The notes under the pieces were generated by a model. The model ran no database searches. It had not been told where the DNA came from and saw only the letters and a list, made by a program, of their open reading frames with translations. Shown one piece after another: positions 1 through 35,758 of a DNA stretch of 35,758 bases. How positions within the stretch are numbered: the first letter of the stretch is position 1; every line of letters starts with the position of its first letter. Made by a program: the position numbers and the translations under genes. The stretch covers positions 1-35,758 of IMG/VR virus record IMGVR_UViG_3300042691_028937; one strand, given 5' to 3'. The DNA is from a virus.

Positions 1-36
1 GCTTCCTCGCGCACGCCCGGTTCCCGCATCCCGCAG

Positions 37-52
37 GCCCGATAGCCCGATA
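37..52. repeat. Tandem 8-bp repeat upstream of the first gene
   Basis: GCCCGATA occurs twice in direct succession, in the roughly 100-base leader before the first gene. A second short direct repeat, CCCGCATCC, occurs at 23-31 and 65-73, with starts 42 bases apart (about four helical turns). Paired repeats beside a promoter could be protein-binding sites, but no factor can be named. Confidence 0.35.
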
Positions 53-88
53 CACGACACCGGGCCCGCATCCGCCGCGGTTCCGTGA

Positions 89-94
89 TAGGGT
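89..94 (+). promoter_or_regulatory. -10 element for a leaderless first transcript
   Basis: TAGGGT fits the TANNNT -10 pattern and ends seven bases before the ATG at 102, so transcription would start on or next to the start codon. No Shine-Dalgarno sequence precedes that ATG, unlike most genes here. Leaderless mRNAs with this geometry are common in Actinobacteria. No good -35 hexamer is visible 16-18 bases upstream. Confidence 0.45.
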
Positions 95-101
95 CGCCCG
101 G

Positions 102-491
102 ATGAGTAGCCGCCCGACCCGCTGCCTCCGCTGCGGCCAGCCGCTCCCCGTGCCCGCGGCCGCCGGCCGCCCGCGCTACTACTGCTCCGACCGCTGCCGC
201 TACGCCGACCGCAAGCGCAAGGCGCAGGGCGCCCGGCTCGCCGGCGACGGCTTCGTGCCCGCACCCTCCGCCGCCCGCCGGGCCGAGCTCGCCCTGGCCC
301 TGGCCGGCGCCGCCGCCGCCGCGCCCGAGGACCGACTCGCCACGCTCCTGCTCGAGCTCCTGGGCATCGCCGCGCAGCTCGAGCACCTCGAGCGCGACCT
401 CGAGCCCACGCTGCGGTTCCGTTCAGAACGACTCCGGCGGGCGCTCGTGCTCGCCCTCGACAATGACTTCGGGGAGGTCATCCGTGGCTGA
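102..491 (+). CDS. Zinc-ribbon protein, first gene of the modification operon
   Basis: Protein of 129 residues. The N-terminus has a four-cysteine cluster (C8, C11, C28, C32) followed by a basic stretch (RYADRKRK), like small zinc-ribbon DNA-binding domains. The rest is alanine- and leucine-rich, predicted helical, and probably forms a coiled coil (about residues 55-115, with regular Glu/Leu spacing). The gene overlaps the next one by eight bases. It lacks a Shine-Dalgarno site but has a -10 box seven bases upstream, suggesting leaderless translation. Its function is not recognised. Position at the head of the ParB-like/base-modification operon suggests a DNA-binding or regulatory role, which is inference only. 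Confidence 0.7.
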   Translation: MSSRPTRCLRCGQPLPVPAAAGRPRYYCSDRCRYADRKRKAQGARLAGDGFVPAPSAARRAELALALAGAAAAAPEDRLATLLLELLGIAAQLEHLERDLEPTLRFRSERLRRALVLALDNDFGEVIRG

Positions 492-1125
492 TACGCCCAC
501 CCTCGAGCGCCGGCGCCTGTCCGGGCTCACACCCGACCTCGACAACGCGCGCCGGCACTCCGCAGCGAACGTCGAGGCCATCCGGCTCTCACTCGAGCGG
601 TTCGGCCAGCAGCGCCCGCTCGTCATCCGCCCCGACGGCACCATCGTCGCCGGCAACGGGACCTATCAGGCGGCCGCCGCCCTCGGCTGGGACGAGCTCG
701 AGGTGGCCGTGTTCACCGGCACCGACGACGAGGCTCGGGCGTTCGCCATCGCTGACAACCGCACGGCCGAGCTCGCGGCCTGGAACGCCGAGCTGCTCCG
801 TGAGCAGCTGGCCGAGCTCGGGGAGCTGACGGCCTGGACCGGCTTCGCCGACCTCGACCTCAGCGGCCTCCGGGCGCCCGGCGAGCCCGAGGCCGCCCAC
901 GCCACCGGCATCGGCACCGCCCGGTCCATCACCGAGCACGCCGAGCGATACGCAGCCCGGGCTACCCGGCTTCTCATCTTCGAGTACCGCGCCGACCTCT
1001 ACGCCTGGGTCACCGCCCGCATGGAGGAGCAGCGCGAGCGGTTCGACTCCCTCAGCAACGCCGACGCCCTCGTGGCACTCCTGGCCGAGCGGGCCGGCGT
1101 CCCCATGCCCGAGGTGATGGGATGA
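484..1125 (+). CDS. ParB/sulfiredoxin-fold protein, copy 1
   Basis: Protein of 213 residues from a GTG start. GGGGAGG lies about seven bases upstream of this GTG, whereas the earlier in-frame ATG at 463 has no ribosome site. The first ~100 residues form a ParB N-terminal-like domain: an NARRH motif, a helix ending in LERFGQQ, PLVIRPDGT, then AGNGT and AFAIADNRTAE. This phage and methylase-associated branch lacks the ParB helix-turn-helix and has GNGT where chromosomal ParB has its GERR-type motif, so it is probably not a partition protein. The C-terminal half is helical and unassigned. Blocks at 589-641 and 730-794 are base-for-base identical to parts of the second copy (1364-1990). ParB-like domains are known companions of phage base-modification genes. 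Confidence 0.82.
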   Translation: MADTPTLERRRLSGLTPDLDNARRHSAANVEAIRLSLERFGQQRPLVIRPDGTIVAGNGTYQAAAALGWDELEVAVFTGTDDEARAFAIADNRTAELAAWNAELLREQLAELGELTAWTGFADLDLSGLRAPGEPEAAHATGIGTARSITEHAERYAARATRLLIFEYRADLYAWVTARMEEQRERFDSLSNADALVALLAERAGVPMPEVMG

Positions 1126-1364
1126 CCTGCGTGAGCGACTGGCACGAGGCTCAGACCTGCGAGGAGCACGTCCATTGCGTCACCTGCGGATTCCTGCTCG
1201 ACGACGCGGCTCCGCCGCCGCCGCCCGAGGACCCGCGCGTGCTCGTGCTCGCCACCTGTCGAGACTGCGAGCTCCCGCTCTACCCGGTGGACGACGTCAT
1301 GGACCCCGTCCAGCGCCAGGTATGGGAGTTCGAGCTTCGGCATCATCGGGGAGGTGCGCGCTGA
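1122..1364 (+). CDS. Small four-cysteine zinc-ribbon protein
   Basis: Protein of 80 residues starting at an ATGA overlap with the upstream ParB-like gene and ending in a TGATG overlap with the second copy. CxxC pairs at C19/C22 and C46/C49 flank a proline-rich linker (PPPPPEDP), which looks like a split zinc ribbon. The acidic C-terminus ends in a basic tail. Its position between two paralogues suggests it works with them. It could bridge protein and DNA, or be a regulatory microprotein; no family is recognised. Confidence 0.65.
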   Translation: MTCVSDWHEAQTCEEHVHCVTCGFLLDDAAPPPPPEDPRVLVLATCRDCELPLYPVDDVMDPVQRQVWEFELRHHRGGAR

Positions 1365-1990
1365 TGGCCCGCCCGCTCCGCCGGCGCCTCGGCGACCTTC
1401 ACCACGACCCGGCGAACGCCCGGGAGCACACCGAGGCCAACGTCGCCGCCATCGCCCGGTCACTCGAGCGGTTCGGCCAGCAGCGCCCGCTCGTCATCCG
1501 CCCCGACGGCACGGTCATCGCCGGCAACGGGACCCTCGAGGCGGCCCGGTCCCTGGGCTGGCGGTCCCTATGGGTACAGGAGTTCACCGGCACCGACGCG
1601 GAGGCTCGGGCGTTCGCCATCGCTGACAACCGCACGGCCGAGCTCGCGGCCTGGAACGCCGAGCTCCTGTACGACCAGCTCACCGACCTCGGCGACCTCG
1701 CGGCCGCCGCCGGCTTCACCTCCGCCGACCTGGACGACCTCGCGGCACAGCTCGAGGAGGAGGTGGAGCTCCCCGGCGAGCCCGAGGCGCCGTCCGACCC
1801 TGACCGCTACGCCCTGCGCGCTACCCGGCTCGTCATCCTCGAGTACCCGAGCGAGCTCTACGTCTGGGTCGTAGGCCGGCTCGACGAGGAGCGCGCCCGG
1901 CTCGGCGTGGACTCCAACGCGGCCGCCCTCGTGGCTATCTGCCAGGACCTGTCGCCTGTTCCGGCCCCGGAGGTGCCCGATGGAGCATGA
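1364..1990 (+). CDS. ParB/sulfiredoxin-fold protein, copy 2
   Basis: Protein of 208 residues, start chosen at the ATG overlapping the upstream stop (TGATG), with GGGGAGG about seven bases before. It has the same domain as copy 1: NAREH, SLERFGQQRPLVIRPDGT, AGNGT, AFAIADNRTAELAAWNAE, then a variable acidic linker and a similar C-terminal segment (ATRLVILEYPSELYVWV). Two stretches of 53 and 65 bases (1460-1512 and 1601-1665) match copy 1 exactly although the flanks have diverged. That points to a recent duplication or ongoing gene conversion. It lacks an HTH and most likely assists the modification enzymes downstream rather than partition. Confidence 0.82.
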   Translation: MARPLRRRLGDLHHDPANAREHTEANVAAIARSLERFGQQRPLVIRPDGTVIAGNGTLEAARSLGWRSLWVQEFTGTDAEARAFAIADNRTAELAAWNAELLYDQLTDLGDLAAAAGFTSADLDDLAAQLEEEVELPGEPEAPSDPDRYALRATRLVILEYPSELYVWVVGRLDEERARLGVDSNAAALVAICQDLSPVPAPEVPDGA

Positions 1991-2120
1991 TGGCTGGTGG
2001 AGCTGCGGCGGCTGCGGTGACGAGCTCGAGGTCGGCGTGGAGCATGAGTGTCCCGTCCTGGGCTCCGTCGTACTCGTGACGCTTCGGAAGGAGGCGACCG
2101 ATGAATCTCCCCGTCCATGA
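1980..2120 (+). CDS. Tiny CxxC...HxC zinc-binding protein
   Basis: A 46-residue frame starts at ATG 1980 inside the end of the upstream ParB-like gene (seven codons before its start lies GGAGGTGCC, a good ribosome site) and runs 20 bases into the dioxygenase gene. It contains C9 and C12 (SCGGCG) with H22 and C24 (EHEC), consistent with a zinc site. It is the third small cysteine protein in this operon. It fills the otherwise empty 110-base gap and keeps translational coupling, which supports it being real. Function unknown. Confidence 0.5.
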   Translation: MEHDGWWSCGGCGDELEVGVEHECPVLGSVVLVTLRKEATDESPRP

Positions 2121-2964
2121 AGTAGACCGGCTGATGGACCGTGACGAGGCTTCGGCGCTCGTGGGCGCCCTGGTGCCCGAGATGGAGCCCAACGCCGGCG
2201 ACCCCGGCATCTGGGTAGACCGGGCCACCGGCGACCCTGTGCTCGTGGTACTGGCCCTCCCGCGCACCACCACGGCGCCGCTGCGGCGGGCCGTGCTGAC
2301 CGTCAAGTACGGCGTCACCACCCGGCAGACCACCGGCCTCAACAACCGCTCGCGGACCTTCGGCATGGCGCCGCGCAAGGTCTACCAGATGCGGGAGGCC
2401 TGCCGGCCGGCGGCCCTGGCCTCTGAGCAGCCCGACGTGCACGACGTGCTCGTGCGCACGGCCCTCGAGCTCGAGGGCGCGCTGCGCGAGCTGGCGCCCG
2501 GCGTCTGGGACGAGGGCGAGCACACGATGGAACAGGTAGCCGACGAGTGGCGCATCGCCGAGGGCTCCGTCTGGACCTCCGGCGTCATCAACAAGACCTC
2601 GACCCTCCCGTACCACCGCGACGGCTTCAACTTCGACGTATGGAGCGCGATGCCCGTCCTGCGGCGGGCCGTAGCCGGCGGCAACCTTCACTTCCCCGAA
2701 TGGGGCCTCACGTCTGCCTCCCGCGACGGCACGGCCCTGTTCTTCAACGGCTTCCGCAACGTGCACGGCGTCACCCCGCTCGCCATGCGCGCGGAGGACG
2801 GCTATCGCTTCACCATCGTCTACTACTCGCTGCGCGGCATGAAGGACTGCTTCACCTACGCCGTCGAGCAGGCCCGGGCGCAGGCGAAGCGCACCGAGCG
2901 CGAGGATGGCATCGCCGCGGCCGTCCGGGGAGAGGGCGGCTACCGCGTCTGGGGCGACGAATGA
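2101..2964 (+). CDS. TET/JBP-type 2-oxoglutarate/Fe(II) dioxygenase
   Basis: Protein of 287 residues; AAGGAGG lies about seven bases before the ATG. The C-terminal half carries the double-stranded beta-helix dioxygenase signature: YHRDGFNFD with the HxD metal pair at H172/D174, the distal metal histidine H222 in RNVHGVTP, and R236 in GYRFTIVYYS, the expected 2-oxoglutarate-binding arginine. The order and spacing resemble the TET/JBP family, which oxidises the methyl group of 5-methylcytosine or thymine in DNA to hydroxymethyl. The N-terminal 130 residues are less conserved. The next genes are a thymine-pyrophosphorylase-clade protein, a PLP enzyme and a kinase, the neighbourhood described for phage TET/JBP genes, so it probably creates the hydroxymethyl base they elaborate. 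Whether the substrate is thymine or methylcytosine cannot be read from the sequence; another DNA-acting 2OG oxygenase is less likely. Confidence 0.78.
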   Translation: MNLPVHEVDRLMDRDEASALVGALVPEMEPNAGDPGIWVDRATGDPVLVVLALPRTTTAPLRRAVLTVKYGVTTRQTTGLNNRSRTFGMAPRKVYQMREACRPAALASEQPDVHDVLVRTALELEGALRELAPGVWDEGEHTMEQVADEWRIAEGSVWTSGVINKTSTLPYHRDGFNFDVWSAMPVLRRAVAGGNLHFPEWGLTSASRDGTALFFNGFRNVHGVTPLAMRAEDGYRFTIVYYSLRGMKDCFTYAVEQARAQAKRTEREDGIAAAVRGEGGYRVWGDE

Positions 2965-4022
2965 TGGAGCTGGTCGCTGGCTCCGACTTCCGCCGGCCTG
3001 AGCTCCGCCGCGAGGTGTTCCTGCGGTTCTACGACTTCCACCTCCGCCACGGCACCCATCCGGGGCTCGTCTGGGCCCTGTTCCCGTGGCTCGCGGAGCG
3101 GTTCGGCTGGGACGAGGAGACCTACGCCTGGTTCTGCTTCCTCAACGGCAACACGCAGAATCCCATCACCTCGCTCATGCTGCTCGAGGCCGCGCCCTCG
3201 CCCGCCCAGGCTCAGGCCGCGGTGGACTTCTGGCGCGCCGAGTACGCCCGGCTCGAGTGGGACACCGACCGCCGCTACCACAAGCGGATGTTCGACGTAG
3301 CGGTCGAGGGGTATCTGGCGGTCGTGGGCTCACGACAGCTCGATTACTGGCGCGGCGCCCGCTCCTGGGAGGGCGTCTGGGCTCTCGCCACGGCCCTTCC
3401 GACGTTCGGACGGCTCTCAGCCTGGTCCTATCTCGAGTACCTGTACCTCGCCGGCATCCACGACCACGACGCCTCCACCCTCATGCTCGCTGACCGCTCG
3501 GGCTCGCGGTCGCATCGCAACGGGCTGTGCATCGTGTCCGGCCGTGACGAGTTCGACTGGCACGACTCCAACCCGACCTTCGACGGCAGCTACCCGCCCG
3601 ACCTGCTCAACGACCTCGGCGACGTGGGCGAGGACCTGCTCGCGGCGGCCCGCGCCCGCCGGCCCGGCGACCGCGCGGTGTCGCGGCTCACCCTCGAGAG
3701 CGCCCTGTGCACGTACAAGAGCTGGCACCGCCCTCGCCGGCGGTATCCGAACGTCTACGCGGATATGCACTACAACCGCGTCACCCGGGCCGAAGGACTC
3801 TGGCCCGAGAGGGACTTCGGCCTGTGGTGGGAGGCCCGTTCGGCCCTGCTCCCGGCCGCCCTCCGGCTCGAGGACAATCCCTACGACCCCGGGCTCCACC
3901 CCGACAAGCAAGACCACTACCGGCTCACCGGGCAGGTCATCGTCATGGACTGCGAGGAGCCCTGGGCGGCCAACGACTTCACCGCCCGAGTGGCGGCGGG
4001 CGCGTGGGGCCGGTGCCGATGA
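2961..4022 (+). CDS. Alpha-glutamyl/putrescinyl-thymine pyrophosphorylase-clade protein (possible amino acid:DNA transferase)
   Basis: Protein of 353 residues starting at ATGATG overlapping the dioxygenase stop; either Met may be used. I recognise features of the phage family first predicted as alpha-glutamyl/putrescinyl thymine pyrophosphorylases: FLNGNTQNP at residues 60-68, DRSGSRSHRNGL in the middle, and ALCTYKSW with RRYPNVYADMHYNR around residues 248-275. Members of this clade transfer an amino acid or amine onto a phosphorylated 5-hydroxymethyl pyrimidine in DNA (amino acid:DNA transferase). The context fits exactly: oxygenase upstream, PLP enzyme and P-loop kinase downstream, all coupled by 4-base overlaps. 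Which amino acid is used cannot be told. The clade assignment is from remembered motifs and needs a profile search. Confidence 0.68.
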   Translation: MMELVAGSDFRRPELRREVFLRFYDFHLRHGTHPGLVWALFPWLAERFGWDEETYAWFCFLNGNTQNPITSLMLLEAAPSPAQAQAAVDFWRAEYARLEWDTDRRYHKRMFDVAVEGYLAVVGSRQLDYWRGARSWEGVWALATALPTFGRLSAWSYLEYLYLAGIHDHDASTLMLADRSGSRSHRNGLCIVSGRDEFDWHDSNPTFDGSYPPDLLNDLGDVGEDLLAAARARRPGDRAVSRLTLESALCTYKSWHRPRRRYPNVYADMHYNRVTRAEGLWPERDFGLWWEARSALLPAALRLEDNPYDPGLHPDKQDHYRLTGQVIVMDCEEPWAANDFTARVAAGAWGRCR

Positions 4023-4888
4023 CCCTGACGCCCTGTGAGGAGCGCGGCGGCCGCTGGTACAAGCGCGACGACCTCAACCGCCACCCCTCCGGCGTGAACG
4101 GCGGCAAGTGGCGTCAATGCCTCTGGCTGGTCGAGCGCGCCCAGGCCCAGGGCTATCGGCGCATCGTGTCCGGCGCCTCCATCCTGTCCCCGCAGCTACC
4201 GATGGTCGCCACCGCGGCCGCGGGCGCCGGCCTCACCTGCACGCTCGTCATCGGCGGTACCACCCCAACCTCCGCCGCCCGCCAGCCCGGCATCCGCATC
4301 GCGGCCGATGCCGGCGCCGAGCTCCGGGTCATCGCCGTGGGCTACAACCCCGCGCTCCAGGCCGAGGTTCGCCGGCTCGTGGAGGCCGACCGCGGCCGTG
4401 AGGCCGCCATCCTCCACTACGGCATCACCCTGGGGCCCGATGCCTCGCTCGCTGATTACCGGGCGTTCCACAACCTCGGCGCGCAGCAGGTACGGGCCTT
4501 ACCGCCGGCCGTGCGCGAGCTCGTGGTTCCGTTCGGCTCGGGCAACAGCGGCGCATCCGTGCTCTACGGCCTGTCGCAGGGCCTGGCGCCCGGCGTCGAG
4601 CGCGTCCACCTCGTGGGCATCGGCCCCAACCGCCAGGCCTGGCTCGCTGCGCGGCTCGAGCTCCTGGGCGCCGACCTCAGCGACCTCGAGGTCATCCACC
4701 ACGACCTCCACGGCGCCGGCATCGTCACCTACGGCCAGCGCGTCCGGTGGGTCTCCGACGGCATCGTCCTTCACCCCACCTACGAGGCGAAGGTCGCCCG
4801 CTGGCTCGAGGCCTCCGACGCGGTGCCAGCCTGGAACCGCCCGGACGGCTCCGTGGCCCTCTGGGTCGTGGGAGGTCCACTCTCGTGA
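4019..4888 (+). CDS. Fold-type II PLP-dependent enzyme of the base-modification operon
   Basis: Protein of 289 residues, start at the ATGA overlap. It resembles the ACC deaminase/D-cysteine desulfhydrase branch of fold-type II PLP enzymes. KRDDLN at the N-terminus is followed by NGGKWRQ, with K30 the likely Schiff-base lysine (family pattern GGNKxRK). SGASILSPQ at about residues 50-58 sits where this fold binds the substrate carboxylate and PLP phosphate, and VPFGSGNSGAS at about 165-175 is a glycine-rich phosphate-binding loop. It is somewhat shorter than the usual ~330 residues. PLP enzymes in phage hypermodification clusters act on the amino acid attached to the base, for example by decarboxylation or elimination, and that is the likely role here. 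The exact reaction is unknown. Confidence 0.75.
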   Translation: MTLTPCEERGGRWYKRDDLNRHPSGVNGGKWRQCLWLVERAQAQGYRRIVSGASILSPQLPMVATAAAGAGLTCTLVIGGTTPTSAARQPGIRIAADAGAELRVIAVGYNPALQAEVRRLVEADRGREAAILHYGITLGPDASLADYRAFHNLGAQQVRALPPAVRELVVPFGSGNSGASVLYGLSQGLAPGVERVHLVGIGPNRQAWLAARLELLGADLSDLEVIHHDLHGAGIVTYGQRVRWVSDGIVLHPTYEAKVARWLEASDAVPAWNRPDGSVALWVVGGPLS

Positions 4889-5394
4889 GGGCGGCCTACG
4901 TCATCGGCGCGCCCGGGGTCGGCAAGACCACCGCGCTCGAGCTGGCATTCCCCGCGGTGGCGCCGGCGGAGCGCGCCCCGGGCCCGTTCGGGCTCCTGTG
5001 GCTCACCCCCATCGCCGGCGGGTGGCGCCTGGGGCGGCCTCGAGCGCGATTCTCCGGCACCGACGCACTCGCCATGAACGTCCACCCCCAGGCCGTCGCA
5101 TGGGCCCTCGCGGCGCCGATGCCGGAGGTGGTCGTGGGCGAGGGGCAGCGGCTCGCCACCGCCGCGTTCCTCGACGCCCTGCGGTCCCGCGGCACCGTCC
5201 GGCTCATCCACCTCACCGCCGACCCGCTCGAGCTCGAGCGCCGGCGCGCCGGCCGCGGGCAGAACGAGACCTGGGTACGCGCAGCGACGACCCGAGCCGC
5301 GAACCTCGCCGCCGAGCTCGGCGCCGCCACCATCGACACCACCGGCCTGTCGCCGGACCTCGTGGCGGAGGTCCTGCGGTCGCTCGTGGAGTGA
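4885..5394 (+). CDS. P-loop nucleotide/DNA kinase, candidate hydroxymethyl-pyrimidine DNA kinase
   Basis: Protein of 169 residues from GTG 4885, which overlaps the previous stop (GTGA) and has GGGAGG about nine bases upstream. Walker A is GAPGVGKT at residues 8-15. VVVGEG near residue 75 could be the Walker B-like strand. HLTADPLELERRRAGRGQNETWV resembles the lid and arginine region of small NMP-kinase-like proteins, and LAAELGAATIDTTG that of the last strand. Such P-loop kinases in phage hypermodification clusters phosphorylate the 5-hydroxymethyl group in DNA to make a leaving group for the transferase. The start is certain from spacing; the substrate is inferred from neighbours. Confidence 0.75.
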   Translation: MRAAYVIGAPGVGKTTALELAFPAVAPAERAPGPFGLLWLTPIAGGWRLGRPRARFSGTDALAMNVHPQAVAWALAAPMPEVVVGEGQRLATAAFLDALRSRGTVRLIHLTADPLELERRRAGRGQNETWVRAATTRAANLAAELGAATIDTTGLSPDLVAEVLRSLVE

Positions 5395-5398
5395 CGCG

Positions 5399-5950
5399 GT
5401 GCCGCGGCCGAAGGACCCCACCCGCGCCCGCCGCGGGACAGGCCACCGACCGCTCCCCGGTCAGGCCAAGCCCGACGAGCACTCCGCCGACGTTCGGCTC
5501 GTGGACCACCACGCGGCTCCGCCTCCGCCGCCCGAGGACATGGCGAACCCCGTGGCCCGTGAGTGCTGGAACGTCGCGGTGGAGGAGCTGTGGGAGCGCG
5601 GCCTCCGCCGGGCCGACCTGCTCGAGCTCCGGCTGATGTGCGAGCAATACGCCGTCGCCCACGAGGCGGCCAACGGTCGCTTCGGCTTCCAGGTCGTAGG
5701 CATCGTCATCCCCGACCCCCGCGGTGACATCATCGAGCCCGACCCCGACCGCCCTGGCGAGCTCCGGACCCGGCATACCGCGTTCATGCCGAACCCCACC
5801 GTGAGACTCGGACGAGATGCGGCCAACACCTTCATGCGTATGGCGGCCTCGTTCGGGCTCGACGTCGCATCCCGGATGCGCCTGGGGCTCATGGTCCTGT
5901 CGGGGCAGTCCCTCGCCGACGCGCTCATGGAGGAGCTCGAGCGTGACTGA
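5399..5950 (+). CDS. terS: Small terminase subunit (P27-like)
   Basis: Protein of 183 residues from GTG 5399, four bases after the kinase stop. A basic, proline-rich N-terminus (MPRPKDPTRARRGTG) precedes PPPPPEDMANPVARECWNVAVEELWERG, the start typical of P27-family small terminases. Later, NPTVRLGRDAANTFMRMAASFGL resembles the family's conserved C-terminal helix. The protein recognises phage DNA and delivers it to the large subunit for packaging. It lies next to the large terminase, with one small gene between. Assignment rests on the pattern and position. Confidence 0.8.
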   Translation: MPRPKDPTRARRGTGHRPLPGQAKPDEHSADVRLVDHHAAPPPPPEDMANPVARECWNVAVEELWERGLRRADLLELRLMCEQYAVAHEAANGRFGFQVVGIVIPDPRGDIIEPDPDRPGELRTRHTAFMPNPTVRLGRDAANTFMRMAASFGLDVASRMRLGLMVLSGQSLADALMEELERD

Positions 5951-6152
5951 GGCCCGCGTGGACGCCCTACTCGAGGCCTACGCGGAGCAGGGCAGGCGCC
6001 TGACGGCCCTCGAGGCTCACACCGTGGACCTGTGGCGGGCCGCGTGGGTGCTGGTCGTGCACCTCGACGTAGGCTCGCTCACCCCGGGCGCCCGCGACGC
6101 CCTCGGCGCCCTGGTAGACCTGCTCCCGCCGCCCTCCGAGGAGGCACCGTGA
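5943..6152 (+). CDS. Small helical protein between the terminase genes
   Basis: Protein of 69 residues from GTG 5943, overlapping terS by eight bases; the large-subunit gene then overlaps its end by four. GGAGGAGC lies just upstream. The sequence is amphipathic helical (VDALLEAYAEQGRRLTALEAHTVDLWRAAWVL), with no motif of known function. Small reading frames are often found between terminase genes and may adjust packaging; no function can be assigned. Confidence 0.6.
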   Translation: MTEARVDALLEAYAEQGRRLTALEAHTVDLWRAAWVLVVHLDVGSLTPGARDALGALVDLLPPPSEEAP

Positions 6153-7636
6153 CCGCCCTGCCTGCCGGGCTCCTGTCGCCGGCCGACCGCGTCGAGCGAT
6201 TCTTTCGCCGGTTCCTGACCCACGGCAAGGGCCAGTTCGCAGGGCGCGCCTTCAACCTCGAGCCCTGGCAGCGCACCGACCTCATCGAACCCATCTTCGA
6301 CCCGCTCGTGGAGCGCGGTGGCCGGCTGCTCCGGGTGGTCACCGAGGGCATGGCGGGCATCGCGAAGAAGAACGGCAAGAGCACAACATCGGCCGGCCTC
6401 GGGGCCTACGGCCTGTTCGCCGACGGGCACTACGTCGCCGATGCCGGCGCCCCGGGCGGCTGGTACTGGCAGCGCGAGGTCGGCGCCGAGGTCTACAACG
6501 TCGCCGGCTCCCGCGACCAGGCCAAGGTGCTGTTCAACATGGCGAGCTCGATGGTCCGGCGCTCCCCGCTCCTGGCCGCGCAGGCGAAGGTCTACCGCGA
6601 CGCCATCGAGGTCCCCAAGACCGAGTCCGTATGGCGCGTCATGGCCTCCGATGCCTCGCTCGCCCACGGGCCCTCGCCCTCGCTCGCCATCCTCGACGAG
6701 CTCTGGGTCCACACCTCGCCCGAGCTCTACGAGGCGTTCGCCGCCGCCGGCGCCGCCCGGCTCCAGCCGCTCGTCATCTCCATCACCACCGCCGGGTGGA
6801 ACAAGGACGGCATTGCATACGCCCTCTACGAGCGCGGCCGGCGCAACCGCTCGCGGTCGTTCCACTTCGTCTGGTACCAGGCGAAGGAAGGCACCGCCGC
6901 CGACGACCGCGCCGGCTGGCGGGCCGCGAACCCCTCGCGGTGGGTCACCGCCGCCTACATGGACTCCGAGCTCAAGCGCGCCCGGGCCCTCGGGAACGAG
7001 GCACAGTTCCGGCGGTGGCATCTCAATCAATGGAGCTCGGGCGAGGAGCTGGCCCTGCCCGTCGAGCTCTGGGACGCCTGCGGCGGCCGCCCGCGCATCC
7101 CCGACGGCGCCCGGGTGGTCCTGGGCGTGGACTCCGCGCCGAAGCGTGACTCCACCGCGGTCGCCGTGGTCCATCTCGATGCCGACCGCGTACATCACGT
7201 CCGGGTCGCCCACATGAACGCCGACCCCGACACCGGCTACCTCGACTACGCCGCCCTCGAGGACCTGCTCCGCGAGCTTGCCCGGCGCTACGAGGTCGAG
7301 CGCATCCTCGTGGACCCCTTCAACATGATGCGCAGCTTGACCATGCTGCTCGACGAGGGACTCCCCGTGGAGGAGTTCCCGCAGACCGACGCCCGCATGA
7401 TGCCGGCCTCGATGAACCTCTACGAGCTTGTCTACGCCCGCCGGCTCCGCCACGGCAACGCGCGCGAGCTCCGCATCCAGGCCATGAACGCCGGCAAGCG
7501 CACCTCGGAGCGCGGCTGGCGGTTCGAGAAGCGCAAGAGCGCCGGCGTCATCGACGGCATCGTGGCCCTGGCTATCGCAACCTATGAGGTCGAGCGCGCC
7601 GACGAGGCGACGCCCCGGCCCGTGCTGTTCGTCTGA
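6149..7636 (+). CDS. terL: Large terminase subunit, ATPase and nuclease
   Basis: Protein of 495 residues from GTG 6149, preceded by GAGGAGG and overlapping the upstream gene (GTGA). The ATPase half has a Walker A-like loop AKKNGKST at residues 72-79 and Walker B LAILDELW with D183/E184. The nuclease half begins with VLGVDSA (D328), followed by RILVDPFN and KSAGVIDGIVALA, which supply the acidic residues of the RNase H-like fold. This matches the Terminase_1 family and its usual ~500 residues. It powers DNA translocation into the prohead and cuts the concatemer. Confidence 0.93.
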   Translation: MTALPAGLLSPADRVERFFRRFLTHGKGQFAGRAFNLEPWQRTDLIEPIFDPLVERGGRLLRVVTEGMAGIAKKNGKSTTSAGLGAYGLFADGHYVADAGAPGGWYWQREVGAEVYNVAGSRDQAKVLFNMASSMVRRSPLLAAQAKVYRDAIEVPKTESVWRVMASDASLAHGPSPSLAILDELWVHTSPELYEAFAAAGAARLQPLVISITTAGWNKDGIAYALYERGRRNRSRSFHFVWYQAKEGTAADDRAGWRAANPSRWVTAAYMDSELKRARALGNEAQFRRWHLNQWSSGEELALPVELWDACGGRPRIPDGARVVLGVDSAPKRDSTAVAVVHLDADRVHHVRVAHMNADPDTGYLDYAALEDLLRELARRYEVERILVDPFNMMRSLTMLLDEGLPVEEFPQTDARMMPASMNLYELVYARRLRHGNARELRIQAMNAGKRTSERGWRFEKRKSAGVIDGIVALAIATYEVERADEATPRPVLFV

Positions 7637-7667
7637 GCGTGACCGACCCGGCAGGATGGAGGACGAC

Positions 7668-7835
7668 GTGAACTTCCGCAAGGCACTCGGATGGGTATTG
7701 GAGCTCCTGGGCCTGGCGGCCGTGGTCACCGCGGCCGCCCTCGTATCGCCCGTGCTCGGGCTGGCCCTGGCCGGCGCCGCGCTCCTGGCCCTGGGCTACG
7801 TGGTCTACGGCAACAGCGACGGGAAGGTGAGGTAG
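7668..7835 (+). CDS. Small two-pass membrane protein between terminase and portal
   Basis: Protein of 55 residues from GTG 7668, chosen because GGAGG lies five bases before it; an in-frame ATG at 7656 would add four residues but has a poorer ribosome site. Nearly the whole protein is hydrophobic, in two segments (about residues 9-28 and 30-48), ending in a charged tail GNSDGKVR. It may sit in the host membrane, for example in superinfection exclusion or as a holin-like protein, but there is no specific evidence. Confidence 0.6.
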   Translation: MNFRKALGWVLELLGLAAVVTAAALVSPVLGLALAGAALLALGYVVYGNSDGKVR

Positions 7836-7838
7836 CGC

Positions 7839-9086
7839 ATGGACCTGATTCGAGGCCTGGTCTCACGACCCTCCGAGGCCCGTGACGCGAACCTCAGCGC
7901 CCTGCTCGAGGCCGCCGGCCGGCGCATGGCAACGTGGGCCGGCCCCTACGTCAGCGAGCTGACGGCGATGCAGCACCTCACCGTCTGGTCGTGCATCTCG
8001 CTCATCTCCGACGCGGTCGGGATGCTCCCGCTCCACGCCTACCGGCCGCCGGCGTCCGTGGGCGCCGCGCCCACCCGCATCGAGACGCCCGAGGTGCTCC
8101 TGCGGCCACACGTCGATATGGACCGCTACGAGTGGGACGTTCGGATGCTCTGGGCGCTCCTGATGCGCGGCAACGCCTACGGGTGGGTCATCGACCGCGA
8201 GAGCAACGGCGCCCCGTCACAGGTACTCCCGCTACACCCCGACGAGGTGCTCATCGAGCGGTCCCGCTCCACGCACGAGCTCGTCTACCGCCTCGTGAGC
8301 CCTCACGCGAACGTCGTGCTACCGCCCGAGGACGTGATGCACGTCCGTGGGCTGGTCCTCCCCGGCTCGAGCTCCGTCACGGGGCTGTCCCCGGTGGAGT
8401 TCGCCCGCCAGTCCATCGGCCTGGGGCTCGCCGCGACCGAGTTCGGAGCGCGGTTCTTCGGCGACGGCGCCATCCCCGGCGGGGTCCTGCACACCGACCA
8501 GGAGCTCGACCAGGACACCGCCACCGAGTATCAGGACCGCTGGGAGGAAGCGCACGGCGGCCGCTCGCGGCGGGTGGCGGTGCTCGGCGGCGGCCTCGAG
8601 TACCAGAAGGTCTCGCTGACGCCCGACGAGTCGCAGTTCCTCGAGACGCGCAAGTTCTCGCGGTCGGAGATAGCCGGCTTCTACCGCGTCCCACCCCATC
8701 TCATCGGCGACGTGGACCGCTCCACCTCGTGGGGGACCGGCATCGAGGAGCAGGGGCACCAGTTCGTCACCTTCACCCTGTCGCCCTGGCTCCACCGACT
8801 CGAGCTGGCCTGGACGCGGCAGCTCGGGCCGCGCATCTACACCCGCTACAACACCGCCGGCCTGCTCCGTGGGCGCCTGGGCGAGCGGTACAACGCCTAC
8901 ACCCTCGCCCGGCAGGGCGGCTGGATGAACGTGGACGAGGTTCGGGCCCTCGAGGAGATGCCGCCGCTCCCCGACGACAAGGGCCAGGACTACCTCCAGC
9001 CGCTCAACTACGCCCCGGTGCCACCCGGCGGCGGGCCCGCGGCGCCGCCGCCCGAGCCTGTCGCCGTGACCGAGCCGCCATCATGA
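7839..9086 (+). CDS. Portal protein (HK97 family)
   Basis: Protein of 415 residues, close to HK97 portal length. Recognisable parts are AMQHLTVWSCISLISDAVGMLPLHAYR near the N-terminus, then LLMRGNAYGWVIDR, PEDVMHVRG, and the C-terminal RSEIAGFYRVPPHLIGD with STSWGTGIEEQGHQF, the conserved core of this family. The C-terminus is proline- and alanine-rich. The portal forms the dodecameric ring through which the terminase packs DNA. It is followed by protease and capsid genes in the standard order. Confidence 0.92.
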   Translation: MDLIRGLVSRPSEARDANLSALLEAAGRRMATWAGPYVSELTAMQHLTVWSCISLISDAVGMLPLHAYRPPASVGAAPTRIETPEVLLRPHVDMDRYEWDVRMLWALLMRGNAYGWVIDRESNGAPSQVLPLHPDEVLIERSRSTHELVYRLVSPHANVVLPPEDVMHVRGLVLPGSSSVTGLSPVEFARQSIGLGLAATEFGARFFGDGAIPGGVLHTDQELDQDTATEYQDRWEEAHGGRSRRVAVLGGGLEYQKVSLTPDESQFLETRKFSRSEIAGFYRVPPHLIGDVDRSTSWGTGIEEQGHQFVTFTLSPWLHRLELAWTRQLGPRIYTRYNTAGLLRGRLGERYNAYTLARQGGWMNVDEVRALEEMPPLPDDKGQDYLQPLNYAPVPPGGGPAAPPPEPVAVTEPPS

Positions 9087-9106
9087 CCTCGAGGAGGTAG
9101 CGCCCT

Positions 9107-10054
9107 ATGCCCTGGCACATCGAGACCGACAACCCTGACTGCGACGGGTGGGCCGTCGTCAAGGACGACGACGGCACCGTCGAGGGCTGTCACACGGACG
9201 AGGAGGCGGCCGAGGCCCAGATGGCCGCCCTGTACGGCAGCGAGGCAGAGGAGGAGGAGGAGGAGAGCTCCGCTCCGCCCGCGGCGCCGGCGGTGGAGTT
9301 CGCCGGGCGCGGCTCCGTGCGGGCCGACCGCGAGGTACGGGCCGGGCTCATCCACGTCCGTGAGGGCGCTCCTGGGGAGCCGGTCACGGTCTACGGGCAC
9401 GCGGCCACCTTCGACCAGCCCTACATGGTCCGGGACTGGCTCGGGGAGTACGAGGAGTCCATCGCCCCGGGCGCCTTCGACAAGACCCTGCAGGAGGCCG
9501 ACGTTCGCTTCTACATCGACCACGCCGGGGTCGCCCTCGCGCGCTCGAGCGCCGGCAACCTCGACCTCGGCACCGACGAGACCGGGCTCACCTACGAGGC
9601 CCGTCTGCCGGCCGGCGTGAGCCTCGTCAAGGACCTCGCCGAGCTCATGCGCGCCGGCGTCATCCGCGAGTCCAGCTTCGCATTCCAGACCGTCAAGGAC
9701 ACCTGGAACGACGACTACACCAAGCGCCGGGTAGACGAGGTACGGCTGTTCGACGTATCGGTGGTCAGCCTCCCGGCCAACCCGGCCGCCGCCGCGGGCA
9801 TCCGGGCCGCCCTCGCCCTCCGGCAGGCCGCGCCCGACCTGTGGACGCCCGAGCTCGGCGCCGCGGTCGCCGACGCGCTGCGCGAGGGCAAGGTGCTCTC
9901 GAGCTCCAACGCCGCGCTCGTGCGCGACGTGGTCTCCATGCTCGAGCAGCTGCTCGCCGCGGCTGCGCCCAAGGACGAGAACGATGGCGCGCGTGACGCG
10001 CAGGCCATGATGATGAGACAGCGCCTGGTCGAGGTGGCCCGGCGCCGACGGTAG
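9107..10054 (+). CDS. HK97-type prohead protease with N-terminal extension
   Basis: Protein of 315 residues; GAGGAGG stands before ATG 9107. The first ~45 residues (PDCDGWAVVKDDDGT through EEAAEAQMAALY) form a small extension found on some actinophage proteases, then an acidic linker of Glu residues. The protease domain has VTVYGHAATFD, YEESIAPGAFDKTL, YIDHAG with catalytic H139, and IRESSFAF with the serine at 189/190, matching peptidase family U35. The C-terminal region is helical and may act as an internal scaffold. The enzyme cleaves capsid delta domains during head maturation. Confidence 0.9.
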   Translation: MPWHIETDNPDCDGWAVVKDDDGTVEGCHTDEEAAEAQMAALYGSEAEEEEEESSAPPAAPAVEFAGRGSVRADREVRAGLIHVREGAPGEPVTVYGHAATFDQPYMVRDWLGEYEESIAPGAFDKTLQEADVRFYIDHAGVALARSSAGNLDLGTDETGLTYEARLPAGVSLVKDLAELMRAGVIRESSFAFQTVKDTWNDDYTKRRVDEVRLFDVSVVSLPANPAAAAGIRAALALRQAAPDLWTPELGAAVADALREGKVLSSSNAALVRDVVSMLEQLLAAAAPKDENDGARDAQAMMMRQRLVEVARRRR

Positions 10055-10084
10055 CGAGGCCGGAAGGCACGCTCTGGGGGAGCC

Positions 10085-10101
10085 GGACCGCACGCCGGTC
10101 C
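10085..10101 (+). other. Short hairpin in the protease-capsid gap
   Basis: In the 100-base non-coding gap before the capsid gene, GGACCG (10085-10090) and CGGTCC (10096-10101) form a perfect six-pair stem with a five-base loop. No T-run follows. It could influence mRNA stability or be a weak attenuator for the highly expressed capsid gene. Nothing else is seen in the gap apart from the ribosome site near 10149-10153. Confidence 0.4.
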
Positions 10102-10162
10102 ACTCCTACCGGGGAGCCGCCCTCCACCCGCGAGCAGGCACGAGAGACAGGAGAACGTGACG

Positions 10163-11488
10163 ATGGCAGACCTACTCGAGACCCTCGAGGCTCGGCGGGC
10201 GGCCCTGTTCGACAAGTTCGACGGCATCGCGGCCCGCGGGGCCGAGGCCGGCGGGCTGTCCGACGAGGACGCGGTCGAGTTCGACCAGTTGAAGGACGAG
10301 CTCGACGAGCTCGACGAGCGCATCGCCGGCGTCAAGAAGGTCGCGGAGCAGCGCGCGGTGGCGGCGGCGGCGGCGGCAAGCGCCGGCGCGGCTTCCGGCG
10401 TCCAGGTCGTGTCCGAGCCGGGCGTCTACACGCCCGAGTCGAACCGGCGTGACGGCGTGAGCTTCTTCCGTGACGTGGCACAGCGCACCGCCGACCCCGA
10501 CGCAGCTGACCGGCTCCTGCGTCACCAGCGCGGCGCCGGCGTCCAGGCCCGTGACGTGGGCACCGGGGCCTTCGCCGGCCTCACCGTCCCGCAGTACCTC
10601 ACCGAGCTCGTGGCGCCGCTGCGGCGGGCCGGAGCGCCGACGCTCAACCTGACCAACAAGCACACCCTCCCGGGTGACGGCATGACCGTGAACATCTCCC
10701 GTATCACGACGGGCACGGGCACCGCCGCGCAGGCGACGGAGAACGCCGCGGTCCAGGAGACCAACATGGACGACACCCTGCTCACGGTGAACGTCCGGAC
10801 CTACGCCGGGATGCAGGACGTGTCGCGGCAGGCCATCGACCGCTCCGTGGGCGTCGATGACATCATCATCGAGGACCTGACCCGGGCGTACCTCACCACG
10901 GTGAACAGCGCCATCATCAACGCCGACGGGACCAGCGGGACCCACCTCGGCATCCGTTCCACCAGCAACATCGTGTCCGTCACGTACACCGACGCCTCCC
11001 CGACGGCGGCCGAGCTGTACCCGAAGCTGTTCGACCTCATCCAGCAGATTCAGTCCGGCGTGTTCATGGGCATCGACTACTTCCTGATGCACCCGCGCCG
11101 GTTCTGGTGGACCGCCTCACAGGTCGGCACCACGTTCCCGTTCCTCCAGTTCTTCTCGAACGCCCCGCAGGTGGGCGGCTCCGTGGAGAGCGTGGGGTAC
11201 GAGGGTGGAGCCTCCGGCAACATCGGCGGCATCCCCGTCGTGGTCGATGCCAACATCCCGACCAACCTCGGAGGCGGCACCGAGGACCTCATCCTCGGCG
11301 TCACCTCGAGCGAGCTCCACTTCTGGGAGGACCCGGGTGCTCCGCTGTTCATCCGGACCGACCAGGCCGTGGCAGACCAGCTCACCGTCCGGTTCGTGCT
11401 CTACGGGTACTCCGCGTTCACCGCGGGCAGGTACCCGGGTGCGCACGGGACCATCGGTGGCACGGGGCTCATCGCACCGACCTTCTAA
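10163..11488 (+). CDS. Major capsid protein (HK97 fold)
   Basis: Protein of 441 residues. ATG 10163 is preferred over GTG 10157 because AGGAG then sits nine bases upstream rather than three. Residues 1-75 form a charged coiled-coil delta domain (LETLEARRAALFDKFDGI; QLKDELDELDERI), followed by an Ala-rich linker and the shell domain: GAFAGLTVPQYLTELVAPLRR, ENAAVQETNMDD, AGMQDVSRQAIDRS, and the C-terminal LTVRFVLYGYSAFTAGRYP. This is the usual phage_capsid family layout. The protease presumably removes the delta domain. A strong hairpin follows the gene. Confidence 0.93.
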   Translation: MADLLETLEARRAALFDKFDGIAARGAEAGGLSDEDAVEFDQLKDELDELDERIAGVKKVAEQRAVAAAAAASAGAASGVQVVSEPGVYTPESNRRDGVSFFRDVAQRTADPDAADRLLRHQRGAGVQARDVGTGAFAGLTVPQYLTELVAPLRRAGAPTLNLTNKHTLPGDGMTVNISRITTGTGTAAQATENAAVQETNMDDTLLTVNVRTYAGMQDVSRQAIDRSVGVDDIIIEDLTRAYLTTVNSAIINADGTSGTHLGIRSTSNIVSVTYTDASPTAAELYPKLFDLIQQIQSGVFMGIDYFLMHPRRFWWTASQVGTTFPFLQFFSNAPQVGGSVESVGYEGGASGNIGGIPVVVDANIPTNLGGGTEDLILGVTSSELHFWEDPGAPLFIRTDQAVADQLTVRFVLYGYSAFTAGRYPGAHGTIGGTGLIAPTF

Positions 11489-11500
11489 GCACAGCGTCCA

Positions 11501-11538
11501 GGCGAGGGTGGCCCGGGTCGGGCCGGGCCGCCCTCGTC
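11501..11538 (+). terminator. Strong hairpin after the major capsid gene
   Basis: Left arm 11501-11516 (GGCGAGGGTGGCCCGG) pairs with right arm 11523-11538 over 16 positions with two G-T wobbles, closing a six-base loop. It starts 12 bases after the capsid stop and has no T-run. GC-rich phages often place such stems after the capsid gene, to terminate part of the transcripts or protect the 3' end and raise capsid expression over downstream genes. Confidence 0.65.
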
Positions 11539-11559
11539 AGGCGAAGGGAGAGAGGTTCC

Positions 11560-11811
11560 GTGGACAAGCGAGACCCCAACAGCACCGAGCCCTCGCGCGA
11601 CGGCCACATCGCCGCGCTCAAGCGCGAGTTGGCAGGCTACGAGGCCGCCGGCCGTGAGGACCGGGCCGCGGCCGTCCGGGTCGAGCTGGCTCGGCTCACC
11701 GGCCGTAAGGACCCCGACGCAGAGCCTGTCGAGCGGGCGGTAGCCGCCGCGCCCGAGCAGGCCACCTCACCCCGGCCTCGTAAGGCCACCGCGAAGAGGA
11801 AGGCGACCTGA
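11560..11811 (+). CDS. Small charged protein after the capsid gene
   Basis: Protein of 83 residues from GTG 11560, preceded by GGGAGAGAGG. The middle is a predicted amphipathic helix (HIAALKRELAGYEAAGREDRAAAVRVELARLTG); the C-terminus is rich in Ala, Pro, Lys and Arg (PRPRKATAKRKAT). Similar short helical proteins often follow the capsid gene in actinophages, but the role is unknown; a head-assembly or DNA-contacting factor is possible. Confidence 0.6.
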   Translation: MDKRDPNSTEPSRDGHIAALKRELAGYEAAGREDRAAAVRVELARLTGRKDPDAEPVERAVAAAPEQATSPRPRKATAKRKAT

Positions 11812-12494
11812 TGCCCATCTCCAACTACGGCCGCGACCAGATGCTCGACTGGGTCTGGAACGCCGATGCGACCGGTATCCCGACCGGCGACCTCTACATG
11901 CAGCTCCACTCTGGCGACCCCAACGCCACCGGGGCGAGCAACGTCGTGTCCGTGGCCCGTGTCCAGGTGCCCGTCGGCGCCGCCGCCTCCGGCACCGTAG
12001 CCAACACCGGCAACGTGGACTTCGTCTCGATGCCGGCCGTCACCGGCGACGGCGTCTGGGGCTGGTCCGTGCACGACGGCGCCGGTTCGGGCCTCCCGCC
12101 CACCGGCGCGAATGCCTGGTGGTGGGGCGTGTTCAACAGCGCCGAGGGTGTCGCCGATGCCGGCACCGCCGAGGTCACGTCCAACCTGTTCCACTCCGGC
12201 GCGCACGGGCTCACGACCAACGACCGCGTCTGCTTCCTCGCGGTGCCCGGGGCGCCCGGTGGCTCCATCGGCGGGCCCACCCTCATCGGGACCGGCACGG
12301 GCGTCCTCTACCACGTCATCGCGACCGGCCTCACGACCGACGTGTTCTCAGTCTCGACGACGCAGGGCGGTGGCGCCCTGGACCTCACGGGCGACGGCAC
12401 CCTCCGGTGGTTCAAGGTCGGCAACAAGACCACCAACCTCAACGACACCTTCCGGGTGGCTACCGGCGACCTCGACGTGTTCCTCGAGGCCTGA
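11811..12494 (+). CDS. Putative virion surface/decoration protein
   Basis: Protein of 227 residues starting at a TGATG overlap. The N-terminus NYGRDQMLDWVWN...LYMQLHSGDPNATGASN resembles a widespread phage structural domain with the pattern YxxLHxGDPG. The middle is Gly/Thr/Val-rich beta sequence with GVFNSAEGV, and the C-terminus (LNDTFRVATGDLDVFLEA) is also typical of that domain. About residues 115-195 look like an inserted beta domain (AEVTSNLFHSGAHGLTTNDRV). It lies between capsid and connector genes, which suggests head decoration or a head-attached fibre. Confidence 0.6.
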   Translation: MPISNYGRDQMLDWVWNADATGIPTGDLYMQLHSGDPNATGASNVVSVARVQVPVGAAASGTVANTGNVDFVSMPAVTGDGVWGWSVHDGAGSGLPPTGANAWWWGVFNSAEGVADAGTAEVTSNLFHSGAHGLTTNDRVCFLAVPGAPGGSIGGPTLIGTGTGVLYHVIATGLTTDVFSVSTTQGGGALDLTGDGTLRWFKVGNKTTNLNDTFRVATGDLDVFLEA

Positions 12495-12512
12495 CGCGGA
12501 GGCCCGGCGCCG

Positions 12513-13724
12513 GTGCCTACGCTCACCTTCGCCACCGGCTTCGAGAATCGCATCGCGGCTGACTGCCCAGGCACCGCGACGGCCACCACCGCGCAGCTCT
12601 GGGAGTCCATCGCCGGTACGCCGGCGGTGGTCGCCGGCAGCCGCCCGGGCGGTCGGGGCGACTGGGTACTCGAGATATCGGCTGCCGCCGCGACCGCCGA
12701 GAACGTGACGTGGGTACAGCCCGCGGCGACCCAACGGGTCGTGCTGTCCTTCTGGTTCCGCATCCTCAACCTGCCCACGGGTGGGGACTTCCGTATCTGG
12801 TCCACCTCGACCACCGCCGGCGGGCAGATTCTCCTCGTCACTACCGCGGGCGTGCTCGTGGCGGAGCCGGCCGGCAACGCCGGCGACCGGCAGACCGGGC
12901 CCACGCTCGAGGTCGGCCGCTGGTACCTGCTCGAGGTGGACTCCAACACCAGCGGCACGCAGCACTCGATGGCCTGGCGCGTGGATGGCGTCGCCCAGAA
13001 CACGGCGACCACGACCGACTCTCCGGGTGCCCAGGACCAGGGGAATCACCGGTTCGGCACCACCGCGACCACACACACGAACGCCGTCACCGCGCAGTAC
13101 GACGATGTCGTGGTGTCGTTCACCGGCGCTGACTACCCGCTCGGGCCGCACACCGTGGTCGGCTATCTCCCGAACAGCGACGTAGACATCACCCAGGTCG
13201 GGGCGGGCGCGTTCGTCGATGCCGGCGGCACGGCCATCTCAGGCGGCAACCCGGCCTGGGACAACCTCGTGACGCCCTGGGACACCGCAGCCACCCTCCG
13301 GGTCGAGCAGACGGCCAACGCGGCCGCCGGCTACATCGAGGTCGGCTTCGCCGATGCCACCGGCACCCGCGACCCCGTCGCCGTATCTGCCATCGGCGTG
13401 TTCCGCGCCGATAGCACTACGGCCTGCAACGTCGAAGCGCGCGTGAACGACGGCGGCACCGTCGATAACTGGACCGGCCTGTTCGACCCCTCCGAATCCA
13501 CCAACGTGAACCGCTGGAAGATGTACGCCGTCCGGCCCAACGGCGGCACGGCCTGGACCCTCGCCGCGCTCAACGCGCTGACCGTCCGGTTCGGCTTCTC
13601 CGCCGATGCCGCGCCCGACCCCTGGGTCGTGGGCTTCATGTTCGAGGCAGCCTACGTCACCGTCCCGTCGGCGCCGCCCGGGCTGCTCGACCCCTATCGG
13701 CGCTCCGTGCTCATCCGTTCCTAG
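12513..13724 (+). CDS. Lectin-like (LamG/concanavalin-type) structural protein
   Basis: Protein of 403 residues from GTG 12513, with GGAGG upstream. The first ~210 residues look like a concanavalin-fold domain: LTFATGFENR start, VVLSFWFRI, LEVGRWYLLEVDSN, WRVDGVAQ, then YDDVVVSF, matching the usual progression of strands. A second beta domain follows (about 215-390; WDTAATLRVEQT, AIGVFRADST, VRFGFSADA). It likely binds host or environmental glycans from the virion surface. The same fold appears in the genes at 14201 and 24338. Confidence 0.6.
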   Translation: MPTLTFATGFENRIAADCPGTATATTAQLWESIAGTPAVVAGSRPGGRGDWVLEISAAAATAENVTWVQPAATQRVVLSFWFRILNLPTGGDFRIWSTSTTAGGQILLVTTAGVLVAEPAGNAGDRQTGPTLEVGRWYLLEVDSNTSGTQHSMAWRVDGVAQNTATTTDSPGAQDQGNHRFGTTATTHTNAVTAQYDDVVVSFTGADYPLGPHTVVGYLPNSDVDITQVGAGAFVDAGGTAISGGNPAWDNLVTPWDTAATLRVEQTANAAAGYIEVGFADATGTRDPVAVSAIGVFRADSTTACNVEARVNDGGTVDNWTGLFDPSESTNVNRWKMYAVRPNGGTAWTLAALNALTVRFGFSADAAPDPWVVGFMFEAAYVTVPSAPPGLLDPYRRSVLIRS

Positions 13725-13738
13725 AGGGAGGTTCCGTC

Positions 13739-14197
13739 ATGGGCTTCATGTTCTCCGCCTCGCAATCCGCGCAGGCCGTCACCACCGCGGTAGACCTGTT
13801 CCACGTCACCGTGGGCACCGAGCGCCCCATCGTGCTCCATTGGCTAGAGCTGTTCCAGACCACGGACCTGAGCGACGCCCAGGAGGAGGTCATCGGCATC
13901 GGCATCTACCGGGGCGTCACCGGCGGTGGCGCCGGCTCGGCGCTGACCGAGGTGGGGCTCAACGACGCGAACCCGACGGCCTCGGCGGCCGTCGTGGGTC
14001 AGGGGACCGCCTCCACGGGTGGCAACCTCATCGGGCTCATCGGCTGGAACATCCGACAGGCAGGTCCCATCTGGGTCCCCACGCCGGAGCTCCGTCCCGA
14101 GATTGACGCTGCCAACGACCCTGTCGCGTTCCGTCTGATGGCCGCGCCCACCGACTCCATCACGGTCTCAGGCACCCTGTACTGGGAGGAGGGCTAG
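13739..14197 (+). CDS. Beta-rich virion protein, unrecognised
   Basis: Protein of 152 residues; GAGGGAGG precedes ATG 13739. The sequence alternates hydrophobic and small residues (FHVTVGTERPIVLHWLELFQ; GIGIYRGVTGGG) and ends with ISGT-like strands (SITVSGTLYWEEG). This pattern is common in small phage structural proteins that hug the capsid or tail surface. It lies in the block between capsid and connector genes. No enzyme motif is seen. Confidence 0.6.
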   Translation: MGFMFSASQSAQAVTTAVDLFHVTVGTERPIVLHWLELFQTTDLSDAQEEVIGIGIYRGVTGGGAGSALTEVGLNDANPTASAAVVGQGTASTGGNLIGLIGWNIRQAGPIWVPTPELRPEIDAANDPVAFRLMAAPTDSITVSGTLYWEEG

Positions 14198-14200
14198 GCC

Positions 14201-16027
14201 CTGACGCGGCCGCGGGCAGGCCGTAAGCAGGCCGGCGTCGGCGTCTACCGCCGGCGGCCGGCGGACCGCGTCCTGTTCCGGCGGTACATTCCGCCCTCTG
14301 CTCCTGCGGGCACGCCCGTCGTCACCGGCGCGGCCTCCGCCCGCTCGAGCTCGCGGGCCGCCGCCGCCTCGACCGTCACCACGACGGCCGTGGCCTCCGC
14401 GCGCACCCGCTCGCGGGCCGCCGCCATCTCGCTCGTCATCGTCCCGGCCGCGGTCTACACCAACCGCCGCTACACCTTCGACGAGGGCACCGACGCCTCG
14501 ACCATCACGACGGGCGACACCGGCTCCGGCGACCCATTCGACGGCGTCACGATTGGGGTCGGGAACTCCGTCGAGTACGACACGGCGGTCCGGCTTCACG
14601 GGAAGGCGTCGGCGCGTGTCTTTACCGACACGAACAACAACGGCAACTTCTACTGGTCGTTGCTCGAGGAGCCCGAACGGTTCTATGTCTGCATCTACTC
14701 GCGGCTCACTACGGTCGGCTCGCTCCTGCGCATCGTCTACTTCCTCCAAGGGAACAACTCAATGGGCGGCGCGCGGTTCAACACCTCGCGCGTCCTGGCG
14801 ATGCTCGACGACGCCGGGGCCGTCATCACCGGTTCGACGTTCACGACCATCCCGAACCTAGGCGAGTGGTTCCGCCTCGAGGTCTACATCGAGCCCGCGA
14901 CCGGCGGATGGGAGCTGCGACTGTTCACCGGGGCCGACCTCGAGAGTGCGACCCCGACCGAGTCCAAGTCCGGAACCGGCGCATCGTTCACGTCGGGCGG
15001 GACGCTCATCGCGAACCGTGTGCGGTTCGGTTCCGTCGGCAACGCGCATGAGTTCTACATCGACTCAGCCGCGGTCTCGACCGGGTCATGGCTCGGGCCC
15101 TGGCGGCCGCTGCGCTATCGCTCGAGCTCGCGGGCCGCCGCCATCTCGACCGTCACCACGACCGCGGCGGCCTCCGCCCGCTCGAGCTCGCGGGCCGCCG
15201 CCACCTCGACCGTCACCGCCGGCACGGTCACGGTCACCGCGGCGGCCACCGCCCGCTCGAGCTCGCGGGCCGCCGCCATCTCGACCGTCACGACGACGGC
15301 CGTGGCCTCCGCGCGCACCCGCCCTCGCGCCCTCGCCGCCGGCCTGGGGCTCGCCCTCGGCGCCGCCTCCGAGAGAGGCCGCTCGCGGGCCCTGGCCGCC
15401 GGCCTGGGGCTCGCCCTCGGCGCCGCCTCCGCGAGAGGCCGCTCGCGGGCCCTGGGCACGTCCCTGCGCATCGCAACAGCCTCGGCTAGTGCTCGGGGCC
15501 AGGCACGCTCCCTCGCGGCTTCCTCGAGCATCACGACGGCCGCGGCGGCCTCCGCCCGCTCGAGCTCGCGCGTCATCGCCATCTCGACGGTCGGGACGGT
15601 CACCGTCGTCACCGCTGCGGGTGGCTCGCGGAGCGCCCCGCGGGCTCTCGCCGCCGCCTCGGGCATCACGACGACGGCCGTGGCCTCCGCGCGCACCCGC
15701 CCTCGCGCCCTGGCCGCCGGCCTGGGGCTCGCCCTCGGCGCCGCCTCCGCGCGGGCTCGCACACGCTCCCCGGTGGCCGCCTCGAGCATCACGACGACGG
15801 CCGTGGGGCGCAGCCGGACCACCACCCGGGCGCCTCTCATCACCCTGGCCCTCACGACGGCCGTGGGGCGTGACCGCGGCCACGCCCGCGACGCGGCCGT
15901 CAGCGGCGCCGGCGTACTCTCATTCGTGCTCGACCTGGGCCGGGCCGCCTCCGGGCCCGACCTGGGCCGCTCGGGCATCGGCTCCCGCGAGGTTGCGAGC
16001 GCGGCCGTGACCGCCGACATAGGCTGA
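14201..16027 (+). CDS. Repeat-array structural protein with an inserted lectin-like domain, probable CTG start
   Basis: No ATG/GTG lies near the 5' end of this frame. GGGAGGAGGG at about 14184-14193 sits seven bases before CTG 14201, and coding is continuous from there, giving 608 residues; a GTG at 14390 would lose the first repeats. Residues ~45-83 carry two copies of a 20-residue repeat (SARSSSRAAAASTVTTTAVA type). Residues ~87-303 form a concanavalin-like domain (YTFDEGTDAS; NLGEWFRLEVYIEPATGGWEL; IDSAAVS). After it come about 13 further repeats to residue ~565, then LDLGRAASGPDLGRSG. Each unit pairs an Arg/Ser-rich half with a hydrophobic/Thr half, suggesting a fibrous beta structure. 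A single matching unit ends the protein at 26090-27046. It is probably a virion fibre. Confidence 0.6.
   Translation: MTRPRAGRKQAGVGVYRRRPADRVLFRRYIPPSAPAGTPVVTGAASARSSSRAAAASTVTTTAVASARTRSRAAAISLVIVPAAVYTNRRYTFDEGTDASTITTGDTGSGDPFDGVTIGVGNSVEYDTAVRLHGKASARVFTDTNNNGNFYWSLLEEPERFYVCIYSRLTTVGSLLRIVYFLQGNNSMGGARFNTSRVLAMLDDAGAVITGSTFTTIPNLGEWFRLEVYIEPATGGWELRLFTGADLESATPTESKSGTGASFTSGGTLIANRVRFGSVGNAHEFYIDSAAVSTGSWLGPWRPLRYRSSSRAAAISTVTTTAAASARSSSRAAATSTVTAGTVTVTAAATARSSSRAAAISTVTTTAVASARTRPRALAAGLGLALGAASERGRSRALAAGLGLALGAASARGRSRALGTSLRIATASASARGQARSLAASSSITTAAAASARSSSRVIAISTVGTVTVVTAAGGSRSAPRALAAASGITTTAVASARTRPRALAAGLGLALGAASARARTRSPVAASSITTTAVGRSRTTTRAPLITLALTTAVGRDRGHARDAAVSGAGVLSFVLDLGRAASGPDLGRSGIGSREVASAAVTADIG
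15119..15900 (+). repeat. Coding 60-bp repeat array
   Basis: The C-terminal part of the fibre-like gene consists of about 13 units, mostly 60 bases (20 codons), with a few of 63-75. The block encoding LAAGLGLALGAA recurs with near-identical bases near 15333, 15393 and 15708; the first two are exactly 60 bases apart. The unit encoding SSRAAAISTV recurs near 15121, 15181 and 15255, and also at 14341 before the inserted domain. Near-identity at the DNA level points to recent expansion by slippage or recombination. Confidence 0.8.
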
Positions 16028-16045
16028 GACCCACAGGGAGGTCAG

Positions 16046-16921
16046 ATGGACCGCATCCTCGCCGGAACGGGCTCCAAGGTCCGTATCACCAACTACGACA
16101 CGAACGGGGACCCCGCCGATGCTGGCGGCGGCAACGGCACGGCCGTCGTCACCGACTCCGCCGGCGCCGCGGCGCCCGGGTCGCCCTACACGGCCGTCCG
16201 GGTCTCCACCGGGACCTACGAGGTCACCCTGAGCGCGACCCTGACCGTGCTCGACGTGTACGACGTGGACTGGACCCTCCCCGATACCACGCACCGCTCC
16301 ACCCAGTTCGAGCTCGTGCGCACCTTCCTGTTCGCCGTGGCCGACCTCCAGGCTCTCGACTCCGTGCTCGCGAACGAGACCGACTTCCCCATCCCCACCC
16401 TCGTGAACGCTCGGGAGAACGCCGAGCAACGGTTCGAGGAGGTTGCCGACGTGAGCTTCACCACCCGCGGCGCCCGCCTCCGGCTCGACGGCAACGGCCG
16501 ATACAACCGCAACGGCGACGGCTTCATCGGCACCGGCCTACAGGAGCTCCAGCGGGTCATCTCCTGCTCCGTCGATGGCACCGCGCTCACCGGGCCGCAG
16601 CTGGCCGAGCTCGTGGTCTACCGCCACGGCACCATCATCTGGCCCGCCACCCGGTGGGTCCTGGGCGCCGGCAACATCTCCATGCTCGTGGAGCACGGCT
16701 ACTCCACCGTGCCCGAGCCGGTTCGCCGGGCCGGGCTCCTGTACGCCCGCACCGTGCTCATCCGCTCGGCGATGGAGCAGTCCGACCGCGCCACCGCGGT
16801 GTTCACCGAGCTGGGCGGCTATCGCCTCACCCTGGCCGGGCGCGACGGCCCCACCGGCCTGCCCGACGTGGACGCCATCCTGGCGCAGTTCGGCCGGCGG
16901 CCGGCGGGGAGCTTCGCCTAG
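16046..16921 (+). CDS. Head-tail connector/adaptor protein with N-terminal beta domain
   Basis: Protein of 291 residues; GGGAGG precedes ATG 16046. The first ~95 residues are beta-rich (VRITNYDTNGDPADA; TAVRVSTGTYEVTLSA), resembling an Ig-like or carboxypeptidase-regulatory-like add-on domain. The rest resembles a gp6-type adaptor: VNARENAEQRFEEVADVSF, GAGNISMLVEHGYSTVPEPVRRAGLLYART, and a C-terminus about a catalogue of arginine-linked loops (LTLAGRDGPTGLPDVDAILAQF). This protein would bind the portal ring from below. Confidence 0.7.
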   Translation: MDRILAGTGSKVRITNYDTNGDPADAGGGNGTAVVTDSAGAAAPGSPYTAVRVSTGTYEVTLSATLTVLDVYDVDWTLPDTTHRSTQFELVRTFLFAVADLQALDSVLANETDFPIPTLVNARENAEQRFEEVADVSFTTRGARLRLDGNGRYNRNGDGFIGTGLQELQRVISCSVDGTALTGPQLAELVVYRHGTIIWPATRWVLGAGNISMLVEHGYSTVPEPVRRAGLLYARTVLIRSAMEQSDRATAVFTELGGYRLTLAGRDGPTGLPDVDAILAQFGRRPAGSFA

Positions 16922-17386
16922 ATGCCGCTCACCTCGAGGCTCGCAGCGGCCGAGGACGCGCTCCTGGCCGCCATCGTGGCCCAGGCCGCCCTCCCGGCCA
17001 ACCCGCTGGCCGGCGTCGCCCTCCGGCTCGGAGACCCCGGCTCCGGGGTCCGGCCCGAGCACGTCTGGGTCGCTGAGGACGCCCGGGCGGAGCAGGTCTC
17101 CGACCTCAGCTCCCAGGAGTTCCCGTCCGGCGGGCGTGAGGAGACCTTCGAGATGCGAGTGCTCGTGCTCGTCACCCGCTCAGGCGATGACTACGAGGCC
17201 CTCCGCAACCGCGCGACGGCCCTGGCGGCCGAGGTCGAGACCGCGGTGGCCGACGACCGCCGGCTCGGCGGTTCCGTCGAGGACTGCGAGGTCGTGCGCA
17301 TCGAGCGCGCCGGCGGGGCGACCGAGATGGGGCGCGGCATCCTGACCACCATCTACATCGGCGCGCGGGCATGGCTCGGCGCGTGA
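16922..17386 (+). CDS. Neck/tail completion protein
   Basis: Protein of 154 residues starting immediately after the connector stop. LTSRLAAAEDALLAAIVAQAAL is followed by VWVAEDARAEQ, REETFEMRVLVLVTRSGDDYEALRNRATALAAEVETAV and the C-terminal strand GILTTIYIGARAWL. The pattern (an N-terminal helix, a long beta strand with E-x-F-x-M/V, and a central helix) fits phage tail terminator or head-closure proteins, and the position just before the tail tube supports it. Confidence 0.65.
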   Translation: MPLTSRLAAAEDALLAAIVAQAALPANPLAGVALRLGDPGSGVRPEHVWVAEDARAEQVSDLSSQEFPSGGREETFEMRVLVLVTRSGDDYEALRNRATALAAEVETAVADDRRLGGSVEDCEVVRIERAGGATEMGRGILTTIYIGARAWLGA

Positions 17387-17411
17387 CGGACCCTCTACCG
17401 TGGGAGGCACG

Positions 17412-17600
17412 ATGAAGACCTACGTACTGGCCGAGGCTGTGACCGTGGAGGTCTGGTACGCCGGCGAGCGGTGTGCCTTCGCCGGCGGGCCCGGCAACGT
17501 CAAGCCGAAGAACGAGCAGCAAGAACGGGCCCTCGAGCACCTGCTCACCACCCGGCCCGACCTCGTGAAGGTCTCGAGCAGCCGCAAGGCGGAGGACTGA
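17412..17600 (+). CDS. Small protein before the tail tube gene
   Basis: Protein of 62 residues. ATG 17412 is chosen because GGGAGG lies five bases upstream; a GTG at 17400 would start inside that ribosome site. An N-terminal beta segment (KTYVLAEAVTVEVWYAGE) is followed by a charged C-terminal helix (NEQQERALEHLLTTRPDLVKV). Small proteins of this shape often precede the tail tube gene in actinophages, with no known job. Confidence 0.6.
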   Translation: MKTYVLAEAVTVEVWYAGERCAFAGGPGNVKPKNEQQERALEHLLTTRPDLVKVSSSRKAED

Positions 17601-17603
17601 CCT

Positions 17604-18572
17604 ATGCCACTCCAGAAGCGCATCGCATTCGTGGGCCTGGCGAAGCAGACCGCGAAGGGAGCCGCGGCTGCCAACCCGACCTACGGCCTCGGGGTCCGGG
17701 GCGGCTCCACCCTCCGGGTCGAGATTGACCAGGAGAACGACGGCATCACGTTCGCCTCCCGCGTGAGCTCCGACGACAACCGCAACGGCATTGTCGCCGG
17801 CGCCGCCATCCAGACCCGCCTCTGGCCGCGGTCCTCCGGCCTGCTCCTGTACGGCGCCCTGGGCGGCATCTCGACCACCGGCGCCGGGCCCTACACCCAC
17901 ACCATCACCCCGGCCGCGAGCCTTCCCTACCTGACCACGTTCGCCCAGCTGGACACCGAGTATCACAAGGTCGCCGACTGCAAGGTGAACAGCCTCACCA
18001 TCGCCTGGTCGGAGCGGTCGCCCGTCGAGGTCGAGTACGACCTGATGGGCATCACGGCCACCCTCTACACCAGCTCGTGGACCGCGACCAACGACGAGAA
18101 CGGGCAGGTCAGGTTCATCCCGCCGGGCGGCACGTTCCAGGTCGATGCCGTCTCCGGCACCCCGGCCACGGCGAAGGTCGTGGGCGGCCGCATCACCATC
18201 AACAACAACCTCGTGCCCATCCCGTTGTCAGCCTCCGTGCTGCCCGACGACATCTTCGAGGCCGAGGCGGCCCTCGAGGTCGAGCTGCGGCTGATGCCCG
18301 ACAACACGACCGAGTGGCGGAAGCTGCTCACCGGCGCCGGCGGCGGCACCACGCCCACGGGCTCCGTCGTCTACGGGTCGTTCAGCGAGAAGTTCACCAT
18401 AGACGCGAGCAACGACCTCACCCTCGTGGGCACCCGGGTCGCCTTCCTGGCCGACTACCCGGAGGCCGACCCTGCGGGCGGCCCCGCGGAGCTGACCCTC
18501 ACCGGCCGCATCAAGAAGCCGGCTGGCGCCGCGCTCACCGCCACGCTCATCAACGCCGTCGCGACCTACTAG
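17604..18572 (+). CDS. Major tail tube protein
   Basis: Protein of 322 residues; GGAGG stands eight bases upstream of ATG 17604. The start MPLQKRIAFVGLAKQTAKGAAA resembles tube proteins of the Phage_tube_2 type. Later, GAGPYTHTITPAASLPYLTTFAQL, KVNSLTIAWSERSPVEVEYDLMG and LTGRIKKPAGAALTATLINAVATY are characteristic strands. It stacks as rings to form the long flexible tail tube. The position before the tail chaperones and tape measure agrees. Confidence 0.83.
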   Translation: MPLQKRIAFVGLAKQTAKGAAAANPTYGLGVRGGSTLRVEIDQENDGITFASRVSSDDNRNGIVAGAAIQTRLWPRSSGLLLYGALGGISTTGAGPYTHTITPAASLPYLTTFAQLDTEYHKVADCKVNSLTIAWSERSPVEVEYDLMGITATLYTSSWTATNDENGQVRFIPPGGTFQVDAVSGTPATAKVVGGRITINNNLVPIPLSASVLPDDIFEAEAALEVELRLMPDNTTEWRKLLTGAGGGTTPTGSVVYGSFSEKFTIDASNDLTLVGTRVAFLADYPEADPAGGPAELTLTGRIKKPAGAALTATLINAVATY

Positions 18573-18585
18573 AGGGGAGACGCAG

Positions 18586-19149
18586 ATGCCGAGGGAGAAC
18601 GTAAGCAACACCGACGAGGCCTGGCTCTGGGCGGGCTCGCCGAACGGCGGCATCGTGGCCGAGAACTACGAGCGGTCGAGCATCAGCGCCGACCTCGCCG
18701 CGCTCACCACCCAGGTCATGCTCAGCGTCGGCGTCCCGCTGCAAGCCGGAGAGACCATCACCTCGCTCTCGTTCCTGTCCGGCGCCACCGCGGCGGGCAC
18801 CCCGACGAACTACTGGGCCGCCCTCTACGACACGGCCGGCGTCCTCATGGCGCAGAGCGCCGACGCGCTGACCGCGGCCTGGGCCGCCGACACGGCCAAG
18901 ACCTTCACCCTGAGCACCGTGGTTGCCGCCTCCGTATCCGGCATCTACTACGCCGCGCTCATGGTCAAGGCCACCACGGTCCCCACGCTCATGGGCCGTA
19001 GCGTGAACCGGGCGGCCGCCGCCGGGGTCATCGCCGCAGGGCAGAAGGTGCTCGCGCAGACCTCCGGCTCCGCCCTCGTGGGCACGGCACCGGGTACCAT
19101 CGCCACCCCTACCACGGTGGTGAACGTCCCCTACGTGGCACTCAGATAG
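18586..19149 (+). CDS. Tail-associated beta-rich structural protein
   Basis: Protein of 187 residues with GAGGGGAG before ATG 18586. A short Asn/Trp-rich start (NTDEAWLWAGSPNGGIV) leads into beta strands (QVMLSVGVPLQAGETITSLSFLSG; NYWAALYDTAGVLMAQSAD; SGIYYAALMVKA), similar in style to the protein at 13739-14197. It may be a tail decoration protein, since it directly follows the tube gene. No closer family is recognised. Confidence 0.6.
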   Translation: MPRENVSNTDEAWLWAGSPNGGIVAENYERSSISADLAALTTQVMLSVGVPLQAGETITSLSFLSGATAAGTPTNYWAALYDTAGVLMAQSADALTAAWAADTAKTFTLSTVVAASVSGIYYAALMVKATTVPTLMGRSVNRAAAAGVIAAGQKVLAQTSGSALVGTAPGTIATPTTVVNVPYVALR

Positions 19150-19157
19150 CACCGCGC

Positions 19158-19178
19158 GCCGGCTCGCGCACGGCCGGC
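19158..19178 (+). other. Small GC hairpin before the tail chaperone gene
   Basis: In the 57-base gap, GCCGGC at 19158-19163 and 19173-19178 can pair across a nine-base loop; the two sites also form a direct repeat GCCGGCTCGC. It may be a weak terminator or processing site after the tail tube operon segment. The motif is common in this GC-rich DNA, so chance is possible. Confidence 0.3.
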
Positions 19179-19206
19179 TCGCACCCCCAGAGGCAAGGAG
19201 GAACCC

Positions 19207-19575
19207 ATGCGCGCAACGGTCACCGCGACCATGCTCGACGGCTCCACGCAGACCGTGCGGGGCGAGATGGCCCCGCTCACCGACCGCGTAGCGTTCGAGC
19301 GCCAGTTCCACACCTCCGCGACCGTGCTCTCACGGCTCGCGGATATGTTCGACGAGAACGGGCGGCTCCGTGACGAGGCCGACCCTGCGGCCCTCCGGGA
19401 GGAGTGGACCGCGTTCCTGTCCTGGCGGATGCTCGCCCGGGCCAACCCCGAGGCCTTCAACCTCGGCTTCGAGGGCTGGCTCGAGCAGGTCTCCGAGGTT
19501 GCCCTGGACGTCACCGAGGAGGAGGTTGGCGAGGAGGTCCCTACCGCGACCGCGGCAGCGCCCATTACCAGCTAG
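19207..19575 (+). CDS. Tail assembly chaperone, frame 0 product
   Basis: Protein of 122 residues; AAGGAGG precedes ATG 19207. LTDRVAFERQFHTS and WTAFLSWRMLARANPEAFNLGFEGWLEQV are typical of siphophage gpG-like chaperones, with an acidic C-terminal tail. It sits between the tail tube and tape measure genes and overlaps a second frame that continues as a chaperone extension, the classic G/GT arrangement. The protein coats the tape measure during tail assembly. Confidence 0.8.
   Translation: MRATVTATMLDGSTQTVRGEMAPLTDRVAFERQFHTSATVLSRLADMFDENGRLRDEADPAALREEWTAFLSWRMLARANPEAFNLGFEGWLEQVSEVALDVTEEEVGEEVPTATAAAPITS
19536..19542 (+). promoter_or_regulatory. Candidate -1 ribosomal slip site GGTCCCT
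   Basis: Frame 0 reads GTC CCT here. A -1 slip gives GGT CCC and then TAC CGC GAC, entering the open frame that encodes the conserved extension. The A-site tRNA re-pairs well (CCT to CCC), but the P-site Val codon re-pairs poorly (GTC to GGT), so it is not a canonical XXXYYYZ heptamer. It is the best candidate in the overlap. Confidence 0.4.
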
Positions 19576-19724
19576 CGCAGCTCGCGGTCGAGCTCGGCAT
19601 ACCGCCCCGGGAGCTGGAGGAGTCAGACCCGATGATGCTCGAGGCCATGCTCACCTACATCGACGAGCGAGAGCGCCAGCGCCGTTCTGAGGCCCTGGCA
19701 GCCCGCCTCCGGGGCGGTGGGTAG
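19542..19724 (+). CDS. Tail assembly chaperone, -1 frameshift extension
   Basis: This 60-codon segment lies in the -1 frame relative to 19207-19575 and has no start codon of its own near its conserved part. It encodes YRDRGSAHYQLAQLAVELGIPP and EESDPMMLEAMLTYIDERERQRR, a pattern typical of the extension in tail chaperone fusions (shorter GT form). If the ribosome slips at GGTCCCT, the fusion has about 172 residues. The extension binds the tail tube protein and the tape measure in known phages. The shift direction follows from the coordinates; the exact slip site is inferred. Confidence 0.75.
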   Translation, partial: YRDRGSAHYQLAQLAVELGIPPRELEESDPMMLEAMLTYIDERERQRRSEALAARLRGGG

Positions 19725-19726
19725 GG

Positions 19727-20137
19727 ATGGCCGCGACGCCCCGTGGCGGCATCGAGATAGCGAACCTCCGCCAGTTCCGCGCCGACCTCAAGGCCGCCAG
19801 CGCCGAGCTTCCCCGCGCGCTCACCACAGCCCTCAAGGCCGCCGGCGCGCCGGCCGTGGAGCGTACCGAGCAGGTCGTGGCCCGTGGTGACACCGGCGCC
19901 CTCGCGGCCGGCTTCGGCATCCGGACGGCCGGCGCCGCCGCCTCCATCGTGAACCGCGTCCCCTACGCGGCCGGCGCCGAGTGGGGCTTCCGCGGCAAGT
20001 GGTCCGGCTTCAACAAGTACGGCCCGCCGGGGCGGTTCGCCTGGCGGGCCCTGCGCGAGAGAGAGGACGACGTGGCCCGCATCATGACCGAGTACCTCGA
20101 GGACGTCATCGAGCTCCACGGGTGGGCGAGGCCCTGA
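19727..20137 (+). CDS. HK97 gp10-like tail/neck protein
   Basis: Protein of 136 residues. GIEIANLRQFRADLKAASAELPRALTTALKAAG, then the GDTGALAAGFGIRTAGAAASIVN turn and PYAAGAEWGFRGKWSGFNKYGPPGRFAWRAL are the familiar features of the HK97-gp10 family, which shapes the tail-completion or neck region. It is unusual here because the family gene normally lies between connector and tail tube genes; it is found after the chaperones, directly before the tape measure, with a TGATG overlap. Confidence 0.7.
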   Translation: MAATPRGGIEIANLRQFRADLKAASAELPRALTTALKAAGAPAVERTEQVVARGDTGALAAGFGIRTAGAAASIVNRVPYAAGAEWGFRGKWSGFNKYGPPGRFAWRALREREDDVARIMTEYLEDVIELHGWARP

Positions 20138-22116
20138 TGGTCGCCGGCGGGCAGTCCAAGGACCTCCGCATCCGCTACGTCGGAGACACCTCCGGCGTCA
20201 AGAAGGCCGTGGGCGAGATTGACGCCGCCCACCAGGGCATGGCGAGCAAGATGGCCGCGGTCGGCTCCAAGATGCAGAGCGCCGGGCGCGGCCTCACGAT
20301 GGGGCTCACCCTGCCGCTCGCGGCCGCCGGGGTCGCATCGTTCAAGGCCGCGTCCGACCTCGGCGAGTCCATGAGCAAGGTCAAGGTCGTGTTCGGCGAC
20401 GCCTCCGACGCGGTCGTCAAGTGGTCGGAGGACTCTGCGACCGCGTTCGGCATGAGCCAGCAGCAGGCCCTCGAGGCCGTGGGCACCTACGGCAACCTGT
20501 TCTCAGCGTTCGGGGTCGGCGCCCAGGAGTCCGGCAAGATGTCGAAGTCCCTCGTGGGGCTGGCGGCCGACCTGGCATCCTTCAACAACGCATCGCCCGA
20601 GGAGACCCTGCTCGCCATCCGCTCGGGCCTGTCCGGAGAGACCGAGCCGCTCAAACGCTTCGGCATCGCCCTGTCTGCCGCCCGCATCGAGGAGGAAGCC
20701 GTCGCCCTGGGCCTCATGAAGGTCGGCGGGGAGCTGTCGAACGCGGCGAAGTCTCAGGCCGCCTACTCGCTCATCATGAAGGACTCCACCCTCGCCCAGG
20801 GCGACTTCGCCCGCACCGCCGACGGCGCCGCGAATCAGCAGCGTATCCTCCGGGCCGAGCTGTCCAACGCGGCCGCCGAGATAGGCTCCGCTCTGCTCCC
20901 CGTGGGGCTCAAGCTCACCGAGTGGGTCCGGGGCCTCATCGGCTGGTTCGCGAACCTCTCGCCCGAGGCGAAGCGCATGGTGGCAATCATCGGGGCCATC
21001 GCCGCGGCCGTGGGCCCGCTGCTCATCATCCTGGGCAAGCTCGCCACGGCCATCTCCGCCATCCAGAAGGTCATGCAGGCGAGCGCCCTGGCCAACCCCT
21101 GGCTCCTGCTCGCGGTGGCGGTCGTGGCGGTCGTGGCCCTCATCATCGCGAACTGGGACAAGGTGAAGAAGTTCGTCCTCCCCGTGCTCAACACCATCAA
21201 GGACGTCGCTCTGGCCGTCTGGGACGCCATCAAGGCCGCCGCCGTGGCCGTATGGGACGCCATCGGCGGGGCCGTCAAGGCCGCGTGGGCCATCATCTCG
21301 ACCATCGCGAAGGCGTACTGGACCGTCTGGTCAGGCATCTTCAAGGCCGTCTGGGCGGTCGCGAAGGTCGTGTGGAAGGCGATAGCCACCGTGGTCAAGG
21401 TCGTCTGGGCCGTCATCCGCGGCATCGCCACGGCCTACCTCGCGGTGTGGCGCGGCGCCTTCCAGGTCGTGGCCGCGGTCGCTCGGGTCGTCTGGGCCGC
21501 CATCAAGAAGGTCGTGGGCGCCGTCTGGGCCGTCATCCGCGGCATCGCCCTGGCCTACAAGGCCGTGTGGACCGGCATCTTCAACGCGGTCAAGGCCGTG
21601 GCCTCCGGCGCCTGGAACGGCATCAAGGCCGCGGTCTCCACCGTCTGGGGCGCCCTCAAGAACATCGGGAACACGATGCTCGGCTTCTTCCGCGGCATCT
21701 GGAACACCATCAAGGACACCGCCCGCACGGCCTGGAACGGCGTCAAGGACATCGTCACCGGCGTCTGGGACACCGCGCGGGAGGCCGGCCGTAGCGCGTT
21801 CAACGCCGTGGCCGGCTTCTGGAACAGCACCGTGGGCAGTCTCAGCTTCCGGGTGCCCGACTGGGTCCCGCTCATCGGCGGCAAGGGCTGGGACGTACCC
21901 GATATCCCGCTGCTCGAGCGCGGCGGCCGCATCCTCGGCTCCGGGCTCGCCATCGTGGGCGAGCGCGGGCCCGAGCTCGTGAGCCTCCGCCCGGGCGCCA
22001 CCGTCGCCCCGCTCGGCAACGCATCCGCCGGCGGCAACCGCCTCCACGTCACCCTCGACCGGCGCCACTTCGACCGGCAGATGGAGCTCGCCTACATGAG
22101 CGGGCGGATGGGCTGA
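20137..22116 (+). CDS. Tail tape measure protein
   Basis: Protein of 659 residues starting at the TGATG overlap. The N-terminus has the phage_min_tail pattern: LRIRYVGDTSGVKKAVGEI, AVGSKMQSAGRGLTMGLTLP, FKAASDLGESMSKVKVVFGD. Residues ~300-350 are hydrophobic membrane-like helices (IIGAIAAAVGPLLIILGKLA; LLLAVAVVAVVALIIANWDKV). Residues ~350-580 show Trp/Phe-centred repeats at roughly 11-residue spacing (VWDAIK, VWAVIRGIA, GAWNGIKAA), a hallmark of tape measures. By the usual ~0.15 nm per residue the tail would be around 100 nm long. It sets tail length and enters the host envelope at infection. Confidence 0.92.
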   Translation: MVAGGQSKDLRIRYVGDTSGVKKAVGEIDAAHQGMASKMAAVGSKMQSAGRGLTMGLTLPLAAAGVASFKAASDLGESMSKVKVVFGDASDAVVKWSEDSATAFGMSQQQALEAVGTYGNLFSAFGVGAQESGKMSKSLVGLAADLASFNNASPEETLLAIRSGLSGETEPLKRFGIALSAARIEEEAVALGLMKVGGELSNAAKSQAAYSLIMKDSTLAQGDFARTADGAANQQRILRAELSNAAAEIGSALLPVGLKLTEWVRGLIGWFANLSPEAKRMVAIIGAIAAAVGPLLIILGKLATAISAIQKVMQASALANPWLLLAVAVVAVVALIIANWDKVKKFVLPVLNTIKDVALAVWDAIKAAAVAVWDAIGGAVKAAWAIISTIAKAYWTVWSGIFKAVWAVAKVVWKAIATVVKVVWAVIRGIATAYLAVWRGAFQVVAAVARVVWAAIKKVVGAVWAVIRGIALAYKAVWTGIFNAVKAVASGAWNGIKAAVSTVWGALKNIGNTMLGFFRGIWNTIKDTARTAWNGVKDIVTGVWDTAREAGRSAFNAVAGFWNSTVGSLSFRVPDWVPLIGGKGWDVPDIPLLERGGRILGSGLAIVGERGPELVSLRPGATVAPLGNASAGGNRLHVTLDRRHFDRQMELAYMSGRMG

Positions 22117-22119
22117 GCG

Positions 22120-23160
22120 GTGGCGAGCTGGACCCTCGACGTCTACAACCGCACCGGGTCTACCCTGGTCCAGGCCGACATACCCTTCCGCGGGCTGGCG
22201 GCCCGGTGGGAGCTCAACGGCGCCGGCTCGCTCGAGGCTGACTTCGCCCTCGAGGCCGCCGGCCTCACCGCCGCCGCGGTCGGGCAGCACGAGCTCCAGC
22301 TCAAGCGCAACGGCACCACCGTCTGGGCCGGCCCGCTCCTGCAGACCGACGTGGACCCGCAGGGCCGGACCGTCCGGTTCGCCGCGCAAGGGCTCCTGTC
22401 CTGGCTCGGCTCCCGGGTGGTCACCACCGACCTCTACTACAACGCCGTGGCGCAGCAGACCATCGCCTGGAACCTCATCTCGCACACGCAGGGCCAGGCG
22501 AACGGCTCCCTCGGGCTCGTTCAGGGCACCCACACCGGCACCTCCAAGACCCGGACCAAGGCTTACTGCGGCCTCTACGAGCGCCCGAACGTGCTCGAGG
22601 AGCTGCTCAAGTTCACCGGCTACGACGACGGGCTCGACTTCGACATCGACCCCGCTACCCGGGAGTTCGACACGTGGTACGGCTCCCGCGGCGCCGCCTC
22701 CGGGCTCACCCTGTCCGGCACCAACCTCGACGAGCTCACCTACGTCGAGTCTGCCGCCGAGATGGTCACCTATGCCACCGCCATCGGCGAGGGCGACTGC
22801 AAGCCGAACGTCCAGGACCACGTCGCCCCGGGCTCCGAGCCCACCACCTACGGCCGGCGGCACGCCGTGGTGGACGTGGAGGACACCATCACCGCCGATA
22901 TCCTCGCCCAGGCGAAGGAGCTCGTGAACGCGGGCAAGCGCACGCGGTTCGATGCCTCCGTAGCGTTCCGTGAGGGCGGCACCGGGGCGCCGGCGTGGGG
23001 CTCCTGGGCCGTGGGCGACACCCTCACCCTCACCGACAACCGCGGCTACTCGAACTTCTCACGCACCCTCCGCATCGCCGGCTGGAGCGTCGCCCTCGAC
23101 CGCGGGCTCCCCGGCATCGCCTACGTCCAGATGGACCTGACCTCGGCGGTCGGCGCATGA
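22120..23160 (+). CDS. ReqiPepy6 gp37-like tail-tip (baseplate) protein
   Basis: Protein of 346 residues from GTG 22120, three bases after the tape measure stop. WTLDVYNRTGSTLVQADIPFR, WAGPLLQTDVDPQGRTVRFAAQGLLSWL, DELTYVESAAEMVTYATAIGEG and the C-terminal FSRTLRIAGWSVALD match the siphovirus ReqiPepy6 gp37-like family, which follows the tape measure and forms part of the tail tip or hub. No enzymatic motif is seen. Confidence 0.78.
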   Translation: MASWTLDVYNRTGSTLVQADIPFRGLAARWELNGAGSLEADFALEAAGLTAAAVGQHELQLKRNGTTVWAGPLLQTDVDPQGRTVRFAAQGLLSWLGSRVVTTDLYYNAVAQQTIAWNLISHTQGQANGSLGLVQGTHTGTSKTRTKAYCGLYERPNVLEELLKFTGYDDGLDFDIDPATREFDTWYGSRGAASGLTLSGTNLDELTYVESAAEMVTYATAIGEGDCKPNVQDHVAPGSEPTTYGRRHAVVDVEDTITADILAQAKELVNAGKRTRFDASVAFREGGTGAPAWGSWAVGDTLTLTDNRGYSNFSRTLRIAGWSVALDRGLPGIAYVQMDLTSAVGA

Positions 23161-24326
23161 GCAAGGGGAACGAGCCGCGCAAGGGCTCCATGCTCGAGGT
23201 CAAGCGATACACCGAGGCCTCCGCGAAGCGCGCCCGGCGGTTCAAGAAGAGGCCCTGCGGCTCCGACGCCCCGGTGGCGCCCACCGGCCTGTCGCTCACC
23301 TTCGTGAACACCCACAAGGAGCGGAAGCGCCGCTGGCAGGCGAAGCTCCTGTGGAACGAGGTGGACACGAACGAGTACGGCGCCTCCACCGTCTGCGACC
23401 GCTACAACGTCCAGGTCCAGCACGGCACCGATGGCGCGAACCCCGTGGGCGAGACCCGCAAGTACGTGAAGAACGCGAAGGACGAGGACGCCGACGCCAC
23501 CGCCCACATGATTCTCGACCGGACCGCCCGACGCTACTACTACCGGTTCCGCGTCCAGGGCGTGAACAAGGCCGGCTGCCGGAGCTCGTGGAGCTCGTGG
23601 ACGGCCTGGCAGCAGCCCGGCGCCGAGGCTCCGCCGGCGCCCACCAGCGTCAAGACCTACGACTCGTCCACCGACCGCGTCGTGGTCGAGTGGGGCGCGC
23701 CCGCCGACCCGAACGATGCCGACCGCATCGACGAGGACATCGACTACTTCCAGGTCCAGGTCTCCATCTCGAGCACGTTCGCCACCACCTACAAGTTCGA
23801 CCGGCGCCAGGACGGGATGCGCAAGAGCTTCAAGGTAAGCAACACCGAGAGCGGTGGGTCCACCTACTACACCCGTGTCCGTTCGGTGAACGCCGAGGGC
23901 GACAAGAGCTCGTGGATACCGGCGACCCTCGCCGGCAACAGCAACCCCGCCACCCCGGCCGACGGGGTTGTCATCGGCGCCGCGGGCTCGGGCAAGACCA
24001 AGGTGCCGTGGAACGTGTTCGGCCGGCTCAAGCTCCTGTCCGAGGCGCAGACCTCCGACTTCGACATGGACGAGGGACTGACGCTGGCGAAGGTTCGGGC
24101 CCGCGTGAAGGTCGCCCCGCTCGGGAGCTCCATCATCATCGGGCTCTACAAGAACGGCGTGAGCATCGGGACCGTGACCATCGCCGCCGGCGCGAAGCGG
24201 GGCGTGAACGACGGCCTCACGACGACGTTCGTGGACTCCGACCGCATCTCCTGCTCCATCGACCAGGTCGGGAGCTCGACCCGCGGCGAGAATCTCGTCG
24301 TGGTGTGGGTGTTCAATCCGACCTAG
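23157..24326 (+). CDS. Tail-tip protein with two fibronectin type III-like domains
   Basis: Protein of 389 residues starting at the ATGA overlap with the gp37-like gene. A basic N-terminus (KRARRFKKRP) precedes two Fn3-like domains at about residues 38-155 (RWQAKLLWNEV; YYYRFRVQGVNKAG) and 160-260 (DRVVVEWGAP; STYYTRVRSVNAEGDKSSW). After ~265 comes a beta domain (VFGRLKLLSEAQT; GSSIIIGLYKNGVSIGTVTIAAG) seen in other phage fibre proteins. It likely helps contact the host surface. Confidence 0.7.
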   Translation: MSKGNEPRKGSMLEVKRYTEASAKRARRFKKRPCGSDAPVAPTGLSLTFVNTHKERKRRWQAKLLWNEVDTNEYGASTVCDRYNVQVQHGTDGANPVGETRKYVKNAKDEDADATAHMILDRTARRYYYRFRVQGVNKAGCRSSWSSWTAWQQPGAEAPPAPTSVKTYDSSTDRVVVEWGAPADPNDADRIDEDIDYFQVQVSISSTFATTYKFDRRQDGMRKSFKVSNTESGGSTYYTRVRSVNAEGDKSSWIPATLAGNSNPATPADGVVIGAAGSGKTKVPWNVFGRLKLLSEAQTSDFDMDEGLTLAKVRARVKVAPLGSSIIIGLYKNGVSIGTVTIAAGAKRGVNDGLTTTFVDSDRISCSIDQVGSSTRGENLVVVWVFNPT

Positions 24327-24337
24327 GGAGGCGACCC

Positions 24338-26086
24338 GTGGCACGACTGGTACTGGAGGGCTTCGAGTGCTCGACGAGGCATGGGAACGGCTCCGGCTAC
24401 CCTGGTTCGACCGGCTGGCAGGGCGCCTGGACCGACCCGGGTACGTTCGACTTCATCGAGAACATCGCAGGCTACGCGCTCGCTGACGGCGCCGGCTGGT
24501 GGTCCGACTACTCGTGCGGCATCGAGGACTACAACTACGCCGGGTGGGACCTCGGCGCGGACAAGACCGAGGTGTACGGGTCGTTCTACTTCAAGACCGA
24601 CACGTCGCAGACCTACAACATCTGGGAGTTCGGCCGCGGTCCCGGGTCGCTCCCGCAGGCATCCATCGGGCTCGCGGCCGGTCAGCTCGTCGCCCGACGC
24701 GGCGGCTCCGGCGGGACCATCCTCGGGACGGGGCCGCTGTTCACAACGGGCGTCTGGTACCACATCGAGTATCGCTACCTGTGCGACCAGACCACCGGGC
24801 GGTTCGTCGTCAAGGTGGACGGCGACACGAAGATTGACTACACGGGCGACACCGCGGTGGAGAGCACGGCCAACTTCCGCTACCTCTGGCTCCTGGCGGG
24901 CACCGGCAACGCCAACGGCTACTTCGACGACGTCATCGTGAACGACACGTCCGGCTCGACGAACACCAGCTGGCCCGACGGCGAGGTCGTGGTCGGGCTT
25001 CGGGCCTCCGGCTCGGGCGACACCAACGACCTCGACCCTGGGCGCGGCAACGGCAGCGAGACGACCTTCCAGCGCGCCTACATCGACGAGTTCACGTTCG
25101 ATGTTCCCGACATCTCCCCGGCGCCCGACGCGCTCTGGAACCGAGTGGACAGCTTCGCCCGCCTCAACCTCCAGCTCGACGTGAACGTGGAGACCGGGCG
25201 GGAGTCGGTGGGCCGGAACGAGTCATGGGTCGTGACCGGTACGGGCGTCCAGTACGACGACTGCCTCATGGTCCAGGCCATCTCGCCGCCGCTCGCGGCG
25301 CAGACCATCTCTGGCACCTTCAAGGGCTACTTCCGGGTCCGGTCGAACCTCGCATCCTTCGACGGTCGCTCGCAGCTCGTCATCCGCGTGGTCTCGGCGG
25401 ACGGCGCGACCGTCCGGGGCACGCTCTACGCGGGCGATACCGGGACGGGCACCGTCACGCAGGAGTGGCCGGCCTCGTCCTCCACCTTCACCAACAGGTC
25501 GTTCCCGCGGTCTGTCCCGGCGTCGCTGTCATCCCTCGCCATCTCAGCGGGCGACCGCCTCGTTATCGAGCTCGGCTTCCGTATCCACTCCGCCTCGAAC
25601 GACCAAGGGCAGCTGCGGCTCGGCATCCTCGACCCGGCTACCTACCCGACCGACCTCGCGGAGAACGAGACCGACCAGGGCGACCACGGACGCGGGTGGC
25701 TCGAGTTCTCATCGGCCATCACGCTGGCGGCGAGCTCGGCGGAGAACTACCGCTACACCGGGCGCGAGATGGCACCGGGTGCAGGCGCCCTGCTCCGTTC
25801 CTCGACCACCGACGAGAAGGACCTCTACACGCTCTCGAACCTGTCAGCACTCCTGTCCTCCGTCGCAGCCGTCAAGGTCGAGGCCCTGGTCCGTAAGACG
25901 CAGCCGGGTACACGCAAGGCCGCATTGCCGGTCAAGCGCGCCGGGACCGAGAGCGCGGGCTCCGATATCACCGCGTCCTTGTCCTGGGGCCGCGTTCGAC
26001 GCATCCTCGACACCGACCCCACCGACTCGTCTGCCTGGACGACCGGCAAGGTGGACGCGCTCCAGCTCGGCATCAAGGTCCGGTGA
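24338..26086 (+). CDS. Multi-domain tail fibre with lectin-like N-terminus
   Basis: Protein of 582 residues from GTG 24338, with AGGGAGG seven bases upstream. Residues 1-210 form a concanavalin/LamG-like domain (GSFYFKTDTSQTYNIWEFG; TTGVWYHIEYRYLCDQTTGRF; NGYFDDVIVND). Residues ~270-455 form a beta domain (QTISGTFKGYFRVRS; ADGATVRGTLYAGDTG; LAISAGDRLVIELGF; GWLEFSSAIT) that is duplicated in the next gene. The C-terminus (SLSWGRVRRILDTDPTD, WTTGKVDALQLGIKV) resembles a common phage C-terminal domain. It is probably a receptor-binding or side-fibre protein. Confidence 0.68.
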   Translation: MARLVLEGFECSTRHGNGSGYPGSTGWQGAWTDPGTFDFIENIAGYALADGAGWWSDYSCGIEDYNYAGWDLGADKTEVYGSFYFKTDTSQTYNIWEFGRGPGSLPQASIGLAAGQLVARRGGSGGTILGTGPLFTTGVWYHIEYRYLCDQTTGRFVVKVDGDTKIDYTGDTAVESTANFRYLWLLAGTGNANGYFDDVIVNDTSGSTNTSWPDGEVVVGLRASGSGDTNDLDPGRGNGSETTFQRAYIDEFTFDVPDISPAPDALWNRVDSFARLNLQLDVNVETGRESVGRNESWVVTGTGVQYDDCLMVQAISPPLAAQTISGTFKGYFRVRSNLASFDGRSQLVIRVVSADGATVRGTLYAGDTGTGTVTQEWPASSSTFTNRSFPRSVPASLSSLAISAGDRLVIELGFRIHSASNDQGQLRLGILDPATYPTDLAENETDQGDHGRGWLEFSSAITLAASSAENYRYTGREMAPGAGALLRSSTTDEKDLYTLSNLSALLSSVAAVKVEALVRKTQPGTRKAALPVKRAGTESAGSDITASLSWGRVRRILDTDPTDSSAWTTGKVDALQLGIKVR

Positions 26087-26089
26087 GGC

Positions 26090-27046
26090 GTGGCGACCCG
26101 CCTCTACGTCGCGCGGACCCACGGCATCGCCGTGGCCGCCGTCGGCGGTGTCCGGCTCGGGCCGGCGCCGTTCTACATCGCGCCGGCGGCCGGCTGGGAG
26201 AACAGCAACCGCTCTAACGGCGAGTACGAGCTCTGGCTCTCGACGAACACGACCGAAGGCCGGACCGACGCGCAATCCGACTGGGGGTATGGGACGAACA
26301 CCGGCCTCAGCGCCGACGGCGACCTGCTCCTCGTGCGAGCCTGGTCAGCGCCGATGGCCGGCTCGCAGACCATCAGCGGGACCCTCAAGGGACAGTTCGC
26401 ATTCCAAGAGAACGAGGCGGATGATGACGCGCGGGCGCAACTGTGCCTCCGCGTCATCGCCCCCGATATGACCGTCCGGGGCACGCTCTACGACTTCGAC
26501 ACGAACGCCCTCGGCTCCGACGAGTTCGGCACGACGGGCGGCACCTACTACAACCGGAACGTCCCACGCGGTGGCGCGCAGTCCGTCACCAGCGTCGCCG
26601 TATCTGCCGGCGACCGGCTCCTGCTCGAGCTCGGCGCCCGGTTCCACACCGCGCCCGGATTCTTCGGCACGGCGACCGTGTTCATCGGGACCAACGCGAG
26701 CTCGGGCGACCTCCCCGAGGACCAGACGACCACCTGTGGCCTCAACGTCTACCGGCCGTGGGTCGAGCTCTCGCACAATGTCACGTGGCAGGCCGACCTA
26801 CTCGAGGTCTCCCAGGTCGTGGCCCAGGTCGGCGTCAAGGTCAATCAGGCCGAGAATGACCTCGAGGTCTCCCAGGTGCTGATGCAGGTCGGGGCGCGCG
26901 TGTTCGCCCACGGGTGGGGCATCGTGGAGCCGGGCGACGTCGAGGGGACCGACGCGGTGCTCGGGACCAACCCCGGGACCGTACTCGGGGCCGTGGCGCG
27001 TGACCGCGGCCGCTCCCGCGCCACGGCCACCTCGACCATCGTGTGA
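26090..27046 (+). CDS. Tail fibre paralogous to the middle of the upstream fibre
   Basis: Protein of 318 residues from GTG 26090, four bases after the upstream stop. Residues ~30-235 match the second domain of the preceding fibre (QTISGTLKGQFAFQ; MTVRGTLYDFDTN; AVSAGDRLLLELGARFH; PWVELSHNVTW), which implies duplication. Next are two copies of a short motif, DLLEVSQVVAQVGVKV and NDLEVSQVLMQVGARV, then a final unit ARDRGRSRATATSTIV like the repeats in the 14201-16027 gene. It is likely to be a fibre component. Confidence 0.66.
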   Translation: MATRLYVARTHGIAVAAVGGVRLGPAPFYIAPAAGWENSNRSNGEYELWLSTNTTEGRTDAQSDWGYGTNTGLSADGDLLLVRAWSAPMAGSQTISGTLKGQFAFQENEADDDARAQLCLRVIAPDMTVRGTLYDFDTNALGSDEFGTTGGTYYNRNVPRGGAQSVTSVAVSAGDRLLLELGARFHTAPGFFGTATVFIGTNASSGDLPEDQTTTCGLNVYRPWVELSHNVTWQADLLEVSQVVAQVGVKVNQAENDLEVSQVLMQVGARVFAHGWGIVEPGDVEGTDAVLGTNPGTVLGAVARDRGRSRATATSTIV

Positions 27047-27061
27047 CGCTCGCCCTACCGT
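27032..27061 (+). promoter_or_regulatory. Possible promoter before the lysis genes
   Basis: TCGACC (27032-27037) and TACCGT (27056-27061) have an 18-base spacer and lie about 30 bases before the endolysin ATG. The hexamers are plausible for an actinobacterial housekeeping sigma factor, but in such GC-rich DNA this is weak evidence. It overlaps the end of the fibre gene. Confidence 0.25.
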
Positions 27062-27090
27062 AGACGTGGAGACCCCGGAGGAGGGACCCG

Positions 27091-27534
27091 ATGACGACGC
27101 CCGTGTACCGAGGTATGCCGCCCACCGACCGCACCTTCACCGTCGAGCCCTGGGGCTCCATCCGCTGCGGCGGGCCCTGCCGCGACGACTACGGCCGTAT
27201 CGTGGCGTTTCAGAATCGAGGCGGGCAGATTCTGCGGCTCCAGTCTGCCGCGCGTGACTCCTACCTCGCCGCCGAGCGCCGTATCGGCTTCGCCATCCTC
27301 GTCACCGGCTCGCTGCGCTCCTGCGAGCAACAGGCCGACCTCTACCGCTCCGACCCGCAGCGGTTCGCGAACCCCAACACCACCGGCCACACCCGCGGCC
27401 TCTGCATCGACGTGAGCACGAATCTCAGCCGCTGGCGCCAGGGCCGGCTCCGGCGGGCGCTCCTGGCCCGCGGCTGGCACCAGAGCCGGCCCGTCGATGA
27501 GCCCTGGCACTACTCGTTCGGCATCGAGGTCTGA
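27091..27534 (+). CDS. Endolysin, M15-type D-Ala-D-Ala carboxypeptidase/endopeptidase
   Basis: Protein of 147 residues with GGAGGAGGG before ATG 27091. SLRSCEQQADLY lines the substrate pocket as in VanY-type enzymes; the zinc ligands are H100 and D107 in GHTRGLCIDVS and H140 in PWHYSF. The family pattern SxHxxGxAxD is kept apart from T for the first S and C105 for Ala. There is no signal peptide or cell-wall binding domain. It would cut peptidoglycan cross-links at lysis, released by the holin-like protein nearby. Confidence 0.85.
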   Translation: MTTPVYRGMPPTDRTFTVEPWGSIRCGGPCRDDYGRIVAFQNRGGQILRLQSAARDSYLAAERRIGFAILVTGSLRSCEQQADLYRSDPQRFANPNTTGHTRGLCIDVSTNLSRWRQGRLRRALLARGWHQSRPVDEPWHYSFGIEV

Positions 27535-27540
27535 CCCACG

Positions 27541-27906
27541 GTGCCAGAGGGGCTCACCTTCGGCGAGGCACTCGCCATCGTGGCGGTGCCGGCGACCATC
27601 GCCGCGGCCGCCGGCGTCTGGAGCGCAGTCTTGACACGGCGCAACCGCGCCGAGGTCCGGGATAGCGCCGAGCAGCTTTCGACCGGCAACGGCAAGTCCC
27701 TCGGCAACACCGTTCACGACAACGCTCAGATGCTGGAGCTCCTGAGCGCGCAGCTCCACACGAACACGCGGGAGCTCCTGATGCTGGCCGAGCGCCAGGG
27801 CGCCCTGTCCGAGCTCCTGTCGCTGCACGTCGCGGAGGCCGCCGAGGTCCACCAACGTCTGGGCGATGCCCTCGCCCGGCTGGAGAAGGGAGAAGCAGAT
27901 GGGTGA
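27541..27906 (+). CDS. Membrane-anchored coiled-coil protein (DUF2746-like)
   Basis: Protein of 121 residues from GTG 27541, seven bases after the endolysin gene. One N-terminal transmembrane segment (about residues 8-30; AIVAVPATIAAAAGVW) is followed by RRNRAEVRDS, the motif GNGKSLGNTVHDN and a long helix with heptad-like Leu. This resembles DUF2746 proteins found in actinophage lysis regions, possibly accessory lysis or spanin-like factors. The next gene starts inside its last codons. Confidence 0.65.
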   Translation: MPEGLTFGEALAIVAVPATIAAAAGVWSAVLTRRNRAEVRDSAEQLSTGNGKSLGNTVHDNAQMLELLSAQLHTNTRELLMLAERQGALSELLSLHVAEAAEVHQRLGDALARLEKGEADG

Positions 27907-28117
27907 GTTCCTGGCGGGGCCGTTCGGCTCCGCACTCCGGGTCGCGGTCGGCTTCGTGCTGGCAGCCGTGCTCGGCATCGTCCAGGCCGGCTCCGTCGCG
28001 GAGCTCGGCGCCCTCGACTGGTGGCAGGCCACGCTCGCCGGCGCCCTCGGCGTAGCCCTGCCTATCCTCATCGCATGGATGAACCCACAGGACCCGAGGT
28101 TCGGGCGCACGGGGTAG
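27899..28117 (+). CDS. Holin-like membrane protein
   Basis: Protein of 72 residues, ATG 27899 overlapping the upstream gene, with GGAGAAGGGAGAAG as ribosome site. Two hydrophobic segments (residues ~11-31, ALRVAVGFVLAAVLGIVQ; ~43-61, TLAGALGVALPILIAWM) joined by a short loop, and a charged C-terminus, fit a two-pass holin. The setting beside an endolysin supports this. It would form the membrane lesion that lets the lysin reach the wall. Confidence 0.7.
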   Translation: MGEFLAGPFGSALRVAVGFVLAAVLGIVQAGSVAELGALDWWQATLAGALGVALPILIAWMNPQDPRFGRTG

Positions 28118-28248
28118 CACCCCTCACCGTCATCTGCCCAGAGTGCGGAGACGTGCTCGAGGTCAAGGACCCCGCCGCGCTCGTGCGGGCCCTCCACCTC
28201 ATCAACGCCTGCTCGCTCCGAGGCCTACTCACGCAGCAGCCTGAGTGA
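28075..28248 (+). CDS. Small CxxC protein after the holin gene
   Basis: Frame of 57 residues starting at ATG 28075 inside the end of the holin gene; a good ribosome site is not seen, so the start is uncertain. VICPECGDVLEVKDPAALVRAL resembles a half zinc ribbon followed by a helix; a further Cys is at residue 46. A terminator-like stem follows within 25 bases of the stop. Function unknown. Confidence 0.45.
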   Translation: MDEPTGPEVRAHGVAPLTVICPECGDVLEVKDPAALVRALHLINACSLRGLLTQQPE

Positions 28249-28269
28249 GCTCCGGAGCGGGCTCCTGGC

Positions 28270-28319
28270 GGCCGCTCGCGGCGCCCCGGGGCTCTGGGGC
28301 GGGGCGCCGCGTAGCGGCC
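28270..28319 (+). terminator. Long bulged hairpin ending the late gene block
   Basis: Left arm 28270-28287 (18 bases) pairs perfectly with right arm 28301-28319 except for one bulged A, with a 13-base loop. No T-run follows. It lies 21 bases after the last lysis-region gene and 38 bases before the best promoter-like sequence of the window, so it probably separates late and early transcription units. Nothing else coding is seen in the 184-base gap 28249-28432. Confidence 0.7.
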
Positions 28320-28335
28320 CTCTGAGGCCCTCTGA
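28316..28335 (+). repeat. Tandem 10-bp repeat beside the terminator
   Basis: GGCCCTCTGA occurs twice in tandem, overlapping the base of the terminator stem and lying just upstream of the early promoter. It could be a binding site for the XRE regulator encoded next, but there is no direct evidence. Confidence 0.5.
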
Positions 28336-28356
28336 GCGCCCCGCGGCGGGAGGTCC

Positions 28357-28384
28357 TTGCGGTGTCGGTATGATGCGCTAAGGT
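28357..28384 (+). promoter_or_regulatory. Promoter of the XRE/ERF early operon
   Basis: TTGCGG (28357-28362) and TAAGGT (28379-28384) are separated by 16 bases, a good match to an actinobacterial sigma70-type promoter; an alternative -10, TATGAT, is at 28369-28374. Transcription would begin near 28391, leaving a leader of about 40 bases with AAGGAGG at 28420-28426 before the regulator gene. Confidence 0.55.
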
Positions 28385-28392
28385 GCTCCCTA

Positions 28393-28417
28393 CGGCGGGT
28401 CACCCGACTCCCCGCCG
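28393..28417 (+). promoter_or_regulatory. Inverted repeat in the leader, possible operator
   Basis: CGGCGGG (28393-28399) and CCCGCCG (28411-28417) form an inverted repeat with an 11-base centre, just downstream of the predicted -10 box and upstream of the ribosome site. It might be an operator for the neighbouring XRE protein or a leader hairpin. Confidence 0.4.
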
Positions 28418-28432
28418 CGAAGGAGGCTCATC

Positions 28433-28660
28433 ATGGACCGCACCCTCGAGCACCAGCTCGCGGTTCGCATCGGCCGGCACCTCCGCCGGCACCGGACCGC
28501 CCGCGGCTGGTCTCAGTCCTACCTCGCCGACGTGTCCGGCGTACCCAAGGCACGTATATCGCGGTACGAGAACGGGCGCGTCACGCCGTCGATGTTCACC
28601 GCCGACCGGCTGGCGGCCGCCCTGGGGCTCACCCTCGGCGAGTTCACCACGGGCATCTGA
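28433..28660 (+). CDS. XRE-family helix-turn-helix regulator
   Basis: Protein of 75 residues, almost entirely one Cro/C1-type HTH: LRRHRTARGWSQSYLADVSGV is the first part, PKARISRYENGRVTPSM the recognition helix and following turn, and LAAALGLTLGEF the fifth helix. AAGGAGG precedes the ATG. Being first in its operon, downstream of a promoter with inverted and tandem repeats, it probably controls early genes or its own expression. No integrase was seen, so a classic repressor of lysogeny is only one option. Confidence 0.85.
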   Translation: MDRTLEHQLAVRIGRHLRRHRTARGWSQSYLADVSGVPKARISRYENGRVTPSMFTADRLAAALGLTLGEFTTGI

Positions 28661-28983
28661 TGCCCGGCCGGCTCGACCGCCTCGTGGGCCCTGAGCGGGC
28701 CCGGCCGGCGCTCGTGTGCTGCACCCCGTACTCAGCGCCGGCGCCCTCCGGGTGGGCCTGGTTCCACTCCCGCTCGTGCCCGTGGGAGCCTCGGCAGAAG
28801 GTCCGGCCCGAGCGGGCTCCCCGGCGTGACGCCCCGCTCACCCCGGCCCAGGCCGACCGCCTCCGCCCCACGGGCGGGACGGCGCTCCTGTGCTGGCTCA
28901 CCCACCCCGAAGGATGCCGCTGCTACGGCTGTTCCTACACCGATGCCCACCTCGACGAGGGAGGACCCCAGGATGACGACTGA
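28660..28983 (+). CDS. Cysteine-rich small protein of unknown function
   Basis: Protein of 107 residues starting at the TGATG overlap. ALVCCTPYSAPAPSGWAWFHSRSCPW and LLCWLTHPEGCRCYGCSYTDAHLDEG contain paired cysteines and histidines, suggesting metal binding. The C-terminus overlaps the ERF gene by 11 bases. The middle is basic (PRQKVRPERAPRR). No family is recognised. Confidence 0.55.
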   Translation: MPGRLDRLVGPERARPALVCCTPYSAPAPSGWAWFHSRSCPWEPRQKVRPERAPRRDAPLTPAQADRLRPTGGTALLCWLTHPEGCRCYGCSYTDAHLDEGGPQDDD

Positions 28984-29641
28984 CACCACCGAACCGCTCG
29001 AGGACGAGCCCTGTGACGACTGCGACGACTTCGCCGAGCTCGTGGGCGCCCTCGCCCGCGCCCAGGCAGCCTTCCCCGTCGTGCGCAAGACCAAGACCGC
29101 GAAGGCCGGTTCCTACACGTACACCTATGCCTCGCTCGACGACGTGCTGGCAGCCGTCCGGCCGGCGCTCAACGCCGAGGGCATCGCGCTCCTGCAGGAC
29201 GCGGTGAACCGCGGCAACAGCATCGTCGTGACCACGACCATCCGCCGGGGCGCGGCCTCCATCGACTTCGCCCCGTTCGAGCTCCCCGTGGCCGATGCCA
29301 GCCCGCAGGGTGTCGGCTCCGCCCTCACCTACGCCCGGCGCTATGCCCTGTCCACCGCCCTCGGCATCGCCGCGGAGGAGGACGACGACGGGACCCTGGC
29401 ACAACCGGCGAAGGCCGCCCGCGACTCCGCCGCGGTCACCGAGACCGTCATGCGCCGGCTCCACGCCGTGGCCCGCAAGAAGGGCATCACCCACGAGCAG
29501 ATGACGGACTGGGCCGGCCGCCACCTCGGCATCGAATCTCTCACCGAGCTGACCAAGGCCGGCGCCGCGGAGATGGAGAAGTCTCTCAACAGCCTCCCCG
29601 ACGCCGAGGACGGCGAGCCGGCGGTGATGACCGATGCCTGA
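28973..29641 (+). CDS. erf: ERF-family single-strand annealing protein
   Basis: Protein of 222 residues; GAGGGAGGA stands about ten bases before ATG 28973. After an acidic, Cys-containing leader, FAELVGALARAQAAFPVVRKTKTA and YTYTYASLDDVLAAVRPAL match the start of ERF proteins, and GSALTYARRYALSTALGI at residues 115-132 is their signature. The C-terminus is a separate helical segment ending in an acidic tail. It anneals complementary single strands in phage recombination and replication. The next gene encodes a nuclease-fold protein, a natural partner. Confidence 0.85.
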   Translation: MTTDTTEPLEDEPCDDCDDFAELVGALARAQAAFPVVRKTKTAKAGSYTYTYASLDDVLAAVRPALNAEGIALLQDAVNRGNSIVVTTTIRRGAASIDFAPFELPVADASPQGVGSALTYARRYALSTALGIAAEEDDDGTLAQPAKAARDSAAVTETVMRRLHAVARKKGITHEQMTDWAGRHLGIESLTELTKAGAAEMEKSLNSLPDAEDGEPAVMTDA

Positions 29642-30023
29642 CTTCGACCTCGACCTTCGGTACGGGCTCGAGCGCGAGGGCGCCTTCCGCGCGGTGCTCG
29701 AGGCTGACACCGTAGAGGTCAAGTCCGACCGGCAGGCCGTCCAGACCGGCAACCTGTTCCTCGAGTACGCCCGTATCGCCGGCTCTGACCCCTCGCTGGT
29801 CGAGCCCTCCGGGCTGCACGCCTCGAGCGCCGACGTATGGGCCTACGAGTGGGCGCCCGGATGCTGGCTCGTGGTCCCCACGGCCATGCTGCGGGCCGTG
29901 GTCGCCGCCGAGGGCCATCGGCACGTCTGGGGCGGTGACGGCGGGCGCGCCCGCGGGGTCCTAGTCTCGCTCACGCGGCTCATCGCCGCCATCCGCTCGG
30001 AGGTGTCGCATGGAACCTCGTAG
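29634..30023 (+). CDS. PD-(D/E)XK nuclease-fold protein
   Basis: Protein of 129 residues overlapping the ERF gene by eight bases. D25-T-V-E28-V-K30 gives the acidic/E-x-K active site, preceded by helix residues E13/E15 and followed by DRQAVQTGNLFLEY (residues 32-45), typical of small Holliday-junction-resolvase-like or Cas4/RecB-related phage nucleases. A further strand ADVWAYEWAPGCWLVVPT completes the fold. Close coupling with ERF suggests recombination-linked end or junction processing. Confidence 0.7.
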   Translation: MPDFDLDLRYGLEREGAFRAVLEADTVEVKSDRQAVQTGNLFLEYARIAGSDPSLVEPSGLHASSADVWAYEWAPGCWLVVPTAMLRAVVAAEGHRHVWGGDGGRARGVLVSLTRLIAAIRSEVSHGTS

Positions 30024-30309
30024 GCTTCCCCGTGTCCGGCCGTCCGGGCCCTCTCGAGCCTCGGGCCCTGGGCGGCCGGACCGCCTCTGGTGGCTCCCCG
30101 TGCCGCTGTTCGCCGGCTGGCTGTTCGGCATCGCCTGGTTCATCGTCGAGGTGAACCTGTGGGCCGGCATCGCCTGGTGGGTCCTGTATCCGCCCGTGGC
30201 CCTCGGCGGCATCACCCTGTCCATCGCCCTGTCCGAGCGCCACGCCGGCAACGTCCGGCGCCGCGCCATCCGCCGCCATCCCTCCACCTACCATCGGGTC
30301 GGGTGGTGA
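30010..30309 (+). CDS. Two-pass membrane protein
   Basis: Protein of 99 residues, ATG 30010 overlapping the nuclease gene by 14 bases, with GGAGG upstream. A basic, Pro/Arg-rich start (about 28 residues) precedes two membrane segments (~residues 30-50, LWWLPVPLFAGWLFGIAWFI; ~53-78, AGIAWWVLYPPVALGGITL), then a basic C-terminus RRRAIRRHPSTYHR. Both ends would face the cytoplasm. Function unknown; it immediately precedes the candidate origin. Confidence 0.6.
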   Translation: MEPRRLPRVRPSGPSRASGPGRPDRLWWLPVPLFAGWLFGIAWFIVEVNLWAGIAWWVLYPPVALGGITLSIALSERHAGNVRRRAIRRHPSTYHRVGW

Positions 30310-30342
30310 CCTGTGGGGAACCTGTGGGGAACCTGTGGGTAG
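30310..30342 (+). repeat. Three 11-bp tandem repeats with DnaA-box-like cores
   Basis: CCTGTGGGGAA is repeated at 30310-30320 and 30321-30331, and a variant at 30332-30342 reads CCTGTGGGTAG. The cores TGTGGGGAA (30312, 30323) are reverse complements of TTCCCCACA, close to the DnaA box TTATCCACA. The period of 11 bases puts the sites on one face of the helix. Confidence 0.7.
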
Positions 30343-30492
30343 ACGGTGGGCAACTTCGCACGCAGGCCGAGGTTGTCCCCATCCGTGCTCGGGACTCCAC
30401 CGCGAATCCACCACTTATCCACACGCCCGAACCGGGCCTGACCTGCAGCGATGGGCACTTATCCACCGCCTCGGGAGGGGCCTACTACTACC
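30310..30492 (+). other. Candidate DnaA-dependent replication origin
   Basis: The 221-base non-coding gap 30310-30530 contains reverse-oriented DnaA-like boxes at 30312, 30323 and 30334, and forward ones TTGTCCCCA (30373-30381), TTATCCACA (30415-30423, the exact consensus) and TTATCCACC (30459-30467). After the last box comes a 14-base GC-rich spacer and then CTACTACTAC (30482-30491), whose complement read 3' to 5' is GATGATGATG, the DnaA-trio pattern of bacterial basal unwinding systems. A less GC-rich stretch follows. The arrangement is box, GC spacer, trio, as in Bacillus oriC. It lies beside ERF and nuclease genes. Alternatively it could titrate DnaA or be operator repeats. Confidence 0.5.
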
Positions 30493-30530
30493 GAACTACC
30501 TAGAAGAACTTCAGTAGCAGGGAGGAACAG

Positions 30531-30860
30531 ATGAGCAAGAGCAACGGGGCCCGCGGGCCCTCCGGGCCGCCCGACGGCGCCCCGGTCCAGGTCCAGCCCG
30601 GCCCCATCCCGACGCAGTTCTTCACCCAGGTCATCACGGCCTCCGACGGCACGCGGTGGGCCCTGTTCACCGCGGTCACGCCCGCCGGCGCCCAGACGTA
30701 CTGGCTTCCGCCCGGGCTCCCCGCGGAGGTAGCCGCCCTGCTCACCCGGGCTGAGGGCGAGCTCGGCGCCGGCGGGCCCTCGGGGCTCATCGTGCCCGAC
30801 GTCGATGTCAATGCCGTCCTGCGGTCGCTCGAGGACCCGCCTCGGGGAGGTGCGACGTGA
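30531..30860 (+). CDS. Unrecognised protein with Pro/Gly-rich ends
   Basis: Protein of 109 residues; AGGGAGGA stands before ATG 30531. A low-complexity N-terminus (GARGPSGPPDGAPVQVQPGP) is followed by a compact segment, FFTQVITASDGTRWALFTAVTPAGAQTYWLP, resembling a small beta sheet, then a helix. It is the first gene after the candidate origin and overlaps the next by four bases. No function is suggested by the sequence. Confidence 0.6.
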   Translation: MSKSNGARGPSGPPDGAPVQVQPGPIPTQFFTQVITASDGTRWALFTAVTPAGAQTYWLPPGLPAEVAALLTRAEGELGAGGPSGLIVPDVDVNAVLRSLEDPPRGGAT

Positions 30861-31051
30861 CGTGGGTACAGCGGCACGTCGAGCCCACCCCGCCCGGGCG
30901 CCTGTGGGCCGTCGTGCTCGCCGGCCCGTGCCCGGCCGAGGACTGCCCGTACCCGGACGACGAGGCACACGCGCATCACGTCCGTGACGACGGTTCCGGC
31001 TTCGGCATCTCGACCTCCGACCTCACCGCCATCGGGGCCGTCCCGCGGTAG
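30857..31051 (+). CDS. Small Cys/His protein
   Basis: Protein of 64 residues from GTG 30857 (GTGA overlap; GGGGAGG just upstream). GPCPAEDCPYPDDEAHAHHV carries two cysteines and three histidines suitable for a zinc site. The stop TAG at 31049-31051 is followed, in the same frame, by the open HTH-containing frame, an arrangement that makes read-through or a recent split worth considering. Confidence 0.55.
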   Translation: MTWVQRHVEPTPPGRLWAVVLAGPCPAEDCPYPDDEAHAHHVRDDGSGFGISTSDLTAIGAVPR

Positions 31052-31255
31052 CATCGGCGCATCGATTCACGCGATGAATCCCGTGCGATAAACCGGCGCC
31101 CGTGGACCTCGGGCGACCTCGGCATCCTCCGGACCCGGTCCCACGAGGGCGCGACGGCCCTGGCGGCCGCGCTCGGGCGCTCGGAGCAATCCATCCGCGA
31201 CCAGGCCCGCCGGCAGGGCATCTCGCTGCGGCGGGCCGGGGAGACCCGCGGCAAG
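31052..31255 (+). other. Upstream in-frame extension encoding an HTH, no standard start
   Basis: This stretch is open in the frame of the next CDS and encodes PWTSGDLGILRTRSHEGATA and AALGRSEQSIRDQARRQGIS, a familiar helix-turn-helix with the pattern LGRSxxSxRxxARRxGIS. No ATG, GTG or TTG is found in this frame between the TAG at 31049 and GTG 31256. Possible explanations are an ATC/ATA/CTG start (for example ATC 31061, six bases after a -10-like TAGCAT), read-through of the upstream TAG, or a sequencing error. Confidence 0.6.
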
Positions 31256-31543
31256 GTGCTCGGGGAGCGCCGTGGCTCCACCCTCCCGCCGGAGCAGCGC
31301 CACGCCGTGCTCCACGGCATCGCCGACCCCGCCCGCGCCCTCCGCCGCGTCAAGCTCGACCGCTCGGGCTCCCTGTGCCCGGGCTGCGGCTACCGCCCGC
31401 AGGAGGTCACGACGACCGGCCTCTGCGGGGTCTGTCACGACAACCGGCTGGCATGGGCGCACCGCCAGGAGACCCGCATCATCACCGCCCGCCGCGACCT
31501 CGCTGCCGCCCGCCAGGAGAAGCACCGAGCGCAGTCCCGATGA
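31256..31543 (+). CDS. Zinc-ribbon protein, C-terminal part of an HTH regulator
   Basis: From the first standard start (GTG 31256) the protein has 95 residues, but coding clearly extends upstream into an HTH (see 31052-31255), so the true product is probably about 145-160 residues. The visible part has LCPGCGYRPQ and GLCGVCHDN, four cysteines forming a zinc ribbon, and a C-terminal basic helix (RQETRIITARRDLAAARQEKH). HTH plus zinc ribbon suggests a DNA-binding regulator. It overlaps the HNH gene by four bases. Confidence 0.6.
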   Translation: MLGERRGSTLPPEQRHAVLHGIADPARALRRVKLDRSGSLCPGCGYRPQEVTTTGLCGVCHDNRLAWAHRQETRIITARRDLAAARQEKHRAQSR

Positions 31544-31866
31544 GCCGGCGCCTCCCGCGGCCGTGCCTCGTCTGCGGCCGCCCGACCCCGAACCCTCGCG
31601 GCCGCTGCGCGGAGCACCTCACCCGCACGGCGTATGACGACCCGGCGTACCGTGCCGCCCGGGCCCAGGCGTTCCATCGCGCCGGCGGGCGCTGCGAGTT
31701 CATCGACGCCCTGGGCGTCCGATGCTCGGCGCCGGCCCTCGAGGCGCACCACCTCCGACCCCTCGCCGAGGCCCGCGACGTGGCCGCGGCCCGCGCCCTC
31801 AACACGGCCTCGAACCTCCAGGCCGTCTGCCGGCGTCACAATCCACGCGATTCTCACCGCCTCTGA
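31540..31866 (+). CDS. HNH endonuclease
   Basis: Protein of 108 residues, ATG 31540 at the ATGA overlap. CLVCGRPTPNPRGRCAEHL gives the first zinc half; RAQAFHRAGGRCEF and RCSAPALEAHHLRPLAEARD contain the catalytic HH motif; NLQAVCRRHNPRDSHRL supplies the final CxxH and Asn/His. The layout matches stand-alone phage HNH nucleases, many of which assist terminase at the packaging site. Here it is far from terminase in this linear order but would be near it if the genome circularises. Confidence 0.82.
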   Translation: MSRRLPRPCLVCGRPTPNPRGRCAEHLTRTAYDDPAYRAARAQAFHRAGGRCEFIDALGVRCSAPALEAHHLRPLAEARDVAAARALNTASNLQAVCRRHNPRDSHRL

Positions 31867-31875
31867 CCAGCGCGT

Positions 31876-31905
31876 TTGCCGTTCCGGGCTGTTTCGTGTT
31901 CTGAT
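31876..31905 (+). promoter_or_regulatory. Possible promoter of the right-arm operon
   Basis: The 77-base gap 31867-31943 is relatively AT-rich for this DNA. TTGCCG (31876-31881) and TCTGAT (31900-31905) are 18 bases apart, and AAGGAGG follows before ATG 31944. The -10 match is only four of six, so support is modest. Confidence 0.35.
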
Positions 31906-31943
31906 TCTCCCGTCAGGACACCCCGCCCAGAAGGAGGCGCAGC

Positions 31944-32297
31944 ATGGCACGCACCACCCGGTTCAACGTCCGAGCTCGTTCCGCCGACGACGACCGCTGG
32001 TACATGGTCGGCACCGAGCTCACCCTCGAGAAGGCCACCGGCTGGCTCCACGACGCCGACGGCCACGACTGCTTCGACGCGGTCGCGGGCCTCTCGTACA
32101 CCCGCATCGAGCTCGTGCCGGTCATCCTCGACCCCGAGCTCCCGTGCGACCACACCGCCGGGCTCCCGTGCCCGCGGCACACCGCCGGCGACCCCGAGCG
32201 GTGTGCCCGGTGCGGTGAGCGCGCCGACACCCTCCGCCACACCCGCCTCGTGCGCGGCGCCGGCGACCACGACTTCATCGAAGGGAGCGCCCGATGA
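31944..32297 (+). CDS. Unrecognised His/Cys-containing protein
   Basis: Protein of 117 residues, first of the right-arm chain. The N-terminal half (RFNVRARSADDDRWYMVGTEL, then a helix and TRIELVPVIL) looks like a small alpha/beta domain. The middle has CDHTAGLPCPRHTAG and CARCGERADTLRH, a likely zinc site. It shares a 4-base overlap with the next gene. No family is recognised. Confidence 0.6.
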   Translation: MARTTRFNVRARSADDDRWYMVGTELTLEKATGWLHDADGHDCFDAVAGLSYTRIELVPVILDPELPCDHTAGLPCPRHTAGDPERCARCGERADTLRHTRLVRGAGDHDFIEGSAR

Positions 32298-32488
32298 TGG
32301 ATTACTTCGACGCCTTCCTCCGCACCTCCGGCGGCCTCTCACGCGAGCAGCTCGCCGCCGCCCGCGCCGACGACGCGCCTTCCGAGGCCGCCGACCGGCG
32401 CGAGCTCGAGGTCCTGTGCGTTCTTCACGGGTGGGAGCCCGAGGACGCCGACTGCAACGCCGCCGCGACCGATTGGAGGGTCCGATGA
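32294..32488 (+). CDS. Small acidic protein
   Basis: Protein of 64 residues starting ATGATG at the upstream overlap and ending in an ATGA overlap with the next gene. It is rich in Asp/Glu/Ala (DYFDAFLRTSGGLSREQLAA; DAPSEAADRRELEVL) and probably helical, ending in HGWEPEDADCN. Small acidic early proteins are often host-takeover or anti-defence factors in phages; nothing in this sequence proves that. Confidence 0.55.
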   Translation: MMDYFDAFLRTSGGLSREQLAAARADDAPSEAADRRELEVLCVLHGWEPEDADCNAAATDWRVR

Positions 32489-32844
32489 CCGCTCCCACGC
32501 TCCGCGACCCCCAGGTCTACGTCGTGGCCCGCTACTCCACCTACCGCGCCTACGGCGGGGCGGAGGAGGGCGGCTGGTGGTACACCGAGCGCGAGCTGGA
32601 GCGCGTGGTGCTCGCCACCCGCGACGAGACCAGCGCCTGGTACGCGGCCACCCGCCTCAACGGGGTCGCCCGCCGGCTCCGCCGCTACGTGGACTACGTC
32701 GTGGTCGAGCTGCCGCGCTGGGAGCTCCGCCCCGACCTGCTCGAGGCGGCCTGCCACCTCGACTTCGACCCAGGGCCCGAGGACTACGTCCTGCGCGCCG
32801 ACGTTCCCTCGCACTCGCCCGAGCACCGTCCCCACTACTGCTGA
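32485..32844 (+). CDS. Unrecognised alpha/beta protein with Tyr-rich core
   Basis: Protein of 119 residues, with GGAGGG seven bases before ATG 32485. QVYVVARYSTYRAYGGAEEGGWWYTERELERV opens with a strand and a GGWWY turn, then TRDETSAWYAATRLN and a second strand YVDYVVVELPRWEL; this looks like a small compact fold. A C-terminal acidic tail precedes HRPHYC. No function is recognised. Confidence 0.6.
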   Translation: MTAPTLRDPQVYVVARYSTYRAYGGAEEGGWWYTERELERVVLATRDETSAWYAATRLNGVARRLRRYVDYVVVELPRWELRPDLLEAACHLDFDPGPEDYVLRADVPSHSPEHRPHYC

Positions 32845-32856
32845 GGAGGCCTTCCC

Positions 32857-33354
32857 ATGACCCACACGCCCGAAGATGTCACCCTCGCCCACACCCGCGA
32901 CGACCTGCTCTCGGGGCGCTACTTCCGGCTCCACGCAGCCTCCGCCCGCTCGCGGTACGGCTACGAGCCGCCTCTGGGCCGCCGTCCGTGGGCCGACGCC
33001 CTCGTGCACCTCGGGGCCCTCGCCCGCGAGTCCGACGCCCTGGCCCAGGTCGCGGCGCACGTCGCTGGCCGCGTGAACCTGTACGGCACGGCCTCCCAGG
33101 CCGTCGCGGCCATCTACGACGCGGTCGCCGATGCCCTCGCGGCCGGCTTCGACGACGTCATCCTGCGCTCGGGGCCCGAGCCGGTTCGATTCTCCGACGC
33201 GCAGCGGCCGTACACCCTCGAGGAGTGCCTGCGGCTCGCGCAGGCCTGCGAGGTCATCTGCCGGCCCTGGTCGGGCACCGCGCCCGGCCTCGGGTGGGCC
33301 GTCACCCGGCTCATGGAGGAGCCGGCCGCGCCGGCCTCGTGGAGGACGTCATGA
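32857..33354 (+). CDS. Unrecognised helical protein
   Basis: Protein of 165 residues; GAGGAGG precedes ATG 32857. It is the largest of the right-arm genes. Features: LAHTRDDLLSGRYFRLHAASAR, a helical centre (ALVHLGALARESDALAQVAAHVAGRVNLYG; AIYDAVADALAAGFDDVILRSG), and PYTLEECLRLAQACEVICRPW near the end. The gene ends in an ATGA overlap. No motif is recognised. Confidence 0.6.
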   Translation: MTHTPEDVTLAHTRDDLLSGRYFRLHAASARSRYGYEPPLGRRPWADALVHLGALARESDALAQVAAHVAGRVNLYGTASQAVAAIYDAVADALAAGFDDVILRSGPEPVRFSDAQRPYTLEECLRLAQACEVICRPWSGTAPGLGWAVTRLMEEPAAPASWRTS

Positions 33355-33602
33355 CCCGCGACGAGGACATCGCGCTCCTGCGGGCGGCCCTGTGGTACGC
33401 CCGCGACCTCGCGGTCAGCCTGGACGGGGCGGTGCCGCCGGTGCTCAGGGATGCGCCGGCGGCCCTCACCCGCCTCGTGGGCCCCGCCGCTCGCCGGCCG
33501 CTCGCGGTCGGGCCCTGCCCGTGCGAGTGCAACCGCGGCGGCTTCTGCGGCGGCTGCGGGCACGCCGGCTGCTCCGGCGGCATCAACCTGAGGAGGTCGT
33601 GA
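33351..33602 (+). CDS. Small protein with a cysteine/glycine cluster
   Basis: Protein of 83 residues, with GGAGGACG before ATG 33351. The first half is a helix (EDIALLRAALWYARDLAVSLD); the second has seven cysteines in CPCECNRGGFCGGCGHAGC, a dense metal- or disulfide-type cluster. It overlaps the next gene by one base. Function unknown. Confidence 0.55.
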   Translation: MTRDEDIALLRAALWYARDLAVSLDGAVPPVLRDAPAALTRLVGPAARRPLAVGPCPCECNRGGFCGGCGHAGCSGGINLRRS

Positions 33603-33856
33603 TGGATTACTGCCGCTACACGGACCTGGACGCGGCCGCCGGCGTCTGCCGGCGCTGCGGGGCCGCGTTCCACGCGGAGCCGGACCCCACGGTCGCGGTC
33701 GAGGCTCACTACGAGCCGGGCGCCGCCCGTGCTCGCCGGCCCGCCCTGGCCGGCGTCCAGGACTGCTCCTGGTGCGGGCACTCCTGGGCGCGCCACGGGC
33801 GCTACGGCTGCGACACCGGCCTCTGCCGCTGTCAGGGCGGCCCGAGGGAGGACTGA
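33602..33856 (+). CDS. Small double zinc-site protein
   Basis: Protein of 84 residues; AGGAGG lies five bases before the ATG. VCRRCGAAFH gives one CxxC-x-H site and CSWCGHSWARHGRYGCDTGLC another set of Cys/His, with RCQGGPRED at the end. Such repeated cysteine knuckles suggest a nucleic-acid or protein-binding role. Preceding and following genes are close-packed. Confidence 0.55.
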   Translation: MDYCRYTDLDAAAGVCRRCGAAFHAEPDPTVAVEAHYEPGAARARRPALAGVQDCSWCGHSWARHGRYGCDTGLCRCQGGPRED

Positions 33857-33857
33857 G

Positions 33858-34052
33858 ATGGCATCCGAACCGCTGTACCGCTCCAACGCCCACGCGGCCG
33901 AGGCCCTGCGCCTGGCAGGCCGCTATGACGACGGCTCGACCAACGCGGGCACCCTAGCGATGGTCGAGGCCGTGCTGGCGGTCGCCGACGAGCTGCGACT
34001 GCTCCGCGCGTCCCTCGAGGACGCCCGACTCGCGGAGGTGTTCGATGACTGA
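33858..34052 (+). CDS. Small helical protein
   Basis: Protein of 64 residues; GGGAGGAC is the ribosome site. It is mainly helical (NAHAAEALRLAGRYDDG; LAMVEAVLAVADELRLLRASLEDARLAEVF) and acidic. It overlaps the next gene by eight bases. No family is recognised. Confidence 0.5.
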   Translation: MASEPLYRSNAHAAEALRLAGRYDDGSTNAGTLAMVEAVLAVADELRLLRASLEDARLAEVFDD

Positions 34053-34293
34053 TGCGCAGCGCACGTATCCACCCTTCCACCTCGAGGCGGCCCACGTCTG
34101 GCACGAGCCCGAGCTGGTCGCCGACCACTACACCCTCACGGACGCCTTCCTGCAGGCCGCCGCGCTCATCCTGTCCGGGCGGGCGCCCGTGGTACGCATC
34201 TGGGCCTCCGGCCCGCGCAACGTCCCGCTCGTGGTGGACCGCGACAACTTCGCCACCCTCTGGGGCGTCTGGGTCGAGGGAGAACGGCCGTGA
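34045..34293 (+). CDS. Unrecognised small protein
   Basis: Protein of 82 residues, overlapping both neighbours. It contains TYPPFHLEAAHVWHEPELVADHYT, a helix FLQAAALILSGRAP, and strands VVRIWASGPRNVPLVVDRDNFATLW. The mix suggests a small alpha/beta fold. No function can be given. Confidence 0.55.
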   Translation: MTDAQRTYPPFHLEAAHVWHEPELVADHYTLTDAFLQAAALILSGRAPVVRIWASGPRNVPLVVDRDNFATLWGVWVEGERP

Positions 34294-34481
34294 CCGAGGC
34301 ATTCGGCATCGGCGACGTGGTCACCTTCGTCGAGGTCCACGACGGCTCCGTCGTGCGGCTCATCGGGACGGTCGTGGGGCTCGCGACCGCGCCCGGCATC
34401 ATCCTCGTCAAGGTGACGGGCCGCGACGAGTGGCTCCCCGGCGTCACCCTCGTGCACGAGGCTTCTGGGAGGACCCCATGA
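34290..34481 (+). CDS. Small SH3-like beta-barrel protein
   Basis: Protein of 63 residues from a GTG at the 4-base overlap; GAGGGAGAA precedes it. FGIGDVVTFVEVHDGSVVRLIGTVVGLA and GIILVKVTGRDEWLPGVTLVHEA have the alternating strands and GDVV...GTVVG spacing of small SH3-like or KOW-like barrels, which bind proteins or nucleic acids. The fold is inferred by pattern only. Confidence 0.55.
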   Translation: MTEAFGIGDVVTFVEVHDGSVVRLIGTVVGLATAPGIILVKVTGRDEWLPGVTLVHEASGRTP

Positions 34482-34816
34482 GCACCTACGAGGGATGGAG
34501 CAACTTCGAGAGCTGGTCCGTGTCGCTCGTGCTCAACAATGAGCAGGCCCTCCAGGAGCGGGCCCTACGGGTCGTGGAGGGCGGTATCCGGCTCGGGCCG
34601 CCCTCGCCCTACTGGACCGAGCCGCAGCGCCGACGCTATCGGGCCGCTGAGGCCCTCGAGGCATGGGTCCGTGACGAGGCCGCCTCGGCGGTCCCCGCCG
34701 AGGGCTCGCAGCTGGCGCCGCTCTGGTCGCAGCTGCTCACCTCGGCGCTGGATGAGGTCGATTGGCAGGAAGTCACCGACGGCTTCCTCAAGATGAAGGA
34801 GGAGAGAGATGGCTGA
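34478..34816 (+). CDS. NFEx(S/T)W-motif protein (DUF7249-like)
   Basis: Protein of 112 residues, with GGGAGGA before ATG 34478. SNFESWSVSLVLNNEQAL matches the N(Y/F)ETWxVxLWLxN motif of a family widespread in plasmids and phages, with no proven function. The later LTSALDEVDWQEVTDGFL is also like that family's C-terminal helix, where a Glu/Asp-Trp pair recurs. Neighbouring small genes do not clarify its role. Confidence 0.6.
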   Translation: MSTYEGWSNFESWSVSLVLNNEQALQERALRVVEGGIRLGPPSPYWTEPQRRRYRAAEALEAWVRDEAASAVPAEGSQLAPLWSQLLTSALDEVDWQEVTDGFLKMKEERDG

Positions 34817-35051
34817 GTCACAGCCGCGGTTCCTGTTCATCGGGTCGTATGGCGACCCTGTCCTGGCCTGGGACGAGGACGAGCTCAAGAGCGAGCTCGA
34901 GGACCACTTCCCCGACCCCCAGGACCGGGCCGGCGACGACGTGGACGTCTGGGACATCTCCGGGGCCGCCCGCGTCACCGTCGAGCGAGAGGTGGTCTGG
35001 GTGGTCTACGGCGTCGCTCGGAAGCCGGCCGCTCGCAAGCGGGTCAGGTAG
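34809..35051 (+). CDS. Small acidic alpha/beta protein
   Basis: Protein of 80 residues overlapping the previous gene by eight bases; GGAGGAGAG serves as ribosome site. QPRFLFIGSYGDPVLAWDEDELKSELEDHF starts with a strand, then a helix, and the C-terminal strand VEREVVWVVYGVARK is basic. The centre is strongly acidic. No family is recognised. Confidence 0.55.
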   Translation: MAESQPRFLFIGSYGDPVLAWDEDELKSELEDHFPDPQDRAGDDVDVWDISGAARVTVEREVVWVVYGVARKPAARKRVR

Positions 35052-35053
35052 GC

Positions 35054-35266
35054 ATGGCCGGCCATTGGCACGTCGTGCCCGCGGCCCACGCCCTGGGCGT
35101 GGAGGCGGAGCATCGGGCCTGGCATGAGGGCCGCCTACCCTGCGTCCTGTGCGGGCGCATCGCCTTCACCGTCTGGACCGAAGGACCCCACACGACGAGC
35201 AGCGGCCTCCCGCTCTACCCGTGCTACGGTCGCATCCCCAGGAGCAAGGAGGCTCAGCATGGGTAA
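35054..35266 (+). CDS. Small CxxC protein
   Basis: Protein of 70 residues starting three bases after the upstream stop. HWHVVPAAHALGVEAEHRAWHEGR is His-rich and LPCVLCGRIAF gives a CxxC; a later Cys is at residue 57. It may bind zinc. The end overlaps the next gene by eight bases. Confidence 0.5.
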   Translation: MAGHWHVVPAAHALGVEAEHRAWHEGRLPCVLCGRIAFTVWTEGPHTTSSGLPLYPCYGRIPRSKEAQHG

Positions 35267-35453
35267 GAAGGTCGAGGCCGCTCGGGCCCAGGTCTACTAC
35301 CGATGGGACAGCTGGCGGTTCCGTGTGAAGGGAGCCAACGGCGAGGTCATCGCCCAGGGCGAGGCGTACAAGGCGAAGCGTGACGCGGTCGCGGCGGCCC
35401 GGGCGCTCCTGCCCGAGGGCGCGCCCGTGGAGGTCACCGAGCGCGGCGCCTGA
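35259..35453 (+). CDS. YegP/DUF1508-like small protein
   Basis: Protein of 64 residues; AAGGAGG lies seven bases before ATG 35259. AQVYYRWDSWRFRVKGANGEVIAQGEAYKAKRDAVAAARAL fits the YegP pattern, in which W-x-F-x-x-K-x-x-NGE is followed by a S/Y-x-x-K helix. Such domains are small beta-beta-alpha units of unknown function. It is the last clear gene. Confidence 0.65.
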   Translation: MGKKVEAARAQVYYRWDSWRFRVKGANGEVIAQGEAYKAKRDAVAAARALLPEGAPVEVTERGA

Positions 35454-35457
35454 GAAC

Positions 35458-35512
35458 GTCCGGGGCGGTAGGGCGGGTGTCCTGACAGCTGCTCGCCTCC
35501 GCCGCCCCGGAC
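35458..35512 (+). terminator. Stem-loop at the end of the right-arm operon
   Basis: GTCCGGGGCGG (35458-35468) is the exact reverse complement of CCGCCCCGGAC (35502-35512), giving an 11-pair stem with a 33-base loop that can itself pair in part (GGCGGG with CTCGCC). It begins four bases after the last clear gene's stop. It probably ends transcription or stabilises the 3' end. No T-run is present. Confidence 0.55.
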
Positions 35513-35547
35513 TCCACGGTTCTGCCGGAGTGGAGGGGAAGGCCACG

Positions 35548-35712
35548 ATGGCAGGCCCGCGAGGGCCCGGTGGGGAAGGACCCCGCCGGGCCTCTCGCGC
35601 GTCCGGGCCCGGAGCTGGCCCATTGCGGGCCCTGAGCGCCACGAGGACGGACGTTCCCGTGTTTCACGTGAAACCCTCTAGCACGGCTTCACCGTTCGGC
35701 CAGGACCCGTAG
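35548..35712 (+). CDS. Possible small ORF overlapping the parS site
   Basis: An ATG at 35548 with GGAGGGG nine bases upstream opens a 54-residue frame. The product is Gly/Pro/Arg/Ala-rich and low-complexity, and the bases of the parS site are read as VFHVKP, which is how parS reads in this frame. It overlaps a long hairpin. The sequence may instead be non-coding DNA that happens to be open, so confidence is low. The remaining bases 35713-35758 hold nothing recognised. Confidence 0.25.
   Translation: MAGPRGPGGEGPRRASRASGPGAGPLRALSATRTDVPVFHVKPSSTASPFGQDP
35565..35591 (+). other. Second long hairpin in the end region
   Basis: GCCCGGTGGGG (35565-35575) pairs with CCCCGCCGGGC (35581-35591) across a five-base loop AAGGA, with a single G-T wobble, and can extend by one or two pairs. 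A third small stem GGCCC/GGGCC with loop GCGA lies just upstream. The dense secondary structure suggests a functional end region (terminator, packaging or replication signal). Confidence 0.55.
35660..35675. promoter_or_regulatory. parS: Near-perfect bacterial parS site
   Basis: TGTTTCACGTGAAACC matches the bacterial parS consensus TGTTTCACGTGAAACA at 15 of 16 positions; the inner 14 bases GTTTCACGTGAAAC form a perfect palindrome. Host chromosomal ParB binds this sequence in most bacteria. A 14-base palindrome this AT-rich is very unlikely by chance in such GC-rich DNA. A partly paired repeat, CCCTCTA (35674-35680) and TAGAGGG (35710-35716), lies just downstream. No parA was seen in the window, so host ParB is the likely ligand. 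Confidence 0.75.
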
Positions 35713-35758
35713 AGGGGAGGGTGGGTCAGAAGTCCGGCACCCACGCCACCCCCGCACA

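Follow-up and report, generated by a model that had tools for sequence, protein, structure and literature searches.

The four-gene cassette at positions 2101 to 5394 of the DNA studied here very probably (at roughly 85%) encodes a thymine hypermodification pathway that acts on finished phage DNA. The window, that is, the whole stretch analyzed, comprises positions 1 to 35,758 of IMG/VR record IMGVR_UViG_3300042691_028937, and all coordinates refer to it (Table 1). In the proposed pathway, a TET/JBP-family dioxygenase (TET) would convert thymine in DNA to 5-hydroxymethyl-dU by hydroxylating its methyl group, a P-loop kinase would phosphorylate its hydroxyl to give 5-phosphomethyl-dU, an amino acid:DNA transferase (ADDT) would put an amino acid in place of the phosphate, and a PLP enzyme would trim the resulting adduct. 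The likeliest adduct would be serine attached via its oxygen, the decarboxylation of which would lead to 5-(2-aminoethoxy)methyl-dU or a close analogue. The presumed purpose of such a modification is protection from host nucleases.

Table 1. Features of the cassette and its neighborhood, in window coordinates.
Feature	Position	Strand	Remarks
ParB-like protein, possible accessory factor	463..1125	+	phrog_620 6.7e-33
Second, paralogous ParB-like protein	1364..1990	+	phrog_620 3.2e-32
Small CxxC ORF, doubtful	1980..2120	+	46 aa; overlaps ParB end and TET start; from sequence reading only
TET/JBP-family 2-oxoglutarate/Fe(II) dioxygenase	2101..2964	+	287 aa; predicted thymine-in-DNA C5-methyl hydroxylase
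ADDT, amino acid:DNA transferase (aGPT-Pplase2-like)	2961..4022	+	353 aa; predicted swap of base phosphate for amino acid
Fold-type II PLP enzyme (PALP)	4019..4888	+	289 aa, ATG start; predicted trimming of attached amino acid
P-loop kinase (Ploopntkinase3, GAPGVGKT)	4885..5394	+	169 aa, GTG start; predicted 5-hydroxymethyl-dU DNA kinase
Terminase small subunit, context and not pathway	5399..5950	+	directly 3' of cassette; PF05119 6e-7, phrog_83
Terminase large subunit, context	6155..7636	+	PF03354, PF20441, phrog_9

The cassette consists of four intact, consecutive plus-strand ORFs in the order TET, ADDT, PLP enzyme, and kinase, and each adjacent pair overlaps by 4 bases (ATGA, ATGA, and GTGA at junctions 1, 2, and 3), confirming the coupling originally described. 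All four family assignments lie far above chance level. A megablast comparison of the whole window with cultured phages returned no match, and none of 50,697 cultured phage records combines a TET with a PLP enzyme of this type.

The first protein adopts a TET/JBP-type double-stranded beta-helix, as seen in its AF2 model (pLDDT 93.8) and in a fold search of the PDB. The best structures were NgTET1 (E 2e-11), CcTet, TET2, and CMD1; the top 26 PDB matches all belong to TET, CcTet, or CMD1, and those to FTO/AlkB are weaker by about four orders of magnitude. The sequence matches phrog_6059 (1.9e-78) and Tet_JBP PF12851, the latter with 34.6 bits in hmmscan, just under the cut-off of 34.9, and with 35.8 bits, above it, in the genome search. 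The residues originally singled out, H172/D174/H222/R236, are invariant among 31 aligned TETs, and in a sequence-profile alignment they fall on the residues that bind metal and 2-oxoglutarate in human TET2; H172, D174, and H222 are the predicted metal ligands and R236 the predicted 2-oxoglutarate binder. Separately, an asparagine at position HxD+5 (N177) was considered as a mark of thymine recognition and rejected, because TET2, a 5-methylcytosine (5mC) enzyme, has Asn there too.

The second protein matches PF18724 (1.8e-13) and phrog_3271 (9e-74), and the ADDT family has the motif E-x-x-L-C-x-[YFW]-[KH]-S in common. Its AF2 model (pLDDT 96.5) is best matched by 8z2m/8z2n, the 5-PmdU glycinyltransferase of PaMx11 (prob 1.00, TM 0.6 by target), followed by OGG1. 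Family profile A3 (mixed) matches PDB entries 8z2m and 25qc, and profile A10 had no true match among PDB sequences. Profile and structure checks thus place 2101-2964 among TET/JBP enzymes and identify 2961-4022 as an ADDT, in line with what had been predicted for both. A chromosomal or plasmid origin was set aside, since the ADDT was not found in plasmids and is nearly absent from cellular genomes (three MAG contigs).

The remaining two enzymes were also assigned as first read. The PLP enzyme matches PALP PF00291 (8e-9) and phrog_3650 (3e-63), and its profile matches ACC deaminase and D-cysteine desulfhydrase, whose PLP lysine coincides with K30, the Schiff-base lysine invariant in 29 PLP enzymes. 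The kinase matches Ploopntkinase3 PF18751 (5.5e-15), and its Walker residues G8, G13, and K14 are invariant in 25 kinases.

Because the ADDT and the PLP enzyme are of the type found in Salmonella phage ViI (Vi01), the best guess for the product, by analogy, is an aminoethoxymethyl-dU-like base. The earlier view that the end product could not be read from sequence is amended to that extent, the candidates being narrowed to bases of this kind. ViI encodes orthologs of both enzymes (ADDT orf247, 9.6e-54; PLP enzyme orf226, 1e-98), and its DNA carries 5-NeOmdU, that is, 5-(2-aminoethoxy)methyl-dU (PMC11721090), formally a decarboxylated serine ether. The ViI ADDT is very divergent in the tree (end branch 4.68), so the amino acid used here may differ.

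It is at the trimming step that an alternative survives best. The first three steps could proceed as proposed, with a PLP enzyme that is not an adduct decarboxylase and instead catalyzes alpha,beta-elimination, deamination, or racemization on the adduct, or works on the donor amino acid in its free form, in which case the DNA would end up with a base other than aminoethoxymethyl-dU. Elimination or deamination is more usual for fold-type II PLP enzymes than decarboxylation. The closest solved relatives, ACC deaminase and D-cysteine desulfhydrase, deaminate or eliminate, and phages of the thymidylate-synthase type keep the PLP gene apart from the ADDT gene, as with orf226 and orf247 in ViI. However, the PLP family is strictly coupled to the ADDT_w clade, whereas ADDT_t instead accompanies an FAD oxidase, and it is the phage with both orthologs that carries the formally decarboxylated base. 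A different role for the PLP enzyme is viewed as a real but rather unlikely option.

The proposed first step draws its support from the distribution of TET among related loci. Searching viral contigs with one ADDT sequence alone gave no matches, and the loci of relatives were then collected with a PLP profile. The cassette is common among metagenomic viruses: 19 of the 160 loci fetched repeat the order TET, ADDT, PLP enzyme, and kinase, other orders appear in further loci, and a distant TET clade that shares about 21% identity with the window TET stands beside the ADDT-PLP-kinase set in L092-L102. Of the 80 loci that the PLP profile retrieved, 33 have PLP enzyme, ADDT, kinase, and TET, with a thymidylate-synthase match in 0/33; another 21 carry PLP enzyme and ADDT with such a match and without TET; and TET and the thymidylate-synthase family occur together in none of the 80.

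A second count gave the same pattern. The thymidylate-synthase/hydroxymethylase family, PF00303, is found in 0/29 contigs or genomes with TET and ADDT and in 11/16 with like ADDT and/or PLP genes but without TET, an exclusion statistic that overstates independence because the contigs are mutually related. PF00303 is also present in all four chemically characterized 5hmdU-type phages (ViI, M6, PaMx11, and phiW-14); none of four further TET isolates has it. No dUMP hydroxymethylase of this family lies within the window, a negative that holds for this linear 35.8 kb fragment, which has no replication module, and not for the whole phage. Because TET and the thymidylate-synthase family are mutually exclusive on one downstream cassette, TET most likely stands in for nucleotide-level hydroxymethylation, which supports the original proposal. 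We know of no TET with biochemically established action on T in such a cassette setting.

More tentatively, and with odds somewhat against it, the modification may be made wholly in place, with T incorporated during synthesis of ordinary DNA and TET, near packaging, picking the thymines that become 5hmdU. The adjacent ParB-like proteins would perhaps steer TET, and the pattern would be sequence-selective and set by the oxygenase, in contrast to random incorporation of 5hmdUTP; the base could be aminoethoxymethyl-dU-like or a wholly new amino-acid-derived one. ParB-like genes lie upstream of TET in Tonitrus, LittleMunchkin, Hangman, Margaery, and Ottawa, the last with two immediately upstream, as in the window.

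A competing possibility for the first step is that TET oxidizes 5mC and that the downstream enzymes decorate 5-hydroxymethylcytosine, comparable to phage sets of C5-methyltransferase, TET, and glycosyltransferase. Characterized phage TETs of such sets do pair with C5-methyltransferases and glycosyltransferases (summarized in PMC12730594), the nearest solved folds (TET2, NgTET1, and CcTet) all work on 5mC, and 5mC could come from the host. A C5-methyltransferase domain (PF00145) was found in L029, L045, and L170, but the window has none and neither do 47 of 50 related records, for which reason T rather than 5mC is the inferred substrate. In addition, relatives without TET serve a like ADDT/PLP/kinase set via the thymidylate-synthase family, and ADDT relatives of known substrate use 5-phosphomethyl-dU or hmdU. 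Action on 5mC is thus improbable.

Comparably improbable is that the kinase serves DNA packaging or nucleotide metabolism and leaves a pathway of TET, ADDT, and PLP enzyme only. Actinophage annotations call it a terminase small subunit or an adenylate kinase, phrog_800 is labeled terminase small subunit, the gene abuts terminase genes in many actinophages, and Vincenzo has PLP enzyme and kinase without ADDT, TET, or hydroxymethylase. In both the window and Ottawa, however, a distinct terminase small subunit follows the kinase, and the kinase adjoins ADDT and PLP genes in contigs of the TET type and of the hydroxymethylase type. Its family profile also matches PaMx11 gp49 (2e-7), located within the thymidine-modification operon of that phage, and not M6, ViI, or phiW-14. 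The combination in Vincenzo, together with Margaery and Ottawa, which have TET and kinase only, suggests that the kinase may have a further role. Finally, related phages carry many partial combinations, as a decayed or horizontally passed remnant without product in virion DNA would, but the intact overlapping frames, the retention of all catalytic residues, and two high-confidence AF2 models (TET and ADDT) make this the least credible reading.

The thymine pathway favored here resembles the known route, in which 5hmdU formation is followed by a 5hmdU DNA kinase and amine transfer (PMC6449724). The published ViI pathway likewise has a kinase step and post-replicative decoration of 5hmdU in DNA (PMC6449724; PMC11721090). 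In contrast to the window, ViI encodes a thymidylate-synthase-family enzyme thought to introduce 5hmdU at the nucleotide level, and its genes are scattered rather than overlapping in one cassette; with TET in place of a dUMP hydroxymethylase, the window would represent a variant of the ViI-type pathway and not a member. Pseudomonas phages PaMx11 and M6 (N-glycinyl-T, 5-NmdU, and 5-NedU) resemble the window in ADDT fold (8z2m) and, going by the profile match to PaMx11 gp49, probably in kinase family, but have another ADDT clade and a thymidylate-synthase-family enzyme instead of TET, and PaMx11 has an FAD oxidoreductase instead of the window-type PLP enzyme. Glutamicibacter phage Montesquieu has adjacent ADDT (45%), PLP (36%), and kinase genes in the window order, with a pyrimidine hydroxymethylase and no TET. 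Its ADDT falls within the TET-associated clade, and the phage is taken as a natural swap of the first step in favor of the replacement reading.

Phages of Mycobacterium (Hangman and Rich), Gordonia (LittleMunchkin), Rhodococcus (Tonitrus), and Microbacterium (MO526) have a neighborhood like that of the window, ParB-TET-x-kinase-terminase, with TETs 43-48% identical to the window TET. They differ in x, which is an ADDT without the window-type PLP enzyme or, in Rich, a TAGT glycosyltransferase plus a PIG-L deacetylase. The C5-methyltransferase/TET/glycosyltransferase cytosine systems are set apart by their methyltransferase. Kinetoplastid JBP1/JBP2 (base J), as described, also make 5hmdU from T in DNA with a TET/JBP oxygenase before decoration, but are eukaryotic and use glucosylation rather than phosphate and amino acid chemistry.

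Links between TET/JBP enzymes and ADDTs were reportedly predicted by Iyer et al. in 2013, and the present idea is largely anticipated. In mycobacteriophage Acadian, glycosylation of 5hmU has likewise been linked to TET (PMC4111573, citing Iyer et al. 2013). If the pathway operates as proposed, two unrelated first steps, nucleotide-level hydroxymethylation and in-DNA oxidation by TET, would lead phages to one class of hypermodified thymine and would be interchangeable upstream of one downstream cassette. That phage TET/JBP enzymes hydroxylate thymine is a long-standing prediction, which the cassette would allow to be tested directly; it would also supply compact enzyme sets to decorate chosen thymines in ordinary DNA with no special nucleotide pool. 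The modification would be expected in large numbers of uncultured phages, the full set having been found in no cultured representative.

The linear virus record, 35,758 bases long with a GC content of 70–75% over most of its length, carries two tandem ParB-like genes, a four-gene cassette, and the small and large terminase subunits, in that order; beyond these lie genes for the portal, protease, major head protein, tape measure, and tail, as well as one for an Erf annealing protein and one for an HNH nuclease. The high GC content and the relatives of the phage suggest an actinobacterial host. The positions and junctions of the four cassette genes are those of the original prediction. In Ottawa, two ParB-like genes likewise immediately precede the gene for the TET/JBP dioxygenase (TET).

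Coordinates of the cassette (plus strand) and of other features in the window
Feature	Position	Remarks
ParB-like paralogue 1	463-1125	ahead of cassette
ParB-like paralogue 2	1364-1990	ahead of cassette
Small CxxC ORF	1980-2120	overlaps second ParB gene and TET start
TET oxygenase	2101-2964	ATGA overlap with ADDT gene
Amino acid:DNA transferase (ADDT)	2961-4022	ATGA overlap with PLP gene
PLP enzyme	4019-4888	GTGA overlap with kinase gene
Kinase	4885-5394	last of the four
545-aa ORF	14390-16027	among tail genes; 78% GC stretch; ARSSSRAAAISTV-type repeats

The predicted TET/JBP-type oxygenase was borne out by profile and fold. The protein scored 34.6 bits against Pfam Tet_JBP with hmmscan (cut-off 34.9) and 35.8 bits in a six-frame search, matched phrog_6059 at 1.9e-78, and yielded an AlphaFold2 model (pLDDT 93.8) that matched NgTET1, CcTet, TET2, and CMD1 ahead of any AlkB or FTO. 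The label “queuine tRNA-ribosyltransferase,” attached to this phage family in PHROGs (phrog_6059) and many RefSeq records (e.g., NC_011044 and NC_023701), is wrong, because fold and residues are those of TET/JBP. The second protein, placed beforehand in the transferase clade, is an ADDT by Pfam (1.8e-13). The best solved relative of its model (pLDDT 96.5) is the PaMx11 5-phosphomethyl-2'-deoxyuridine glycinyltransferase (8z2m/8z2n; probability 1.00, TM 0.6 by target), followed by OGG1-type glycosylases; the Foldseek E-value is modest (0.015), and the sequence profile agrees independently (3e-5). The remaining two assignments also held: the third protein is a PALP-fold (fold-type II) PLP enzyme whose K30 aligns with the lysine that binds PLP in ACC deaminase and D-cysteine desulfhydrase, and the P-loop kinase is Ploopntkinase3, with a weak link to characterized 5hmdU kinases. 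The active-site residues that were checked are invariant in 25–31 relatives. In phrog_800 and actinophage records, the Ploopntkinase3 gene is labeled either “terminase small subunit” or “adenylate kinase”; both the window and Ottawa have a distinct terminase small-subunit gene after it.

The enzymes probably act on thymine in DNA in the order TET, kinase, ADDT, and PLP enzyme. TET would oxidize thymine to 5hmdU and the kinase would phosphorylate it in DNA, whereupon ADDT would substitute an amino acid for the phosphate and the PLP enzyme would trim the adduct. That 5-methylcytosine is the TET substrate is spoken against by the absence of C5-methyltransferases from 47 of 50 records. On thymine, the kinase and ADDT steps parallel published 5hmdU chemistry (PMC6449724), and the DNA of Salmonella phage ViI contains 5-(2-aminoethoxy)methyl-dU (PMC11721090). 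Because ViI holds orthologs of both the cassette ADDT (orf247, 9.6e-54) and the PLP enzyme (orf226, 1e-98), a ViI-like base is the most economical product. Lee et al. reportedly identified serine as the ViI donor in 2022, with the PLP enzyme decarboxylating. By analogy, we put at about 50% the probability that the product is the ViI base or a near analogue, formed via an O-serinyl adduct and subsequent decarboxylation.

If TET makes 5hmdU in DNA, TET phages should need no dUMP hydroxymethylase, and whole contigs were searched for the thymidylate-synthase family (PF00303) as a test of replacement. The family was found in none of 29 contigs with TET and ADDT (the window, a fragment, being counted among them) and in none of five with TET only, in contrast to 11 of 16 TET-less contigs carrying the same ADDT and/or PLP genes (nominal Fisher p 4e-7, to be read as indicative because the contigs are related and not independent). 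The loci fetched by way of the PLP gene form a sample that is neutral to this question; they included 33 with TET and without the thymidylate-synthase family, 21 with the reverse, and none with both. The family is present in all four phages of published thymidine modification (ViI, M6, PaMx11, and phiW-14) and in none of four further TET isolates. The ADDT tree, a quick one with SH-aLRT as its only branch support, requires at least three switches; Glutamicibacter phage Montesquieu, which has a hydroxymethylase and no TET, sits within its TET-associated part. A second TET clade, ~21% identical to the window TET, adjoins the same ADDT–PLP–kinase set in loci L092–L102. In the distant TET proteins of L092–L110, a zinc-like four-cysteine loop (CxC...CxxC) is inserted beside the active site, after the second metal-binding histidine and before the arginine that binds 2OG. 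Three contigs with ADDT and PLP genes (L133, L152, and L159) have neither TET nor the thymidylate-synthase family, for which a fragmentary record, host supply of 5hmdU, or a third hydroxylase are candidate reasons.

Cultured actinophages share the frame ParB–TET–x–kinase–terminase, where x is ADDT in Hangman, LittleMunchkin, and Tonitrus, and ADDT plus an FAD oxidoreductase in MO526. In Mycobacterium phage Rich (L008, 1710–3025), x consists of a TET-associated glycosyltransferase together with a PIG-L-type de-N-acetylase, which suggests an aminosugar on 5hmdU; the kinase is nevertheless retained. Margaery and Ottawa (L009 and L010) carry just TET and the kinase, with nothing recognizable as x: known transferases are missing from the neighborhood, and PF18724 has no match in the genome. 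Phosphomethyl-dU itself could be the product, or a further enzyme could be needed. Mycobacterium phage Vincenzo (L006, 1–3152) has a ParB–methyltransferase fusion, the PLP enzyme, and the kinase, in a genome without TET, ADDT, or the thymidylate-synthase family.

From a viral contig collection, 80 of 257 TET relatives were kept and combined with 80 PLP loci. Local profile searches of these 160 loci found the order TET–ADDT–PLP–kinase in 19, ADDT–PLP–kinase–TET in 13, and TET–ADDT–kinase, with an ADDT of the clade other than the window's, in 27. The trimming enzyme differs by clade: the window's ADDT clade is paired with the PLP enzyme, the other clade with an FAD oxidoreductase (20 loci), the latter combination being seen also in gp46/gp47 of PaMx11. 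The same four genes, in unchanged order, also occur on a MAG contig (47% GC) that was assigned to Actinomycetota.

Phage TET/JBP genes were reportedly predicted by Iyer et al. in 2013, a study cited in PMC4111573, to associate with base-hypermodifying enzymes. Among 50,697 cultured-phage records, TET matched 89 and the PLP enzyme 346, and the joint query returned exactly their sum, 435; therefore none holds both, a new observation, and the full four-gene set is known here from metagenomes only. Also new are the two-clade rule for ADDT and its trimming enzyme and the pattern in which TET and the thymidylate-synthase family replace one another.

Follow-up and report, generated by a model that had tools for sequence, protein, structure and literature searches.

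The usual description of phages and plasmids is that they supply their own initiator, with DnaA assisting at most. A cluster of DnaA-box-like sites in a virus record from IMG/VR raises the question of whether a phage can carry an oriC-like replication origin and have it opened by the DnaA of its host. The record, IMGVR_UViG_3300042691_028937, is referred to here in its entirety as the window; it comprises 35,758 bases with ~70-75% G+C, is described as 'linear', and is possibly a fragment. A preliminary description, made from the sequence alone, had placed a bacterial-style origin in one intergenic gap of this record and had proposed that recruitment of host DnaA would explain how the phage starts replication.

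Gene content and likely host of the window

The window contains terminase, portal, protease, capsid and head genes; a tRNA search found none, and a comparison with Rfam gave no match. An ERF-family ssDNA-annealing protein (PF04404, phrog_155/phrog_2324) is encoded on the plus strand at 28976..29641, with its domain ~1 kb upstream of the box-spacer-trio module described below, and the first gene downstream of that module (30531..30860, plus strand) encodes a 109-aa protein of unknown function for which we found no relative. Between the ERF gene and the module, at 29634-30023, is a gene for a phrog_13596 protein, also of unknown function, whose relatives are mostly from Pelagibacter phages. Given that the G+C content is high, that the capsid protein has relatives in four actinobacterial genomes, and that the ERF protein is similar to those of Microbacterium and Mycobacterium phages, we infer that the host is likely to be an actinobacterium. 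We found no close relatives of the window: the best ERF match was 47% (34 loci), relatives of the major capsid protein in viral and genome collections reached 46-47% at most, and the 23-base repeat pattern of the segment under study had no relatives that we could find.

Elsewhere in the window, two ParB-like genes with near-repeated stretches are found at 463-1125 (phrog_620, E 7e-33) and 1354-1990 (recognised by eye). Four genes in a row at 2101-5394 are likely to form a DNA-hypermodification cassette, consisting of a Tet/JBP-like oxygenase (PF12851, with a match just below the cut-off and a PHROGs family label of queuine tRNA-ribosyltransferase), an amino acid:DNA transferase (PF18724), a PALP-type PLP enzyme, and a P-loop nucleotide kinase (PF18751). 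It is possible that base modification by this cassette alters DnaA binding.

A cluster of DnaA-box-like sites in one intergenic gap

The box-bearing gap lies between a gene ending at 30309 and the gene starting at 30531. We scored sites against a relaxed box consensus, TTNTCCACA, and against the strict E. coli consensus, TTATCCACA. On the minus strand, TTCCCCACA occurs at 30312 and 30323 (at most one mismatch to TTNTCCACA), followed by a weaker site, CTACCCACA, at 30334, and a weak box-like site, TTGCCCACC, at 30345..30353, each with two mismatches. The plus strand carries TTGTCCCCA (30373..30381, one mismatch to TTNTCCACA), a perfect DnaA box, TTATCCACA (30415..30423), and a last box, TTATCCACC (30459..30467, one mismatch to TTATCCACA), which is the box of the unwinding module. 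Successive sites start 11, 11, 11, 28, 42 and 44 bases apart. The preliminary description had claimed that DnaA-box-like 9-mers, one of them perfect, occupy this gap together with three phased 11-base repeats, and both claims held: there are five sites with at most one mismatch and two weaker ones, and ACCTGTGGGGA-like units start at 30309, 30320 and 30331 as a direct repeat with a period of 11. On the minus strand these box-like repeats (30309..30341) read TTCCCCACAGG, TTCCCCACAGG and CTACCCACAGG.

An equal density of such 9-mers elsewhere in the genome had been named as grounds for refuting the origin. Only six TTNTCCACA-like sites in the whole window have one mismatch or none, and five of these fall within 30312-30467; shuffles support the cluster. 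Seven sites with at most two mismatches are found in 183 bases, whereas across 100 shuffles of the whole window the best count averaged 3.98; a single shuffle reached eight sites by plain count, and none equalled the weighted score. Moreover, none of 2,000 local dinucleotide shuffles was as good as the cluster. The significance of the cluster depends on the relaxed consensus, since the strict E. coli consensus with one mismatch gives only two sites, a number found in 15 of 100 shuffles. GC skew, suggested as a further check, shows no switch at 30.4 kb, which is a weak test given that most of the phage genes are on one strand.

A box, spacer and trios arranged as in bacterial origins

The last box was said to be followed by a 14-base GC-rich spacer and trio-like triplets, in the order of the bacterial basal unwinding system (BUS). 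Published rules for finding a BUS call for a box with no more than two mismatches to TTATCCACA, a spacer of 0-16 bases and, on the other strand, three or more NAN trios, with GAT preferred beside the box (PMC8287927). We re-implemented these rules and applied them to the window and to 200 shuffles. All of them are met by TTATCCACC at 30459, with one mismatch, a GC-rich spacer of 14 bases (30468..30481), and three perfect DnaA-trios and no more, these being three copies of 3'-GAT-5' on the minus strand at 30482..30490 (CTACTACTA on the plus strand); none of the shuffles contained a candidate as good. The order held as described. CTACTACTA occurs at one other place in the window, 23534. The lowest-GC 40-mer of the window (45%), at 30480..30519, is both the candidate unwinding stretch and the leader of the next gene, and we found no DNA hairpin at the trio stretch beyond those in shuffles. 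A second candidate under the BUS rules, at 14622 (two-mismatch box, spacer of 16), was dropped as chance; shuffles average 0.66 candidates.

The module resembles the BUS of Bacillus subtilis and other bacteria in having a box, a spacer of at most 16 bases and then at least three 3'-GAT-5' trios in the same orientation (PMC8287927). It differs in being on a phage without dnaA or dnaN, in having the minimum number of trios, and in having one box rather than a tandem pair, which is the commonest bacterial form (57%); its spacer of 14 compares with a published peak of 10-13 (PMC8287927). As for a chromosomal oriC, the segment satisfies one criterion, a DnaA-box cluster adjoined by an AT-rich stretch, but fails two others, the GC-skew switch mentioned above and neighbouring dnaA or dnaN genes: no DnaN was found in the window, and tblastn with Streptomyces DnaA and DnaN gave no match. 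The segment is therefore no chromosomal oriC, although it is likely to work like a BUS-type one, with DnaA binding and opening being inferred.

Specificity of the pattern for origins

We sought the pattern TTATCCAC-N(5-17)-CTACTACTA in 296 Actinomycetota genomes, with the backward-read pattern as a control. Ten genomes had a match, and the control had none. Nine of the ten matches sit between dnaA and dnaN, eight of them being a near-identical Streptomyces-type origin, indicating that the box-spacer-trio pattern marks origins. Since each genome is at least 1.0 Mb, the search covered more than 296 Mb and gave no more than one match outside an origin, such that an accidental match in a 36-kb window would be expected less than ~1 time in 8,000. 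The Streptomyces-type oriC (L350, L354-L360) has a box array, TTATCCAC, a 13-base spacer and CTACTACTA, in an order identical to that in the window; unlike the module in the window, it is flanked by dnaA and dnaN and contains a second box inside the spacer, and there is no detectable DNA homology between the two. The possibility of a copied host oriC was rejected at the sensitivity of blastn against 396 Actinomycetota genomes, with 30311-30530 giving only chance-level matches and none of 12 fetched match regions lying beside dnaA or dnaN.

Recurrence of the module in other viral contigs

We scanned viral contigs for the strict pattern TTATCCACA-N(4-16)-CTACTACTA, using as a control an otherwise identical pattern whose trios are on the wrong strand. 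There were 61 loci versus 34 control loci and, after related contigs had been grouped, 50 versus 17 independent groups (binomial p=3e-5). Box arrays, defined as three or more additional boxes within 200 bases, were present at 31 of the 61 loci and 3 of the 34 control loci, or in 24 of 50 and 2 of 17 groups (Fisher p=0.007); the array-less groups (26 versus 15 in the control) are much nearer background. Many of the array-bearing loci resemble textbook origins, with phased box arrays, tandem last boxes, a GC-rich spacer, long CTA runs and an AT-rich flank. A second scan, for boxes whose last base is not A, gave 29 stretches, nine of them with arrays. At one locus (L278:6899-6960) we observed a trio run, a short gap and then an inverted copy (TAGTAGTAGTAG), an arrangement that could open in either direction.

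Box arrays alone do not imply the module, since trios are not enriched at loci with three tandem boxes. A scan of viral contigs for such loci gave at least 120 stretches, many of them near terminase genes; among 80 loci checked for trios, a score of at least 9 was reached downstream in three and in the opposite direction in one. Separately, 24 of these 80 loci (L116-L195, e.g. L119, L121, L126) have perfect TTATCCACA arrays close to genes for a terminase and a ~140-aa neighbour; these arrays may conceivably serve a different phage group in packaging or as origins.

Similarity among some of the loci extends beyond the trios into the next 40 bases downstream. The letters common to the window and the record G001 (ACTTCAGTAGCAG) were not equalled in any of 1,000 shuffles, and shuffles were as good as the similarity to G450, L377 and L395 in 5, 7 and 4 of 1,000 cases, respectively; there was no likeness in this stretch to G003 (283 of 1,000) or to Streptomyces L350 (309 of 1,000). 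When these stretches are aligned, the last box of the window occupies the place of the trio-nearest box of the others, with ~10 additional bases in between; in the look-alikes G450 and L377, the nearest box lies ~10 bases closer to the trios and belongs to a tandem pair, whereas the window has a single box. The extra bases count against a fully standard module, although a spacer of 14 is within the published limit.

The module recurs beside genes for ERF or RecT. A search of 12 records for ERF was positive in three, at 1,025 bases from the module in the window, 536 bases in G003 and 384 bases in G450. G003 (21.8 kb) has portal, terminase and one further large protein in common with the window, in addition to ERF (49.5% over 103 aa), and G450 (42.3 kb) has its module beside the ERF gene. 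RecT was sought in 42 records and found in two (G007 and G013), in each case 2.3 kb from the module. Hence, the recombinase is within 2.3 kb of the module in all five ERF/RecT records, for which random placement has a probability of 3.5e-5. This value is not free of selection, because G003 and G450 were picked for the ERF search after a resemblance had been noticed, and the other 30 of the 42 records were left out.

Phage identity of the module-bearing records

We found no DnaA in the 24 records tested, of 31 array-bearing records from the first scan, and no DnaN in any of 42 records (31 from the first scan, ten from the second, and the window). Likewise, tblastn with Streptomyces DnaA and DnaN against the window, stretches of 17 further loci and three pieces of G001 gave no match; the positive control matched. 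The terminase family phrog_2 was detected in 14 of the 31 array-bearing records, once weakly, and it also matches most bacterial control genomes; phrog_9 was detected in 5 of the 42 records, including the window, twice weakly. A major head protein is encoded directly upstream of the module in L278, as is an endolysin in L377, and G003 carries terminase and portal genes. Given that several records, including G001, had neither terminase family, not every record is proven to be a phage beyond its status as a virus record. DnaB_C was found in 2 of the 31 array-bearing records versus 4 of 19 controls (the subset of 34 that are at least 15 kb), and PolA in none of 51; these counts support no conclusion, since record lengths differ.

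Isolate phages gave no useful DNA similarity to the module-bearing records, and we found none with the module. Nine regions around ERF or RecT from isolate phages all lacked both a box cluster and the module, and several of these phages are annotated with replication proteins of their own. A relaxed scan of 114 other loci, reached via ERF or capsid kinship, found no comparable cluster; these loci are distant and often short.

Discussion

We conclude that 30309-30520 is likely to serve the phage as a replication origin that is organised in the manner of bacterial oriC and opened by host DnaA. The parts of the module, their order, orientation and spacing, the specificity of the pattern for origins, and its recurrence in other phages beside ERF or RecT are shown here; what we infer is that DnaA binds and unwinds the segment, that helicase is loaded there, and that the origin is used during infection. 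We favour this reading because the box cluster is beyond chance, the BUS rules are met, the pattern is origin-specific and recurs without dnaA or dnaN, and the module adjoins ERF. Against it are the lack of a GC-skew switch, the single box, a number of trios that is the published minimum, and the fact that we found no isolate phage with the module. The earlier reading, an origin in BUS order that recruits host DnaA, is thus supported as the best one, with binding, unwinding and origin activity still inferred. As for the accompanying claim that no phage polymerase or replicase is present, we found no DnaB_C helicase or PolA in the window, and no initiator family was recognised among the early genes scanned. 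These absences are suggestive only, and a missing initiator is weak evidence, because the record is a linear and possibly incomplete contig.

The protein steps of the mechanism that we propose are inferred from the bacterial system. Host DnaA would fill the box array at 30312-30423, and DnaA at the last box (30459) would nucleate an ATP-DnaA filament, which would cross the 14-base GC-rich spacer onto the three minus-strand DnaA-trios (30482-30490). The adjacent AT-richer, low-G+C stretch would then open, and host helicase and replisome would load, such that the phage would have no need to encode an initiator. The ERF annealing protein encoded nearby may serve later, recombination-dependent copying. 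A bolder reading is that there is an overlooked and widespread class of phages with complete host-type oriC modules and no initiator, which initiate solely via host DnaA, pair this origin with ERF or RecT for later recombination-driven copying, and have the module fitted in each lineage to the DnaA of the host; taken as a whole, this reading could as readily prove wrong as right.

Origins with DnaA boxes are familiar from other mobile replicons. Like the window, phage P1 oriR and iteron plasmid origins (RK2 type) have DnaA boxes on a mobile replicon, but they require a replicon-encoded Rep. DnaA has been reviewed as assisting plasmid Rep, with published data giving no indication that it contacts the single-stranded unwinding element of plasmids (PMC10797057). 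In Pseudomonas phage PseuGes_254, an origin with DnaA boxes and an AT-rich stretch was predicted by Ori-Finder (PMC11512268); unlike the window, this phage has DNA polymerase A among its named signature proteins, and trios are not mentioned in the origin-related passages of the paper (PMC11512268). Our search of the open-access literature, at the level of abstracts, found no phage origin described with trios. Plasmids and phages with DnaA boxes have been described before; judged by that literature, a phage origin with BUS trios is likely to be new.

Several alternatives to a host-DnaA origin can be considered. One that we regard as unlikely is that the box array is a decoy, titrating host DnaA and delaying replication of the host chromosome without being an origin; datA of E. 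coli is a comparable DnaA-titrating site. Consistent with a decoy, box clusters without trios are common in viral contigs (the three-box stretches described above), and weak boxes are many here. However, a sink requires neither trios, nor a fixed spacing between box and trios, nor an AT-rich stretch, and trios on the correct strand are enriched and coupled to box arrays, matching the oriC found between dnaA and dnaN.

Two other alternatives are very unlikely. The segment could be a DnaA-responsive promoter, through which DnaA would regulate the downstream early operon (the gene at 30531 onward) and the phage would sense the replication state of its host. Indeed, the segment is the leader of that gene, and DnaA is a known transcription factor (PMC8203912). 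Arguing against a promoter, we found no sigma-70-like promoter in 28-32 kb, although actinobacterial promoters may escape detection; trios are not known to have a role in transcription control; and the module of G450 has its trio end directed towards the 3' end of ERF rather than towards a gene start. The segment could also be an iteron origin, with the phased 11-base repeats binding an unrecognised phage initiator and DnaA merely assisting, as in P1 and iteron plasmids. There are three such repeats and unknown small genes nearby at 31-35.7 kb, and DnaA boxes on plasmids usually assist a Rep protein (PMC10797057); nonetheless, the repeats are themselves DnaA-box-like, we found no initiator family among the scanned early genes of this possibly incomplete record, and an origin opened by Rep has no need of full BUS anatomy. 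Lastly, the arrangement could be due to chance, or to a misassembly that placed part of a chromosomal oriC in a viral contig. This is conceivable in that DnaA boxes are degenerate and host DNA can occur in IMG/VR, but is all but excluded by the shuffles, the phage genes on both flanks, the lack of dnaA and dnaN in the window, and the ERF synteny in other phages.

If the segment is an origin opened by host DnaA, as we favour, it would represent a naturally occurring minimal oriC that is not part of a chromosome, providing a direct test of whether a box, a spacer and trios suffice for initiation. The box-spacer-trio pattern could be used to locate origins in viral metagenomes. For the phage itself, replication would be tied to the DnaA level and the cell cycle of its host.
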